Below are positions 1 to 64,000 of a stretch of 64,000 nt of DNA, piece by piece. A program made the position numbers and the translations under genes. Within the stretch, counting starts at the first letter, position 1. Each line of letters opens with the position of its first letter. Under the pieces are notes generated by a model. That model was not told where the DNA came from. It worked only from the letters and a program-made list of their open reading frames with translations, and ran no database searches. The stretch spans positions 3,753,001-3,817,000 of the forward strand of contig NC_020453.1 of assembly GCF_000344805.1 (NCBI RefSeq). Direction: 5' to 3'. Source of the stretch: Bradyrhizobium oligotrophicum S58 (GTDB taxonomy: Bacteria; Pseudomonadota; Alphaproteobacteria; Rhizobiales; Xanthobacteraceae).

Positions 1-104
1 TCGGCGCCGCGGCCCGCGAGCCCGAGTGCGATCGCGCGGCCATTGCCGTGCGCGGCTCCCGTGACCAGCGCGAGCTTGCCGGCCAACATCTGATGGTCGC
101 TCAT
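1..104 (-). CDS. Short-chain dehydrogenase/reductase, N-terminal fragment (runs off left edge)
   Basis: Only the first 34 codons lie in the window. Read on the minus strand from the ATG at 104, they give a short leader, then a beta strand and the motif TGAAHGNG. This is the glycine-rich NAD(P)-binding turn (TGxxxGxG) that opens classical SDR enzymes. The start overlaps the stop of the upstream flavoprotein in an ATGA arrangement, so the two are probably co-translated. Substrate is unknown. The upstream flavoprotein and binding protein suggest a catabolic pathway, possibly for a steroid-like or alicyclic compound, but that is inference. The SDR family call is fairly safe; the function is not. 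Confidence 0.75.
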   Translation of the reverse strand, partial: MSDHQMLAGKLALVTGAAHGNGRAIALGLAGRGA

Positions 105-1834
105 GCGGCGCTCCTTTTGGCGGCACGTTCGGCGAGATGCCGGCCGGCAATGTAGCCGAAGGTCAGCGCTGGTCCGAGCGTAATGCCGGCGCCGGGATAG
201 TTGCCGCCCATGATGCTCGCCATGTCGTTGCCGGCGGCATAGAGCCCCTCGATGGGCTGGCCCTGGGCATCGAGCGCGCGGGCGTGCTCGTCGGTGCGGA
301 CGCCGGCATAGGTGCCGAGATCGCCGATCACCATCTTGATCGCATAGAACGGCCCATCCTTGATCGGCGCAACGCACGGGTTCGGCCCGTGCAGCGCATC
401 GCCTTGGTAGCGGTTGTAGGCGCGCGAGCCCTTGCCGAAGGTCGGATCCTGGCCCAGCGCAGCATCGGCGTTGAACGCGGCCACCGTTGCTTCCAGCGAC
501 ATCGCATCAATCCCGGTCACGCGCGCGAGCTCGGCGAGCGTCGTGCCGCGCTTCAGATACCCGGTGCTGAGATGGTGGCCGAGCGGCATCGGGAAGGGCG
601 GCACGCAGCCGAGGCCGTAGCGACGCAACGAGCGATGATCGGCGACCAGCCAGGCCGCGATCTCGCGGCCGGGCTTGGCCGCCTTGACCATCGCCTGCAC
701 GAAGTCGTGGTAGGAATTGCCTTCATTGGCGAAGCGCACGCCGTCGGCGGTCACCGCGATCACGCCCGGCTTGGCGCGGTCGATGAAGTGCGGCATCACG
801 CCCTTGCTGCCGTCCTTGCGCGTGGTGACGGAGACCGGCACCCAGGCCGCCGCATGCGGCAAGCCATCCTCGACGCGGCCTCCAACGGCTTCCGCCAGCC
901 GCAGGCCGTCGCCGGTGTTGCCGACGGGACCGGGCGACATATGCTCCTGGCCGGTCGGCGCATGCGGAAACATCGCCTTGCGCCGTTCAACGTCGTGCGG
1001 GAAGCCGCCGCACGCCAGCACCACGCCGAGCCTGGCATTCACTCTGATGCGACGCCCCTGGCGCGTCACCACGGCGCCGCGCACCGCGTCGTCATCACGG
1101 ATCAGCTCCGCCACGGGCGACGACAGCCACAAGGGAATGCCGAGATCGAACGCCGACTTCGCAAGCCGTCCCGCCAGCGCATTCCCATTGGTGAGCGTCA
1201 TGCCGCGGCCGTGGCGCAGCACGTCCAGCGCATGTTTCGACAGCCGCTTGGCGACGTAGAACGCCGAGGTCAGCGACTTGGTCGCGCGCATGAAATGGAT
1301 GATCTCCTTGCCGGAGCCGAGCATCATGCCGAACACGGTGAGCTCGGGCAGGGGCTGCCCGAGATCCTTGATGTGATCACCAAGCTCGCGGCCGTCGAAC
1401 GGCCGCGTCGCCATCGAGCGCCCGCCCTGCGTGCCGCCCGGCGCTTCCGCGTGATAGTCCGGGAAGGTCAGCGGCATGTCGAACTTCAGCGCGGTCTTGC
1501 CGGTGAAGAAGTCGACCGCCTCCGGGCCCTTGGTCAGGAAGGCGTCGACGCGCGCTGCATCGAACGAGTTGCCGGCCTCGTGGCGCAGATAGGTGCGCGC
1601 CAGCTCGGGGGGCTCGTCGATGCCCCAGGCCTTCGCAAGCGACGTGCCGGGAATCCACAGCCAGCCGCCGGAGCGCGCGGTGGTGCCGCCGAAGCGCGGC
1701 TCCTTCTCGGTGACGACGACCTTCAGCCCGGCATGGGCGGCGGTGACCGCGGCCGACAGCCCGGCCGCGCCGGAGCCGACCACCAGCACGTCGCACTCGA
1801 CTGTATCGCCGTCCTGAGGCTCAGCTGCGCTCAT
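101..1834 (-). CDS. FAD-dependent oxidoreductase, 3-ketosteroid-dehydrogenase / fumarate-reductase flavoprotein family
   Basis: A 577-residue flavoprotein. Near residue 17 it has the dinucleotide-binding motif GSGAAG, followed by an acidic-ended strand (VVVTEKE) and the GGTTARSGG segment typical of the FAD_binding_2 family. The C-terminal GGNYPGAGITLGPALTFG block closes the FAD site, as in 3-ketosteroid delta-1-dehydrogenases and fumarate-reductase-like flavoproteins. Such enzymes desaturate or reduce a ring or enoate next to a carbonyl. An open frame continues 22 codons upstream, but that part overlaps the binding-protein gene region and is low-complexity Arg/Ser. I therefore start at the ATG at 1834, giving MSAAEPQ. 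It lies 10 bp after the ABC binding-protein gene and overlaps the following SDR start by 4 bp. Exact substrate is not evident. Confidence 0.85.
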   Translation of the reverse strand: MSAAEPQDGDTVECDVLVVGSGAAGLSAAVTAAHAGLKVVVTEKEPRFGGTTARSGGWLWIPGTSLAKAWGIDEPPELARTYLRHEAGNSFDAARVDAFLTKGPEAVDFFTGKTALKFDMPLTFPDYHAEAPGGTQGGRSMATRPFDGRELGDHIKDLGQPLPELTVFGMMLGSGKEIIHFMRATKSLTSAFYVAKRLSKHALDVLRHGRGMTLTNGNALAGRLAKSAFDLGIPLWLSSPVAELIRDDDAVRGAVVTRQGRRIRVNARLGVVLACGGFPHDVERRKAMFPHAPTGQEHMSPGPVGNTGDGLRLAEAVGGRVEDGLPHAAAWVPVSVTTRKDGSKGVMPHFIDRAKPGVIAVTADGVRFANEGNSYHDFVQAMVKAAKPGREIAAWLVADHRSLRRYGLGCVPPFPMPLGHHLSTGYLKRGTTLAELARVTGIDAMSLEATVAAFNADAALGQDPTFGKGSRAYNRYQGDALHGPNPCVAPIKDGPFYAIKMVIGDLGTYAGVRTDEHARALDAQGQPIEGLYAAGNDMASIMGGNYPGAGITLGPALTFGYIAGRHLAERAAKRSAA

Positions 1835-1844
1835 GCGCGTGCTC

Positions 1845-3056
1845 CTACTTCTTGAACAGCGGGCACTTGGATTCCGAGACCGGGCGGAACGCATCCTCAC
1901 CCTTCACGGTCTTGACGATCTCCAGATAGTCCCACGGCTCCTTGGATTCCGACGGCTTCTTGACGCGGGCGAGATACATGTCGCGGATGACGCGGCCGTC
2001 CTCGCGCAGCCTGCCGCCATGCACGAAGGTGTCCTCGATCGGCAGCTCCCGCATCTTGGCCATGACCGCCTTGGGATCGTCGGTGCCGGCGGCCTTGATG
2101 GCCTTGAGATAATGCAGCACCGAGCCGTAGACGCCGGTCTGGATCATCGTCGGCATCACCTTGGTGCGGGCGTAGAACTTCTTCGACCAGGCGCGGGTGG
2201 CGTCGTCCATCGCCCAGTACGACGCCGTGGTCATGTAGGTGCCCTGCGCAGCCTCGAGCCCGATCGCATGCACGTCGGTGTCGAACATCAGCAGGCCCAC
2301 GAGCTTCTGGCCGCCCTTGACCAGGCCGAACTCGCCGGATTGCTTGATGGCATTGTCGGTGTCCTGGCCGGCATTGGCGAAGGCGACGACGTCGGCCTTC
2401 GAGCTCTGCGCCTGCAGCGCGAAGGACGAGAAGTCGGCGGTGTTGGTCGGATGTTTGACGCCGCCCAGGATGGTGCCGCCGAGCTCCTTGATCAAGCGCG
2501 TGGCGTCCTTTTCGAGCTGCTGGCCGAACGCATAATCCGCGGTGATGAAGTACCAGGACTTGCCACCCTGGCTGATCACCGCCGAGGTCGTGACCTTCGA
2601 CAGCGCATAGGTGTCATAGGTGAAGTGCACGGTGTTGGGGCTGCACAGCTCGTCGGTCAACGAGCTCGCGCCGGGACCGGACAGCAGCGCGATCTTGTTG
2701 CGCTCGCGCACCATGTTGTGCACGGCAATCGCAATGCCGGAATTGGGGATGTCGACCACGGCGTCGACCTTGCCGTTGTCGAACCAGTCGCGGACGACCG
2801 TGGTGCCGACGTCGGTCTTCATCTGATGATCGGCGCTGATGATCTCGATCGGCTTGCCGAGCACGGTCGGGCCGAACTCCTCCACCGCCATCTTCGCCGC
2901 CTCGACCGAGCCAGGCCCGCTGTTGTCGCGCCCCCAGCTGGAAAGGTCGGTCAGCACGCCGATCCGCACCACGTCGTCTGAGACCTGGGCCGAGGCGTTG
3001 GTCGCGATGAATGATGTCGTTGCCAGGAACGCGCAGGCCAGCAGCTGCCGTCGCAT
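1845..3056 (-). CDS. ABC transporter substrate-binding protein, branched-chain amino acid (Liv) type
   Basis: A 403-residue periplasmic binding protein of the type-1 fold (Peripla_BP_6, LivJ/LivK-like). It has a Sec signal peptide: MRRQ, a hydrophobic stretch, then cleavage near NASA-Q at about residue 24. The mature protein opens with the usual VRIGVLTDLS strand. Proteins of this type in soil alphaproteobacteria bind amino acids, but often also aromatic acids, amides or other carbon sources. The start at 3056 is chosen because the signal peptide begins there; a longer frame adds 13 unlikely residues. It heads a minus-strand group with the flavoprotein and SDR, so it may import their substrate. 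No permease or ATPase gene is inside the window. Confidence 0.88.
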   Translation of the reverse strand: MRRQLLACAFLATTSFIATNASAQVSDDVVRIGVLTDLSSWGRDNSGPGSVEAAKMAVEEFGPTVLGKPIEIISADHQMKTDVGTTVVRDWFDNGKVDAVVDIPNSGIAIAVHNMVRERNKIALLSGPGASSLTDELCSPNTVHFTYDTYALSKVTTSAVISQGGKSWYFITADYAFGQQLEKDATRLIKELGGTILGGVKHPTNTADFSSFALQAQSSKADVVAFANAGQDTDNAIKQSGEFGLVKGGQKLVGLLMFDTDVHAIGLEAAQGTYMTTASYWAMDDATRAWSKKFYARTKVMPTMIQTGVYGSVLHYLKAIKAAGTDDPKAVMAKMRELPIEDTFVHGGRLREDGRVIRDMYLARVKKPSESKEPWDYLEIVKTVKGEDAFRPVSESKCPLFKK

Positions 3057-3284
3057 GAAGATCCTCCCCGTTTGGTCCGCTCTGTCGGCGGTCATGGACG
3101 GGAGTTAGGCATTGACGAATTAATTTGTCAATTACGAATACACGGGGTGCAGCTCCGAACGCGCCGCAGCGGACAGCGGCTTCGGCACGCAGGCGGGATA
3201 GGCCCGGCCATGACGGGGATAGAGCTCACCAACAGCGGAGGTGTTCTTAATTTCGGCGGAAGGGTAAAGTTGTCGGTCTCCGTT

Positions 3285-3503
3285 CTACACTCGCGGCATG
3301 ATCTGCAGTTCGAGCAGCGCGAGGCGCTGCATGACGGCGGGATCACGCTCGCCGGTCTTGGCGGCGCGCAACACGGATTCCGCGAGCAGGTTGACATGGG
3401 TCGAACTGACCGGCTCGGGCAGCGCCGCCACCGCGTCATCGAGCGCCTGAATCATCAGCGCGATGACGTCAGGCGCAAAGGCAGCGTCTGAAAAATCCTT
3501 CAT
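3285..3503 (-). CDS. Small conserved hypothetical protein (72 aa)
   Basis: A 72-residue, mostly helical protein read from the ATG at 3503 (MKDFSDAAFAP). It has no signal peptide, membrane segment or metal motif. The composition is that of a real small alphaproteobacterial protein, with balanced charges and a regular helix pattern ending in LALLELQIMPRV. I recall similar small proteins in Bradyrhizobium genomes, without a function. A longer frame exists upstream but its extra residues look non-coding. The gene is alone: the binding-protein operon begins 229 bp downstream on the same strand, and a repeat-filled gap lies upstream. Confidence 0.6.
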   Translation of the reverse strand: MKDFSDAAFAPDVIALMIQALDDAVAALPEPVSSTHVNLLAESVLRAAKTGERDPAVMQRLALLELQIMPRV

Positions 3504-3711
3504 GCAGAATTGTCCGCAGCAGGTGCTTCGGGGACATCGATCACGCGGCACATTGATAGTTCCCAACGCGCCACCTGCGGCAACGGTTCCGCCGCTCGCA
3601 TTGTTCGGATATGCAGAATCAGCGTCCTGATATGCGCAGATTGCCCGTCGAGCCAATCTGCCGCAGGGGGGCGGCTTGTGTCGTCGGGCAAATCAGGTCG
3701 ATGTTTCCGTC

Positions 3712-4123
3712 CATCCCGCCTCACTGATGAAAGGCGTTGCGCGCGATCGTCACGACACGCGAGGCGGGGATGCGATGGCCTGTTGGAGCGCAGCGCGCCT
3801 GTTGCGCGCGGACGAACGTCTCCGGCAGGACGACGAAATCGCAGCGTCCTGGCGCCCCGATGCTGGCGCCAAGTTCGAAAGCGATGCCTTGTGCATCGCG
3901 CGGACGACGGTGGCTAACGAGCCGGACACCGGGGAGACTGCGTATAAATCGTAAGCCCATCGCGCAGGGAGGGCCGGGTCGTCCGGCTGACCTGTGGTAC
4001 CTGCCGCCTGCATTTTTTCCGCAGGCGGGCCACGGGCCTCAGTCGAGGTCCGGCCTTCCCTGCGCCCTCTGATTGGAGAGGGCGGATCGATATTGATAAC
4101 TCGGGCGCAGATCGCGTCGCGAG
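3712..4123 (+). repeat. 412-bp dispersed repeat, copy A
   Basis: This block aligns with 55765-56176 in the same orientation and over the same length. Shared pieces include CGCGATCGTCACGACACGCG, CCTGGCGCCCCGATGCTGGC, AGCCGGACACCGGGGAGA, CCTGTGGTACCTGCCGCCTG and CTTCCCTGCGCCCTC. Near 4008-4031 it can form a GC-rich hairpin (CCGCCTGC / GCAGGCGG) with a T-rich loop. The frames inside it do not look like proteins, and this is the kind of repeat that gets annotated as hypothetical genes. No terminal transposase or target duplication is visible. Confidence 0.85.
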
Positions 4124-4168
4124 GAGGCAGACACGCGTATGGTGGCGAGGAGTATGTCGCTCTCGGCC

Positions 4169-4269
4169 GTCATCGCCCGCGCAGGCGGACGATCCAGTAC
4201 GTCGAGGCCCCCCGGCTTGATCATAGGCGCCAGTGGATACTGGATCGCCCGGTCAAGCCGCGCGATGAC
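4169..4269. repeat. Palindromic repeat, family I (GTCATCGCCCG...CGCGATGAC)
   Basis: A long interrupted palindrome. The left arm reads GTCATCGCCC then GATCCAGTA; the right arm reads TACTGGATCGCCCGGTCAAG then GCGCGATGAC. Related copies lie at 28913-29013 and 56223-56320. It ends 13 bp from the stop of the alpha/beta hydrolase gene, a usual position for such elements. Confidence 0.8.
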
Positions 4270-4282
4270 ACCGAACTTGGAG

Positions 4283-5113
4283 CTATCCCTTGATGAACGC
4301 CAGCAGGTCCGCATTGATGACGTCGGCATGCGTCGTCGCCATGCCGTGTGGAAAGCCCGGATAGGTCTTCAGCGTGCCATGCTTCAGCAGCTTGATGCCG
4401 ATGCGTGCGGAATCGTCGATCGGCACGATCTGGTCGTCCTCGCCATGCATCAGCAGCACCGGCACGTCGATCGCCTTGAGATCCTCTGTGAAGTCGGTCT
4501 CGGAGAACGCCTTGATGCAATCATAGTGCGCCTTGGTGCCGCCCATCATGCCCTGCCGCCACCAGTTGCGGATCACGCCTTCGGAAATCTTGGCGCCGGG
4601 CCGGTTGAAGCTGTAGAAGGGACCGCTGGCGACGTCGAGATAGAACTGCGCGCGGTTGGCGGCGAGAGCGGCGCGGAAGCCGTCGAACACCTCGATCGGC
4701 AGGCCGCCTGGGTTCTTGTCCGACTTCACCATGACCGGCGGGATCGCGCCGATCAGCACGGCCTTGGCGACGCGGCCCTTGCCGGCGCGTGCGACGTAAT
4801 GAGCGGCCTCGCCGCCGCCGGTGGAATGGCCGACATGGATCGCGTCCTTGAGGTCGAGCTTTTCGACCAAGGCCGTCACATCAGCCGCGTAGGTGTCCAT
4901 CTCGTTGCCGTTTTCGGTCTGGCTCGAGCGGCCATGGCCACGGCGGTCATGCGCGATGACGCGAAAGCCCTTGTCGAGGAAGAACAGCATCTGCGTGTCC
5001 CAATCATCGGACGACAGCGGCCAGCCATGATGAAAGACGATGGGCTGGCCCGAGCCCCAATCCTTGTAGAAGATCTGCGTGCCGTCCGATGTCGTCACGA
5101 ATCCTGAGCTCAT
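4283..5113 (-). CDS. Alpha/beta hydrolase, non-haem chloroperoxidase (cofactor-free haloperoxidase) family
   Basis: A 276-residue cytosolic alpha/beta hydrolase. The nucleophile elbow GHSTGG places the catalytic Ser at residue 97. The acid is in [10 protein letters not shown] (Asp227) and the His in YPGFPHGM (His256). The oxyanion segment [12 protein letters not shown] and the DRRGHGRS strand are typical of cofactor-free chloroperoxidases/perhydrolases such as CPO-F and related esterases. In vivo these proteins more likely hydrolyse esters or lactones than halogenate; that is family knowledge, not seen here. It is a single gene with a 395-bp gap upstream and repeats downstream. Confidence 0.9.
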
Positions 5114-5508
5114 GGGGTGTCAGCCTTTCTCACTGGATGGGATCTGCCGCGTTCAAGGCGCGGTGCGATGGCGCAGCTCGCCGAACGGTTGTGCTGGCGA
5201 GGATGCGCGCGGCCACCTTAGCGGCGACGGTTGACGATCTCAGCAACACAGACTCGTGTGCGACATCGTTGCACCTGAAGAGACGCGCAGTGGCTGCCCG
5301 ATTTGCGGGCATCACGACATGCGTCTGCTCGGAGCAGATCGCGTGAATGCCAGGCCTTATTGCGGTTCCCAGCCGGATTCCCGGCCTTTTCCTCGCGGAA
5401 CCGGGCAGGGCCGTCATTGCGCCCCGGCGCATCATCGCATAAAGCCTGTTCCCAAATCGTTCACGCCAGCTCAGGTTCATGGGCTAACCCACTGAAAGCT
5501 CAACGCTA
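5114..5508. other. Intergenic region between hydrolase and parC
   Basis: This 395-bp gap separates divergent genes and must hold both promoters. I see no convincing protein, RNA or terminator in it. Short frames on both strands have poor composition. The ribosome site of parC just before 5509 is weak (GAAAG). Confidence 0.5.
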
Positions 5509-7761
5509 ATGGGAAAATCACTGATTCCGCCGGAGCCGGCGGAGATTCACGAGGTGACGCTGCGGGACGCGCTGGAAGAGCGCTATCTCGCCTATGCGCT
5601 CTCGACCATCATGCATCGCGCGCTGCCCGACGCCCGCGACGGCCTCAAGCCCGTCCACCGGCGCATCCTCTACGGCATGCGGCTGCTGCGGCTCGACCCC
5701 GGCACGGCGTTCAAGAAGTCCGCCAAGATCGTCGGCGACGTGATGGGCTCGTTCCATCCGCATGGCGACCAGGCGATCTACGATGCGATGGTGCGCCTCG
5801 CGCAGGACTTTTCCTCGCGCTATCCGCTGGTCGACGGCCAGGGCAATTTCGGCAACATCGACGGCGATAACGCCGCGGCCTATCGCTACACCGAAGCGCG
5901 GATGACCGATGTCGCGCGTCTGCTGCTCGAAGGCATCGATGAGGACGGCGTCGAGTTCCGTCCGAACTATGATGGCCAGTCCAAAGAGCCGGTGGTGCTG
6001 CCGGGCGGCTTTCCGAACCTGCTCGCCAATGGCGCGCAGGGCATCGCGGTGGGCATGGCGACCTCGATCCCACCGCACAATGCCGCCGAACTCTGCGACG
6101 CCGCGCTGCATCTGATCGAGAAGCCCGACGCCAAGTCGCGCGCGCTGCTGCGCTGGGTGAAGGGACCTGATTTCCCGACCGGCGGCACCGTGATCGATTC
6201 CAAGGAACAGATCATCGAGGCCTACACCACCGGCCGCGGCTCGTTCCGCGTCCGTGCTAAGTGGAAGCAGGAAGAAGGCAACCGCGGCACCTGGATCGTC
6301 GTCATCACCGAGATCCCGTATCTCGTGCAGAAGTCGCGCCTGGTCGAGAAGATCGCCGAGCTGCTCAACGAGAAGAAGCTGCCGCTGGTGGGCGACGTCC
6401 GCGACGAATCCGCCGAGGATGTGCGGCTGGTGATCGAGCCGAAGTCCAAGAACGTCGATCCGGCGCTGATGATGGAGTCGCTGTTCCGGCTCACCGATCT
6501 CGAGAGCAAGATCCCGCTGAATTTGAACGTGCTGATCAAGGGCAAGATCCCCAAGGTGGTGGGCCTTGCCGAAGCCTTGCGCGAATGGCTCGATCATCTG
6601 CGCGACGTGCTGCTGCGGCGTTCGAACTACCGCAAGAAGCAGATCGAGAACCGGCTGGAGATCCTCGGCGGCTATCTGATCGCCTATCTCAACATCGACG
6701 AGGTGATCCGGATCATCCGCACCGAGGATGAGCCGAAGCCGGTGCTGATGAAGACCTTCAAGCTCACCGAGGTGCAGGCCGAGGCGATCCTCAACATGCG
6801 CCTGCGGAGCTTGCGCAAGCTCGAGGAAATGGAGATCCGCACCGAGGACAAGAACCTGCGCGGCGAGCTCAAGGGCATCAATGCGCTGCTCGGGTCCGAG
6901 GAGCTGCAGTGGGCGAAGGTCGGCGAGCAGGTCAAGACCGTGCGCGACCTGTTCGGGCCGAAGACGCCGCTCGGCAAGCGCCGCACCAATTTCGCCGATG
7001 CGCCCGAGCACGATCTCGCCGCCATCGAAGAGGCCTTCATCGAGCGCGAGCCGGTGACGGTCGTCGTCTCCGACAAGGGCTGGGTGCGCACCTTGAAGGG
7101 CCACGTCGCCGATTTGTCGAACCTGCAGTTCAAGACCGACGACCAGCTCGGGCAATCGTTCTTTGCCGAGAACACCTCGAAGGTGTTGCTGTTCGCCAGC
7201 AACGGCAAGTTCTACTCGCTCGACGTCGGCAAGCTGCCGGGCGGCCGTGGCCATGGCGAGCCGATCCGCATGTTCATCGATCTCGATCAGGACGCTTCGA
7301 TCGTCTCGATGTTCGTCACCAAGGGTGAGCGCAAGTTCCTGGTGGCGGCCTCCGATGGCCAGGGTTTTGTCGTCAAGGAAGAGGATTGCGTCAGCAACAC
7401 CCGCAAGGGCAAGCAGGTGCTCAACGTGACGGCGCCGGCCGAAGCGCGCGCGATCACCACTGTCCAAGGCGATCAGGTCGCTGTCATCGGCACCAACCAC
7501 AAGATGGTGGTGTTCGGGCTCGACCAGGTGCCGGAGATGGCGCGCGGCCGCGGCGTGCGCCTGCAAAAATATACCAGCGCGCAGCTGTCCGACGTCACGA
7601 CGTTCGAGCAGAAGCAGGGTCTCGCCTGGAAGGATTCCGCCGGTCGCGACCAGGGCCTGAGCTGGAAGGAACTGGCCGACTACCGCGGCAACCGCGCCGA
7701 CGCTGGCCGCGTCGCGCAGGGCCTGCCGAAGTCGAACAAGTTCAACCGGCCGATCGAGTGA
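5509..7761 (+). CDS. parC: DNA topoisomerase IV subunit A
   Basis: A 750-residue type IIA topoisomerase A subunit. With ParE it breaks and rejoins DNA to unlink replicated chromosomes. The catalytic Tyr is in [10 protein letters not shown] (Tyr127), within a winged-helix domain that also has the quinolone-region motif [12 protein letters not shown] (residues 76-87). Tower and coiled-coil regions follow, for example a helix with [20 protein letters not shown], then a C-terminal beta-pinwheel from about residue 500. The length fits alphaproteobacterial ParC, which is shorter than most GyrA, and the C-terminal domain lacks a clear GyrA box. parE is not in the window. A large open frame on the opposite strand is a shadow. 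Confidence 0.97.
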
Positions 7762-7842
7762 GGCGACCGAGCGTGAGATGCGTGAAGCGTTGACTTCGCA
7801 CGACTGTTGGAAAAGGCATCGGCCGGACCCACAAATGAGGTC

Positions 7843-7991
7843 GTCGTCCCGGGCAAGCCTCGCGCGCGCAGCGCGTGGGGCGCCGACCCGGGACCCATAA
7901 CCACAGGACGCGGGATGGGGCAATCTGGAACGACGCGCGTGCCAACCGATTGCCGCCGGTGGTTATGGGTCCCGGCGTTCGCCGGGACGAC
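7843..7991. repeat. Palindromic repeat, family III (GTCGTCCCGG...CCGGGACGAC)
   Basis: The ends GTCGTCCCGG and CCGGGACGAC are inverted copies, and inside them GGGACCCATAACCAC pairs with GTGGTTATGGGTCCC. A partial relative is at 56328-56380. The element fills most of the gap between parC and the CDF transporter. A frame extending the transporter upstream through it is not believable. Confidence 0.8.
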
Positions 7992-8030
7992 AGCTCACCT
8001 AATTGTCAGCACCGCCTCTTAGGTTGTCAG

Positions 8031-9005
8031 ATGGCGCACTCACACCAGCATCACGACGACCACGACCATGATCATCCCCATGATCGCGCCCACTCTCATT
8101 CCCACGCGCACGGCCATGCTGGCCACAGCCATGCGCCGGCGAGCTTCGGCGCGGCGTTCGCGATCGGCGTCGGGCTCAACACCGTCTTCGTCGTCGCCGA
8201 GCTCGTGTTCGGCTATGCCGCGCATTCGCTGGCGCTGATCTCGGACGCCGTCCACAATCTGTCGGACGTGATGTCGCTGCTGCTGGCCTGGGGCGCGCTG
8301 TGGCTATCGGGGCGGCGGCCGACCGACCGCCACACCTACGGCTATCGCCGCGCCTCGATCCTGGCCGCGCTGATCAACGCCGGTCTCCTGCTGCTGGTGG
8401 TCGGCGGCATCGCCGTCGAAGCCTTCGATCGCCTGCGCAATCCGGGCGAGGTGGCCGGCATCACCGTGCTGTGGGTCGCAGCGCTCGGCATCGTCATCAA
8501 CGGCGCCACCGCGCTGCTGTTCATGCGCGGCCGCGACACCGACCTCAACATCCGCGGCGCCTATCTGCACATGGCGGCCGATGCCGCGGTGTCGTTTGGC
8601 GTCGTCGTGGCGGCGCTGGTCACGATCTGGACCGGGTGGCTGTGGGTCGATCCGGTGGTCAGCCTCATCATCGCGCTCGTGGTGCTGCTCAGCGGCTGGG
8701 ATCTCGCGCGCGACAGCGTCAACCTCGCGCTCGATGCCGTGCCGCGCGACATCGCGCTTCCCGAGGTGCGCGATTATCTCGCTGCGCTCGACGGCGTCAG
8801 CGAGGTGCACGATCTCCACATCTGGGCGATGAGCACCAACGAGACCGCGCTGACCGCGCATCTGGTGTGCCCCCGCGGGACCGACGACGCATTTCTGCAT
8901 CACGTCTGCGCCGAACTGTCCTATCGCTTCAACATCCAGCACCCGACGCTGCAGGTCGAGACCGACGGCTGCGCCTGCAAGCTCGCCCCCGCCGACGTCG
9001 TGTGA
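8031..9005 (+). CDS. Cation diffusion facilitator (zinc-type, ZitB/CzcD-like) metal exporter
   Basis: A 324-residue inner-membrane transporter of the CDF family, which exports divalent metal, usually Zn, in exchange for protons. The N-terminus is a histidine-rich tail of about 35 residues (MAHSHQHHDDHDHDH and repeated HSH/HGH). Six membrane helices follow. The paired metal-site motifs are SDAVHNLSD in helix 2 and HMAADAAVS in helix 5, and a cytoplasmic ferredoxin-like C-terminal domain follows. The start at 8031 is set by the His-rich tail; upstream codons belong to a palindromic repeat. The Cys-containing end DGCACKLAP may add metal binding. It opens the metal-handling block; metal specificity is inferred. 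Confidence 0.92.
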   Translation: MAHSHQHHDDHDHDHPHDRAHSHSHAHGHAGHSHAPASFGAAFAIGVGLNTVFVVAELVFGYAAHSLALISDAVHNLSDVMSLLLAWGALWLSGRRPTDRHTYGYRRASILAALINAGLLLLVVGGIAVEAFDRLRNPGEVAGITVLWVAALGIVINGATALLFMRGRDTDLNIRGAYLHMAADAAVSFGVVVAALVTIWTGWLWVDPVVSLIIALVVLLSGWDLARDSVNLALDAVPRDIALPEVRDYLAALDGVSEVHDLHIWAMSTNETALTAHLVCPRGTDDAFLHHVCAELSYRFNIQHPTLQVETDGCACKLAPADVV

Positions 9006-9016
9006 GCCGCGATGCG

Positions 9017-10408
9017 TCAGCTCCAGCCGGCCAGCCTGAGCAGCACGCCGGCGGCGCAGGACGCCGCGAGCACCGTCAGCATGCCCTGCTTGAAGCGGAT
9101 GATGGCCACCGCCGCGGCGACCGCGAGCACCAGTGCTGGACCATCGACGCTCGACAGCACCGGCGCGTCGAAATCCAGGCCGAAGCCGCTCACCGGAAAG
9201 GTCTGGTGAAACAGCGTATGCAGCGCGAACCAGATCGACAGGTTCAGGATCACGCCGACGACCGCGGCCGTGATCGCACCGAGCGCGCCGGCAAGGGCCT
9301 TGTTGCCGCGCAGTCGTTCGATGTAGGGCGCGCCGACGAAGATCCAGAGAAAGCACGGCGCAAACGTCACCCAGGTCGCGAGCAGGCCGCCGAGCGTGCC
9401 CGCGATCAGCGGCGAGAGCGATCCGGGATCGCGCGCGGCGGCGATGAAGCCGACGAATTGCAGCACCATGATCAGTGGGCCCGGCGTGGTCTCGGCCATG
9501 CCGAGACCGTCCAGCATCTCCTGCGGCTTCAGCCAGTGATAGTGCTCGACCGCCTGCTGCCCGACATAAGCGAGCACCGCATAGGCGCCCCCGAACGTCA
9601 CCATCGCCATCTTGCTGAAGAACAGCGCGATCTGGCTGAACGTGTTGGCGGTCCCCAGCATCATCAGCAGCGCAATCACGGGGACCAGCCACAGCGCGAG
9701 CCAGACCAGCGCCGTGATCAGCGTTCGCTGCGCATTGGGCCTGGCATGGTCGGGCAGCACCTCGCCAAGCGCGCTGTCGCCGTCGCTATTGCCGCTGGAT
9801 CCATGGCCCGCGGCGGCGAATTCGGTCCGGCCGGCACGCGCGCCGAGATAGCCGATCAGGCCGGCACCGATGATGATGATCGGGAAGGGCACCGCGAAGA
9901 AGAAGATCGCAATGAACGCGGCCGCGGCGATGCCGATCATGACATTGTTGCGCAGCGCGCGGCTGCCGACCCGCACCACCGCCTGGATCACGATCGCGAG
10001 TACCGCCGCCTTCAGCCCGAAGAACAGCGCCTCGACGAACCAGACATGGCCGAAGGCGACGTAGATCCAGCTCAACGCCATGATCGCGATGATGCCCGGC
10101 AGAATGAACAAGCCGCCGGCCATCAGGCCGCCGGCCGTCCGGTGCATCAGCCAGCCGATATAGGTTGCAAGCTGCTGTGCCTCGGGGCCGGGCAGCAGCA
10201 TGCAGTAATTGAGCGCATGCAGGAAGCGGCTCTCCGAGACCCAGCGCTTCTCGTCGACGATGATGCGATGCATGACCGCGATCTGGCCGGCCGGTCCGCC
10301 GAAGGACAGCAGCGCCACGCGCAGCCAGACCTTGAACGCCTCGGTGAAACTGACGCCGTGGGCGGCGTCAGCTTCGGTGGAGCGGGTCGATGAGACCAGT
10401 TCGGTCAT
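9017..10408 (-). CDS. chrA: Chromate transporter, ChrA family
   Basis: A 463-residue inner-membrane protein of the CHR family, full-length type with two homologous halves. Each half has the signature near its start: LSFGGPAGQIAVMH in the first and VTFGGAYAVLAYVG in the second. LPGPEAQQLATYIG and TTPGPLIMVLQFVG follow in the same order. About ten to twelve hydrophobic helices are visible, with a hydrophilic linker around residues 195-225. ChrA pumps chromate out of the cytoplasm. Its start overlaps the stop of the ChrB-like gene by 4 bp (ATGA), so the pair is translationally coupled. This is strong support for a chromate-resistance role. Confidence 0.95.
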   Translation of the reverse strand: MTELVSSTRSTEADAAHGVSFTEAFKVWLRVALLSFGGPAGQIAVMHRIIVDEKRWVSESRFLHALNYCMLLPGPEAQQLATYIGWLMHRTAGGLMAGGLFILPGIIAIMALSWIYVAFGHVWFVEALFFGLKAAVLAIVIQAVVRVGSRALRNNVMIGIAAAAFIAIFFFAVPFPIIIIGAGLIGYLGARAGRTEFAAAGHGSSGNSDGDSALGEVLPDHARPNAQRTLITALVWLALWLVPVIALLMMLGTANTFSQIALFFSKMAMVTFGGAYAVLAYVGQQAVEHYHWLKPQEMLDGLGMAETTPGPLIMVLQFVGFIAAARDPGSLSPLIAGTLGGLLATWVTFAPCFLWIFVGAPYIERLRGNKALAGALGAITAAVVGVILNLSIWFALHTLFHQTFPVSGFGLDFDAPVLSSVDGPALVLAVAAAVAIIRFKQGMLTVLAASCAAGVLLRLAGWS

Positions 10409-11223
10409 GGCTTCACCTTGTTGGTCGGCCAGTTGTGCGATTCACCGGTCGCGTCGCGGCACCAGCGATAGAACGCATCGTAGAGTGCAAGGCCAGCGTC
10501 GAGTTGAGCCAGGTCGTCATCGTAGATCCGGGACAGGCCCAAGGAGGCGGCGAGCAGCCCCGGCGCTTCCGGGCTTTGATCGAGCCGCGCGGTATCGGCC
10601 GCGCGCACGATGCCGGCGAGCCGCAGCAAGGCCGGCGTCGCCAGCGCGAACTCCTCGATCATCACGTCGAAGGTGCAGAGCTCGCCGCGGTGGCTCCAGA
10701 ACGTGTTCTCGATGTCGAAAGGCGCGGCCCTGAAGCGCTCTCCGACCGCCACGACCTCGGATGGCGCGACGTAGAGGAACACGGCCTGCGGGTCGACGAA
10801 GCGCCGGATCAGCCAGGGACAGGCGATGCGGTCGACCTTCGGCCGGGCGCGAGTCACCCATACCGTCCGGCCCTCAGCATCGCGCGGCGGCAGCTTTGTC
10901 GTCGGGACCAGCGGCAGACCCGCTGCCTTCCAGGCTTCGAAGCCGCCCTCCAGCGTTTCCGCCGCCGCCTTGGCGATGCGCAGCCAGGCCGCTGCGCCTT
11001 GTGCCAGCTTGCCGCCTCGCATGCAGATCACGATCACGGAGCGTCCGGCGAATTCCTGGCCCCAGCCAGGAGCGTCCTCGGCGCGGCGTCGAATGGCGCC
11101 AGGCACGAGACGTGGATCGACGGCAACGTCTTCTTCAGTACGTACATCGATCAGGACCGGACACTCCGGCGTTCCGATCAGTCGGGAGAGCTTTTCAGGA
11201 GAAATTGATGCGAATGATGACAT
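10405..11223 (-). CDS. chrB: Rhodanese domain fused to ChrB C-terminal (chromate resistance) domain
   Basis: A 272-residue two-domain protein. Residues about 1-105 are a rhodanese fold, with CPVLIDVRTEED as the first strand and active-site Cys67 in ICMRGG. Residues about 125-272 match the ChrB C-terminal domain (VTRARPKVDRIACPWLIRRF, then FWSHRGELCTFDVMI). In chromate operons ChrB is a chromate-responsive regulator or accessory protein that usually has a DNA-binding N-terminus. Here that half is replaced by rhodanese, so the protein may act as an enzyme or redox sensor rather than a repressor. The start at 11223 is favoured over one six codons earlier because the domain begins there. It is the first gene of the operon with chrA. 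Confidence 0.88.
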   Translation of the reverse strand: MSSFASISPEKLSRLIGTPECPVLIDVRTEEDVAVDPRLVPGAIRRRAEDAPGWGQEFAGRSVIVICMRGGKLAQGAAAWLRIAKAAAETLEGGFEAWKAAGLPLVPTTKLPPRDAEGRTVWVTRARPKVDRIACPWLIRRFVDPQAVFLYVAPSEVVAVGERFRAAPFDIENTFWSHRGELCTFDVMIEEFALATPALLRLAGIVRAADTARLDQSPEAPGLLAASLGLSRIYDDDLAQLDAGLALYDAFYRWCRDATGESHNWPTNKVKP

Positions 11224-11431
11224 GATGCGTCCTCGTGTCAAAATGACGGGACGCGATACTTGGGCATGTCGCCTCGTGGGGAGATCGCGAGGTCCCCATG
11301 GGCAACATTACAGCGGAACCGGTTGCGCATGTCAATCGCCGCGAGGCGATCGCGGCCTGTGATAATATGGGTCCTGCGCTGCCGGGCGGCTGAACCGAAG
11401 CGGTCGCACGTCAATTCGAGGAGAACGGCCG

Positions 11432-12427
11432 ATGCCGACACAAGCAGATCATTGGGCGCATGATCATGTCTTCCTGGGCGCCCAGCACGAGCGCAACGAG
11501 CGCCGCACCTGGTTCGTCGTCGGCCTGACCTTGGTGATGATGGCCGGCGAGATTGCCGCCGGCTCGCTGTTCGGGTCGATGGCGCTGCTTGCCGATGGCT
11601 GGCACATGGGCACGCATGCGGCGGCGCTGGGGATTGCCGGGCTCGCTTACCTGTTCGCCCGCCGGCACGCTCGCAATCCGTCGTTCACCTTCGGCACCGG
11701 CAAGTTCGGCGAGCTGGCCGCCTTCTCCAGCGCCATCATCCTGCTGATCATCGCCATCCAGGTGGCATACGAAAGCGCGGTTCGCCTGCTCAGCCCCGAG
11801 CCGATCGCCTATGGCGAGGCGATTGCGGTCGCCATCCTCGGACTTTTCGTGAACCTGGTCAGCGCCTGGCTGCTGGCCGGCTCCCACCAGCACCACCATC
11901 ACGGCCATCATGATCACGCCGAGCATCATCATGATGATCACCATCATGATGATCACGGTGGTCATGACCATCATCAACACGATCACGGTCACCACCATCA
12001 TCACGACAATAATCTGCGCGCGGCCTATCTGCACGTGCTGGCGGATGCGGCGACCTCGCTGCTGGCGATCGGCGCGCTTCTGATCGGCATGTATCTGGGC
12101 TGGAGCTGGGCCGACGCGGCCGTCGGCCTGATCGGCAGCGCCGTCATCGCCAGCTGGGCCTGTGGCTTGATCCGCGACGCCGGCGCGGTGCTGCTCGACG
12201 TCAATGCCGACCGGCGGCTGGAGGCCACGATCCGGGCGCGGCTGGAAGCGGGAGGAGACCGCGTCACCGACCTGCATCTCTGGCAGGTCGGTCCCGGTCA
12301 TCGGGCCGTCGTGGTCTCGATCGTTTCCAACACACCGCTGGCGCCGGCGATGTACAAGCAGCGCCTGAGCGACCTGCGTGAGCTGAGCCATGTCACGGTG
12401 GAGGTGGAGCACGGCCTGCCTGTCTGA
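11432..12427 (+). CDS. dmeF: CDF-family Co/Ni exporter, DmeF-like, with His-rich cytoplasmic loop
   Basis: A 331-residue CDF transporter. Helix 2 carries ADGWHMGTHAA and helix 5 carries HVLADAATS, the four-ligand metal site of the family. Between helices 4 and 5 lies a loop of about 45 residues dominated by His and Asp (HHHHGHHDHAEHHHDDHHHD and more), which is the hallmark of the DmeF/RcnA-like Co and Ni exporters of rhizobia. The N-terminal HWAHDHVFLGAQHERNERRT also matches DmeF. In rhizobia dmeF usually sits next to the repressor gene dmeR; no such gene is next to this one. It is divergent from chrB, with 208 bp between. Confidence 0.88.
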   Translation: MPTQADHWAHDHVFLGAQHERNERRTWFVVGLTLVMMAGEIAAGSLFGSMALLADGWHMGTHAAALGIAGLAYLFARRHARNPSFTFGTGKFGELAAFSSAIILLIIAIQVAYESAVRLLSPEPIAYGEAIAVAILGLFVNLVSAWLLAGSHQHHHHGHHDHAEHHHDDHHHDDHGGHDHHQHDHGHHHHHDNNLRAAYLHVLADAATSLLAIGALLIGMYLGWSWADAAVGLIGSAVIASWACGLIRDAGAVLLDVNADRRLEATIRARLEAGGDRVTDLHLWQVGPGHRAVVVSIVSNTPLAPAMYKQRLSDLRELSHVTVEVEHGLPV

Positions 12428-12463
12428 TAATGGCTTCTCGCTTCACATGGATGGACTGCTCCG

Positions 12464-12868
12464 ATGCCCGTAACGATCTATCACAATCCGGCCTGCGGCA
12501 CCTCGCGCAACACGCTCGCGATGATCCGCGCCTCGGGCGAGGAGCCTGATGTCATCGAGTATCTGAAGACACCGCCCAGCCGCGAGCAGCTGATCGCGCT
12601 GATCAATGCGATGGGGGTCAAGGTGCGCGACCTGCTGCGTGAGAAGGGGACGCCCTATGCGGAGCTTGGGCTCGGCGATCCCAAATGGACCGACGACCAG
12701 CTGATCGAGGCGATGCTCGTGCATCCGATCCTGATCAACCGGCCGATCGTGGTGACCGGCAAGGGCGCACGGCTCTGCCGGCCCTCCGAGCTTGTGCTCG
12801 ACCTGCTGGACCATCCCGTTGCGTCATTCACCAAGGAGGATGGTGAGGTGGTGAGCTCGCCCGCCTGA
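12464..12868 (+). CDS. arsC: Arsenate reductase, glutaredoxin-dependent ArsC
   Basis: A 134-residue ArsC of the thioredoxin-fold, glutathione/glutaredoxin-coupled class. It reduces arsenate to arsenite for export. The catalytic Cys is residue 11 in HNPACGTSRN. The arginine-bearing segments INRPIVV and ARLCRPSE supply the oxyanion-binding residues known from E. coli ArsC. Length is slightly under the 141 residues of that enzyme. It starts 36 bp after dmeF on the same strand, so it could be read with it. No arsB, acr3 or arsR gene lies near, so the exporter must be elsewhere. Confidence 0.94.
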   Translation: MPVTIYHNPACGTSRNTLAMIRASGEEPDVIEYLKTPPSREQLIALINAMGVKVRDLLREKGTPYAELGLGDPKWTDDQLIEAMLVHPILINRPIVVTGKGARLCRPSELVLDLLDHPVASFTKEDGEVVSSPA

Positions 12869-12911
12869 TTTTTCCGAAGAAGCATAGTGTGACTCGTTGG
12901 TGAGTTGACCC

Positions 12912-14186
12912 ATGGATACGGCGACCCGTCTGGAAGTGGCAAATTGGCTCGTCGCTCAGAGCCTGACCGGCATGCCGGAAAACGAGATCCTGCGCGGCTT
13001 CTGCAAGCGTTGCTGCGCGGCCGGGCTGGAATTGTCGCGAAGCCTTGCGATCATCGATACGCTGCATCCGATTTTCGAGGGGCGCGGCTTCCGCTGGAAC
13101 GATGTCGACACGAACGAAGCCGACAGCTTCGAATATGGCTCAAGCAATGAAGGAGAGGCGGCACAGAATTGGCGGCGCTCGGTCTTCCATCACATGCTGG
13201 AGAATGGCGATGACGAGTTCAGCATTGACCTGATGGATTGCGCGCATCTGGATTTCCCGATCATCGAGGATCTCGTGGCGCAGGGGCATCGGCACTATCT
13301 CGCCTTCGTGCACCGGTTCGGCGAAGCCGGCACGCTCGGCCAGATGGATTGCTTCTATTCGAACTGGCTGACGCGACGTGACGGCGGCTTCACCGACACG
13401 CAGATCGGCGCATTGCGGGACCTGGTCCCGCTGCTCGCGCTGACGGTCAAGTCCGCGCAGCAGGTCGACATCGTGCGAACGCTGGGCCGGGTCTATCTCG
13501 GCCGCGATGCGTCGGAGCAGGTGCTGCGCGGCCGCATCTCCCGCGGTGTCACCGAGCGCATCAATGCCGTGCTGTGGTTCTCCGACCTGCGCAGCTCGAC
13601 GGCGATCTCCGAGAGCATCTCGCCGGATGAGATCATTCCGCTGCTCAACGACTATGCGGAGGCCTCGATCGATGCGATCTATGAGGCTGGCGGGGACGTG
13701 CTGAAGCTGATCGGCGACGGCGTGCTCGCGATCTTCACTGGTGGCGACATGTCCGCAGCCCGGCATGCCGCGCTACGCGCCGAGCATCGGTTTCGCCTCA
13801 ACATCAGCAAGCTCAATGCGCGGCGCGCCGGGGAGGGGCGGCCGGTGACGTCGGCCTATGTGGGCCTGCATGTCGGCGAGGTGTTCTACGGCAACATCGG
13901 CAGCGAGGATCGGCTCGACTTCACTGTGGTGGGGCCTGCCGTCAACGAGGTCAGCCGCATCGCCTCGATGTGCCGCTCGGTCGATCGGGAGCTGCTGGCC
14001 TCCTCGGAATTCTGCGCGGGGCTCGACGACGAAGGGCGCCGCTATCTCGTGTCGACCGGGCGCTACGCGTTGCGGGGCATCGGCCGCGCGCAGGATCTGT
14101 TCACGCTCGATCCGGAGATCGCGGCGAGTCCGTCGGCGACGAAGGCTTATGAGAACTTCCTCGCGGACGAGATGTCGCACCCTTGA
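12912..14186 (+). CDS. Class III adenylate/guanylate cyclase with unassigned N-terminal domain
   Basis: A 424-residue protein. The catalytic domain runs from about residue 212 to 400. The metal aspartates are in LWFSDLRSST (Asp225) and IGDGVLAIF (Asp269), and LDFTVVGPAVNEVSRI carries the base-selecting Asp336 plus the transition-state Asn345 and Arg349. All catalytic positions are therefore present. The N-terminal 200 residues have no membrane helix and no domain I can name with certainty. They are Cys-bearing near residues 31-35 (CKRCC) and look like a cytosolic sensory region of the kind found in many rhizobial cyclases. It makes cAMP or cGMP; the input signal is unknown. It lies 43 bp after arsC and 63 bp before uspA. 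Confidence 0.9.
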   Translation: MDTATRLEVANWLVAQSLTGMPENEILRGFCKRCCAAGLELSRSLAIIDTLHPIFEGRGFRWNDVDTNEADSFEYGSSNEGEAAQNWRRSVFHHMLENGDDEFSIDLMDCAHLDFPIIEDLVAQGHRHYLAFVHRFGEAGTLGQMDCFYSNWLTRRDGGFTDTQIGALRDLVPLLALTVKSAQQVDIVRTLGRVYLGRDASEQVLRGRISRGVTERINAVLWFSDLRSSTAISESISPDEIIPLLNDYAEASIDAIYEAGGDVLKLIGDGVLAIFTGGDMSAARHAALRAEHRFRLNISKLNARRAGEGRPVTSAYVGLHVGEVFYGNIGSEDRLDFTVVGPAVNEVSRIASMCRSVDRELLASSEFCAGLDDEGRRYLVSTGRYALRGIGRAQDLFTLDPEIAASPSATKAYENFLADEMSHP

Positions 14187-14249
14187 CCCACGTCAATGCC
14201 GTGACGAGGCGAGTCTGCCCAGCATCCTCTGCCGGGGAGATGAAAGCTC

Positions 14250-14684
14250 ATGTACACGCATATCTTGCTACCAACCGACGGTTCCGATCTGTCGAAGGCT
14301 GCGATCAGGCATGGTATCGCGCTGGCCAAGGCGACCGGCGCCAAGGTCACCGCGCTGGTGGTGTCCACACCGCTCCACTCCCTGGTCGTCGATCCTCACG
14401 CGGCGACCAAGGCGCTGGAACAATACAAGATGCTCGTGGCGGATCAGACCGCGAAATATCTCGATCACGTGAAGGACGACGCGGAGCGCGCCGGCGTCGC
14501 CTGCGTCACGGTCTGCGTCGAGCACGACAAGCCCTATGAGGCGATCGTCGAAACTGCGCGAGACAAGAATTGCGATCTGGTGCTGATGGCCTCGCACGGC
14601 CTGCGCGGCGTTTCGGCGATCCTGGGCAGTGAGACCCTGAAGGTGCTGACGCATTCCACCGTGCCCATTCTCGTCTATCGCTAG
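14250..14684 (+). CDS. Universal stress protein, UspA family
   Basis: A 144-residue single-domain Usp protein. It begins with YTHILLPTDGSDLSKAA, the conserved strand and nucleotide-contact Asp, and ends with DLVLMASHGLRGVSAILGSE and TVPILVYR. This end region is the G-2x-G-rich ATP-binding loop of the family, although spacing to the last Gly-Ser differs slightly from the strict consensus. These proteins act in the cytoplasm under starvation or redox stress. The gene follows the cyclase closely and overlaps the convergent MFS gene by 4 bp at its stop. A longer frame in another phase here is a shadow. Confidence 0.92.
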   Translation: MYTHILLPTDGSDLSKAAIRHGIALAKATGAKVTALVVSTPLHSLVVDPHAATKALEQYKMLVADQTAKYLDHVKDDAERAGVACVTVCVEHDKPYEAIVETARDKNCDLVLMASHGLRGVSAILGSETLKVLTHSTVPILVYR

Positions 14685-15943
14685 GCGGGCTGTGGCTCCG
14701 GCTGGCGTGCGATCGCGACGGCCGGCGAGCTGAGGATCACCAGCGCCTGCAGGCCGAAAATGACGGCCGCAGCATAGAGGCACGCGTCGGCGCCGTAGCG
14801 ACCGCCGAGGATGGCGCCGAGCAGCGAGCCCAGCGGGCGGGCGCCGTAGCTCAGGATGTTGATGGCCGAGACCCGCCCGAGCAGCCCGGCCGGCGTCACC
14901 GACTGCCGGAGCGTGGTGGTCGAGATCACCCAGAGGATCGGTCCGGCGCCGAGCAGGAAGAAGCTGACGGCCGCGAGGGCCGGGGAGGGGATCAGCGTCG
15001 TCAGCGCCATGACCAAAGCTGCGGCAAAGCCGGTGACGGGCCCGAGCCCGATCACGGTGCCGAACGGCAGCCGCCGCAGGATGCGGGTGGCAAGCAATGC
15101 GCCGCAGACCATGCCGACGCCGAACATCGACAACACCGTGCCAATGCCGCCGGCCGACAGGCCAAGCCGGTGCACCGCATAGGGCACGAAGACTGCGAGC
15201 AGCAGGAAGTGCGCGGTGTTGAAGATGAACTGCGTCATGAACACCGGCCGCAGCAGCGGATGTCGAAGCACGAACGTCGCGCCTTCACGGATATCGGCGA
15301 GCGGATGGCGGCGCGGGAGAGGCGCGCGGTCAGGCTCGGCGATGCCGGAGAGACAGATCGCGGCGATCAGCGACAGCGCCGCGGCGCAGCCGAAGGCCGG
15401 CGCGCCGCCGATCCAGCCGACCAGCATGCCGCCCACCGCAGGCCCACCGGCGAAGGCAATGGTGCGGGCCAGCTCGATCCGCGCATTTGCGGGCGCCAGT
15501 TGGGCCGGGGCGACCAGGCTCGGCACCAGCGCGGGTGCGGCGACGCTGAACACCACCGTGCCGCAGACGGCTGCAAATCCGAGCGCCGCCAGCAGCGGCA
15601 GCGTGAGCACGCCGCCGGCCAAGGCGATGAGGATCGCGAGCAGCGCCAGCGCGCGTAGCGTCTCTGCCAAGGCCATCAGCCGCCGTCGCTTCATGCGGTC
15701 GGCGAGCAGCCCGGCCGGAATGGCGAACAGCACGAATGGCGCCGTCAATGCGGTCTGCAGCAATCCGGTCTCGCCCTCGCCGACGCCGAGCGCGAGCACC
15801 GCGACGATCGGCGCGGCGGCAAGCGCGATCTGCTCGGCCGATTGTGCGGTGAGGTTCGACCAGGCGAGGCGCTGGAAGCTTGCGGGCAAAGCAGGCGAAG
15901 GAGGCATGTCGGGTACCTGATGTGATGATGCGGCCATCATCAT
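14681..15943 (-). CDS. Major facilitator superfamily transporter (EntS/multidrug-like)
   Basis: A 420-residue protein with twelve predicted membrane helices. The loop after helix 2 carries GLLADRMKRRRLMALAE, the MFS signature G-x-L-a-D-r-x-g/k-r-r. The order of segments, with a first helix region AAPIVAVLALGVGEGETGLLQ, is that of the MFS_3 / enterobactin-exporter-like group. These pump small molecules or siderophores outward. The start is uncertain: three ATG codons lie at 15943, 15940 and 15937, and another near 15907. It converges on uspA with a 4-bp overlap. Substrate unknown. Confidence 0.85.
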   Translation of the reverse strand: MMMAASSHQVPDMPPSPALPASFQRLAWSNLTAQSAEQIALAAAPIVAVLALGVGEGETGLLQTALTAPFVLFAIPAGLLADRMKRRRLMALAETLRALALLAILIALAGGVLTLPLLAALGFAAVCGTVVFSVAAPALVPSLVAPAQLAPANARIELARTIAFAGGPAVGGMLVGWIGGAPAFGCAAALSLIAAICLSGIAEPDRAPLPRRHPLADIREGATFVLRHPLLRPVFMTQFIFNTAHFLLLAVFVPYAVHRLGLSAGGIGTVLSMFGVGMVCGALLATRILRRLPFGTVIGLGPVTGFAAALVMALTTLIPSPALAAVSFFLLGAGPILWVISTTTLRQSVTPAGLLGRVSAINILSYGARPLGSLLGAILGGRYGADACLYAAAVIFGLQALVILSSPAVAIARQPEPQPA

Positions 15944-16012
15944 CGTCGCAAAGGCCTGCTCGCGCCCACCCGCTTCCTGATCTCCCGCGTCGGCCCTCGC
16001 GCTGCGGACGGC

Positions 16013-16804
16013 CTATGCTGCGGTGGGAGCCTCGGCCAAGCCCCACTCCGGAGGCAGGGTGCGGAACGCCAGATGCGTGCCGGAATTCAGCGGCGCCGTC
16101 TTGAAGCCGAACTTGTGCCAGGCAAGCGCCAGCGCATGCTGGGTGTAGATCGAGATGTGGCCGTTGCGCGGTGCGACATACCACCAGGACATCCCCTGGC
16201 TGTCGAAGTCGTCCGGCTGCGTCAATGTCGAGTAGAACACGCCGCCCGGCTCGGCCACGCAGGCGGCCATCGCTCCGATCGTCGCCAGCGGATCGGGCAC
16301 ATGTTCGAGCGTCTCGAAGCAGGTCACGAGGTCGAACTTGCCGTCGGGATGGACCGCGTGCTCTGGCACCATCGGATCGTAGGTGACGGCCTCGGCAAAG
16401 CCGTGAGCGCGCAGGCTGGTGCAGAACACGTCGTTGCCGCCGCCAAAGTCGAGCACGCGCATGCCGGCTTTATGCGGCGCCCAGAAGCGGGCCACGGCCG
16501 CCGCATTGTCAGTAGGACGCTTGATTCGATAGTCTGGATCCACGGCCTCGTAGCCGTCGTTGTAGATGTGGGTCCTGAACTGCTCGATGCTCCAGTCTTC
16601 GAATGCGTCCGTGAACAGGAAGCCGCAGTCGGCGCAGCGGCGGTAGTAGATCGGCACGCCGGTCAGCGGCGCACGATGCGCATGCGCCGTCTGACAGGGA
16701 CGGTTCATGTCGACCACGCCATAGAGGTTGGCAGGACCGTCACAGATCTTGCAGGGCACAGGCGCAGTCGTGATCGGCCGGAGACCGAGGGGGGTAGAGA
16801 GCAT
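16013..16804 (-). CDS. Class I SAM-dependent methyltransferase with N-terminal zinc-finger-like segment
   Basis: About 263 residues. The first 70 residues hold CKICDG and CADCGFLF, paired CxxC motifs like the putative zinc-binding N-terminus of Methyltransf_13/12-type enzymes. The SAM site follows at VLDFGGGNDVF, with the acidic strand-2 end in TYDPMV and post-motif FDLVTCFETLEHVPDP. Such proteins often modify sugars or secondary metabolites. I prefer the ATG at 16804 (MLSTPLG); 16816 and 16864 are possible, and the longest frame adds residues of poor composition. It is an isolated gene between the MFS and mntH genes. The acceptor is not evident. Confidence 0.82.
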   Translation of the reverse strand: MLSTPLGLRPITTAPVPCKICDGPANLYGVVDMNRPCQTAHAHRAPLTGVPIYYRRCADCGFLFTDAFEDWSIEQFRTHIYNDGYEAVDPDYRIKRPTDNAAAVARFWAPHKAGMRVLDFGGGNDVFCTSLRAHGFAEAVTYDPMVPEHAVHPDGKFDLVTCFETLEHVPDPLATIGAMAACVAEPGGVFYSTLTQPDDFDSQGMSWWYVAPRNGHISIYTQHALALAWHKFGFKTAPLNSGTHLAFRTLPPEWGLAEAPTAA

Positions 16805-16954
16805 GCTGGATCCCATCAGGAGGGCAATGACGCCCGTGACTGCTGGCGCGCCGCATCGGGGCACGAATCGGCAGGCATGGACTGTCCCGATGATGGAGCG
16901 GTATAGGAATAATTCCAGCGCGGGCTGGCCGACCGCCTCAAAATTGCCTGCACT

Positions 16955-16969
16955 TGCAAATAAGTTGCA
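16955..16969. promoter_or_regulatory. Putative Mur/Fur-type operator upstream of mntH
   Basis: The sequence TGCAA-ATAAG-TTGCA is a perfect 5-bp inverted repeat 31 bp before the mntH start. The alphaproteobacterial manganese regulator Mur, a Fur homologue, is known to control mntH in Bradyrhizobium, and TGCAA/TTGCA-type dyads are reported in Mur targets. The assignment to Mur is inference. Confidence 0.6.
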
Positions 16970-16999
16970 TTAAAGGTCGGTTTCGTTCAGTGTAGCACC

Positions 17000-18382
17000 A
17001 TGGACGCAAAATCGTCAGACCTTTCGCAACTGCATGCCATGGTTCCGCCGGCGGACCGCCCGGCGCGGGGTGGCTGGCGCGGTGAACGCGGCGACCCGTC
17101 TTTGGGCAACATGTTCGCCTCGGTGCGGACCAGCGCCAAGGGATCGCTTTGGCGAAAGCTGCTCGCCTTCCTCGGGCCCGGCTATCTGGTCGCCGTCGGC
17201 TACATGGACCCCGGCAACTGGGCGACCTCGCTCGCCGGCGGCTCCAAGTTCGGCTACGTGCTGCTGTCGGTTGCGTTGCTGTCCAATCTGATGGCCATCG
17301 TGCTGCAGTCGCTGTGCACCCGGCTCGGTGTCGCGACCGGCCGCGATCTGGCCCAGGCCTGCCGCGACTCCACCCCACGCTGGGTTTCCGTGCCGCTGTG
17401 GCTGTCGGCGGAAATCGCGATCACGGCCACCGATCTCGCGGAGGTCATCGGCACCGCGATCGGTCTCAGCCTGCTGTTCGGGCTTCCGCTGTCGATCGGC
17501 GTCTGCGTCACCGCGCTCGATGTCTTTCTGATCCTGGCGCTGCAGGCGTTCGGCTTCCGCTGGATCGAGGCCTTCGTGGTCGCGCTGCTCGGCATCATCG
17601 CGCTGTGCTTTGCGATCCAGATCGCCATGGCGCAGCCGGACTGGGCCGAGGTGGTCAAGGGCTTCGTGCCGAGCGGCCAGCTGATCGCCAATCCCGAGAT
17701 GCTGTATCTGGCGCTCGGCATTCTCGGCGCCACCGTGATGCCGCACAATCTCTATCTCCATTCCGGGCTGGTGCAGACCCGCGGCTATGGCGACAGTCCG
17801 GAGGACAAGCGCGAGGCCATTTCGCTGTCCACGATCGATTCCACGATCGCGCTGTGCCTGGCGCTCACCATCAACGCCTCGATCCTGATCCTGGCGGCGG
17901 CGACGTTCCACAAGACCGGGCAACTCGACGTTGCCGAGCTCGACCAGGCGCATTCGTTCCTGGCGCCGCTGCTGGGATCGACGCTGGCGCCGACGCTGTT
18001 TGCGATTGCGCTGCTGTGCTGCGGCCTGAACTCCACGATCACCGCGACCTTGTCCGGGCAGATCGTGATGGAAGGATTTCTGCAGTGGCGGATCGCGCCC
18101 TGGCTGCGCCGCCTGATCACCCGCATGATCGCGATCGTGCCGGCCGTCGTCGTGACGATCTGGGCCGGCGAGAAGGCGACAGGGCAGCTTCTGATCCTCA
18201 GCCAGGTCGTGCTCAGCCTGCAGCTGCCATTCGCGATCGTGCCGCTGGTCCTGATCACGGCCAGCCGCGCCAAGATGGGGCAGTTCGTGGCGCCGCGCTG
18301 GCTGACCGCGATTGCCGGCCTGATCGCGGTCGCGATCATCGCCCTTAATGCGAAGCTGGTGTGGGACCTGGCGATGGGATGA
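17000..18382 (+). CDS. mntH: NRAMP-family manganese transporter
   Basis: A 460-residue inner-membrane proton-coupled divalent metal importer. The helix-1 metal motif DPGN is at residues 70-73 and the helix-6 motif MPHN at 247-250; both are invariant in Mn/Fe NRAMP proteins. Eleven membrane helices are expected and visible. The N-terminal 45 residues form a polar extension before the first helix. In Bradyrhizobium MntH is the main Mn importer and is controlled by Mur, which fits the TGCAA-N5-TTGCA dyad just upstream. It is convergent with bpt; a repeated hairpin lies between them. Confidence 0.95.
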
Positions 18383-18387
18383 TGTGA

Positions 18388-18454
18388 GGCGAATAGGGAG
18401 TAGCGAATAGGGAAATCTTGCAGCTCTCCTCGCTACGCCTCATTCGCTATTCGC
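18388..18454. repeat. Imperfect inverted repeat between mntH and bpt
   Basis: The left side GCGAATAGGGAGTAGCGAATAG (18389-18410) and the right side ATTCGCTATTCGC (18442-18454) are complementary over much of their length. Placed between convergent genes, it may act as a transcription-stop hairpin as well as being a dispersed repeat. Confidence 0.55.
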
Positions 18455-18459
18455 GCCTT

Positions 18460-19236
18460 CTACTCCTGCGGTTCCGGCGCGGTGTCGCCCTCGGCATCCA
18501 CCCGCAGCCAGCCGGCCGCCGCCAGCCGCTGCTGCGGCAAATAGCGGCTCTTGTAGTCCATCTTCTTCGAGCCTTCGATCCAATAGCCGAGATAGACGTA
18601 AGGCAGTCCCTGGCGCCGCGCCCGCGCGATATGGTCGAGGATCATGAAGGTGCCGAGCGAGCGCGTGGTCTCGGCGGGATCGAAGAACGAATACACCATC
18701 GACAGCCCGTCGCTGAGCACGTCGGTCAGGGCGACCGCGACCAGCTCACCGCCCCGGGCGTTCGGACCGTTGCTCAGGTTGCGGCGGCGATACTCGATGA
18801 TTCGCGTCTCGACATGGCTGTCCTCGACCATCATGGCGTAGTCGAGCACCGTCATGTCGGCCATGCCGCCAAGGCGATGGCGCTGATCGAGATAGCCGCG
18901 GAAGATCGAGTACTGCTCGGAGGTCGGCACGGCGCTGCGCTGCTCGCCGACCAGATCCGAATTGCGCGCCATCACCTTGCGGAAGTTGCGCGACGGCCGG
19001 AATTCGTTGGCGATCACACGGACCGACACGCAGGCGCGGCACTGGTCGCAGGCAGGACGATAGGCGATCGACTGGCTGCGGCGGAAGCCGCCATGGGTGA
19101 GGAGGTCGTTGAGATCGGTCGCCTTGTCCCCGACCAGATGCGTGAACACCTTGCGTTCCTGCCGCCCGGGCAGATACGGGCAAGGCGAGGGCGCGGTCAG
19201 GTAGAATTGCGGGGTGTCACGCGAATGCTGGGTCAA
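18460..19236 (-). CDS. bpt: Aspartate/glutamate leucyltransferase (arginyl-tRNA-protein transferase family)
   Basis: A 258-residue aminoacyl-tRNA-protein transferase. Bpt adds Leu to proteins with N-terminal Asp or Glu so that they enter the N-end-rule ClpS/ClpAP pathway. Family marks are [18 protein letters not shown] at residues 19-36, the Cys cluster [13 protein letters not shown] near 62-74, and the C-terminal [17 protein letters not shown]. The C-terminus is acidic. Length matches alphaproteobacterial Bpt. It is cytosolic, transcribed toward mntH, with the RDD gene 88 bp upstream on the same strand. Confidence 0.94.
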
Positions 19237-19324
19237 GGAACGTCGTGAGCCTCCGAGGCGATCATGAACAGAATTGCGCTCCGAAGGCGGCCGGTCAATC
19301 GCTTTTGATGCGCCACCTGATGTC

Positions 19325-19870
19325 TCACCACGTGCGAGCCGGTTCGACCAGCTGCGCGCGTGCCGACGTGTTGATCACGACGGTGCCGAGCACGAAATCG
19401 TGCAGCAGCCGGCGGCGTCCGTTGAACAGCCCGACCAGAAGAACCAGGGGCGACAGCGCCGACACCGAGATCCAGAAGCACACCGCATGCACGGCACCGA
19501 GCACAAAGTACCCGGGCGCGCCGTACCAGGTGCGGACCTCCAGATCCATCAGGCGCATGCCGATGGTGGCCGAGTTTGGCCCGCCGATGGTGGCGCCGTA
19601 GTAGACGATCGCCCAGATCACCGAGGCCGGTGATACCAGCCAGAACAGCGCCCAGCCGAGACCGAGCGTGACCACGCCGAACACGGCGATGAAGATCACC
19701 GCCAGGATCACCGGGACCGACAGCACCAGCAGATCGATCAGGAATGCAATCACGCGCCGCGTCAGCACGCCGCGAAACAGCTCCGGTTGCTGATAGGGAT
19801 CGTAGGCGTGCGGCCGCATGCCAGCCCCGCTGCTGCTCCAGCCTCCGTCCCCTGAGCCCATAGACGCCAT
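19325..19870 (-). CDS. RDD-family integral membrane protein
   Basis: A 181-residue inner-membrane protein. A Gly/Ser/Pro-rich tail of about 30 residues precedes [19 protein letters not shown], the helix with the R..D..D-type signature that names the RDD family. Further helices and the conserved [12 protein letters not shown] and [13 protein letters not shown] segments follow. Function of this family is mostly unknown; some act as sodium/proton carriers. I place the start at the ATG at 19870 because a strong GGAGG lies 8 bases before it. An ATG two codons earlier sits too close to that site. Confidence 0.85.
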
Positions 19871-20079
19871 GGACATACCCTCCGAAATTGGCATCCAGGA
19901 CATGGGAACCAGGCGGGCGCTTGCAAGGGGCGATCCCTGGACGGCCCGTGGCAAATTTCGGACGATTTCGCGCGTGATGTTTAGAACATGATGTTTAGAA
20001 CTTGTGCGGCGGCGCTCGAGACGCTGCCTGGCATCGCCGGGATTTGTATCGCCGGCCGATGGCGTGGCGTCAGGTGCGC

Positions 20080-22187
<2,108 letters not shown>

Positions 22188-22700
22188 ATGATGAAAGCCG
22201 TTGCGACGGCCGTGGAGACTGCTGCGCCGGGCCAGGGCGGCACCGTCCAGTCGCTCTATCTGGAAGCTCTGACGCTGGTGGAGCGGCTGCATCGCCGCCT
22301 GCTCGACGTCATCAAGGACGAGTTCGACCGCCGTGGTCGTTCCGACATCAATTCGGTTCAGGCGCTGCTGCTCTATAACATCGGCGACAAGGAGCTGACC
22401 GCGGGCGAGTTGCGCACGCGCGGCTACTATCTCGGCTCCAACGTCTCCTACAATCTGAAGAAGCTGGTCGAGCTCGGCTTCCTCGATCACCAGCGCTCGC
22501 GCGTCGATCGCCGCTCGGTTCGCATCCGCCTGACCCCGCAGGGCCAGGAGATCCGCCGCATCGTCGACTCGCTGTATCAGAAGCACGTCAAGACCGTCGA
22601 GCAGGTCGGCGGCATCTCGGGCGAGGAGTTCTCGACCCTGAACAAGTCGCTGCATCGTCTCGAGCGCTTCTGGACCGACCAGATCCTGTATCGCCTCTGA
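22188..22700 (+). CDS. ldtR: MarR/winged-helix transcriptional regulator LdtR
   Basis: A 170-residue DNA-binding protein. The winged helix spans about residues 55-125, with VQALLLYNIGDKELTAGELR, recognition helix YYLGSNVSYNLKKLVELGFL, and wing RSRVDRRSVRIRLTPQGQEI. The close match to LdtR, known from Sinorhizobium and Liberibacter as a regulator of an L,D-transpeptidase gene and osmotic tolerance, is family knowledge. No L,D-transpeptidase gene is in the window. The gene stands alone, with an AT-rich leader upstream and a clear terminator downstream. Confidence 0.92.
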   Translation: MMKAVATAVETAAPGQGGTVQSLYLEALTLVERLHRRLLDVIKDEFDRRGRSDINSVQALLLYNIGDKELTAGELRTRGYYLGSNVSYNLKKLVELGFLDHQRSRVDRRSVRIRLTPQGQEIRRIVDSLYQKHVKTVEQVGGISGEEFSTLNKSLHRLERFWTDQILYRL

Positions 22701-22779
22701 TACGCGTTGCTTCGGTTGAGCCGGCCTCCGATAACGGAGACCTAAGACCGGACAGCCGTTGATCGATGAGTTCGACCTT

Positions 22780-22808
22780 GCGTCGGCCCGTTCGGGCCGG
22801 CGCTTTTT
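22780..22808 (+). terminator. Rho-independent terminator after ldtR
   Basis: The stem GCGTCGGCCC pairs with GGGCCGGCGC (one G-T pair) around the loop GTTC, followed by TTTTT. It lies 80 bp after the ldtR stop and separates it from the next small gene. Confidence 0.85.
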
Positions 22809-22894
22809 CTTGTTCGTCTCGACAAAAGCACCCGGTCCGAATTGGAACCAATCGAGGGTTCCCGGTCTTATTTCCGCGGACCGGAGGTCGGACC

Positions 22895-23110
22895 ATGCTG
22901 CACGATGCCGGAATGCAAGTCATGAACGTGGCGATGGTTGGGGATGCCTATGCCATCGCGTCCAACTATCTGCGTCTCTCCGGCGCGATGCCGGAGGAAT
23001 ACGCGCCGAACGAAAGACTCGTCGACATCATCGTGCAGCTGATTCACCGCGGAGAATTCAACAAGCTCAGGCTCGCCAACAAGGCGATCTCGATGTTCAA
23101 ATCTGTCTGA
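22895..23110 (+). CDS. Small conserved hypothetical protein (71 aa)
   Basis: A 71-residue soluble protein starting MLHDAGMQVMNVAM. A good ribosome site (GGAGG at 22883-22887) lies 7 bases before the ATG at 22895, while longer frames upstream run through the terminator and are not credible. It is predicted mostly helical, with conserved-looking GDAYAIASNYLRLSG and IIVQLIHRGEFNKLRLANKA. No known domain recognised. A second small gene follows 26 bp later, so the two are probably co-transcribed. Confidence 0.7.
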   Translation: MLHDAGMQVMNVAMVGDAYAIASNYLRLSGAMPEEYAPNERLVDIIVQLIHRGEFNKLRLANKAISMFKSV

Positions 23111-23136
23111 CGGCCTGACGTTCAAGAGGGGATGAT

Positions 23137-23358
23137 ATGGAAGCCATCATCGATCGCATCATGCACACCTACGACCTGCTGGCGAACCGCACCGCTGCGG
23201 CGAGCGGGGAGGCGCGCCGCAAGGTCAGCGCCTATATCCAGACCCTGTCCGAAGCGGGTGAGCGGGATCCGCATCGTCTGACCGTGTGCGGCCTGACCTA
23301 TCTGCGTCAGCTCGACGGGCGCGTCGATCCGGTGAAGGCGGGCTACACCGGCCTCTGA
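23137..23358 (+). CDS. Small conserved hypothetical protein (73 aa)
   Basis: A 73-residue helical soluble protein, MEAIIDRIMHTYDLLANRTA, ending with LTYLRQLDGRVDPVKAGYTG. It is preceded by AGAGGGGAT as ribosome site. No recognised domain. It follows the 71-residue gene by 26 bp and has the same charge and helix style, so the pair may work together. Nothing in the sequence gives a function. Confidence 0.68.
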   Translation: MEAIIDRIMHTYDLLANRTAAASGEARRKVSAYIQTLSEAGERDPHRLTVCGLTYLRQLDGRVDPVKAGYTGL

Positions 23359-23465
23359 TGTTTTCGGCGCGAGATGACTCGCGCTTGGCGCTTGCCTCAT
23401 ATTACCGACAACCTGTATGAGACCGCTCGGTTTCATGCAGGTTGTTCGTTTTTGGGGGGCGGTCG

Positions 23466-23912
23466 ATGTTTTGGATGTCACGCGCGGTGTTCGTGCCGCT
23501 ACTGATGATCGCCACCTGCTCACAGAACGAAACTCCGGCGACCGACGCGGCAACACCTGTCGCTGCTCCGGTAATGGTGGAGAATCCGACCAAGATCGGG
23601 GAATGCGCGGAAAGGACGATCGCGTCCATTTCAACCCGTATGAACGACAAGCTGCCGTCCAAGCAGCCCAAGCCGGCCAAGGATGGCGGCAGCTTCGTGC
23701 AGTACACCAACAAGAACACCCAGGTGTCCTACGATTGGAGCGCCGCGCTTGCTCATTCGCGGGTCGGCGACCGCGTTCGGATGTGCCTCGTGTCGATCCC
23801 GAAGGATTGTCCTCCCGGCGACGACCGCGGCCGAGTCTACGAGACGACCAATCTAAGGACCAATGAGGCGTGGACCATGCCGGACGACCCGCACGCCTGC
23901 GGCGGGGCGTGA
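23466..23912 (+). CDS. Hypothetical secreted or lipoprotein-like protein (148 aa)
   Basis: A 148-residue protein. The N-terminus MFWMSRAVFVPLLMIATC is a short signal-like segment ending in a Cys. The preceding residues IAT are an imperfect lipobox, so lipidation is possible but not certain. The mature part is polar with several Cys (GECAERT, RMCLVSIPKDCPPGDD, HACGGA) that could form disulfides in the periplasm. The start at 23466 is favoured by a G-rich site (GGGGGGC) upstream; an ATG at 23442 is less likely. No family recognised. Confidence 0.6.
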   Translation: MFWMSRAVFVPLLMIATCSQNETPATDAATPVAAPVMVENPTKIGECAERTIASISTRMNDKLPSKQPKPAKDGGSFVQYTNKNTQVSYDWSAALAHSRVGDRVRMCLVSIPKDCPPGDDRGRVYETTNLRTNEAWTMPDDPHACGGA

Positions 23913-24106
23913 ACGCCTGAATCCAGCCTTCCGCCCGCCGCCCGTCCACCATATCTGGCATAAACAACGTCCCAGACCCGCAACGGCTTGGACGATCCCT
24001 TGGCCTGCCGCCGCCCGTATGGTAAGGGCAGGGGTCTTTTCCGACCGCCTTCACTGAACCGACCGCCGGCCGCCTAAGGCCTTGCGGACGTGGAGATATT
24101 CCGCCG

Positions 24107-25411
24107 ATGACCGCTTCCAGCGCCAAGCCCGCCTCGTCCGTCGATTCCTTTTTCTCCGCCACCCTGGCCGAAGCCGATCCCGAAATCGCTGCCGCCATCA
24201 AGGGGGAGCTCGGTCGGCAACGGCACGAAATCGAGCTGATCGCCTCGGAGAACATCGTCAGCCGGGCGGTCCTGGAGGCCCAGGGCTCGGTGATGACCAA
24301 CAAATATGCCGAGGGCTATCCGGGCGCACGCTATTACGGCGGCTGCGAATGGGTCGACGTCGCCGAGAACCTTGCGATCGACCGCGCCAAGAAGCTGTTC
24401 GGCGCCAACTTCGCCAACGTGCAGCCGAACTCGGGCAGCCAGATGAACCAGGCGGTGTTCCTGGCGCTGCTGCAGCCGGGCGACACCTTCATGGGCCTCG
24501 ATCTCGCCGCGGGTGGTCACCTGACCCACGGCTCGCCCGTCAACATGTCCGGCAAGTGGTTCAAGGCTTCGCACTATACGGTGCGGCGCGAGGACCAGCT
24601 GATCGACATGGATGCGGTCGCCAGGCAGGCGGAGCAGGTCAAGCCGAAGCTGATCATCGCCGGTGGCAGCGCCTATTCGCGCGCCTGGGACTTCAAGCGC
24701 TTCCGTGAGATCGCCGACAGCGTCGGCGCCTACTTCCTGGTCGACATGGCGCATTTCGCCGGTCTCGTCGCCGGTGGCGTGCATGCCTCGCCGGTGCCGT
24801 ACGCGCACGTCACGACGACGACGACCCACAAGTCGCTGCGCGGCCCGCGCGGCGGCCTGATCCTGTGGAACGACGAGGCGCTGACCAAGAAGCTGAATTC
24901 GGCGATCTTCCCGGGCCTGCAGGGCGGTCCGCTGATGCACGTGATCGCGGCCAAGGCGGTAGCCTTCGCCGAGGCGCTGCGGCCGGAGTTCAAGACTTAC
25001 GCGAAGAACATCGTCGAGAATGCGAAGGCGCTGGCGGAATCGCTGCGCGCCCAAGGCTTCGACATCGTCTCCGGCGGCACCGACAACCACCTGATGCTGG
25101 TCGACCTCAGGCCGAAGGGCTTGAAGGGCAACGCTTCGGAGAAGGCACTGGTTCGCGCTGGCATCACCTGCAACAAGAACGGCATTCCGTTCGACCCCGA
25201 GAAGCCGTTCGTCACCTCTGGCCTGCGGCTCGGCACGCCGGCGGCAACGACCCGCGGCTTCGGCGTCGCAGAATTCCAGCAGGTCGGCGGCCTCATTGCC
25301 GAGGTCCTGAACGCCATCGCCCAAGCGCCGGACGGCAGCGCGCCGCTGGTGGAAGCTGCGGTCAAGGAGAAGGTGAAGGCGCTGACCGACCGGTTCCCGA
25401 TCTATCAGTAA
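24107..25411 (+). CDS. glyA: Serine hydroxymethyltransferase
   Basis: A 434-residue PLP enzyme that converts serine and tetrahydrofolate to glycine and methylene-tetrahydrofolate, the main source of one-carbon units. The PLP lysine is Lys242 in [15 protein letters not shown]. The conserved N-terminal [19 protein letters not shown] and [15 protein letters not shown] are present, and the length is normal. It is the first gene of a long co-directional run: nrdR starts 14 bp after its stop. No riboswitch was seen in the 194-bp upstream gap. Confidence 0.97.
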
Positions 25412-25425
25412 GGCTTGAAGCCACA

Positions 25426-25911
25426 ATGCGCTGCCCGAGCTGCAACAGCCTCGATACGCAGGTGAAGGACTCCCGCCCCACCGAGGATTCCTCGGTGATC
25501 CGCCGGCGGCGGGTCTGCGTCACCTGCAATTTCCGCTTCACGACCTTCGAGCGGGTGCAGCTGCGCGAACTGACCGTCATCAAGCGCAACGGCCGTCGCG
25601 TGCCATTCGACCGCGACAAGCTGATGCGCTCGGTGCAGATCTCGCTGCGCAAGCGCTCGGTCGATCCGGAGCGGGTCGAGAAGATGGTGTCGGCGATCGT
25701 GCGCGAGCTCGAGAGCGGCGGCGAGTCGGAGGTGTCCTCGGAGGCGATCGGCGAGATCGTGATGGAGCATCTGCGCGACCTCGACGACGTCGCCTATGTC
25801 CGCTTCGCCTCGGTCTATCGCAATTTCCGCGAGGCCAAGGACTTCGAGGCCGTGCTCGGCGAGCTCTCGGCCGAGGACGAGGCGCCGCGGCTGGCGCCGG
25901 TCCGCAAATGA
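25426..25911 (+). CDS. nrdR: Transcriptional repressor NrdR
   Basis: A 161-residue ATP/dATP-sensing repressor of ribonucleotide reductase genes. The N-terminal zinc ribbon has Cys3, Cys6, Cys31 and Cys34 (MRCPSC and CVTC). The ATP-cone domain begins at [16 protein letters not shown], about residue 52. The length is normal. The start is the ATG at 25426; longer frames in the same phase run through glyA and are shadows. Its stop overlaps the ribD start by 4 bp (ATGA). nrdR upstream of ribD is a common arrangement in bacteria. Confidence 0.97.
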
Positions 25912-27059
25912 TCTTCCGGGTCCTGGTCGATCAGGTCGGCGAAAAGCTGAAGGCGCAGAAGGACGCCGACCGCCGCTTCATGCAGCTGGCGCTGACGCTC
26001 GGGCGCCGCGGCCTGGGGCGGACCTGGCCCAATCCCGCCGTCGGCGCCGTGGTCGTCAAGGACGGCATCATCGTCGGCCGCGGCTGGACGCAGCCGGGTG
26101 GACGCCCACACGCCGAGCCCGAAGCGCTCCAGCGCGCCGGCAACGCCGCGAAGGGCGCCACGCTGTATGTGACACTCGAGCCGTGCTCGCATTTCGGCAA
26201 ATCGCCGCCCTGCGTCGATGCGGTCCTCGCGGCCGGCATCAGCCGGGTCGTCTCGGCCATCGAGGATCCCAATCCCGAGGTTGCGGGGCAGGGGCATGCC
26301 AAGCTCCGCGCCGCAGGCCTTCCGGTCGAGGTCGGCCTCTGCTCGGCGGACGCCAAGCGCGATCACGCCGGCCATTTTCGCCGCATCCGCGAGGGGCGGC
26401 CGCATGTGATCCTCAAGCTCGCGGTCTCGGCCGACGACAAGATCGCAGCCAGCGGCAACAAGCCGGTGGCCATTACCGGCGAAGCGGCGCGGACACGCGT
26501 GCATCTGCTGCGCGCCCAGAGCGATGCAATCCTGATCGGGGTGCGCACGGCGATTGCCGATGATCCGCTGCTGACTTGCCGGTTGCCCGGCATGGCGGCC
26601 CGCTCGCCGGTTCGCGTCGTGCTGGATCCGATGCTGCGGCTTCCCTCGGCGAGCCGTTTGATGCAGTCCGCGCGCACCACGCCGCTCTGGCTCGTCGCCT
26701 CCGAGATTGCCGAGCCGGCGACGGCGACCCGGCTGGGAGCCGCCGGGGCGCAGGTGATCCGCGTGCCGCCGCAGGCTGATCCTTCGGCGCTGGAGCCACC
26801 CGCGGTGCTCAGGTCACTGGCGGAGCGCGGCATCACCCGCTTGATGATCGAAGGCGGCAGCCGCGTCGCATCGTCTTTCCTGCAAAGCGGCCTGGTCGAT
26901 GAAATCTGGCTCCTGCGCGGTCCCGGCGAGATCGGGTCCGACGGAATCGCTGCGCTGGACGCATTGCCGCTGACCGCAATCACGCAGTCGCCGGCCTATC
27001 GCGTTCGTGCTAGCGAAGCGCTCGATCAGGATACAATCACGATTTACGAGCGCGCCTAA
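25908..27059 (+). CDS. ribD: Bifunctional riboflavin deaminase/reductase RibD
   Basis: A 383-residue two-domain enzyme for the second and third steps of riboflavin synthesis. The N-terminal deaminase has zinc ligands in [11 protein letters not shown] (His68, with catalytic Glu70) and [12 protein letters not shown] (Cys93, Cys102). The C-terminal NADPH-dependent reductase begins near residue 168 ([15 protein letters not shown]) and includes [14 protein letters not shown]. The start is set by ATGA overlap with nrdR. It has about 20 extra N-terminal residues before the usual DRRFMQLAL, so an internal start cannot be excluded. Its TAA shares a base with the ribE ATG (TAATG). Confidence 0.95.
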
Positions 27060-27667
27060 TGTTCACCGGCATCGTCACAGACATCGGCGAGATCGTCAGC
27101 CTGACGGCGCGCACCGAAGGCAAGCTGCACCGGCTGCGCATCGCCTGCAGCTACGGCCAGGCCGGAATCGCGGATGGCGCATCGATCGCCAACAACGGCG
27201 TCTGCCTCACGGTTGTGCAGTCGGGCATCGCTGACGGAAAGACCTGGTTCGAGGTCGACGCCGCCGCAGAGACGCTGGCGCTGACCACCGCCAAGCACTG
27301 GCGTGTCGGCACCAAGCTGAACCTGGAGCGGGCGCTGAAGATCGGCGACGAGCTCGGCGGCCACATCGTCTCCGGCCATGTCGATGGCATTGCGTCGATC
27401 GTCAGCCGCGAGAACCTGCCGGACATGGCGCGGTTCGTTTTCAAGACCACGCGCGAGCTGGCGCGCTTCATCGCCACCAAGGGCTCGATCACCCTCGACG
27501 GCGTGTCGCTGACGATCAACACCGTGGACGAGCTGACCTTCTCGGTCCTCATCATTCCGCATACGCTGTCGGTGACCACGCTATCGTCCTGGCAGGCGGG
27601 CAGCGAGGTCAATATCGAGGTCGACCTGATGGCACGCTACGCGGCGCGCCTCACGGAAATGAAGTAA
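27059..27667 (+). CDS. ribE: Riboflavin synthase, alpha subunit
   Basis: A 202-residue protein built from two similar lumazine-binding barrels. The N-terminal repeat starts [12 protein letters not shown] and contains ASIANNGVCLTV. The second starts near residue 99 and contains KGSITLDGVSLTINTV. Riboflavin synthase dismutates two dimethylribityl-lumazine molecules into riboflavin and a pyrimidine. It is translationally coupled to ribD (TAATG). ribH follows 173 bp later, with a palindromic repeat in the gap. Confidence 0.96.
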   Translation: MFTGIVTDIGEIVSLTARTEGKLHRLRIACSYGQAGIADGASIANNGVCLTVVQSGIADGKTWFEVDAAAETLALTTAKHWRVGTKLNLERALKIGDELGGHIVSGHVDGIASIVSRENLPDMARFVFKTTRELARFIATKGSITLDGVSLTINTVDELTFSVLIIPHTLSVTTLSSWQAGSEVNIEVDLMARYAARLTEMK

Positions 27668-27720
27668 GCTCCATCGGAGCTTTCAGTCTTGGCTTTGCAG
27701 GCCGTCGCGCCTACAAGGCC

Positions 27721-27821
27721 AGCCCTCATGGTGAGGACGCGCGGAAGCGCCGTCTCGAACCATGAGACGATTTCTTCTCACCCTTCGAGGTGCGGCCGAG
27801 CGGCCGCTTCTCAGGGTAAGA
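27721..27821. repeat. Palindromic repeat, family IV, between ribE and ribH
   Basis: The sequence AGCCCTCATGGTGAGGACGC pairs in part with GTCTCGAACCATGAG, and a second half reads TTCTCACCCTTCGAGGTGCG then CGGCCGCTTCTCAGGGT. It has the look of a two-part palindromic element between co-directional genes. Only one clear copy is in this window. Confidence 0.6.
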
Positions 27822-27840
27822 CACCTGTGACAATGGAAAC

Positions 27841-28338
27841 ATGACCATGGCAGACGCACGGCGCGCGCCGCTCAAAGACCAGACCGACATCTCCGGCGCC
27901 AGGGCGCTGATCGTCGAAGCCCGCTTCTATGACGACCTTCAGGACGCGATGCTGGAGGGCGCCACGGCCGAGCTGAAGGCGGCCGGCGTTGCGTACGACG
28001 TGCTGACTGTCACTGGCTCCTTGGAGATTCCCGCCACGATCGCGATCGCGCTCGATGCTGCCGCCAAGAATGGCAAGCCGTATGATCTGGCGATCGCGCT
28101 CGGCTGCGTGATCCGCGGCGACACCATCCATTTCGAGATCGTCTCGCAGGAATCCTCGCGGGCGCTGATGGATCTGTCGGTGGCGCGCGGCCTGCCGCTC
28201 GGCAACGGTATCCTGACCGTCAACACCGAGGACCAGGCCTGGGCGCGGGCCCGCGTCTCCGAGATGAACAAGGGCGGCGATGCCGCGCGGGCGGCACTCG
28301 CCGTGCTCCGCATCAAACGCCGTTTGGCGCGAGGCTGA
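27841..28338 (+). CDS. ribH: 6,7-dimethyl-8-ribityllumazine synthase
   Basis: A 165-residue lumazine synthase subunit that makes the penultimate riboflavin intermediate. Characteristic segments are [15 protein letters not shown], the phosphate-binding [14 protein letters not shown] with its catalytic His, and [18 protein letters not shown]. The ATG at 27841 or 27847 could both serve. The stop lies 1 bp before the nusB ATG (TGACATG), so ribH and nusB are tightly coupled, as in many alphaproteobacteria. No ribBA gene is found between ribE and ribH. Confidence 0.96.
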
Positions 28339-28339
28339 C

Positions 28340-28849
28340 ATGGCCGACAGCAGCAACAAGCCGTTCAAAGGTCCGGTCAGAGCGAATGATCGCAAGGCCA
28401 ACAGGCGGGGCGCTGCGCGGCTCGCCGCCGTGCAGGCGCTCTACCAGATGGATATCGCCGGTGCCGGGATCAACGACGTCCTGGCCGAGTTCGAGAGCCA
28501 TTGGCTCGGCACCGAGGTCGAGGGCGAGCAGTACCTGCCGGCCGAGGCCGCCTTCTTCCGCGACATCGTCTCCGGCGTGGTGCGCGACCAGACCAAGATC
28601 GATCCCGTGCTCGATACCGCCTTGGAGCGCGGCTGGCCGCTGCAGCGGATCGAGGCGATCCTGCGCGCGGTGCTGCGCGCCGGCGCCTATGAGCTGGAAC
28701 GGCGCAAGGACATTCCGGCGCGGGTCGTGGTGTCCGAATATGTCGACATCGCCCACGCCTTCGTCGAGCGCGACGAGACCGGCATGGTCAATGCCGTGCT
28801 GGAGCAACTGGCGCGGCAGTACCGCGCCGACGAAATGGGGCCGAAATAG
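28340..28849 (+). CDS. nusB: Transcription antitermination factor NusB
   Basis: A 169-residue all-helical RNA-binding protein. With NusE (S10) it binds boxA and supports rRNA antitermination. The N-terminal RRGAARLAAVQALYQMDIAG is the RNA-binding helix 1. The C-terminal ARVVVSEYVDIAHAFVERDETGMVNAVLEQLAR is the usual last helices. A 23-residue basic N-terminal extension is typical of alphaproteobacterial NusB. The start at 28340 directly follows ribH. thiL comes next, after a gap occupied by a palindromic repeat. Confidence 0.95.
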   Translation: MADSSNKPFKGPVRANDRKANRRGAARLAAVQALYQMDIAGAGINDVLAEFESHWLGTEVEGEQYLPAEAAFFRDIVSGVVRDQTKIDPVLDTALERGWPLQRIEAILRAVLRAGAYELERRKDIPARVVVSEYVDIAHAFVERDETGMVNAVLEQLARQYRADEMGPK

Positions 28850-28912
28850 CGATGGGGGACGCCGGAGCACGATCGTTGCGAACCGGTGCGGTGCCAGCTT
28901 GCTCGCTCAACT

Positions 28913-29013
28913 GTCATCACCCGCGAAAGCGGGTGATCCAGTATTCCAGAGACGTCCGGGGGATACGGAGAGGCCGCGGCGTACTGGATCGCCCGGTCAA
29001 GCCGGGCGATGAC
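28913..29013. repeat. Palindromic repeat, family I, between nusB and thiL
   Basis: The arms GTCATCACCCGCGAAAGCGG and CCCGGTCAAGCCGGGCGATG are related inverted sequences, with GATCCAGTA and TACTGGATC inside them. It is a copy of the family also found at 4169-4269 and 56223-56320. It sits 24 bp before the thiL start. Confidence 0.8.
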
Positions 29014-29036
29014 AGCCGAGGGTGAGGGACGAGCCG

Positions 29037-30029
29037 ATGACTCACGATCCCTCCGGCGAAGACTCTCTCATCGCCCGCTATTTCAAGCCGCTCGCAACCG
29101 ACCCCGGCGCGTTTGGCCTGGTCGATGATGCCGCGATCATTCCGGCTGACGGCGACGACATCGTCGTCAAGACCGACGCCATCGTCGAAGGCGTCCATTA
29201 TCTCCCCGACGATCCGCCCGACACGATCGCGCGCAAGGCGCTGCGGGTGAACCTGTCGGATCTCGCCGCCAAGGGCGCCGTGCCGGCCGGCTTCGTGCTT
29301 ACGCTCGCGCTGCGGGAAAAGGACGAGGCCTGGCTTGCCGCGTTCGCCCGTGGCCTCGGTGAGGACGCCGCTGCCTTCGGCTGCCCGCTGCTCGGCGGCG
29401 ACACGGTGTCGACCCCCGGTCCGGTGATGATCTCGATCGCAGCCTGGGGGCGCGTTCCCAAGGGCCGCATGGTGCATCGGTTCGGGGCGGACTCTGGCGA
29501 CCGGGTGATGGTCACGGGAACGATCGGCGACGCAACGCTCGGCCTGCGCATGCTGACGGGCAGAGCGGAGGCGGCGGCCCTGGCCGACGATCCCGCCGCG
29601 CGGGAAATGCTGATCGGCCGCTACCGCGTGCCGCAGCCGCGCAATGCGCTGGCGGCAGCGGTGCGCGATTTCGCCAGCGCGTCGATGGACGTGTCCGATG
29701 GTCTCGCCGGCGATCTGGCCAAGCTGTGTGCCGCTTCCGGTGTGAGTGCCGACATCGAGCTGTCACATGTTCCAACCTCGCCTGCAGCAACCAGGCTGCT
29801 GTCCAGCGGCGCCACCTCGTGGGAAAGCTTGGTCTCCGGCGGCGACGACTACGAAATCCTTTGCACCGTTCCCGCAGCGCAATGCGAAGCATTCCGTGCT
29901 GCAGCCAACGCGGCGGACATTGCCGTCACCGATATCGGCGCCATTGTTGCCGGCACGAACACGCCGCGCTTCAGGGACGGGCAGGGGCGTCCCATCACGC
30001 TGAGGCGTTTGTCCTTCAGCCACTTCTGA
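29037..30029 (+). CDS. thiL: Thiamine-monophosphate kinase
   Basis: A 330-residue ATP-dependent kinase that phosphorylates thiamine monophosphate to the diphosphate cofactor. Family marks are DDAAIIPADGDDIVVKTDAI for the Mg/ATP Asp residues, RVNLSDLAAKGA, LGGDTVSTPGP, and DVSDGLAGDLAKLC with SGGDDYEIL near the C-terminus. The ATG at 29037 follows GAGGGAC and is preferred over the GTG at 29022. thiL after nusB is the common alphaproteobacterial order. Confidence 0.95.
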   Translation: MTHDPSGEDSLIARYFKPLATDPGAFGLVDDAAIIPADGDDIVVKTDAIVEGVHYLPDDPPDTIARKALRVNLSDLAAKGAVPAGFVLTLALREKDEAWLAAFARGLGEDAAAFGCPLLGGDTVSTPGPVMISIAAWGRVPKGRMVHRFGADSGDRVMVTGTIGDATLGLRMLTGRAEAAALADDPAAREMLIGRYRVPQPRNALAAAVRDFASASMDVSDGLAGDLAKLCAASGVSADIELSHVPTSPAATRLLSSGATSWESLVSGGDDYEILCTVPAAQCEAFRAAANAADIAVTDIGAIVAGTNTPRFRDGQGRPITLRRLSFSHF

Positions 30030-30233
30030 CACTTATTTGCAGTGCACAATGCGACCAAAGAAGCGTCTGAATTTGGAGCGGTTCAGGCGTCGCGGCGTTG
30101 CGTCATCATGGCGATTTTGGCAAGGTTCATAATGTTCGAGGCGGCTCCGCCCGGGGCGGCCTGACAAAGGGGGCGTGCGTCGCACCATCGCGGCGTGACG
30201 TAGTTAGAAAAAGCAAAGAGCCGAGGAAACTAA

Positions 30234-32354
<2,121 letters not shown>

Positions 32355-32380
32355 GCAACAGATACGGTCCAAACAATAAG

Positions 32381-32410
32381 CCCCGCGGTGCGAGCCGCGG
32401 GGTTTCATTT
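32381..32410 (+). terminator. Rho-independent terminator after hppA
   Basis: The stem CCCCGCGG pairs perfectly with CCGCGGGG around a 6-base loop TGCGAG, followed by TTTCATTT. It lies 26 bp after the hppA stop. Confidence 0.88.
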
Positions 32411-32470
32411 CATGCCCTTCTGGCTGGTCTTGGTTGTGCGCTGTGCGCGCGCGGCGGAAGCTGCGATCGG

Positions 32471-33109
32471 CTAGCGATCGTTCCAGTTCGGAGTCAGCGA
32501 CGACCATTGCGGCGCTTCCCATATCGTCTGCCATGGCTCTTCCGAACCGCAATTGTCGCGGGACAGCTCGATGCGGATGATCGAGAAATCCGAGTTGATC
32601 CAGCGGTAGGTGTGACGAATGTTGGGTTGGCCGCATAGATCCGATGTCCCGACGGACTCCAGCAGCTTGCTCTCGGGATTCCAGGTGATGGCGCCGAGAG
32701 AGCTGGTCGTCGCGAACCCTGCCGGCCAGGAGACGACGGGGAATTGCAGCGCGCGCGGGTTTGTCAGCTGCGATAGGTCGTAGATCTGCTGCTGGTAGCC
32801 GAAACCGAAACACGTGACCTTGGCAAACCTCCGGCGATCGATCTTGAAGACATGAACCGGAACCTGGGCGATGACGTCCCGCCATCGACAGCCTGATTGT
32901 GTCGCGGCCGCCGCCAACTGCGTCGGCACCAGCGTCGGGTCTGCGATGTCGAACTCGGCTCGCCCCTGCGCGACATCGAACCATTGTCGATAGGCCTGTT
33001 TTCGCAGCTCGTCCGTATTCTGCTCCTGTCCGAGCAGGTTGCCGACCGACGAAAGCAGCCAGACGACAGCGAAAATTGAGGAGGCGAAGATGCTGAGGGG
33101 TCTTTGCAT
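32471..33109 (-). CDS. Hypothetical secreted protein (212 aa)
   Basis: A 212-residue protein with a likely Sec signal peptide: MQRPLSIFASSIFAVVWLLS, with possible cleavage near residue 27. The mature part has four Cys (SGCRW, VTCFG, SDLCGQ, RDNCGS), probably paired in the periplasm, and is rich in Trp and aromatic residues. I do not recognise the family. It stands alone on the minus strand, converging on the hppA terminator. Downstream of its start, no partner gene is evident. Confidence 0.7.
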   Translation of the reverse strand: MQRPLSIFASSIFAVVWLLSSVGNLLGQEQNTDELRKQAYRQWFDVAQGRAEFDIADPTLVPTQLAAAATQSGCRWRDVIAQVPVHVFKIDRRRFAKVTCFGFGYQQQIYDLSQLTNPRALQFPVVSWPAGFATTSSLGAITWNPESKLLESVGTSDLCGQPNIRHTYRWINSDFSIIRIELSRDNCGSEEPWQTIWEAPQWSSLTPNWNDR

Positions 33110-33249
33110 CTGCGGACAATAGCAGGGAACGGGCGAGCGAAGTGAGACCCGTCACAAGATCGGTCTGTCTGTCGTTGTCGCTCGTTCAGGCTACTCTCTG
33201 GAATACCCCCCGAGACGAAGCGTGTCGTCGGACGGCTTCAGCGAGCCCT

Positions 33250-34332
33250 TCACTCCGCCGCGCGCTGCCGCGTCCGATAGCTCTGCAGGATGCTCTGCGC
33301 TGTCCGCGGCTGCAGCTGCGAGAAGCTAGCCAGATGCTGGTCGAGCTGCGGACGTGTGCTGCCGCTGGCGTTGGCCTGCATGAACAGCAGCGTCGTCGTC
33401 GTGACCCAGGACAGATCGAGCGCCTTGGCGAGCACCAGCAACTGATCCGGCTGCTTGCGCACGAAGGCGCGCTCGACCAGGTCGAGCGGCAGCTTGCACA
33501 TCAGCGCCATCGCCAGCGTGACCTTGTCGAAGTTGCCTTCCTTGGCGAAGCCGTGGAGCTGCCCTTCCTGGAGCTGGCCCGAAGCGTATAGCTGCTCGAC
33601 ATAGGTCTTGGCGTTGGCGAAATCGGCCGAGCGCGTCCGGGCCGCGGCCTGCAGACGGTCCGAGGCTTGCGCCACGGCGAGTTCGACGATCTCGGCGCGC
33701 GTCGCGTCGGCGCTGGCGAGTTGGTCGCGCACCGCGTCGGAGGCCTGGACGAACAGCCTGACCAGCACCTCGCGCGGACTGTCGGGCCGGCTCCAGAGCT
33801 TCAATGCCAGGCCGGGATCATCGGACGCCTTCGTCACCAGGCCGGAGAAACCGTGATCCGAGAAGCGCGCGCCGCCATTGTTGGCGGCGTTCGAAACCAC
33901 GGCCTGATCGCCGCGATCGACCAGGACGTCGGTGATGGCTTCGCTCAGGATCCTTCGGGTGGAAATCGCGAGCAGATGCTCCTGGCTGCGGGTCTGCGCG
34001 GCCGCCACCAGGGTCTGCTCGTCGAGCCTGTCGCTCTGGCGCAGCACAGGCCCGGCGACAGCGATGGTCTCGTCGGCGGCGAGATGCCGGATCAGGCGCG
34101 GCGGCGCATCGGGCAGCACTGCGAGCCGGCTGCCGAGCTCGGCCCGCGCCGCGACGGCGACGTTGTCGAGCAGCTTCGACAGCACGTGGTCGAACAGATC
34201 GACGTGTTCTTCGTTGAACTTGCCCGAGCCGACGACGAACAGGTCGGTGACGCGCCCCAGAATTTCATCGCGCCGCGACACGTAGCGGCTGGCGAGGATG
34301 TCTTCGAGCTGAAGCAGGACGTTGTTGGGCAA
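33250..34332 (-). CDS. DUF2336 domain-containing protein
   Basis: A 360-residue soluble, almost wholly helical protein resembling alpha-solenoid/HEAT-like DUF2336 proteins of alphaproteobacteria. The N-terminus MPNNVLLQLEDILASRYVSR and the segment LIRHLAADETIAVAGPVLRQSDRL are typical. The last third (FAKEGNFDKVTLAMALMCKL, then LVERAFVRKQPDQLLVLAKA) is also characteristic. There is no membrane segment or enzyme motif. Function in this family is unknown, possibly protein-protein scaffolding. It is a single gene on the minus strand. Confidence 0.85.
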   Translation of the reverse strand: MPNNVLLQLEDILASRYVSRRDEILGRVTDLFVVGSGKFNEEHVDLFDHVLSKLLDNVAVAARAELGSRLAVLPDAPPRLIRHLAADETIAVAGPVLRQSDRLDEQTLVAAAQTRSQEHLLAISTRRILSEAITDVLVDRGDQAVVSNAANNGGARFSDHGFSGLVTKASDDPGLALKLWSRPDSPREVLVRLFVQASDAVRDQLASADATRAEIVELAVAQASDRLQAAARTRSADFANAKTYVEQLYASGQLQEGQLHGFAKEGNFDKVTLAMALMCKLPLDLVERAFVRKQPDQLLVLAKALDLSWVTTTTLLFMQANASGSTRPQLDQHLASFSQLQPRTAQSILQSYRTRQRAAE

Positions 34333-34556
34333 GGCACGGGCTCATGCGATCGACATCGCGCCGTCTGCCCTTCGGAGGTCGTCGGACTCACCCTTTGCAG
34401 GGGGCAAGGCCCGACATCCGCCGACGGTATCTCATGACCAGATCAAAGACGCGCGGCCGCCATCTATCGCACCACCTCGCTTAAGGTGCCGTTACACCAG
34501 AACCCTATTCCGATACTGCGTCGAGGAACGGCGCCCGGTGGATCGGTGCGAGCGGG

Positions 34557-35564
34557 TCACTGCACGTCCATCTGCAGGCCTTCCTTCTGGATGATCGACG
34601 CGAATTTGGTGGTCTCGGACTGCACGAAGTCGCCGAATTGCTGCGGCGTGCCGTAGTCGGCCCGTGCGCCCATTCCGGCAATGGTCTTCCGCATGTCGTC
34701 GCGCTCCAGCATCGCCTTGATCTGCAGGTTGAGCGCGCTCGTGATCTCCGGCGGGCAGGCCTTGGGCAGGAACACGCCGAACCAGGACGAGACGTCGAAC
34801 TTGGCAAGCTCCGCCGCGGTCTCGCGCATCGTCGGTAAGTCGGGCGCGTTGGCGCTGCGCTCCGGCGTCGTGACGCAGAGGCCGATCAGCTTGCCGTCCT
34901 GGACCTGCGGCAGCGACGGAAACAGATTGTCGAACAGGATCTGGATGTCGCCGGCGAGCGCGCCCTGCAGCGCAGGCCCGGCGCCGCGGAACGGGATGTG
35001 CGTCATCTTCAGGCCGGTGAGCTGCAGAAACCACGCGCCGGTCAGATGCGGACTTTGGCCGACGCCGGACGAGCCGTAGTTCAGCTTGTCGGGATTGGCC
35101 TTGAGATAGGCGATCAGCTCGGGGATCGACTTGATGCCGGTCGACGGATGCGCCGAGACGATGTTCGGGATGCGGATCATGTTGGACACCGCCTGCAGCT
35201 GATCCGGCTTGTAGGCGAGGTTGCGGAAGATCGAATAGGCGATCGCGTTGGGACCGGGATTGCCGATCAGGACCGTGTAGCCGTCGCCCTTGGTGCTGCG
35301 CGCGACTTCGGCTGTGCCGATGGTGCCGCCGCCGCCGGAGCGATTCTCGACCACCGCCGATTGCCCCCAGGCGGTCTGCAGATGCGCCGCGAGCAGCCGG
35401 CCCATCACGTCGGTGCTGCCGCCGGGCGCTGCGGGCACGATCAGCCTGACGGTTTCGGTCGGGCGCCAGTCGGCGAGACTCGTGCGCGGCAGAATGACGG
35501 CGGTCGATAGAGCTGCGGCTCCCGACAGCAGCCGGCGGCGCGACCACGCGGTGCGTTCAGCCAA
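34557..35564 (-). CDS. Tripartite tricarboxylate transporter substrate-binding protein (Bug/TctC family)
   Basis: A 335-residue periplasmic binding protein. The N-terminus has a Tat-like signal, SRRRLLSGAAALSTAVILP. The Bug-family strands VRLIVPAAPGGSTDVMGRLL and VENRSGGGGTIGTAEVAR follow, and LNYGSSGVGQSPHLTG forms part of the ligand cleft. These proteins bind carboxylates or other small acids. The best start is a TTG at 35564: AGGGAGGA lies just before it and the Tat signal begins 7 residues later, whereas the ATG-led frame adds 29 implausible residues. TctA and TctB membrane genes are not nearby, so it is an orphan binding protein, common in this group. Confidence 0.88.
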   Translation of the reverse strand: MAERTAWSRRRLLSGAAALSTAVILPRTSLADWRPTETVRLIVPAAPGGSTDVMGRLLAAHLQTAWGQSAVVENRSGGGGTIGTAEVARSTKGDGYTVLIGNPGPNAIAYSIFRNLAYKPDQLQAVSNMIRIPNIVSAHPSTGIKSIPELIAYLKANPDKLNYGSSGVGQSPHLTGAWFLQLTGLKMTHIPFRGAGPALQGALAGDIQILFDNLFPSLPQVQDGKLIGLCVTTPERSANAPDLPTMRETAAELAKFDVSSWFGVFLPKACPPEITSALNLQIKAMLERDDMRKTIAGMGARADYGTPQQFGDFVQSETTKFASIIQKEGLQMDVQ

Positions 35565-35721
35565 TGATTCCTCCCTGCTTTTGTTTTGCGGCAGGGTAGG
35601 GAAGGTTGCACCGCCAGAGCAAGCACGGGAATCGCAGGCGAGCTGCGCCAATCAGCGCAGTGGCCGGCTTTGTCCCGTGGCCCGGAACATCATATTCCGG
35701 GTTGCGGTGATCGGCTCTGGA

Positions 35722-36195
35722 TCAGTTGAAGCTGAGCAGCTTGAACAGCGGCGTCAGGTAGCTGAGCTCCTGGCCGGAGGTCGGCGTGGTGCGGCTGACG
35801 AAGTCGAAGATCTTGCCGTCCTTCAGGCCGTAATTGGCGAGCCGGCGCACCTGGCGGTTCTTGTCGAAGTACACGGCGATGACGCGCTGATCGACCATCT
35901 TCTGGTTCATGAAGGCGACCGGGCGCTCGGCGCGCTGGGAGATGTAGTAGAACACCTCACCATCGAGCGTCGCGACCGTCGACGGTGTGCCCATCACGAT
36001 CAGCACCTGGTCCTGGCTGGCCCCGATCGGGATCTGCTCGAGCGCGCCGGGCGGCAGGATGTAGCCCTTCTGGAACTGTTCGCCGGTGCAGGCCGCGAGC
36101 GCCAGGCATGTCAGCGCGATCGCGCCGGCGGTGCGCAGACGGGTGCTCAGGCCGCGGGAGAGCATGCGGGCAGTCGTTCGCATTGTCTGGGTCAT
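35722..36195 (-). CDS. bamE: Outer membrane assembly lipoprotein BamE (SmpA/OmlA family)
   Basis: A 157-residue lipoprotein. The lipobox LALAAC puts the acylated Cys at residue 36 when read from 36195. The BamE fold follows: GYILPPGALEQIPIGASQDQ, then VLIVMGTPSTVATLDGEVFYY, and later FDKNRQVRRLANYGLKDGKI. BamE supports the BamA beta-barrel machine in the outer membrane. The start is uncertain between the ATG codons at 36195 and 36183; neither has a well-spaced ribosome site. The divergent cytochrome bc1 chaperone gene shares the 115-bp upstream gap, the usual alphaproteobacterial arrangement. Confidence 0.93.
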   Translation of the reverse strand: MTQTMRTTARMLSRGLSTRLRTAGAIALTCLALAACTGEQFQKGYILPPGALEQIPIGASQDQVLIVMGTPSTVATLDGEVFYYISQRAERPVAFMNQKMVDQRVIAVYFDKNRQVRRLANYGLKDGKIFDFVSRTTPTSGQELSYLTPLFKLLSFN

Positions 36196-36310
36196 CTTCT
36201 CAAAGATCGGATCCCGTCCCCTTGCGTCGGGCTGGGCGTTGACGTACCGGGCAAACTTGCGGATTGCAACATGCCCCCGAACAGGGTCGGGACTCAGCCG
36301 CGGATTTTTC

Positions 36311-36847
36311 ATGCTCTGGCCATTCAACCATCTCAGGAAATCCCGACCGTCCCCGCGCGGGACCATCGAGCCGATCTATGGCATGATCGTGGCACAAACC
36401 AGAGAACCTTTGTTTTATAGGCACTTGAATGTCCCCGACACGGTCGATGGACGGCTCGATCTGCTGATTCTGCACCTCTGGCTGGTGCTGCGGCGGTTGC
36501 GCGGGGTGGGGTCGCAGCTGTCGCAGGCGCTGTTCGATCGCTTCTGCGACGACATGGACGACAATCTGCGCGAGATGGGCGTTGGCGACCTCACCGTGCC
36601 CAAGCGCATGCAGAAGTTCGGCGAGGCATTCTATGGCCGCACGGCGGCCTATGACCTCGCCTGGTCGGAGAGCGAGGCCCGGCTGGCGGAGGCGCTGCAG
36701 AAGAATATCTTGAATGGTGAGCGTCCGGACAGCGCGGCGGCCCTGGCCGCCTATGCGGCCCGGGTGACCGCAGACCTCGCCGCCATCGACGACAAGAGGC
36801 TGCTCGGCGCCAGCTGGAGCTTCCCGCGGCCGGATCAGCAGGACTAG
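36311..36847 (+). CDS. Ubiquinol-cytochrome c chaperone (CBP3 family)
   Basis: A 178-residue protein beginning MLWPFNHLRKSRP. The conserved chaperone domain follows: PIYGMIVAQTREPLFYRHLN, then VPDTVDGRLDLLILHLWLVL, and DDMDDNLREMGVGDLTVPKR. Relatives of mitochondrial CBP3 help assemble cytochrome b of the bc1 complex. Frames upstream in the same phase cross the bamE promoter and are not used. It is followed after 4 bp by the DUF177 gene, so the two are co-transcribed. Confidence 0.92.
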   Translation: MLWPFNHLRKSRPSPRGTIEPIYGMIVAQTREPLFYRHLNVPDTVDGRLDLLILHLWLVLRRLRGVGSQLSQALFDRFCDDMDDNLREMGVGDLTVPKRMQKFGEAFYGRTAAYDLAWSESEARLAEALQKNILNGERPDSAAALAAYAARVTADLAAIDDKRLLGASWSFPRPDQQD

Positions 36848-36851
36848 CGAT

Positions 36852-37475
36852 ATGAGCAGAGACAGAGACACATCCCGCGAAACGGCGCGAGATCCTTCGA
36901 AGGACCCTTGGCGGGCGCCGCCCGTGATCGTGGCGCAGATCCCCGATGCCGGGCTGCATCGCGAGATCGAAGCCGATCTTGCAGCCCGCGACGCGATGGC
37001 CGTCCTCGCCGGTCTGCGCGAGGTGGTCTCGGCCCATGCCTCGTTCGACCTGGTTCAGAAGCGCGACGGCAAGGTGCATGTCGAGGGCCGGGTGCGAGCC
37101 CGGATCGGGCAGACCTGTGTCGTCACGCTCGATCCGATCGAGACCGAGATCGACGAACCGATCGACCAGATGTTTGCCCCGCCGGAGCAGATTCCGGAGC
37201 TTGCCGATCTGGTCGAGGACGACCCGAACAGCCAGGTCGAGACCGCCGATCCGCCGGAGCCGATCGTCAATGGCCAGATCGACCTCGGCCGGCTCGCCGC
37301 CGACGCGCTGTTCCTGGGGATCGATCCCTATCCGCGCAAGCCGGGCGCCGTGTTCGCGCCGCCCGCCGAGGCGGAAGACCCCAAGGACCATCCCTTTGCG
37401 GCGCTGAAGGCGCTGAAATCGGCAGATGCTGCAACGCCAGTCGGCGCCCGAGCGAAGAAAACGGGTGAGGATTGA
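36852..37475 (+). CDS. yceD: DUF177 (YceD) family protein
   Basis: A 207-residue cytosolic protein with an acidic mid region. The segment GRVRARIGQTCVVTLDPIET holds the single conserved Cys, and DPPEPIVNGQIDLGRLAADALFL is the typical C-terminal core. YceD-family proteins are linked to 23S rRNA/ribosome maturation and are usually followed by rpmF and plsX. Here rpmF is absent and plsX follows after 318 bp, which is the known alphaproteobacterial variant. The last residues are basic and variable. Confidence 0.88.
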   Translation: MSRDRDTSRETARDPSKDPWRAPPVIVAQIPDAGLHREIEADLAARDAMAVLAGLREVVSAHASFDLVQKRDGKVHVEGRVRARIGQTCVVTLDPIETEIDEPIDQMFAPPEQIPELADLVEDDPNSQVETADPPEPIVNGQIDLGRLAADALFLGIDPYPRKPGAVFAPPAEAEDPKDHPFAALKALKSADAATPVGARAKKTGED

Positions 37476-37793
37476 TGCCTGGATAGGCAGGCCGGAAGCG
37501 TTGCGATCCTGTCACAAAGGCTTCCGAATCCGCCTCAAGCTCCTGATTCCGTTGACGAAGACCGATCCGTTGCGCGCCGGCACAAGGCCGGTGGTTGCAA
37601 AATGGGTCCTGCCCGGGAGGTTGTTTCGACACGGAGAGACGCTATTGTCGCGCCGGGTCGGGGTGCGACGAACAGGCTCGGACGGCCTGCGGTCCGTCCA
37701 AGGGCCGCGCAGTGCCTCTGAACGACCGCCAACAAGGCCGAGCACGACACGGCCAAGACGAGATCAAGCTCGAGATCAGGTTTCCGGGACCCC
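37476..37793. other. Gap between yceD and plsX
   Basis: This 318-bp gap sits where many bacteria have rpmF. No L32 sequence or other protein is seen in any frame, and no terminator hairpin with a T-run is visible. A plsX promoter may be here. Confidence 0.5.
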
Positions 37794-38855
37794 ATGCCTC
37801 AAAAGGTTCGAATCGCGCTGGACGCCATGGGCGGGGATTTCGGCGCGGCCGTCATCATCCCCGGTGCTGCGATCGCGCTCAGCCGCCATCCGGATGCGGA
37901 GTTTCTGCTGTTCGGCGACAGCGCCAAGATCGTCGCCGAGCTCGATCGGCATCCGCGGCTGAAGGCGGTCTCGCGCGTCATTCACACCGACGTCGCCGTC
38001 AGCAACGACGACAAGCCGAGCCAGGCGCTGCGTCGCGGCCGCAAGACCTCGTCGATGTGGCTCGCGCTCGAGGCGGTGAAGAAGGGTGAGGCCGACGTCG
38101 CGGTGTCCGCCGGCAACACCGGTGCACTGGTGGCGATGGCGCGCTTCTGCCTGCGCACCTTGGACGGGATCGACCGGCCGGCGCTGGCCGCGATCTGGCC
38201 GACCGCGCGCGGCGAATCGGTGGTGCTCGACCTCGGCGCCACGATCGGCGGCGATGCTCGCCACCTCGTCGCGCTGTCGGTGATGGGCGGCGCGCTGGCG
38301 AGCGTGCTGTTCAACAAGCCGAGGCCGACCGTCGGCCTGCTCAACATCGGCGTCGAGGAGATGAAGGGCCACGAGGAGATTCGCGAAGCGGCCGAGCAGC
38401 TGCGCGCGATGAACCTGCCGCAGCTCGACTATATCGGCTTCGTCGAGGGCGACGGCATCGGCAAGGGTGCGGCCGATGTGGTCGTGACCGAAGGCTTCAG
38501 CGGCAACATCGCGCTGAAGACGGCCGAGGGCACGGTCCGCCAGGTCACGGATTTCCTGCGCGGCGCAATCCAGGCCAGCCTTTTGGCCCGGGTCGGCTAC
38601 CTGTTGGCGCGCGGCGCCTTTGCCGCCCTGCGGGCCCGGCTCGACCCGCGCAAATCCAATGGCAGCGTGGTGCTCGGGCTCAAGGGCATCGTGGTCAAGA
38701 GCCATGGCGGAACCGATGCCGAGGGCTTTGCCTCGGCGGTGCGGGTTGGCTATGAGATGGCCCGCTACGATCTCCTGACCAAGATCACTCAAACACTCAA
38801 TCGCGACGGCGGCGCATTGGCGTCGGAACCGGTCGCCCAGGAGGCTGTCTCGTGA
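37794..38855 (+). CDS. plsX: Phosphate acyltransferase PlsX
   Basis: A 353-residue peripheral membrane enzyme that turns acyl-ACP into acyl-phosphate for phospholipid synthesis. It starts with [20 protein letters not shown], the family signature, and includes [19 protein letters not shown] and [18 protein letters not shown]. The end of the protein is normal. Its stop is inside the fabH start (GTGA), so both are translated together, linking fatty acid initiation and phospholipid synthesis. Confidence 0.97.
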
Positions 38856-39826
38856 CAATTCGTTCGGTCGTGCTCGGCTGTGGCTCCTATCTCCCGCAGC
38901 GGGTCGTGACCAATGCCGAGCTGGCAAGCCGCATCGAGACCTCAGACGATTGGATCGTTCAGCGCACCGGCATCCGTGAGCGCCATGTCGCAGCCGACGG
39001 CGAGTTCACTTCTCACCTTGCGATCAATGCCGCGCGCGCGGCGCTTGCCGCCGCCGACGTCGATCCGCAATCGATCGACCTGATCGTGCTGGGGACGTCG
39101 ACCCCGGACAACACCTTCCCGGCGACTGCGGTGGCGGTGCAGAACGGACTCGGCATCCATCATGGCGCGGCGTTCGACCTGCAGGCGGTGTGCTCGGGGT
39201 TCGTCTTTGCACTCGCGACCGCCGACAATTTCCTGCGGAGCCGCTCGTTCAAGCGGGCGCTGGTGATCGGCGCCGAGACCTTCTCGCGCATCCTCGACTG
39301 GAACGACCGCACCACCTGCGTGCTTTTCGGCGACGGCGCCGGCGCGCTGATCCTGGACGCCCAGGAGCAGGGCGGCACCTCGTCCGACCGCGGCGTGCTG
39401 ACCACGCATCTGCGCTCCGACGGGCGCCACAAGTCGAAGCTCTATGTCGATGGCGGCCCGTCCTCGACCCAGACCGTCGGCCATCTCCGGATGGAGGGCC
39501 GCGAGGTGTTCAAGCACGCCGTCGGCATGATCACCGACGTGATCGTCGACGCCTTCGATGCGACTGGAATGTCGGCCGAGACCATCGACTGGTTCGTGCC
39601 GCACCAGGCCAACAAGCGAATCATCGACGCCTCGGCGCACAAGCTGCACATCGCGCCGGAAAAGGTGGTGCTGACGGTCGATCGGCACGGAAATACCTCC
39701 GCCGCCTCGATCCCGCTGGCGCTCGACGTGGCCGTCAAGGACGGCCGCATCAAGAAGGGCGATGTCGTGCTGCTGGAGGCGATGGGCGGCGGCTTCACCT
39801 GGGGTTCGGCCCTGGTGCGCTGGTGA
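38852..39826 (+). CDS. fabH: 3-oxoacyl-ACP synthase III (KAS III)
   Basis: A 324-residue thiolase-fold enzyme that condenses acetyl-CoA with malonyl-ACP to start fatty acid synthesis. The catalytic triad is Cys114 (QAVCSGF), His251 (VPHQANKRI) and Asn281 ([10 protein letters not shown]). It begins with a GTG codon overlapping the plsX stop (GTGA), which explains the missing ribosome site. Length matches the family. A 134-bp gap precedes ihfA. Confidence 0.97.
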
Positions 39827-39960
39827 ACCATTCCGCGGCACGAGATTGGACGTGGAGATTGGCGACGCGGCATGCAGTTCGGTTCACGCTGCTGTTGACC
39901 GTCGCCGCTTAACCTCTTAATTTCCGGAGCGAATTATTCGCCGGGAGTGTGGGGCAGGCG

Positions 39961-40314
39961 ATGGCGGGAACCGGAAAGACAGTAACACGCGTCGATCTGT
40001 GCGAGGCGGTCTACCAGAAGGTGGGGCTGTCGCGGACGGAGTCGTCTGCGTTCGTCGAGCTGGTCTTGAAAGAGATCACCGACTGCCTGGAGCGTGGCGA
40101 GACGGTGAAACTGTCATCGTTCGGGTCGTTCATGGTGCGCAAGAAGGGTCAGCGCATCGGACGCAATCCCAAGACCGGCACCGAGGTGCCGATCTCGCCG
40201 CGGCGGGTCATGGTGTTCAAGCCGTCCGCGATCCTCAAGCAGCGGATCAACGGCCAGTCCGTTCAAAAGATGAATGGCGAGGCCAGCGCCGAATTCGGCG
40301 CCGAGACGGAATAG
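39961..40314 (+). CDS. ihfA: Integration host factor, alpha subunit
   Basis: A 117-residue HU/IHF-type DNA-bending protein. It reads [20 protein letters not shown], then [20 protein letters not shown] with PKTG at the beta-arm tip, then [18 protein letters not shown]. The IHF-alpha assignment rests on gene order (after fabH, before a MerR gene) and the C-terminal extension of about 18 residues. The ATG at 39961 is preferred over a GTG 4 codons earlier. Confidence 0.95.
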
Positions 40315-40429
40315 AGGCTCCGGGGGCGGCCCCGACCAGGGTGCGCGGCCTCGACCGCGTTCAGTTCGTCCAATGCGTTCAGCGTGATCTCCTAATCTCT
40401 TGTCAGCACGATCGAAGGGGAACGGGCAT

Positions 40430-40990
40430 TTGGACAAGGCGCCGGACGCGTTTCGGACGATCAGCGAGGTCGCGCAGGAGCTCGACATCCCGCAGCACGT
40501 GCTGCGGTTCTGGGAGACCCGGTTCGCCCAGATCAAGCCGATGAAGCGAAGCGGGGGCCGGCGCTATTACCGGCCCGACGACGTCGACCTGCTCAAGGGC
40601 ATCCGCCGCCTGCTCTACGGCGAAGGCTACACCATCAAGGGCGTGCAGCGGATCCTCAAGGAGCACGGCGTCAAGTCCGTCCAGGGGCTCGCCGACGCCT
40701 CCGCCGCGGTCTCGTTCGGCGCCATGGAGGAGACGCTCGGCCAGGCCCTCATGGAGGAGGAGCCGATCGGCGAGGCCGAGGTCGAATCGGAGGACGAGGA
40801 GGAGGCTTCCGACGAGGAGGGCATCGATTTCCGCTTCGTCGACACCGAGGATGACATCCTCGACACCTTCCGCGTCGGCCCGCCCGCCCGCGCCGGCATG
40901 AAACCGGAAGAGCGCGAAAAGCTCCAGGGCGTGCTCAAGGAGCTGCTCGACTGCCGAGCGCTGCTCGATCGGGCCATGAAGGAGCTGTGA
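40430..40990 (+). CDS. MerR-family transcriptional regulator
   Basis: A 186-residue regulator. The MerR helix-turn-helix is [20 protein letters not shown], followed by [20 protein letters not shown] and the second helix pair ending in [18 protein letters not shown] strongly acidic stretch lies in the middle (residues about 103-140) and a helical C-terminus follows, with no Cys metal site, so it is not a metal sensor. The best start is the TTG at 40430, 9 bases after GAAGGGG; an alternative TTG at 40400 adds ten residues. It is the conserved MerR gene that follows ihfA in alphaproteobacteria, target unknown. Confidence 0.9.
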
Positions 40991-41214
40991 TCCGGGGGCC
41001 GTGTAGGGCGGTGCGCAGCTGACCATTCCAGTCTCATCTCCGTCCCGAAGGTTCCTCCCTCAATCTCCCATGGTCCTGCCGCGTCCTCGACCGACCGCCC
41101 GGACGATGGAGTTCGGCGCCTCCAAATGCTGCGCTGTCTTCTCGGTCCCACCCCCATGAAACCCGGCCGCCGCGCCTTGCATCGGGGCCGGATCACGGCT
41201 ACAGGATCGGCCAT

Positions 41215-41292
41215 CGGAGCGTGGCGCAGCCCGGTTAGCGCACTAGTCTGGGGGACTAGGGGTCGTGGGTTCGAATCCCGCCGCTCCGACCA
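41215..41292 (+). tRNA. tRNA-Pro (anticodon GGG), CCA encoded
   Basis: The acceptor stem CGGAGCG pairs with CGCTCCG. The D arm is GCGCAGCCCGGTTAGCGC. The anticodon stem CTAGT/ACTAG encloses the loop CTGGGGG, with anticodon GGG. The T arm contains GTGGGTTCGAATCCCGC. The discriminator A and CCA are at 41289-41292. It reads CCC and CCU proline codons. Confidence 0.97.
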
Positions 41293-41550
41293 TTTTTCGA
41301 ATTGCTGCAGTCCGGTGATCAGCCGCGAACAATTGGCTCGGCTTCTGCAGCCCTCGCTGAACTTGCGCTTGCCATTTCGTCGTGCTCGGAGGCCACGCTG
41401 TGCCTAGCCCGGCAGCCGAAATCCCTTCTATCTTGGAACTGTTGTCGAGCCGGGCTGCTTTATCTCCATCCCCAGCTGAGGCTCTGCCCGTAGGCGCTGG
41501 GGGCTGAGAGACCCGTTGCGCTCCGGCCTGCCTCGTCAGGGAGCGGTGCC

Positions 41551-41715
41551 ATGCGCAAGTTCATCTATTTTCCATTGAAGATCGACGCTGAGAACACCGA
41601 GCGGGTCCACGAGGGCTTGAGGCAGGCTCTCGAGCTTCTCAGGCAGACCACGCCGGACACCTTTCTTGGTCGAAAGAGCTACGAGCCATACCCCAAGGAG
41701 GCCGAAGGGGACTGA
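41551..41715 (+). CDS. Small conserved hypothetical protein (54 aa)
   Basis: A 54-residue protein, MRKFIYFPLKIDAENTERVH to PKEAEGD. It has a basic start, a central amphipathic helix and the end DTFLGRKSYEPYPKE. I recall similar short proteins in Bradyrhizobium, without known role. The ribosome site is modest (GGGAGCGG). It is alone between tRNA-Pro and a methyltransferase gene, with no sign of an integrated element. Confidence 0.55.
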   Translation: MRKFIYFPLKIDAENTERVHEGLRQALELLRQTTPDTFLGRKSYEPYPKEAEGD

Positions 41716-41953
41716 CGGCCGGCTGTCACCGCAGGCGGCGCCGTCGCCGGTGCATTCGAGGGCCGAGCTCGCGGCACGACCGGCTCGTTCGCAGCGCCGC
41801 TTGTCACCTTGCCCTGTTCGTCTGAGCCGTGTTTGCCGCTATCTTTTCAACGCGACGACCGCCGCCTAAACTCCCTTCATCAGGATCCCTGGCGCGATCG
41901 ACCTGCGCCGGGAGTTGGTTTTTTTCATTATTGCAATCGTGCCGAGTTGCTCC

Positions 41954-42829
41954 ATGGACGCCGCCGTCGCCGACACTTCCTTTGGCCATTTCGAAAACGC
42001 CGAGCAGATCGCCTTCTGGAACGGCGCGGGTGGGGCGCGCTGGGTCGCCCGGCGGGCGGAGCTCGATGCGATGCTGGCGCCGGTCCGGGACGCGCTGTTG
42101 GAGCATGCCGCGCTGGAGGTTGGCGAGCGGGTGCTCGACATCGGCTGCGGCTGCGGCGCGACCATGATCGCTGCTGCCGAGAAGGTCGGCCCTGGCGGCA
42201 GCGTGGTCGGCCTCGACGTTTCCGCGGCCATGCTGACCGCGGCCCATGAGCTTGCGCCGGCCGAGGCGCCGGTCAGCTTCGTCCAGGGCGATGCGATGGT
42301 GCATCACTTCAAGGCGGCGAGCGCCGATATCGTGATCTCGCGCCTCGGCGTGATGTATTTCGCCAATCCCGTCCGCGCCGTCCTCAACATCCGCAATGCG
42401 CTGCGCTCGGAAGGCCGCATCGCCTTCGCCTGCTGGGGTGAGTTGCGCGACAATCCGTGGGCATTGGAGCCGCTGCAGGCGGCCTATGATCACGTGCCCA
42501 AGCTGCCCGGATTGCGGCCGCATGCGCCGGACGATTTCGCGTTCGGTGCGGGAGAGTGGATCGAGAAGGTCATGACCGACGCAGGGGTGCGGCGGGTTCG
42601 GCTGGAGCGCTGCGACATGGCTCTGGACCTTGCCGCCGGCAACGGTCTCGAAGCGGCCGTGCAGACCGCGCTTGCGATCGGGCCTGTCGGCCGTGCCGTC
42701 TCTGGGCAGCCGTCCGAGGCGGTGGAGGCGGCGACGGCCGCGGTGAGGAAGGCGCTCGCGCGCTACGCGAAGGGGCAGGGCGTCACGGTTCCCGCTTCAT
42801 TCTGGATCGTGACCGCCGTCGATCCATAG
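41954..42829 (+). CDS. Class I SAM-dependent methyltransferase
   Basis: A 291-residue methyltransferase. Motif I is VLDIGCGCGATMIAAAEKVG, the acidic end of strand 2 is GLDVSAAML, and motif III-like ADIVISRLGVMYFANP follows. The layout, with an N-terminal EQIAFWNGAGGARWV, matches the Methyltransf_11/25 ubiE-like group common in rhizobia. The acceptor is unknown. The ATG at 41954 is chosen because the frame upstream begins with a hydrophobic stretch unlike the family. Confidence 0.87.
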   Translation: MDAAVADTSFGHFENAEQIAFWNGAGGARWVARRAELDAMLAPVRDALLEHAALEVGERVLDIGCGCGATMIAAAEKVGPGGSVVGLDVSAAMLTAAHELAPAEAPVSFVQGDAMVHHFKAASADIVISRLGVMYFANPVRAVLNIRNALRSEGRIAFACWGELRDNPWALEPLQAAYDHVPKLPGLRPHAPDDFAFGAGEWIEKVMTDAGVRRVRLERCDMALDLAAGNGLEAAVQTALAIGPVGRAVSGQPSEAVEAATAAVRKALARYAKGQGVTVPASFWIVTAVDP

Positions 42830-43071
42830 TCTGCCCCTGCAAAGAGCCGCCACTTTGGAGAGGTTCCAGTTCCCAGGCCGGAACCACGCTTTGCGCTGAT
42901 GGTTAATCTCCGCAGGCGGTTTTCCCAGCACACCCTTGCATTGAACCTTTGCGCGCACGCGCGCACCAACCTGTTGTTCGGCTCCGGATATGAGTCGGTT
43001 CTTCAGGAAATTTTAGACGGGCGTCGGGGTTGAACCCGATGTGTTGTTCATTGTCGTTCAAGGAGGCGCGT

Positions 43072-43179
43072 ATGGTCCTCAGGACTTTGAAAGTCTCGTT
43101 GTCCGTTTTTGCCGCTGCAACGTCGGTCGTGTCGCTGTTCGCCGTCAGCTGGGTTGGTCTCGCACTGCTCGGCTACTGA
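43072..43179 (+). CDS. Very small membrane protein (35 aa)
   Basis: A 35-residue frame reading MVLRTLKVSLSVFAAATSVV, then SLFAVSWVGLALLGY. A near-perfect ribosome site, AAGGAGG, lies 6 bases before the ATG. After a short basic start the whole chain is hydrophobic and long enough for one membrane helix. A strong terminator is 50 bp after the stop. A start signal plus a dedicated terminator around so short a frame suggests a real small membrane protein. No known family recognised. Confidence 0.55.
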   Translation: MVLRTLKVSLSVFAAATSVVSLFAVSWVGLALLGY

Positions 43180-43228
43180 TCAATTCACGCAATGATGCAT
43201 AGAGGCGATCCACTTTTACGAGATGCGA

Positions 43229-43271
43229 CGAACGCGCCCGGATCGAACGTGATCCGGGCGCGTTCGTTTTT
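43229..43271 (+). terminator. Strong Rho-independent terminator
   Basis: A perfect 16-bp stem: CGAACGCGCCCGGATC pairs with GATCCGGGCGCGTTCG around the loop GAACGT, followed by TTTTT on the plus strand. It ends the transcript of the 35-residue gene and may also block read-through from the convergent oleate hydratase gene. Confidence 0.92.
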
Positions 43272-43295
43272 GCATAAGCGCGCCGACGCCTCCGC

Positions 43296-44855
43296 TCAGG
43301 CGAATGCCTTCTCCACGGTCTCGATCAGCACGCGGAACGATTTGTCGTGGCGCGTGATCGGCGGAATGGCTCGATCGATGTTGAGCAGCTGATAGACCGC
43401 CATCTGTGCCGCACGGACTGAATATTCCACCGTGAACACGACGTCGTCGGGAATCTCGACGAACTGGCTGACGAAGGCGAGGTTCTTCGAATTCGCCGGC
43501 ACCGGCAGCGGCCGGTCGCTGGTGTTGCGCGGCATGAACATGCTGGTGATGTAGGGCAGGCGGCAGGGTACGCAGGTCGCCTGGTCGAACACCGCGAGGT
43601 CGAAGTTGAGGTGGCCGCACAGCTCCTTGAGGATGTCGGCGCCGCCGCAATCGGCCATCGCCTTGCCGACGAAATTGCCGATGCGGTCGGGATGCAGCGC
43701 GTAGCCCCAGAACACCTTGATGTCGTCAGGCTGACCGGCGAAATGCGGCTGGTGATACAGCACGACCGACATCAGCCAGTTCGACTCGGTGAAGGTGACG
43801 AGCCCACCGGTGCCGGCGGCATTGCCGGTGAAGGCTTGCATGGCGTCGAAGAAGCGCGGATTGCGGCAGGTGACCGTGAACGACTCCCAGCACGATTCCG
43901 GGATCGATGAGTTGAACGCGGCGGGATTGCCGAATTCGGGGCGGCCCTTGGCGATCTTCTCCCACAGCGTCCAGCCCTGGCTGTCCTGCTTGGTGAGCCG
44001 CGGCGGCGGCGCATCCTGTGTGCCGAGGCTGGTCGCATCCGTCATCGAGCCGTTCTGCAGGAAGACGAGATCGTCGCTCGATAGCGCGACCGTCTCCGGC
44101 TTGCCGCTGCGATCCAGCGTCAGCCGCTTGACCACGTGCTTGCCAGCTTCGGTCGCGATCTCGATGTCGGTGACATCGACGCCGCCGGCGAAATTGACGC
44201 CATGGCCTTCGAGCCATTTGACGAGCGGCACGACGATCGCGTCGTACTGATTGAACACGGTGCGCTTGACGCCGGCGAGCGTCTCGATGCGCGGAAACTC
44301 GTTCATGAAGCGATGCAGATAGCGCTTGAACTCGACCGCGCTGTGCCACGGCTGGAACGCAAACGTCGTCTGCCACATGAACCAGAAATTCGTGGTGAAG
44401 AACGGCGGCGACAGCCAATCGGTGATGCGGGACTTGCCGAGCTTGTCCTCGGACGCCTCGGTCAACCTCACCAGCTCGAGCCGGTCCTGCATGGTGAAGC
44501 CCATGGTGGAGACGTCGACCTTGTGCCGGTTGCGGTCGACGAGGCGCGCCTGCGAATGCGCGACATTCACCTTGTTGAAGGCCAGCGTTTCATCGCGCAC
44601 CGTGCGGCCGGGATCGGCGGCATCGGGGATGCTGGAGAGCAGGTCCCACGTGCACTCATAGTGATCTGTCGTCAGCATGCGGCCACCGCGCAGCGAATAG
44701 GAGCCGTCGGGCAGCCGCGCACCGTCGAGACTGCCGCCATAGGGCAGGTGCTTCTCGTAGATGGTGATGTCGCTTCCCGCGACGCCGCCGTCACGGATCA
44801 AGAACGCCGCGCCGGCCAATGCGCCGATGCCGCTGCCGATGAAATACGCCTTCAT
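43296..44855 (-). CDS. ohyA: Oleate hydratase (FAD-dependent), copy 1
   Basis: A 519-residue flavoprotein of the oleate hydratase (MCRA) family. It adds water to the cis-9 bond of unsaturated fatty acids, giving 10-hydroxy acids. The FAD motif GSGIGALAGAAF starts at residue 7, and the conserved KHLPYGGSLDGARLPDGSYS and LRGGRMLTTDHYECTWDLLS follow. The Glu in HYECTW is at the position of the catalytic acid known in other family members. The Tyr of FNQYDAIVVPL is also conserved. It has a close full-length partner 114 bp upstream on the same strand, of identical length. No signal peptide or membrane helix is seen. Confidence 0.93.
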   Translation of the reverse strand: MKAYFIGSGIGALAGAAFLIRDGGVAGSDITIYEKHLPYGGSLDGARLPDGSYSLRGGRMLTTDHYECTWDLLSSIPDAADPGRTVRDETLAFNKVNVAHSQARLVDRNRHKVDVSTMGFTMQDRLELVRLTEASEDKLGKSRITDWLSPPFFTTNFWFMWQTTFAFQPWHSAVEFKRYLHRFMNEFPRIETLAGVKRTVFNQYDAIVVPLVKWLEGHGVNFAGGVDVTDIEIATEAGKHVVKRLTLDRSGKPETVALSSDDLVFLQNGSMTDATSLGTQDAPPPRLTKQDSQGWTLWEKIAKGRPEFGNPAAFNSSIPESCWESFTVTCRNPRFFDAMQAFTGNAAGTGGLVTFTESNWLMSVVLYHQPHFAGQPDDIKVFWGYALHPDRIGNFVGKAMADCGGADILKELCGHLNFDLAVFDQATCVPCRLPYITSMFMPRNTSDRPLPVPANSKNLAFVSQFVEIPDDVVFTVEYSVRAAQMAVYQLLNIDRAIPPITRHDKSFRVLIETVEKAFA

Positions 44856-44969
44856 GATGGTTCACCCGGAACGTTGTTACGGTCCGGGGCTTAGCGGCGG
44901 CGCGGGTGGACGGAACTGATCCAGGTCAACTTGCGCCGGCGTGCGCCGATCACGATCTCGCGCGTTCGG

Positions 44970-46529
44970 TCAAGCGAACGATTTCACCACCGATTGCAGC
45001 AAAACCTTCAGCGATTTGTCATACGGCGTGACCGGCGGAATGGCGCGGTCGATCTTCAGCAGTTGATAGACCGCATGCATGGCCGCGCGTACCGAGTACT
45101 CGATCGTGAACACGGCATCCTCCGGCAGCTCGACGAACTGGCCGATGAAGGCGAGGTTCTTCGAGGTGAGCGGCACCGGCAGTGGCCGGTCGCCATAGCT
45201 GCGCGGCATGAACATGCTCATGATGTAGGGCATCCAGCACGGCACGCAGCTGGCGTCGTCGAACACCGACAGCGGCAAGCGCAGATGCCCGCACAGCTCC
45301 TTCAGGATCTCCGCGCCGCTGCATTCGGACATCGGCTTCGGCACGAAATTGCCGACGCGGTCGGGAAACAGCGCATAGCCCCAGAAGATCTGGATGGTCT
45401 GGGGCTGATCCGGAAAATACGGCTGCGTGTACAGCACGATCGACATGCGCCAGTTCGAATCGGTGAAGGTCACCAGTCCGCCGGTGCCGGCGACGTTGCC
45501 GCTGAACGTCTGCATCGCGTCGAAGAAGCGCGGATTGCGGCAGGTGACCGTGAATGACTCGAACGACGATTCAGGGATGCACGTATTGAAGATGGCGGGG
45601 TTGCCGAACTCGGGACGCCCAGTGGCGAGCTTCTCCCACAACGTCCAGCCATGACTGTCGGCCTTGGTGAGCTGCTTCGGCGGGCTGTCATGGCTGCCGA
45701 GGCTGGTCGCGTCGGTCATCGAGCCGGCCGTGTAGAACACGAGATCGTCGTCGCCAAGATCGATGCTGCGGCGGGCGCCGTCCTGCGCCAGCACGAGGCG
45801 CGTGGCGCGGTGCATGCCGTCGGTCGTCACGATCTCGATGTCCTCGACATCGGCGCCGCCGACGAAATTGACGCGGTGGCCCTCGAGCCAGCGCACCAGC
45901 GGCAGCACGATCGAGTCATACTGATTGTAGACCGAGCGCTTGACGCCGCCGAGCGTGTTCATCATCGGGAATTCGTTCATGAAGCGGCGCAGATAGCGCC
46001 GGAATTCGACCGCGCTGTGCCAGGTCTGGAACGCAAAGCTCGTCTGCCACATGTACCAGAAGTTGGTGGTGAAGAACGGCGGCGACAGCCAGTCCGAGAT
46101 CAGCGAGTTGCCGAGCTTCTCCTCGGAGGTCTCGGTGAGCTTCGTCAGCTCGATCCGGTCCTGCATCGAGAAGCCCATGGTGGAGACGTCGACCTTGTGC
46201 CGGTTGCCATCGACCAGCCGCGCCTGGGCATGGGTGACGTGCAGCTTGTTGAAGGCTATGGTCTCCTGGAGAACGTTCTCCTTCGGATCGGTGTAGCTGG
46301 GAATGCTCGACAGCAGATCCCAGGTGCATTCGTATTGTTCTGTGGTGAGCATGCGGCCGCCGCGCATCGAATAGGAGCCGTCCGGCAGCCGCGCGGCGTC
46401 CAGACTGCCGCCATAGGGCAGGCGCTTCTCGAAGATGGTGATGTCCTCTCCGGGCACGCCGCCGTCCCGGACCATGAATGCTGCGCCTGAGAGCGAACCG
46501 ATGCCGCCGCCGATGAAATAGGCCTTCAT
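44970..46529 (-). CDS. ohyA: Oleate hydratase (FAD-dependent), copy 2
   Basis: A second 519-residue oleate hydratase, alike to its downstream partner along the entire chain. FAD motif GGGIGSLSGAAF, catalytic region GGRMLTTEQYECTWDLLSSI, and YNQYDSIVLPLVRWLEGH are all intact. Differences are scattered, so this is an older duplication and both copies look functional. The 114-bp gap between them has no terminator with a T-run, so they may share a transcript starting here. Two copies may differ in fatty acid preference. Confidence 0.93.
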   Translation of the reverse strand: MKAYFIGGGIGSLSGAAFMVRDGGVPGEDITIFEKRLPYGGSLDAARLPDGSYSMRGGRMLTTEQYECTWDLLSSIPSYTDPKENVLQETIAFNKLHVTHAQARLVDGNRHKVDVSTMGFSMQDRIELTKLTETSEEKLGNSLISDWLSPPFFTTNFWYMWQTSFAFQTWHSAVEFRRYLRRFMNEFPMMNTLGGVKRSVYNQYDSIVLPLVRWLEGHRVNFVGGADVEDIEIVTTDGMHRATRLVLAQDGARRSIDLGDDDLVFYTAGSMTDATSLGSHDSPPKQLTKADSHGWTLWEKLATGRPEFGNPAIFNTCIPESSFESFTVTCRNPRFFDAMQTFSGNVAGTGGLVTFTDSNWRMSIVLYTQPYFPDQPQTIQIFWGYALFPDRVGNFVPKPMSECSGAEILKELCGHLRLPLSVFDDASCVPCWMPYIMSMFMPRSYGDRPLPVPLTSKNLAFIGQFVELPEDAVFTIEYSVRAAMHAVYQLLKIDRAIPPVTPYDKSLKVLLQSVVKSFA

Positions 46530-46874
46530 GATGTCGACCTGCTATTTAAAGGTTTGAAACGAAATAAGGAAATGCCGGCAGGCGCGGCGAATCACTGGCC
46601 GAACAAAAAGCCCGCCGAGGGCCATGTTACCGCAGCGGGTTAAATTAGTCCTCAACACGTTGAAGTCGTTTGTCCGGGTGCGGCTCAATGCCCCGCCATC
46701 TGCCGCGTGTCTGGTCTCTCCACCGTCATTGCGAGCGCAGCGACGCAATCCACGGCTCCGGTGGGACTCTGGATCGCTTCGCTGCGCTCGCGATGACGGG
46801 GAGAGAGTAGGCCATGCCACGAGCGGCGCGAGATGCCGGAGAGACCCGTCCTCCGCTAAGGATCGACGTCGCCC
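46530..46874. other. Gap upstream of oleate hydratase copy 2
   Basis: 345 bp between two minus-strand genes. The half near 46530 is AT-richer and should carry the promoter of the oleate hydratase pair. The half near 46724-46798 is a palindromic repeat. No gene is seen; a minus-strand frame across it is low quality. Confidence 0.5.
46724..46798. repeat. Palindromic repeat, family II (CGTCATTGCGAGCG...CGCGATGACG)
   Basis: Arms CGTCATTGCGAGCGCAGCGA and TCGCTGCGCTCGCGATGACG are inverted copies, enclosing GCAATCCA and TGGATCGC. A second copy of the family is at 61121-61202. It lies after the end of the ABC ATPase gene. Confidence 0.85.
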
Positions 46875-48400
<1,526 letters not shown>

Positions 48401-48404
<4 letters not shown>

Positions 48405-49084
48405 GACAGCACCTCGATCAGCGCGGAGGAGGTCGCGACCGCGCCGAACACGCCGCCCTGCATCTTGATCATCTTCAGCGCGTGATCGTGATTGCCCTTG
48501 TCGGTGGCGCCGCAGCAGTCCGACAGCAGCACGCATTCGAAGCCGCGGTCGTTCGCCTCGCGCATCGTGGTGTGAACGCAGACGTCGGTGGTGATGCCCG
48601 TGAGCACGATGTTCTGGATGCCCTTGACGTGCAGGATCAGCTCCAGGTCGGTGGCGCAGAACGAGCCCTTGCCTGGCTTGTCGATGATGATCTCACCTGG
48701 CAGCGGCGCCAGCTCGGGGATGATCTCCCAGCCTGGCTCGCCGCGCACCAGGATGCGGCCGCACGGGCCGGGATCGCCGATGCCGGCGCCGATCTGCTGC
48801 GAGCGCCAGCGCTTGTTGGCGGGCAGGTCGGAGAGGTCGGTGCGGTGGCCCTCGCGGGTGTGGATGATGCAGAAGCCCTGCGCGCGCATCACCGTGAGCA
48901 GCTTCTTGATCGGTTCGATCGGCGCCCGCGTCAGCGAGAGGTCATATCCCATCTTGTCGACATAGCCGCCGACGCCGCAGAAATCGGTCTGCATGTCGAT
49001 CACGATCAACGCGGTATTCTCCGGCCGCAGATCGCCGTTGTAGGGCCAGGCATAGGGCTCGGAGCGGATGGTGCGCGCGGTCAT
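48401..49084 (-). CDS. biuH: Isochorismatase-family amidohydrolase, probable biuret hydrolase (BiuH-like)
   Basis: A 227-residue cysteine hydrolase. The triad is Asp30 (VIDMQTDF), Lys136 ([11 protein letters not shown]) and Cys169 ([10 protein letters not shown]). The spacing, 106 and 33 residues, equals that of rhizobial biuret hydrolase as I recall it (Asp36, Lys142, Cys175). The N-terminal [20 protein letters not shown] and [20 protein letters not shown] also match that enzyme. BiuH splits biuret to allophanate and ammonia. RutB-type ureidoacrylate hydrolase is the main alternative. It sits inside the ABC operon between a permease and the ATPase gene and overlaps the latter by 4 bp. Confidence 0.85.
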
Positions 49085-49098
49085 GGCGGACCTCTGGA

Positions 49099-50025
49099 CT
49101 AGCGGGTGATGGACAGCTCGGCTGGCGCGCCGCTCAGGGTGCGCTTCGGCGAGCAGGTGATGATCATGATGAGCAGCGTCAGGATGTAGGGCGCGGCGTT
49201 GAACAGATGATAGCCCGAGGTGACGCCGACCGATTGCAGCGCTGGCCCCAGCGCCGCGGCGCCGCCGAAGGCGAGCGAGGCCCACAGGCACAGCATCGGG
49301 TCCCAGCGCGCGAAGATGACGAGCGCGACGGCCGTGATGCCTTGCCCTGACGACAGACCCTCGTTCCAGCTGCCGGGATAGAACAACGACAGGAATGAGC
49401 CGCCGATGCCGGCGAGGAAGCCGCCGGCCATGGTGGCGCGCAGCCGGATCATCAGCACCGAATGGCCCATCGCGCGCGCGGCATCCGCGCTCTCGCCGGC
49501 GGTGCGGATCAGCAGGCCCCAGCGCGTGGTCTTGAACGCCCATAGCAACAGCGGCGCCAGGATGACGCCGAGCAGGAACAGCACGTTGATGCGCAAGGCC
49601 GCGCGCACTTGAGGCACGTCGCTCCACCAGCCGAAATCGATCGCCGGCAGTCGCGCTGCCGTGGGCTCGATCAGGGGCTTGCCGAGGAAGAAGGCGAGGC
49701 CGGTACCGAACAACATCAGCGAGATTCCGACCGCCACGTCGTTGACGCGCGGCAGCGAGCAGATGCCGGCATGCAGGGCGCCAAGCAACGCGCCGGTCAG
49801 GCCGGCGGCGAGGACGCCGAGCCATGGCGATCCGGAGAGATAGGAGATGCCATAGGCGCTCATCGCGCCCATCACGAGCGTGCCCTCGAGGCCGAGATTG
49901 ATGCGGCCGGAGCGCTCCGTGATGCATTCGCCGAGACTGACGAACAGGAACGGCGTGGAGACGCGGATGGCGCCGCCGAGCACCGCGAGCGGGACGGTCC
50001 AGAGCCCGATGTTGCCGTCAGCCAT
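49099..50025 (-). CDS. ABC transporter permease (YufQ/BMP-type)
   Basis: A 308-residue inner-membrane permease of the BPD_transp_2 (LivH/RbsC-like) family with about nine helices. It has [20 protein letters not shown] near residue 83 and [20 protein letters not shown]. The front [20 protein letters not shown] is the conserved motif of BMP-type permeases. It is the second permease of the operon, 3 bp after the first and 14 bp before the biuret-hydrolase-like gene. Confidence 0.93.
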
Positions 50026-50028
50026 GCG

Positions 50029-51138
50029 TCACGACTTTCCCTTGAGGAAACCGATGCGGCCATACAGCGCATCGCTCGCCAGCACCGAGATGAAGATGAT
50101 GCCCTGCAGCACCATCACCGAGGCGTCGGGCAGGCCGAGCCGGCGCTGCAGCAGTCCGCCCGAGGCGTTGATGCCGCCCAGCAGGATCGCGACCGGAATG
50201 ATCGCCAGCGGATTCTGCCGCGCCAGGAACGCCACCAGGATGCCGGTGAAGCCATAGCCGACCGCGAGATTGGCATTGGTCCGGCCCTGCACCGCGGCGA
50301 CCTCGACCATGCCGGCGAGCCCGGCGCACGCGCCGGCGAGGAAGCAGACGGTGAGGATCAATTTGCCGACAGAGAGGCCGACGATCTTGGCGGCGCGGAT
50401 GTTGCCGCCGGCGACGCGCGCGGCGAAGCCGAAGGTGGTGTGATAGATCAGCACATACGACGCGATTGCCAGGACCAGGCCGAACACCAGCCCCCAATGC
50501 ACGTCGGTGCCGGGAATGCTGCCGATCATGTTGGCGGCGCCGATCTCGCGTGTCGACGGCTTGTTCAGGCTCGCCGGATCGCGCATCGCGCCTTCGACGA
50601 GATGGTTGAGGATCGCGAGCGCGATGTAGACCAGCAGCAGGCTGGAGATGGTTTCGTTGACGCCGCGATACTGGCGCAAGCCGCCCGACAGCAGGATCCA
50701 CAAGCCGCCTCCGGTCATGCCGGAGATCACCATCGCGACCTGGACCACCAGCGGCGGCAGGCCCTGCAGCGCGAGCGCCGCAGATGTCGCCGCGAGCGCG
50801 CCGATCAGCAGCGCGCCTTCGCCGCCGATGATCACCATGCCCAACTGCGCGGGCAGGGCGGTGCACAGCGCCGTCAGGATCAAGGGCGCCGCGCGGCTCA
50901 GCGTGTTCTGCCAGGAGAACCAGGTGCCGAACGCGCCGTAATACATGTACCAATAGAGATCGAGCGGGTTCTTGCCGAACAGCGCGACGAAGATGCCGAA
51001 CAGGACGAGCGCGGCGACCAGCGCCGCACCCGGGATCAGGATGTACTCGATTTCAGCGCCATGGCGTTGCAGGAAGCCTGCATCGGCGGCCGGCGCGATG
51101 GCGGCCGCATCAATCGGATCGGCCGCCTCCGTGGTCAT
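50029..51138 (-). CDS. ABC transporter permease (YufP/BMP-type)
   Basis: A 369-residue inner-membrane permease, longer than its partner because of an N-terminal cytoplasmic stretch of about 30 residues. LGMVIIGGEGALLIGALAAT is the motif typical of the first permease in BMP-type systems, and FLAGACAGLAGMVEVAAVQG follows in the second half. About ten helices. The start overlaps the stop of the binding-protein gene by 4 bp (ATGA), so it is coupled to it. Confidence 0.93.
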   Translation of the reverse strand: MTTEAADPIDAAAIAPAADAGFLQRHGAEIEYILIPGAALVAALVLFGIFVALFGKNPLDLYWYMYYGAFGTWFSWQNTLSRAAPLILTALCTALPAQLGMVIIGGEGALLIGALAATSAALALQGLPPLVVQVAMVISGMTGGGLWILLSGGLRQYRGVNETISSLLLVYIALAILNHLVEGAMRDPASLNKPSTREIGAANMIGSIPGTDVHWGLVFGLVLAIASYVLIYHTTFGFAARVAGGNIRAAKIVGLSVGKLILTVCFLAGACAGLAGMVEVAAVQGRTNANLAVGYGFTGILVAFLARQNPLAIIPVAILLGGINASGGLLQRRLGLPDASVMVLQGIIFISVLASDALYGRIGFLKGKS

Positions 51139-52244
51139 GACGTCGCTCCGATCACGCCCTCGACCAGATAGTCCATCTTCTCCAGCTCAGGATCCTTCTG
51201 GCCGCGCTCGGTGCCCGCGGTGATCACGGTATTGCCCTTGTTGTCCTTGATCGGGCCCTTGAAGATCGTGTAGCCGTCGCCGAGGAATTTGGCCTTGATC
51301 TCGTCGGCATGCTTGCGCGCGGCTTCAGAGACCGCCTCGCCATAGGCCGAGATCTTGACCACTTCCTCCTTGAGGCCACCGCGATAGAAGTTCGGGATGC
51401 TCTCGCCGGCCGCCAGCATCTTGACGAACTTCGGATACAGCGCCTCCCAATTCCATTCGGCGCCGGTCAGATAGGCCTTCGGCGCGAGCGGCGACTGGTT
51501 GACGTGATAGCCGGTGACGAAGGCGCCGCGGCGCGCCGCGTTCTCGACCATCGTCTTCGGACCGTCGACATGGCAGGTCAGCACGTCGACGCCCTGGTCG
51601 ATCAGGCTGTTCGTCGCTTCGGCCTCCTTGACCGGCATCGACCAGTCGCCGGTAAAGATCACCTGCGTGGTGGCCTTGGGATTGGCGAGCTGTGCGCCGA
51701 GCGTGAAGGCGTTGATGTTGCGCAGCACCTGCGGGATCGGCTTGGCGGCGACGAAGCCGAGCTTGCCGCTCTTGCTGGTGTAGCCCGCAACGATGCCGGC
51801 GATGTACTGCGCCTCGTCGATATAGCCGAAATAGGAGCCGGCGTTCTTCGGGTCCTTCTCGCTCCACAGGCCGCCGCAGTGCTCGAAGCGCAGCTTCGGG
51901 TACTTGTTGGCCATCTTGATCATGTGCGGATTGTAGTAGCCGAACGAGGTCGGAAACAGCAGGGTGGCGCCGTCGAGATTGATCATCGACTCGATCGTCT
52001 TCTCGACCGCGTCGGTCTCCGGCACCTTCTCCTCTTCGATCACCTTCAGCCCGGGCAGCTTCTTCAGCGCCGCCGCGCCTTGCGCATGCGCCTGGTTGTA
52101 GCCGTAGTCGTCACGCGAGCCGACATAGATGAAGCCGATCGTCGTCTCGGCTGCGAAGGCCGGCCGCAGGCCGGCGGCCGCGCCGAGCGTCAGCGCCGCG
52201 CCACCCTGCAACAGATGCCGTCGTGAAATCCTGCCAAAGTCCAT
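51135..52244 (-). CDS. BMP-family ABC transporter substrate-binding protein
   Basis: A 369-residue periplasmic binding protein of the basic-membrane-protein (Bmp/Med, PnrA-like) family, whose known ligands are mainly nucleosides and purines. A Tat-type signal peptide is present: ISRRHLLQGGAALTLGAAAG, cleaved after AFA near residue 31. Early strands IGFIYVGSRDDYGYNQAHAQ and later VLTCHVDGPKTMVENAARRG are typical. It is the first gene of the five-gene operon. The ligand may be biuret, a pyrimidine product or another N-rich ring compound, judging by the hydrolase in the operon; this is inference. Confidence 0.93.
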   Translation of the reverse strand: MDFGRISRRHLLQGGAALTLGAAAGLRPAFAAETTIGFIYVGSRDDYGYNQAHAQGAAALKKLPGLKVIEEEKVPETDAVEKTIESMINLDGATLLFPTSFGYYNPHMIKMANKYPKLRFEHCGGLWSEKDPKNAGSYFGYIDEAQYIAGIVAGYTSKSGKLGFVAAKPIPQVLRNINAFTLGAQLANPKATTQVIFTGDWSMPVKEAEATNSLIDQGVDVLTCHVDGPKTMVENAARRGAFVTGYHVNQSPLAPKAYLTGAEWNWEALYPKFVKMLAAGESIPNFYRGGLKEEVVKISAYGEAVSEAARKHADEIKAKFLGDGYTIFKGPIKDNKGNTVITAGTERGQKDPELEKMDYLVEGVIGATS

Positions 52245-52670
52245 TGCTGAGCTCCCTGGGCGGGTCGACCTGCCCGCGCTGTGTCATCTCGGCTGCACCG
52301 GAACGGCGGAGCCTCGAAGGGGAGCTTTCGCAAGCTTTGTGCCAGGGCCGCGTGGGCCGGAACGAGCGGTAAGTTGCTGAAATCGCTTCGGCTTGTCATT
52401 GATCGTGGCTTAGGCAGAAGAGTCGATCCGCAGATTTCAGCCTATAAATTGATCAATCGACTTCAATTGTATGCAACGAGTTCGGACATTCGAGACCGGC
52501 GCGATGATGGGTTGGAGGTCAGACGCGGCGGCGCAGCCTTGTCCTCAAGCTCAAGGCGATCCTGATAGCAACGTCGCGCTGGGAGGGGCGCCGCGGTGAG
52601 CGCAATAATGTCCGCGCAGGCCGCGCGCCGATGGCGAGGCCTCTCATGCTGAGCCGCGGACGCGCCGCTC
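52245..52670. promoter_or_regulatory. Upstream region of the BMP/biuret operon
   Basis: A 426-bp gap without a believable gene. The part from 52440 to 52480 is AT-rich and holds the perfect palindrome ATTGATCAAT (52448-52457), about 200 bp before the operon start. This could be the promoter or operator region. The remainder shows nothing recognisable. Confidence 0.4.
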
Positions 52671-52826
52671 TCAGATCCCGAGCAGCCAGACGGCAACGAT
52701 GGTGCCGATCACGGCGAGGCCGCTGATCGTCCAGCCCGTCACATAGGCGCCGTCGTCCGTTTCAGCCGGATCGACCATCGTGTCGCGCCAGCCTTCGTCC
52801 TGCCAGTGCCCCTGTTGGTACGCCAT
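52671..52826 (-). CDS. Small single-span membrane protein (51 aa)
   Basis: A 51-residue frame, MAYQQGHWQDEGWRDTMVDP, then AETDDGAYVT, then GWTISGLAVIGTIVAVWLLG and a final Ile. The ribosome site GAGGAGG is well placed before the ATG at 52826. The first 30 residues are polar and acidic, the last 20 form one membrane helix. This looks like a genuine small inner-membrane protein. Family not recognised. It is divergent from the SDR gene at 53051. Confidence 0.65.
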   Translation of the reverse strand: MAYQQGHWQDEGWRDTMVDPAETDDGAYVTGWTISGLAVIGTIVAVWLLGI

Positions 52827-53050
52827 GCGAACCTCCTCGAGCCTGCCTCCCCATGGAATAAGTCGGACGCCCCCTTGGAAGGTTCAACCCCAAGCTGAAA
52901 ACTTCATCGCGTGCGCTGCAATGCACATCCCCGACATCCCCTCTGGTCAGGCCCGCGAAACGCCCTAAGCTCGTGACGCGTTCCGCGAAGAGAACGAGGA
53001 AGTCGCCGGGGCGGCATGGCCGTCCCGCAGCAGGGAAGGAAGAGCGTCCG

Positions 53051-54019
53051 ATGAAGGATTTCGCCGGCAGGATCGCCGTGATCACCGGGGGCGGCACGGG
53101 CATGGGCCGCGAACTCGCCCGCCAGCTCGTGGCCGAGGGCTGCAACGTCGCGATGTGCGACGTCTCGCTCGAGGCGATGGCCGAGACCAAGCGGCTGTGC
53201 GAGGCCGAGAAGCTGCCGCAGGGCCTGCGGGTCACCACCCATGTCGCCGACGTCTCGATCGAAGCGCAGCTGCAGCGCTTTCGCGACGAGCTCGCCGAGC
53301 AGCAGGCCACCGACAAGATCCATCTGCTGTTCAACAATGCCGGCATCGGCGGCGGCGGCAGCCTGTTCACCAACTCGCGCGAGCAGTGGGAGCGCACCTT
53401 CAACATCTGCTGGGGCGGCGTCTATCTCGGCGTCCGCACCTTCCTGCCGCTGCTGCTGAAGGCGGACGAGGCGCACATCGTCAACACCTCCAGCGTCAAC
53501 GGCTTCTGGGCCTCGGTCGGGCTCGGCGTCTCGCACACGGCGTACAGCGCCGCGAAGTTCGCGGTGAAGGGATTTACGGAAGCGCTGATCAACGACCTCC
53601 GCCTCAACGCGCCGCACGTCAAATGCTCGGTGGTGATGCCCGGCCATATCGGCACCTCGATCGTGTCGAACTCGCGCAAGGTGCAGAGCGGCACCGAGTC
53701 CGACGAGCTCAGCGAGACCGAGATCGGTCTGGCGCGTCAGCGCATGAAGGGCATGGGCATCGACGTCGCCGCCATGAGCGACCAGGACATCCAGAACGCC
53801 GCCCGCGAGCGCGCCCGCAGCTTCCTCGAGGACGCCCCGACGTCAGCGGCGCAGGCGGCGAAGATCATCCTCGACGGCGTCAAGGCCGAGCAATGGCGCA
53901 TCCTCGTCGGCGAGGACGCCAAGCTGCTGGACATGCGTGTAAGGCAGACGCCGGAGCAGGCGTATGAGCCGGAATTCTTCCAGCGGTTTGCACAAGAGGC
54001 AGGGTGGAAGCTGGGGTAG
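53051..54019 (+). CDS. Short-chain dehydrogenase/reductase
   Basis: A 322-residue SDR oxidoreductase. The NAD(P) site is TGGGTGMG (residues 12-19), NNAGIGGGG follows strand 4, and the catalytic residues are Ser147/148 (NTSSVNG), Tyr165 and Lys169 (YSAAK). The length exceeds a minimal SDR because of an extended C-terminal region (about residues 215-322) after MPGHIGTSIV. Such long forms occur in Bradyrhizobium and mycobacterial lipid or alcohol oxidation clusters; the substrate here is unknown. The ATG at 53051 has GAAGGAAGAG upstream. Confidence 0.9.
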   Translation: MKDFAGRIAVITGGGTGMGRELARQLVAEGCNVAMCDVSLEAMAETKRLCEAEKLPQGLRVTTHVADVSIEAQLQRFRDELAEQQATDKIHLLFNNAGIGGGGSLFTNSREQWERTFNICWGGVYLGVRTFLPLLLKADEAHIVNTSSVNGFWASVGLGVSHTAYSAAKFAVKGFTEALINDLRLNAPHVKCSVVMPGHIGTSIVSNSRKVQSGTESDELSETEIGLARQRMKGMGIDVAAMSDQDIQNAARERARSFLEDAPTSAAQAAKIILDGVKAEQWRILVGEDAKLLDMRVRQTPEQAYEPEFFQRFAQEAGWKLG

Positions 54020-54069
54020 GGACTTGCTGTTCGTTGGAAAACAGCACCTTTCGCCACGCAGACGGTGAG

Positions 54070-54113
54070 CTCCCCTCCCCCTTGCGGGGAGGGGTCGGGG
54101 GTGGGGGTCCACG
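54070..54113 (+). repeat. Left 44-bp inverted repeat of the DUF559 unit
   Basis: It reads CTCCCCTCCCCCTTGCGGGG, then AGGGGTCGGGGGTGGGGGTC, then CACG. It is the exact reverse complement of 54474-54517. Its outer half can fold on itself (CCTCCCC with GGGGAGG), giving a REP-like hairpin. Confidence 0.93.
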
Positions 54114-54145
54114 AGTCCCGCTGCCAATGACGAGATCAGACGGCC

Positions 54146-54568
54146 ATGGATGACAGCCGACGATCATTCGCGCAACGAATGCGCGCCGAACCGACCGAAG
54201 CTGAACGGGTCCTTTGGCAACGCCTCCGCCACCACATCAAGCTCGCCGGTTCTCACTTCCGCCGGCAAGCGCAGATCGGACCCTTCATCGTCGATTTCGT
54301 CAGCCGCAAAGCGAAGCTCGTGATCGAAGTCGACGGCGGCCAGCATGATTGGCAGCAGGAGGAGGACGCTGCCCGCACCCGGCAGATCGAGGCTGCCGGC
54401 TATCGCGTTCTTCGCTTCTGGAACAACGATGTGCTTGGAAATATCGAAGGTGTGCTTCACGAAATTCAGTGCGCGTGGACCCCCACCCCCGACCCCTCCC
54501 CGCAAGGGGGAGGGGAGACGAGACCGCCGCGCCGTCCCCGCAGAACGCGGAGACCGGCCAAAGAGTGA
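54146..54568 (+). CDS. DUF559 endonuclease-domain protein (Vsr / PD-(D/E)XK-like)
   Basis: A 140-residue protein. The N-terminal helix region FAQRMRAEPTEAERVLWQRL is the family opening. FIVDFVSRKAKLVIEVDGGQ contains Asp50 and the EVD segment (Glu61, Asp63) of the nuclease-like core, and GYRVLRFWNNDVLGN is the closing strand and helix. DUF559 proteins resemble very-short-patch repair endonucleases; no activity is established here. The last 30 residues come from the inverted repeat and following DNA and are Pro/Arg-rich, probably disordered. The start may be slightly upstream, but the ATG at 54146 fits. The gene lies alone between an SDR and gcrA. Confidence 0.85.
   Translation: MDDSRRSFAQRMRAEPTEAERVLWQRLRHHIKLAGSHFRRQAQIGPFIVDFVSRKAKLVIEVDGGQHDWQQEEDAARTRQIEAAGYRVLRFWNNDVLGNIEGVLHEIQCAWTPTPDPSPQGGGETRPPRRPRRTRRPAKE
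54474..54517 (-). repeat. Right 44-bp inverted repeat of the DUF559 unit
   Basis: Exact reverse complement of 54070-54113. It overlaps the 3' part of the DUF559 coding region, so part of the protein tail is specified by the repeat. Confidence 0.93.
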
Positions 54569-54613
54569 CGGCGCGGGAGCGGTCCTAGCTAGCGGCGCCG
54601 TCGTCGCTCTCTT

Positions 54614-55090
54614 CTACCTCGCCGACGCCACCCGATACGCCATCCGTGTGTGGCTCGGGCAATACGGCAAGCCGTCGATCGGCTTCGACCCGCAGAAGCA
54701 GAAATCGTCGGCGCCGGGGGTGGAGATCGGCCAGCGGCAGCGTTCCTTGGAGAGTTCGAACAGCGAGCAGCCGTTCTCGACCGTGCCGACCGGCTCCTCG
54801 ACGATGATGGGCGGCGGATCGTTGGTGACCGCGCGCAGGATGCGGCGGCGCAGTTTTGGCACGGGGCGGCGTGCGCCATCCCGGGTGGTTTCGGCGCGGA
54901 CCACGCGTCTGGAGTCGCCGCCATTGTCACGCGTCAGCGCCAGGCGGGAGATCTTGCCGATCACGGCATTGCGGCTGACGCCGAGCTCGGCGGCGATCTC
55001 GCGGCAGGTCAGCCCGGCCTCAAAGTGCTGCTTCAGGGCCTGGAGCCGTTCCTCGGTCCAGGTGGGTGATGTCTGTCGTTCGGCGGGCAT
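54614..55090 (-). CDS. gcrA: GcrA-family cell cycle regulator
   Basis: A 158-residue regulator. The N-terminal helix-turn-helix is WTEERLQALKQHFEAGLTCR then EIAAELGVSRNAVIGKISRL, the DNA-binding domain known to recognise CcrM-methylated GANTC sites with sigma70. The C-terminal part has the Cys-containing CRWPISTPGADDFCFCGSKP and YCPSHTRMAYR, typical of GcrA. In Caulobacter it controls cell cycle promoters, and relatives are conserved in Rhizobiales. Length is a little below the Caulobacter protein. The middle linker is Pro/Arg-rich. Confidence 0.93.
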   Translation of the reverse strand: MPAERQTSPTWTEERLQALKQHFEAGLTCREIAAELGVSRNAVIGKISRLALTRDNGGDSRRVVRAETTRDGARRPVPKLRRRILRAVTNDPPPIIVEEPVGTVENGCSLFELSKERCRWPISTPGADDFCFCGSKPIDGLPYCPSHTRMAYRVASAR

Positions 55091-55173
55091 TGTGTCGCTT
55101 CCAAGTTTGATCCGTCCTGGATCGTCCTGGCCGACGGCTGCACCAAAAACTGTCTCCGCTTGACGTGTCCCTG

Positions 55174-55371
55174 TTACGCCCGTCCGTTGTCACGGATCGA
55201 CAGCAGCCCGTCCTTGATGGCGAGCCGGATGCCTTCTTCGATCAACGTTCTGCAGACACCCGGAACGCTGGTGCCGTGGGTTCCCTGTTTCACGAGCTTT
55301 TCGAGATAGCCGATGGTTGCCAGGGCTAGGGTTACGGGGATGCGGTCAGTCTCGGCTTTTTCCGTCGCCAT
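55174..55371 (-). CDS. Small conserved protein, possible ribbon-helix-helix type (65 aa)
   Basis: A 65-residue protein: MATEKAETDRIPVTLALATI, GYLEKLVKQGTHGTSVPGVC, then RTLIEEGIRLAIKDGLLSIR. An N-terminal beta-like strand (RIPVTLALAT) followed by two helices resembles small RHH/CopG-type regulators, and this sequence type is widespread in Bradyrhizobium as I recall. DNA binding is a guess. It stands 83 bp upstream of gcrA on the same strand. Confidence 0.7.
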   Translation of the reverse strand: MATEKAETDRIPVTLALATIGYLEKLVKQGTHGTSVPGVCRTLIEEGIRLAIKDGLLSIRDNGRA

Positions 55372-55716
55372 GCCTAAAAGCTAGTCCGTAACGGGTGTAC
55401 AGAAAAGTAACTTTTTAGACTCTATTAGGAATCCGGCTGGTTGTACAGCATGCTGGGGATAACTGGTTAAGATATTGGTTTTGAATGAAATCTGACGAAT
55501 CGGGGCGGTCGTGACGGTGACTCTCCGCGCGTTCGGCGAGTCCGGGCCCGGATTGGTACGGTGCACGAGCCGGTGGAGCGGATTCGCGCCGCAACTGGCG
55601 GGGCGTGCCGCCGGGGTCGGCCAGGGATCGATCGACGTCCACCCGAGGGCTGATCGCGGTGCAGCTGGACTGGACGACGCCAAGGCGCGACGCCCTAGCG
55701 ATCACGATTTCTAAAA

Positions 55717-55757
55717 TCCAGAAAAAGAGCTTTCGCTTTTCCGGAAATCATGCTCTA
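55717..55757. repeat. Short palindromic element (AGAAAAAGAGC...)
   Basis: AGAAAAAGAGCTTTCGCTTT then TCCGGAAATCATGCTCTA. The inner AAAGAGC and GCTTT parts are complementary. I recall this style of short element as common in Bradyrhizobium gaps; only one copy is visible here. Confidence 0.4.
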
Positions 55758-55764
55758 GTGGCGG

Positions 55765-56176
55765 CATCCCGCCTCACTCGGTAGGGGCGTAGCGCGCGAT
55801 CGTCACGACACGCGAGGCGGGGAGCGACGGCCGCGATGGAGCCGCAGCGTGTCCTTCAAGGATGCGCCGACGAACGGCTCGGCGCGGACGTGAAAGCGTG
55901 TGGTCCTGGCGCCCCGATGCTGGCGCCAAATCACGGGGTGATGATCCCCGCTGATGACGGTGGCTATCAAGCCGGACACCGGGGAGAGCGCGCCATAAGC
56001 GTGAAAACCGTCGCGCAGGGAAGGCCGGGTGTTCTCGGCTGCACCTGTGGTACCTGCCGCCTGCATTTTTTTAGCAGGCGGGCCGCAGGCGTCAGCCGAC
56101 GCCTAGCCTTCCCTGCGCCCTCCGACTTGATGAGGGTGAGATGCTGCATCATGACTCGGGCAGGATATGCCGCGAG
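55765..56176 (+). repeat. 412-bp dispersed repeat, copy B
   Basis: Counterpart of 3712-4123, same orientation and same length, with blocks of identity separated by variable stretches. The hairpin CCGCCTGC / GCAGGCGG with a T-rich loop (about 56058-56081) is kept in both copies, as is GTGGTACCTGCCGCCTGCAT. Conservation follows RNA- or DNA-structure-like blocks rather than a reading frame. Confidence 0.85.
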
Positions 56177-56222
56177 AACGTGGGAGCGTGGCTTGCGCGA
56201 GATGCCGACCACTCATTCAGAT

Positions 56223-56320
56223 GTCATCGCCCGGCTTGACCGGGCGATCCAGTACGCCGCGGCGTCTCGATTCAATCATTGCGGCCTCGGGAATACTGGA
56301 TCGCCCGGTCGCGCGGTGAC
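56223..56320. repeat. Palindromic repeat, family I
   Basis: Arms GTCATCGCCCGGCTTGACCG and GGATCGCCCGGTCGCGCGGT are related inverted sequences, with GATCCAGTA and TACTGGATC inside. The right arm has drifted (GCGCGGTGAC in place of GGGCGATGAC). Confidence 0.75.
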
Positions 56321-56327
56321 GTTCGCC

Positions 56328-56380
56328 CATGGTTATGGATCCGGCGCCACGTGCGCGATTGCGCACGTAGCCGGGACGAC
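56328..56380. repeat. Palindromic repeat, family III, half-element
   Basis: CATGGTTATGGATCCGGCGC, then CACGTGCGCGATTGCGCACG, then TAGCCGGGACGAC. It resembles the right half of the family III element at 7843-7991. It contains its own small palindrome CGTGCGC/GCGCACG. Confidence 0.65.
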
Positions 56381-56421
56381 AGCGGAGCGAGCCGCACTAG
56401 TGCGCCACACACCAAGTTCTC

Positions 56422-57363
56422 TCACCCGTGCACGACTGCCTTCGCGATCATGCAATGAATGCCCTTGGAGCCGTTGACGGTCTGGGTCACCCTGAGATCA
56501 GCGGCGAGGCTGCAGAGCGTGTAGGCGTCCTCGCGCGACAGATTGCGCTTCTCTCCGAGCAGCACGATCATGTCGCGCAGCGCGCGCACCACGCACTGGT
56601 CGAGGTCGGGATCCATCGCCATCGTCATGTAGTGGGTCGCCGTCTCGGCGCGCGGATAGTCGAACTTGAGGTCCTTGCGCACGGTGAGGCGGAAGCGGCC
56701 CCGCAGCGCGGTCTCGATCGCGGTGACGCAGACCTCGCCGTCGCCTTGGACGCCGTGGCCGTCGCCGCAGGAGAACAGCGCGCCCGGCACGAACACCGGC
56801 AGATACAGCTTGGCGCCGGCGCCGAGCTCCTTGTTGTCGAGATTGCCGCCCATTGCGCGCGGGATCAGCGAGGTGATGCGGCCCCAGGCCGGTGGCGGTG
56901 CGGTGCCCATCACGCCGAAGAACGGTGCCAGCGGCAGCTCCAGCCCCCATGGCAGTTGGCCCACCATCCGCTCCCTGTCGAGCGGGATGTTCAGCAGCCG
57001 GCTTTCGTGGAAATCGTCGGGCAGGGTGCCGGCCAGCGGCCGGATGAGATTGTAGCCCCAGTCCTGGCGCAGTTGCACGTCGAGGATGTCCACCTCGATG
57101 ATGTCGCCGACCTCGGCGCCCCTGACCGCGATCGGCCCGGTGAGGATGTGGCCGGGGAGCATGCGCTCGCTCCGGGCATGAACCTCCAGCAATTCAGGAG
57201 GAACGTGGAATTTGGTGGCGTCGGGCACCACGTCCGGCCCGCCGCTGATGGTGTCGATCGTGACCTCGTCACCGCTATCGACCGTGAGCACCGGCTTCAG
57301 CCGGGATTCGAAGAAGCCCCAATGGCAGGTCTCTGGGCTCGCGTGCAGATGGTGATGGGTCAT
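56422..57363 (-). CDS. Acetamidase/formamidase family protein
   Basis: A 313-residue protein of the FmdA/AmdA family, which hydrolyses short amides to ammonia and acid. The start MTHHHLHASPETCHWGFFES has the metal-binding-type His cluster and CHWG. Also seen are GPIAVRGAEVGDIIEVDILD and the Gly-rich centre VFVPGALFSCGDGHGVQGDG, which is the conserved core. The length is shorter than fungal formamidase but matches the bacterial short group. The ATG at 57363 is selected; the frame extends 36 codons further without family similarity. Substrate is unproven. Confidence 0.9.
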   Translation of the reverse strand: MTHHHLHASPETCHWGFFESRLKPVLTVDSGDEVTIDTISGGPDVVPDATKFHVPPELLEVHARSERMLPGHILTGPIAVRGAEVGDIIEVDILDVQLRQDWGYNLIRPLAGTLPDDFHESRLLNIPLDRERMVGQLPWGLELPLAPFFGVMGTAPPPAWGRITSLIPRAMGGNLDNKELGAGAKLYLPVFVPGALFSCGDGHGVQGDGEVCVTAIETALRGRFRLTVRKDLKFDYPRAETATHYMTMAMDPDLDQCVVRALRDMIVLLGEKRNLSREDAYTLCSLAADLRVTQTVNGSKGIHCMIAKAVVHG

Positions 57364-57493
57364 GGTCCTCTCATTCGTGCCGGTGCAGGGCCAAGCATAG
57401 CGCATCCGCGCGCCGCCGCAGAGGGATGGCGACGCATGGCGGCTGTCGTGTATGAGGGCGGCCGTGGCCATTCACCCCGCGCCGGAGCTCGGT

Positions 57494-58282
57494 ATGTTTT
57501 TCGTCCTGTCGAAGACGCTCGGCCTGCTGGCGCTGCCGACCAATTTCATGATCGCGCTGGGGCTGCTCGGCGCCATCCTGATGCTGACCCGGTTCGCCGT
57601 GCTCGGCCGCAGGCTCGTAGTGTGTGCCATGCTGCTGCTGGCGATCGTGGGCCTGACGCCGCTCGGCAGCCTGATGCTCGCTCCGCTGGAGAGCCGGTTT
57701 CCGAAATGGGACCCGGCGAACGGCGCGCCGGACGGCATCATCGTGCTCGGCGGCCCGGTCGATTCCGATCTCTCCGTGATGTACGGCATGCCGGTGACGG
57801 TGGCGGGCGCCGACCGGGTGATCCAGGCAGCGGTGCTGGCGCGGCGCTATCCGAATGCGCGCATCCTGTTCACCGGCGGCAGCGCCAACCTGATCGCGAC
57901 CGAGGCCAAGGAGGCCGACGTCGGCGCCGAAATCCTGCTCAGCCTAGGCGTGCCCAAGGAGCGGCTGCTGCTGGAGCGGCAGTCGCGCAACACCTACGAG
58001 AATGCGATCTTTTCCAAGGCAATGATCGCGCCGAAACCGGGCGAGCGCTGGCTCTTGGTGACCTCGGCCTATCACATGCCGCGCTCGGTCGGGCTGTTCC
58101 GCAAAGCCGGCTTTCCGGTCGAGCCCTATCCGGTGGACTGGCGCGTCGGCCGCGTGCTCGACTTCGACGGCATCTCGCTGCTCGGGCTGCGGCGCGCGGA
58201 CATCGCCGTACGCGAATGGGTTGGACTGTTGGCCTACCGCCTGCGCGGCCGCACCGACGATCTGTTTCCCGGACCGGCCTAA
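57494..58282 (+). CDS. YdcF/ElyC-family membrane protein (DUF218)
   Basis: A 262-residue protein. Two N-terminal membrane helices (FMIALGLLGAILMLTRFAVL and VVCAMLLLAIVGLTPL) precede a periplasmic DUF218 domain. That domain has DGIIVLGGPVDSD, ARILFTGGSAN, ERQSRNTYENAIFSK and LVTSAYHMPRSVGLFRKAGF. Relatives such as E. coli ElyC affect cell envelope assembly; exact chemistry is not known. I start at the ATG at 57494 (MFFVLSK), preceded by CGGAG; an ATG at 57452 is possible. It converges on the TPR gene with a 4-bp overlap. Confidence 0.88.
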   Translation: MFFVLSKTLGLLALPTNFMIALGLLGAILMLTRFAVLGRRLVVCAMLLLAIVGLTPLGSLMLAPLESRFPKWDPANGAPDGIIVLGGPVDSDLSVMYGMPVTVAGADRVIQAAVLARRYPNARILFTGGSANLIATEAKEADVGAEILLSLGVPKERLLLERQSRNTYENAIFSKAMIAPKPGERWLLVTSAYHMPRSVGLFRKAGFPVEPYPVDWRVGRVLDFDGISLLGLRRADIAVREWVGLLAYRLRGRTDDLFPGPA

Positions 58283-60126
58283 GCGATTGTCTTGCTGAAG
58301 CCGGCCGCCTTTGCCGCAAGCTCGCCGCGTACGCGCGCGACGACAGGCTCGAAGCGGCCGCTCTCATCCTGCCGGAACAGGCGAGCGCTCGGATACCACG
58401 GGCTGTCGTCGCGATCCCTGAGCCAGCGCCAGTCGGCGAGATAAGGCAGCATGATCCAAGTCGGCCGTCCGAGCGTGGCGGCGAGATGCGCGACGCTGGT
58501 GCAGACGGTGACGACGACGTCGAGGCAGGAGATCAAGGCGGCGGTGTCGGCGAAGTCGGTCAGCTCGGCGCTGACGTCGCGGATGCGGCTCTGCTGCGCG
58601 AGCAGCGTCCTGTCCGCCGGCCGCAGCTCTTTTTGCAGGCTGAAGAAATCAGCCTCGACATCGAGCAGCGGCAGCAGGGTCGCAAGCGGCATCGAGCGGT
58701 TGCGGTCGTTGGCTTGGTGCGGGTTGCCGGACCAGACCAGCCCGACGCGCAGCCGGTCGTGCGGTCCGAGCCGCGCCTCCCAGGCCGCGATGCGATCGGC
58801 CGGCAGCGGCGGCAGATAGCTGGCAGGCGGGATGGTGTCGAGCGTGGTGCCGAAGGCGAGCGGCAGGCTCATCACCGGGCAGTGCATGTCGAAGGCCGGC
58901 CGCTGCAGGTCCGGCGCGAAGGCGAGGCACTGCGAGACGCCTTCGATGCCGGCCATCAGCGCTCGCAGCGGCTCGCGCACCACCAGGATCACCTTGGCGC
59001 CGCGCGCCGCGACCATGGGCAGATAGCGCGCGAACTGGATGTTGTCGCCAAAACCCTCGTCCTCCTCGATCAGGATGGTCTTGCCGGCGATGTCCTCCTT
59101 GCCGAGCCATTTCGGCTCGACGAAGCGCGGATAGTCGGGCGAGAAGTCCGGCATGTTCCAGCGCGCCTCGCGCCGGGCCCAGCCGGAAACGAAGTCACCG
59201 CATTGCAGCTCGATATGGGCGAGCTGCCAGGCCGCCTTGGCGTTGCCGGGCTCGATGGCGAGGATCTGCCGGTAGACGGCCGCCGCATCCGCGAAGCGCA
59301 GCAGCTGCAACAGTGCAAAGCCCTTGTTGAGCAACACCTCGACGAAGTCGGGGCGCAGCGCCAGCGCCCGGTCGAACCAGGGCAGCGCGTCGGCGCAGCG
59401 GCCAAGACACACGAACGCATCGCCGAGATTGTTGCAGGCCAGCGGATCGTCCGGCGTCAGCGCATGCACGCGCTCGGCATCTGCCAGATAGTCGTCGTAG
59501 CGCTTCAGCTCGCGGACGCATCTGGCGCGCATCTGCAGCGCCGGCACGTCGTCCGGCTGCCGCTCGAGACACGCCGAGAAGGCGCGGGCCGCCTCCTCGT
59601 AACGCTGCTGCTGGTGCAGCAGCAGGCCGCTCTGGAACGCGGCCTCGCGGTGCGCGGGGTCGATCGTCAGCGCGTGCTGGTAGCTCAGCAGCGCCTCGGC
59701 GCTGCGGTCGAGCGCCTGCAGCACGCCGCCGAGATGCTTCCACAATTCGGCATCATCAGGCTTGAGCTGGATCGCCTTGTCGAACACCGCGAACGCATCG
59801 TCGAGCCGGCCCATCTGCTTCAGGGTGAAGCCGAGGCTGGTGAGATAGTCGATCTTCGGCGTCTGACGGATCGCCTGCGACAGCCACGCCACCGCGTGGT
59901 CGTACTGCCCCGTTCGCAGCGCGACGATGCCCATCAGATACAGGCTGTCCGCATGGTTCGGATCCGCCGCCAGCGCCTGCTCGCAGCACATCTGGGCGTC
60001 GAGCAGACGGCCGCCGCCGAGGTGATGCAGGCCAGCCTCATAGAGCGCGGCCGGCGACAAGGCAGGCCCGCTACCCGGGCCGGCCGTCGCGCTCTTGGCG
60101 CCTTCCTTCCGGTCGCTGCGGCTCAT
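58279..60126 (-). CDS. TPR-repeat protein with C-terminal glycosyltransferase-like domain
   Basis: A 615-residue soluble protein. Residues about 25-335 contain a series of tetratricopeptide repeats, such as NHADSLYLMGIVALRTGQYD and AELWKHLGGVLQALDRSAEA, forming a helical superhelix. Residues about 340-615 form a glycosyltransferase-9/41-like domain (LIEEDEGFGDNIQFARYLPM, and VVTVCTSVAHLAATLGRPTW). This architecture is frequent in Bradyrhizobium. It may act in surface glycosylation, but donor and acceptor are unknown. The ATG at 60126 is used; the frame before it covers an intergenic region. Confidence 0.87.
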   Translation of the reverse strand: MSRSDRKEGAKSATAGPGSGPALSPAALYEAGLHHLGGGRLLDAQMCCEQALAADPNHADSLYLMGIVALRTGQYDHAVAWLSQAIRQTPKIDYLTSLGFTLKQMGRLDDAFAVFDKAIQLKPDDAELWKHLGGVLQALDRSAEALLSYQHALTIDPAHREAAFQSGLLLHQQQRYEEAARAFSACLERQPDDVPALQMRARCVRELKRYDDYLADAERVHALTPDDPLACNNLGDAFVCLGRCADALPWFDRALALRPDFVEVLLNKGFALLQLLRFADAAAVYRQILAIEPGNAKAAWQLAHIELQCGDFVSGWARREARWNMPDFSPDYPRFVEPKWLGKEDIAGKTILIEEDEGFGDNIQFARYLPMVAARGAKVILVVREPLRALMAGIEGVSQCLAFAPDLQRPAFDMHCPVMSLPLAFGTTLDTIPPASYLPPLPADRIAAWEARLGPHDRLRVGLVWSGNPHQANDRNRSMPLATLLPLLDVEADFFSLQKELRPADRTLLAQQSRIRDVSAELTDFADTAALISCLDVVVTVCTSVAHLAATLGRPTWIMLPYLADWRWLRDRDDSPWYPSARLFRQDESGRFEPVVARVRGELAAKAAGFSKTIA

Positions 60127-60327
60127 CGCTGGATCCTGTCCGAGAATCCAAAATTCATAAGTGATTCCCGTGATATCGAGAAGGATCATGGTACGGCGTG
60201 CGAGCCGGGGCGGCGGAAGGGCTGGCCTCCCGGGCCGCGAGCGTCTAACAAGCGCCGCGAAGTCGAACCACGCCTCGCGAGGCCAGACACCGCAGGCTTC
60301 GACCGTGCGGCAAAGAGGGAGCGCCAT

Positions 60328-61113
60328 ATGCAGCAGACGAACGCCTCCGAACGGCTCGACCTAGCGGCGATGGTCGCCGACCTCAACGCTCTGCTGCGGT
60401 TGAAGACGACCGTCATCGGCATCAAAATGTTCGCCCGTGTCGAGGACATGGAGGCCGTGGAGAAGATCCGCCGCCCGAACGCCGTGCACACCACCGATCA
60501 GATCGTCAGCATGGCCTCGCGCCTCGGCTGGACCGTCGGCATCACCGGTGACGATTTGGTCGGGGCGCAATGCCGCGCTGTGATCGGGCTCGGCCCGCAG
60601 GACGACACCTGGCTGAAGGGTGAGAACTATGTCGGGGTCTGGCACGGCACGGCCGAGGATGCGCGCAAGCGCCAGGAGGCGCTCGATGTCGTGCCGTTCG
60701 GCCGCTACCAGGCGATGGCGGTGAGCCCGCTTTTGAGCGGGCGGCTCGATCCGCCGGACATCTGCCTCGTCTATGCGACGCCCGGGCAGATGATCATCCT
60801 GATCAACGGCCTGCAATATGTCGGCTACAAGAAGTTCGAATGGGGCGTCGTCGGCGAGACGGCGTGTGCGGATTCCTGGGGGCGGGCGCTGAAGACCGGC
60901 GAGCCGAGCCTGTCGCTGCCATGCTTCGCCGAGCGCCGCTATGGCGGCGTGCCGGACGAGGAAATGCTGATGGCGCTGAAGCCCGCCGATCTCGCCAAGG
61001 CGATCGCCGGCATGAAGCAGCTCGCCAAGAACGGCCTGCGCTATCCGATCGCGCCTTATGGCATCCAGAACGACGTGCGTGCGGGCATGAGCGTGTCGTA
61101 TGGGAAGAAATGA
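60328..61113 (+). CDS. DUF169 domain-containing protein
   Basis: A 261-residue soluble protein of the DUF169 (ArCR) family. The start LDLAAMVADLNALLRLKTTV leads into the family pattern IGIKMFARVEDMEAV. The Gly-rich LVYATPGQMIILINGLQYVG and CADSWGRALKTGEPSLSLPC, with conserved Cys residues (GAQCRA, ETACAD, LPCFAE), suggest a metal or redox site. Function is not known for the family. It is preceded by AGAGGGAGC and followed by a palindromic repeat. Confidence 0.85.
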   Translation: MQQTNASERLDLAAMVADLNALLRLKTTVIGIKMFARVEDMEAVEKIRRPNAVHTTDQIVSMASRLGWTVGITGDDLVGAQCRAVIGLGPQDDTWLKGENYVGVWHGTAEDARKRQEALDVVPFGRYQAMAVSPLLSGRLDPPDICLVYATPGQMIILINGLQYVGYKKFEWGVVGETACADSWGRALKTGEPSLSLPCFAERRYGGVPDEEMLMALKPADLAKAIAGMKQLAKNGLRYPIAPYGIQNDVRAGMSVSYGKK

Positions 61114-61120
61114 CATGTTC

Positions 61121-61202
61121 CGTCATTGCGAGCGAAGCGAAGCAATCCAGGGCTGTGGACGCGACTCTGGATTGCTTCGTCGCTTCGCTCCTCGCAATGA
61201 CG
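61121..61202. repeat. Palindromic repeat, family II
   Basis: Arms CGTCATTGCGAGCGAAGCGA and TCGCTTCGCTCCTCGCAATG (ending CG) are near-perfect inverted copies, with GCAATCCAG and CTGGATTGC inside. Copy of the element at 46724-46798. It lies between the DUF169 gene and the first saccharopine-dehydrogenase-like gene. Confidence 0.88.
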
Positions 61203-61239
61203 GAGAATCAAAACTGCAGCGGATCGCTAGGAAACAAGA

Positions 61240-62418
61240 ATGACGTCTTCCAAATTCGACCTCGTCGTCTACGGCGCCACCGGCTTCACCGGCAAGCTCG
61301 TCGCTGAGTATCTCACGACGCAATATCGCGGCGACGCGTCGCTGCGCTGGGCGATGGCCGGCCGCAGCCTGGACAAGCTCGCGGCCGTCCGTGACGAGAT
61401 CGGCGCGCCCGCCGATACGCCGCTGATCGCAGCCGACGCCTCCGATCCCGCGTCACTGCAGGCGATGGTGGCGCAAACGAAGCTGGTGCTGACCACGGTC
61501 GGGCCGTATCAGCTCTATGGCAACGAACTCGTCGCCGCCTGCGCCGAAACCGGCACCGATTACGTCGATCTGTGCGGCGAGCCGGTGTGGATGCGGCAGA
61601 TGATCGACAAGCATCAGGCGACCGCCGAGAAGAGCGGCGCGCGCATCGTGTTCTCCTGCGGCTTCGATTCCGTGCCGTTCGAGCTCGGCGTCTACTTCGT
61701 GCAGCAGCAGGCGAAGAAGGTGCTGGGCGCGCCGGCCGCCCGCGTGAAAGGTCGCGTCCGCGGCATGAGCGGGACGTTGTCGGGCGGCACCGCGGCGAGC
61801 GCCAAGGCGACGTTCGATGCGGTCGCCAAGGATCTGAGCCTCGTATCGATCCTCAAGGACTCGTTCGCCCTGACACCGGGGTTCAAAGGCCCGAAGCAGC
61901 CGTCCGGCAACAAGCCCGTCTATGAGGAGGATCTGCAGTCGTGGACCGCGCCGTTCATGATGGCGCTGATCAACACCCGCAACGTCCACCGCTCCAACCT
62001 GCTGATGGGTTTTCCGTACGGCCAGGACTTCGTCTATGACGAGATGGTGCTGACCGGTCCGGGCGAGAAGGGCGAGGCCAACGCCAAGAAGGTGATGGCC
62101 GCCAATGCCGAGAAGACCGGCCCGAACGCGCCGAAGCCCGGCGAGGGGCCCTCGAAGGAGGAGCGGGAGAACGGCTACTACAATCTTCTCTTTGTCGCGA
62201 TCGCCCCCGACGGCCGCCAGGTCCGCGCGTCCGTGAAGGGCGACCGAGATCCCGGCTACGGCTCGACCTCGAAGATGATCAGCGAATGCGCCATCGGCCT
62301 GCTGCGCGATGGCGCCGGCGTGAAGGGCGGGTTCTGGACTCCGGGCGCGGCGCTCGGCGACAGCCTGATCAAGCGGCTGGTCGATCACGCCGGCCTGACG
62401 TTCACGGTGGAGGACTGA
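61240..62418 (+). CDS. Saccharopine-dehydrogenase-like / trans-acting enoyl reductase family protein, copy 1
   Basis: A 392-residue oxidoreductase with N-terminal Rossmann fold: FDLVVYGATGFTGKLVAEYL, containing GATGFTG, then AMAGRSLDKLAAV. VLTTVGPYQLYGNELVAACA and DYVDLCGEPVWMRQMID follow, typical of the Sacchrp_dh_NADP group that includes mycobacterial trans-acting enoyl reductases. Those act on polyketide-derived lipids; a link to lipid metabolism here is inference. No membrane segment stands out. A paralogue of equal length follows 39 bp later. Confidence 0.88.
   Translation: MTSSKFDLVVYGATGFTGKLVAEYLTTQYRGDASLRWAMAGRSLDKLAAVRDEIGAPADTPLIAADASDPASLQAMVAQTKLVLTTVGPYQLYGNELVAACAETGTDYVDLCGEPVWMRQMIDKHQATAEKSGARIVFSCGFDSVPFELGVYFVQQQAKKVLGAPAARVKGRVRGMSGTLSGGTAASAKATFDAVAKDLSLVSILKDSFALTPGFKGPKQPSGNKPVYEEDLQSWTAPFMMALINTRNVHRSNLLMGFPYGQDFVYDEMVLTGPGEKGEANAKKVMAANAEKTGPNAPKPGEGPSKEERENGYYNLLFVAIAPDGRQVRASVKGDRDPGYGSTSKMISECAIGLLRDGAGVKGGFWTPGAALGDSLIKRLVDHAGLTFTVED
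62311..62416 (+). repeat. 106-bp direct repeat, first copy (3' end of gene copy 1)
   Basis: This stretch is identical, base for base, to 63529-63634. It covers the final codons of the gene, ending GTGGAGGACT just before the different stop codons (TGA here, TAA in copy 2). The remainder of the two genes differs at many positions. Confidence 0.95.
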
Positions 62419-62457
62419 AAGCGGTGGAATTGATCCGCATTGGTCCCGGGAGCAAAG

Positions 62458-63636
62458 ATGACGTCGGCTAAATTCGACATCGTCGTCTATGGGGCGACCG
62501 GATTCACCGGCCAACTCGTGGCCGAGTACCTCGCCACGCACGATCGCAGTGAAACCAGGCTGACCTGGGCGATGGCCGGACGCAGCCGCGACAAGCTCGC
62601 CAAGGTGCGTGATGCGATCGGAGCGCCGGCTGACCTGCCGCTGATCGTGGCCGATTCCAGCGATCCCCGCTCCATTCGCGCGATGGTCGATCAGGCTAGA
62701 CTGGTGCTGACCACGGTCGGTCCCTATCAGCTCTACGGGACCGATGTGCTCACCGCCTGCGTGGCCGCGGGGACCGACTATGTCGATCTCTGCGGCGAGC
62801 CGCTGTGGATGCACCAGATGATCGAAAACTACCAAGCCCGGGCGGAGCACAGCGGCGCAAGAGTCCTGTTCTCGTGTGGCTTCGACTCGGTGCCGTTCGA
62901 GCTCGGCGTGCTGTTCGTTCAGGAGCAGGCGAAGCGGGTGGTCGGCGCGCCACAGGCGCGCGTGAAGGGCCGCATTCGCGGCATGAGCGGCTCGCTCTCG
63001 GGCGGTACTGCAGCGAGCGCCAAGGCGACAGCGGCGGCACTGACCGCCGATTTGAGCCTTGTGGCGATCATGAAGGACCCGTTCGCGCTGACGCCAGGCT
63101 TTAAGGGGCCGAAGCAGCCACCTGCCAACCGGCCGCTCTACGAGGAGGACTTCCAGTCCTGGACTGCGCCGTTTGCGATGGCGCTGGTCAACACGCGCAA
63201 CGTCCATCGTGCCAACATGCTGATGGGGTTTCCCTACGGCCAGGACTTTGTCTACGACGAGATGGTGTTGACGGGCGATGGGGAGCAGGGCCAGGCCAAC
63301 GCCAAATTGGTGATGGCGGCCAATGCCGAGAAGACCGGCCCGAATGCGCCCAGGGTCGGAGAGGGGCCCTCGAAGGAGATGCGGGACAACGGATATTTCG
63401 ACCTGCTGTACGTCGCAGCGTCTCCCGACGGACGGCGCGTTCGCGCGTCGGTGAAGGGGGAGGGCGATCCCGGCTATGGCCTGACGGCGAAGATGATCAG
63501 CGAATGCGCCGTCGGCCTGCTGCGCGACGGCGCCGGCGTGAAGGGCGGGTTCTGGACTCCGGGCGCGGCGCTCGGCGACAGCCTGATCAAGCGGCTGGTC
63601 GATCACGCCGGCCTGACGTTCACGGTGGAGGACTAA
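62458..63636 (+). CDS. Saccharopine-dehydrogenase-like / trans-acting enoyl reductase family protein, copy 2
   Basis: A second 392-residue protein of the same family, again with GATGFTG at the N-terminus and the same order of motifs (VDLCGEPLWMHQMI, GFDSVPFELGVLFVQEQA). It begins at the ATG at 62458; the frame opens 6 codons earlier, but those codons have no match in copy 1. The last 106 bp are identical to copy 1, a sign of recent gene conversion. Both copies keep the nucleotide-binding site and are probably active, perhaps as partners or isozymes. Confidence 0.88.
   Translation: MTSAKFDIVVYGATGFTGQLVAEYLATHDRSETRLTWAMAGRSRDKLAKVRDAIGAPADLPLIVADSSDPRSIRAMVDQARLVLTTVGPYQLYGTDVLTACVAAGTDYVDLCGEPLWMHQMIENYQARAEHSGARVLFSCGFDSVPFELGVLFVQEQAKRVVGAPQARVKGRIRGMSGSLSGGTAASAKATAAALTADLSLVAIMKDPFALTPGFKGPKQPPANRPLYEEDFQSWTAPFAMALVNTRNVHRANMLMGFPYGQDFVYDEMVLTGDGEQGQANAKLVMAANAEKTGPNAPRVGEGPSKEMRDNGYFDLLYVAASPDGRRVRASVKGEGDPGYGLTAKMISECAVGLLRDGAGVKGGFWTPGAALGDSLIKRLVDHAGLTFTVED
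63529..63634 (+). repeat. 106-bp direct repeat, second copy (3' end of gene copy 2)
   Basis: Identical to 62311-62416. The preceding codon shows the first mismatch (GAC here, GAT in copy 1), and after it the stop codons differ. See the finding on gene conversion. Confidence 0.95.
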
Positions 63637-64000
63637 GAGCGGTGGCGTGCGGGCCGATCGCTGCGGATCGGCTAGCCCCGGCCTGATGGGAGCGCGTGGC
63701 GGCGATCATGCCCCACATCGTGCCGAGCATCAGGAAGAAGTGCCGCCAATGATCGGTGTCGATGATGAAGCTTTCACCGACGGTGCCGAGGAAGGCTGCG
63801 AAGATCGCGATGTAGGTGCGCTGCCACGGCACGCGCACGAACAGATAGCGGAAGCCGAGAATGACGGTGGTGAACACAAGGGCGGGATAGCAGATGCCGG
63901 ACAGCCAGCCGCCCGACATGAAGGCGTTCAGATAGGAGTTGTGGGTGTCCTCGGGGAAGTAGTTGTGGAACTGCAGCGGCCCGATTCCGAACGGCAGGTC
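63620..64000 (-). CDS. O-antigen ligase-like (Wzy_C) membrane protein, C-terminal part (runs off right edge)
   Basis: The last 126 codons of a minus-strand gene; the frame stays open to the window edge. It contains FPEDTHNSYLNAFMSGGWLS, where THNSYL is the family pattern near the end of O-antigen ligases/polymerases (Wzy_C), followed by membrane helices (ICYPALVFTTVILGFRYLFV and beyond). Such proteins join or ligate polysaccharide at the periplasmic face. The stop overlaps the end of the convergent gene by 17 bp. The start is outside the window. Confidence 0.75.
   Translation of the reverse strand, partial: DLPFGIGPLQFHNYFPEDTHNSYLNAFMSGGWLSGICYPALVFTTVILGFRYLFVRVPWQRTYIAIFAAFLGTVGESFIIDTDHWRHFFLMLGTMWGMIAATRSHQAGASRSAAIGPHATALSPPP

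Follow-up and report, generated by a model that had tools for sequence, protein, structure and literature searches.

A DUF559 gene between inverted palindromic repeats in Bradyrhizobium oligotrophicum: a proposed REPIN-RAYT-like unit with a candidate Vsr-fold nuclease as partner

Introduction

The window, a stretch of 64,000 nucleotides of Bradyrhizobium oligotrophicum S58 DNA, contains a DUF559 gene with a copy of a palindromic repeat on each side, the two copies being inverted relative to each other. The unit is best read as the member of a short palindromic repeat family that carries a gene, REPIN-RAYT-like in its layout and with a predicted Vsr-fold nuclease as the partner enzyme. Many bacterial genomes are rich in palindromic repeats, and some families are without a known partner enzyme. 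GTAG and CGTC repeats have been described, Bradyrhizobium included, and the same authors conclude that the CGTC repeats 'apparently lack a dedicated transposase' (Di Nocera and colleagues, PMC3733652). The repeats studied here form a family other than CGTC, likewise partnerless in the literature found. A link between DUF559 and such repeats was not found in the open-licence literature searched, and as far as these searches reach the pairing is new.

Architecture of the unit

The features of the unit and its borders are collected in Table 1. The original observation, of a DUF559 gene between exact 44-bp inverted arms, the right one coding for residues 110-124 of the protein and each able to form a hairpin, was confirmed: the arms are reverse complements at 44/44 positions, with 360 nt between them, the codon positions place the right arm at those residues, and a nine-pair CCCCTCCCC/GGGGAGGGG hairpin of -14.3 kcal/mol forms in the single strand of each arm (z -2.3 and -2.8; equally stable folds in 5 and 2 of 200 shuffles). 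The stem is the outer part of each arm and the G-rich tail (TCGGGGGTGGGGG) the inner one, pointing toward the gene. The inverted-repeat score of the unit, computed with 150-bp flanks, is 44, and scores of at least 30 occurred in 0/4500 control intervals and 0/307 control genes. The tetramers GTAG and CGTC are absent from both strands of the arm. Promoter and terminator scans of 53900-54700 were empty, and an Rfam scan gave none above threshold, with a single sub-threshold match to snoU25.

Table 1. Features of the DUF559 unit and of its insertion site in the window
Feature	Position	Strand	Basis or remark
Host gene for a short-chain dehydrogenase (SDR), bordering the insertion site on the left	52973..54019	+	Pfam adh_short
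Left arm, palindromic repeat	54070..54113	-	CCCCTCCCC-loop-GGGGAGGGG and gene-facing G-rich tail
Spacer, left arm to start codon	54114..54145	+	first nine bases AGTCCCGCT
DUF559 (PF04480) gene, 140 aa, Vsr-fold nuclease candidate	54146..54568	+	ORF and Pfam
Right arm, same repeat inverted	54474..54517	+	codes for residues 110-124 (AWTPTPDPSPQGGGE)
Basic C-terminal protein tail past the right repeat, last part of the unit	54518..54568	+	homology end
Host gene for a GcrA-family regulator, bordering the insertion site on the right	54614..55090	-	Pfam GcrA, E 1e-42

The DUF559 protein

The product of the ORF matches PF04480 (E 1.3e-37), the sole Pfam family above cut-off for this protein; a recognised transposase is not encoded. 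Residues E61, D63 and H67 are invariant, and E20, D50 and D74 invariant or nearly so, in alignments of 60 and 62 sequences, so that conserved catalytic residues of the EDxHD/Vsr type are present. The predicted fold is closest to a DUF559 structure and to a homing endonuclease, the latter being nearer than Vsr; the residues coded by the right arm are mostly modelled with low confidence. Against the NCBIfam vsr model (TIGR00632) the protein reaches 17.1 bits, below the family cut-off of 97.85. A PD-(D/E)XK or Vsr-like partner had been expected, and both the predicted fold and the conserved EDxHD-type residues agree with this: the protein is predicted to have a fold of the Vsr/EDxHD kind and is a candidate nuclease. 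The dN/dS ratio is 0.04-0.09 between the window gene and four relatives and 0.07-0.21 among those relatives themselves (one pair was not computable); by these ratios the protein core is under purifying selection.

The closest protein among the matches listed is from Bradyrhizobium sp. ORS 285, and 5324 homologous protein clusters were found at E 1e-3. PADLOC gave two weak matches (E 0.003). Relatives occur in 37/72,556 plasmid records (E up to 1e-10), several of them of megaplasmid or chromosome size, and in 2/50,697 phage records (E up to 1e-8). Because relatives are this rare on them, plasmids and phages are probably not the main carriers of the unit.

The repeat family in the genome

The 44-bp arm has at least 49 copies in the 8.26-Mb single-contig genome, a minimum, one copy search having scored 40 of 95 candidates. 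Thirty-four of these 49 copies form 17 close pairs, oriented head-out in 17/17 and separated, from one matched stretch to the other, by 17 to 360 nt; there are 15 singletons, and 10 of the 11 inspected have a diverged partner nearby. The gene-free forms are of two kinds, short REPIN-like dimers (about 100 bp) and longer MITE-like elements (about 180-330 bp), and conserved ends recur in several of the MITE-like ones. Positions 54059-54122 of the window match one end of the MITE-like element at 7230424-7230750 of G000 with 97% identity over 64 bp, and the match spans the arm, 11 bases outside it and the first nine of the spacer (AGTCCCGCT). The possibility that the gene-free elements are shrunken DUF559 genes was considered and rejected: the gene region matches 15 others by just 9-17 bases, so what these elements share with the unit is the ends and not the coding sequence. 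Nested in the MITE-like element at 7230424-7230750 is a further inverted dimer, different in type (CGTCATCGCGAGC ... GCAATGACG) and possibly one of the CGTC repeats.

Conservation of the arm and the translated repeat

The coded right arm is nearly invariant at third codon positions over seven relatives, 104/105 being identical as against 434/763 in the gene core, and the left arm keeps 41-44 of its 44 bases in the seven, whereas the adjoining 32-bp spacer keeps 12-27 (arm conservation comparison, p 2.6e-22). Since the third positions of the coded arm are almost unchanged relative to the core, the conservation pattern shows that the arm is kept at the level of DNA.

The tail of such proteins is a translated repeat, which accounts for the proline-rich ends (TPTPDPSPQGGG, PIPAFPQRGK) of many annotated DUF559 proteins. 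A TPTPDPSP-type tail is present in 119/120 listed homologs of the whole protein, a query biased by the tail itself, and a TPDP/DPSP-type tail in 101/120 when the core alone was used, both counts referring to the best 120 of more than 5000 homologs, with the bias toward near relatives that this brings; the other 19 of the core query have, by eye, variant or frame-shifted readings of the repeat. The suggestion that DUF559 proteins elsewhere end in this way is borne out. Among relatives of a gene of another family (named hits in Hydrogenophaga, Variovorax and other Burkholderiales) a proline-repeat pattern occurs in 113/120, with tails such as PIPAFPQRGK, PHPCLPPEGEG and PTPALPQRGR, which are other repeats in the same place. 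A recurring tail variant, PTPDLESELRSPRTPQGGG (P0124, P0126, P0130, P0142, P0150 and others), has an apparent insertion inside the part coded by the palindrome.

Framing of DUF559 genes in other genomes

To score the framing of other DUF559 genes, the 150-bp flanks of the DUF559 domain were compared with each other for inverted similarity. Set A comprised 75 of 80 named relatives (5 loci were dropped for short flanks or contig ends); it was found with peptide patterns of the window protein, and near relatives and Bradyrhizobium orthologs are over-represented in it. A further 144 genomes had a match, and 89 of these supplied the 90 loci of set B, sampled across the phylum, 30 of them best-returned and 60 hand-picked strong matches, one per genome, with weak matches excluded. 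True Vsr genes were represented by 27 of 30 loci, 3 being dropped for short flanks or contig ends.

In set A the score was at least 20 in 50/75 loci and lower in 25/75; it reached 25 in 44/75, as against 7/4500 control intervals of the same loci, and 30 in 37/75, as against 0/4500. Fifty of the 75 exceed all 60 of their own control intervals and 25 do not. In set B scores of at least 20 were found in 52/90 loci but in only 1/307 neighbouring genes of both sets (Fisher p 3e-39), and scores of at least 25 in 40/90 as against 0/307; 38/90 lie under 20. By kinship, scores of at least 18 occur at 8/9 loci of the genus, 1/1 of the family, 10/20 of the order, 20/28 of the class and 19/32 of the phylum. 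Eighteen of 20 further paralogs fetched score at least 20. DUF559 genes are therefore flanked by inverted copies more often than other genes, and the pairing, foreseen for other alphaproteobacteria, extends well beyond them, through the phylum and into Cyanobacteriota and Deinococcota: four Deinococcus loci score 21, 50, 60 and 39, with their tails pointing outward, and six cyanobacterial loci 24, 43, 21, 14, 14 and 13, the first rising to 54 at 200 bp. Unframed loci include one in the B. oligotrophicum genome itself (L034, 14), an E. coli ycjD-like gene (16), a Sinorhizobium locus (K101, 10) and two of A. brasilense (11 and 10). On three Deinococcus plasmids, from three species, a framed DUF559 gene lies at different hpa-cluster junctions (L337, L342, L347), and in a fourth species it lies between paaD and paaZ (L343).

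Chance or base composition as the source of the framing is ruled out by the interval, neighbour-gene and Vsr controls. A null distribution made by pairing the flanks of different loci (95% point 32, maximum 57, 11/78 loci above the 99% point) was dropped because repeat families common to different genomes inflate it. A reading in which common intergenic palindromes frame DUF559 genes by chance or site preference, with no link between the two, could draw on the finding that stems of at least 8 occur in both flanks of 93/313 control genes, compared with 141/165 DUF559 loci, and palindromes alone, without matching inverted arms, are indeed a less telling sign of pairing. The matching arms of set B and the conserved third positions of the coded arm contradict it, however; it is refuted as far as the present data reach and retains next to no probability. 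At the 141 loci with palindromes on both sides the G-rich part faces inward in the left arm at 102, in the right arm at 105 and in both at only 81, and the ORF enters the right palindrome in 79/141.

In a second reading DUF559 would be a housekeeping Vsr-like repair nuclease and the palindromes would serve its expression, by ending or protecting the transcript or by insulation. Caulobacter VsrA, which contains DUF559, is linked to the SOS response and is a proposed VSP repair enzyme (PMC12907096), is in keeping with this, as are the purifying selection on the gene and the statement in PMC3733652 that many REPs are plausibly transcribed RNA elements. However, the arms stand on both sides of the gene and come from multicopy families, they occur at 0/27 true Vsr genes, even with 300-bp flanks (117/163 for DUF559 with the same flanks), and at 1/307 neighbouring genes, a terminator consensus was looked for and not found at 53900-54700, and the predicted fold is closer to a homing endonuclease than to Vsr. 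A repair nuclease with expression elements is accordingly an unlikely account of the unit.

Arm families, paralogs and genomes

The B. oligotrophicum genome has four DUF559 genes, three of them framed by arms from three distinct repeat families (scores 44, 30 and 29). In 12 multi-paralog genomes, compared through a subset of the paralogs of each, the similarity of the arms within a unit is higher than the mean across units of that genome in 26/36 units (Wilcoxon p 8e-5) but surpasses the top score between its units in just 20/36, and some paralogs use a common arm family. Arm families vary between genomes and often between paralogs.

In a third reading the DUF559 gene would be a passenger trapped between arms and the dimers would be moved by a RAYT or an IS transposase. 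The gene-free dimers and MITE-like elements with the same ends speak for it, and REPs are known in Bradyrhizobium (PMC3733652). Yet many different repeats frame the DUF559 family in Pseudomonadota, Cyanobacteriota and Deinococcota, and among transposase families the one searched, Y1, is represented in the genome by a single gene (Y1_Tnp, 39 bits), situated elsewhere and without such arms; a RAYT as owner of the repeat was rejected on this ground. A trapped passenger is quite improbable.

The 36-base core of the arm, searched in 60 genus genomes with up to 3 mismatches, has 43, 13 and 3 copies in the three unit-bearing genomes (G000, G437 and G428, respectively), of which 21, 4 and 1 lying outside the unit are exact; in each of the remaining 57 there are 0 to 2 copies and zero exact ones, and genome-wide a second pair of type-A arms was found in none of the 57. 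The association of exact core copies with the presence of the unit has a Fisher p of 2.9e-5, ignoring phylogeny; both repeat abundance and unit are clade-bound, so that the co-occurrence is partly phylogenetic, and the unit itself is partly defined by its arms.

Sixteen genomes picked as carrying arms at DUF559 genes or as contrasts gave a matrix which, being so picked, tests specificity and not prevalence. Arm A is present in three of them (43, 48 and 11 copies) and absent from 13; arm C is likewise present in three (5, 9 and 9) and absent from 13; arm B has 3 to 43 copies in eight (four Sphingobium, four of one other family), a single copy in two more and none in six. Pattern D (11 copies in G155, 9 in G024, 3 in G283, 3 in the L098 genome, one each in three others) equals its own reverse, which voids its built-in control, and it was excluded from the specificity claim. 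Copies of the repeat are tied to DUF559 genes, and the opposite outcome, copies with no such tie, was looked for and not found.

A fourth reading would have the nuclease police the repeats, pruning extruded hairpins, or harm cells that lose the unit, the arms being regulatory or protected targets. The formation of hairpins by the arms and the purifying selection on the gene would suit it, as would the observation (PMC12907096) that the SOS response of Caulobacter scmA mutants needs VsrA. A pruning role predicts fewer copies with the gene, but unit-bearing genomes have more, which counts against pruning; policing carries little probability.

Sites and relocation

The queried region is matched somewhere in all 60 genus genomes; this search scored 5 candidates per genome and is a weak guide to units elsewhere. 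Empty versions of the orthologous site, which a mobile unit had been expected to show, were found: the SDR-GcrA site is without the unit in 13/13 relatives fetched, picked for listed proximity of SDR and GcrA genes, with a gap of 32-116 bp. Where the unit is present the gap widens to 597 bp (the window), 620 bp (SRS-191) and 575 bp (B. aeschynomenes). The count covers relatives with the two genes close together; elsewhere the GcrA-like gene that matches best can be several kb distant. A target-site duplication was not readable, the empty sites being too diverged.

A homologous unit of 75-78% identity adjoins glyQ in six out of six loci (L067-L072). It lies between glyQ and glyS in four of them, dw_411, REEB74 and two Rhodopseudomonas (L067, L068, L070, L072), while the contigs of L069 and L071 reach glyQ only. 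Fixation at one site in all relatives was thus looked for and not found, the SDR-GcrA site being empty in relatives and the unit standing at glyQ-glyS in others. In 7/7 comparisons the homology starts at the outer edge of the left arm (54069-54071), and in these seven it ends at 54526-54566, 9 to 49 bp past the right arm and near the end of the gene. To judge from these alignments the unit has occupied at least two homes, each common to a group, so relocation is rare; it looks mostly inherited with rare relocation, unlike a busy mobile element.

At glyQ-glyS the metagenome-assembled genome REEB74 (L205:3029-4140) carries a tandem of two complete units and, after them, one more left arm whose gene start is truncated: tandem growth of the unit at one site.

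Six Azospirillum strains (L331, L332, L335, L339-L341) have DUF559 at one common site, with flanking windows mostly 89-100% identical to L331. Relative to L331, L332 and L339 are 98-99% identical, and L335, L340 and L341 are 56-66% identical at the gene start and 82-84% at the left arm; a right arm is present at this site in L335 only. The pattern fits allele replacement at the site, mechanism aside. In L340 (Azospirillum argentinense MTCC4035) an IS-like insertion of about 1.1 kb with a transposase-like ORF, possibly IS110-like, lies inside the left repeat.

Proposed mechanism

It is rather probable that the palindromes of its own repeat are what the nuclease acts on, and that they are copied by repair or recombination. 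The DUF559 protein would recognise its repeat family by the hairpin or palindrome, which it would nick or cut, and repair or recombination with another copy would duplicate the arms, short dimers (in trans) and, rarely, the whole unit. In an element inherited largely vertically, the unit would then seldom relocate, the dimers that carry no gene would spread more often, and the arms would be homogenised. Several findings weigh against this account: the loci of both sets that score under 20 and the other unframed ones, the commonness of palindromes at control genes, the modest number of units whose arms surpass the top cross-unit score, the outward tails in Deinococcus and the rarity of relocation. 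Of the earlier idea of a mobile or self-copying element, the pairing of gene and repeat, the empty sites and the second site speak in favour; the cutting and moving step is one that we infer, and busy mobility was not seen.

A wider proposal, for which the scales are evenly balanced, is that a further superfamily of palindromic repeats, hitherto unpaired and with a C/T-rich stem and a G-rich tail, has its dedicated enzymes in the DUF559 proteins of Pseudomonadota, Cyanobacteriota and Deinococcota, and that cutting by these Vsr-fold nucleases of the hairpins of their own repeat drives the copying and homogenisation of a class of short, transposase-free, self-copying DNA. The DUF559 nuclease may be the keeper or the mover of the repeats that frame it. 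Such a nuclease partner, if true, would give the large and barely studied DUF559 family a testable role, and Caulobacter VsrA and other DUF559 proteins could then be read in a second way.

Comparison with known systems

The unit shares inverted terminal repeats and gene-free copies with MITEs and TIR transposons, and differs from them in its palindromic ends, in being without a recognised transposase and in that a target duplication is not established. From Vsr and Caulobacter VsrA it is set apart by a protein below the vsr cut-off and by the unframed state of true Vsr genes (0/27). Compared with the EDxHD homing endonucleases (I-Bth0305I, 3r3p), there is here no intron, the protein is short and of a single domain, and the unit has its own palindromic ends and gene-free copies.

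The architecture is that of the REPIN-RAYT systems (REPtrons, with TnpA-REP, an IS200/IS605-like Y1 transposase). In both, an enzyme gene lies beside palindromic repeats of a scattered family, the repeats occur as inverted doublets, and there is little lateral transfer. A separate repeat group for each paralog is seen here at three paralogs of the B. oligotrophicum genome, but over the 12 multi-paralog genomes the arms surpass the top cross-unit score in just 20/36 units. A different REPIN cluster beside each RAYT is reported by Bertels and Rainey (PMC3116915), and the REP architecture of RAYT systems is also treated by Di Nocera and colleagues (PMC3733652). The partner here, however, is a predicted Vsr-fold nuclease and not an HUH Y1 enzyme (PF01797), the protein often ends in residues coded by the right arm (79/141 loci), and the tag tetramers of the GTAG and CGTC REP superfamilies are missing from the arm. 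With an unrelated enzyme and without the tag motifs, the unit is not a member of the REPIN-RAYT systems; if its nuclease partner is true, this would point to an origin of REPIN-like systems with enzymes that are unrelated to one another.
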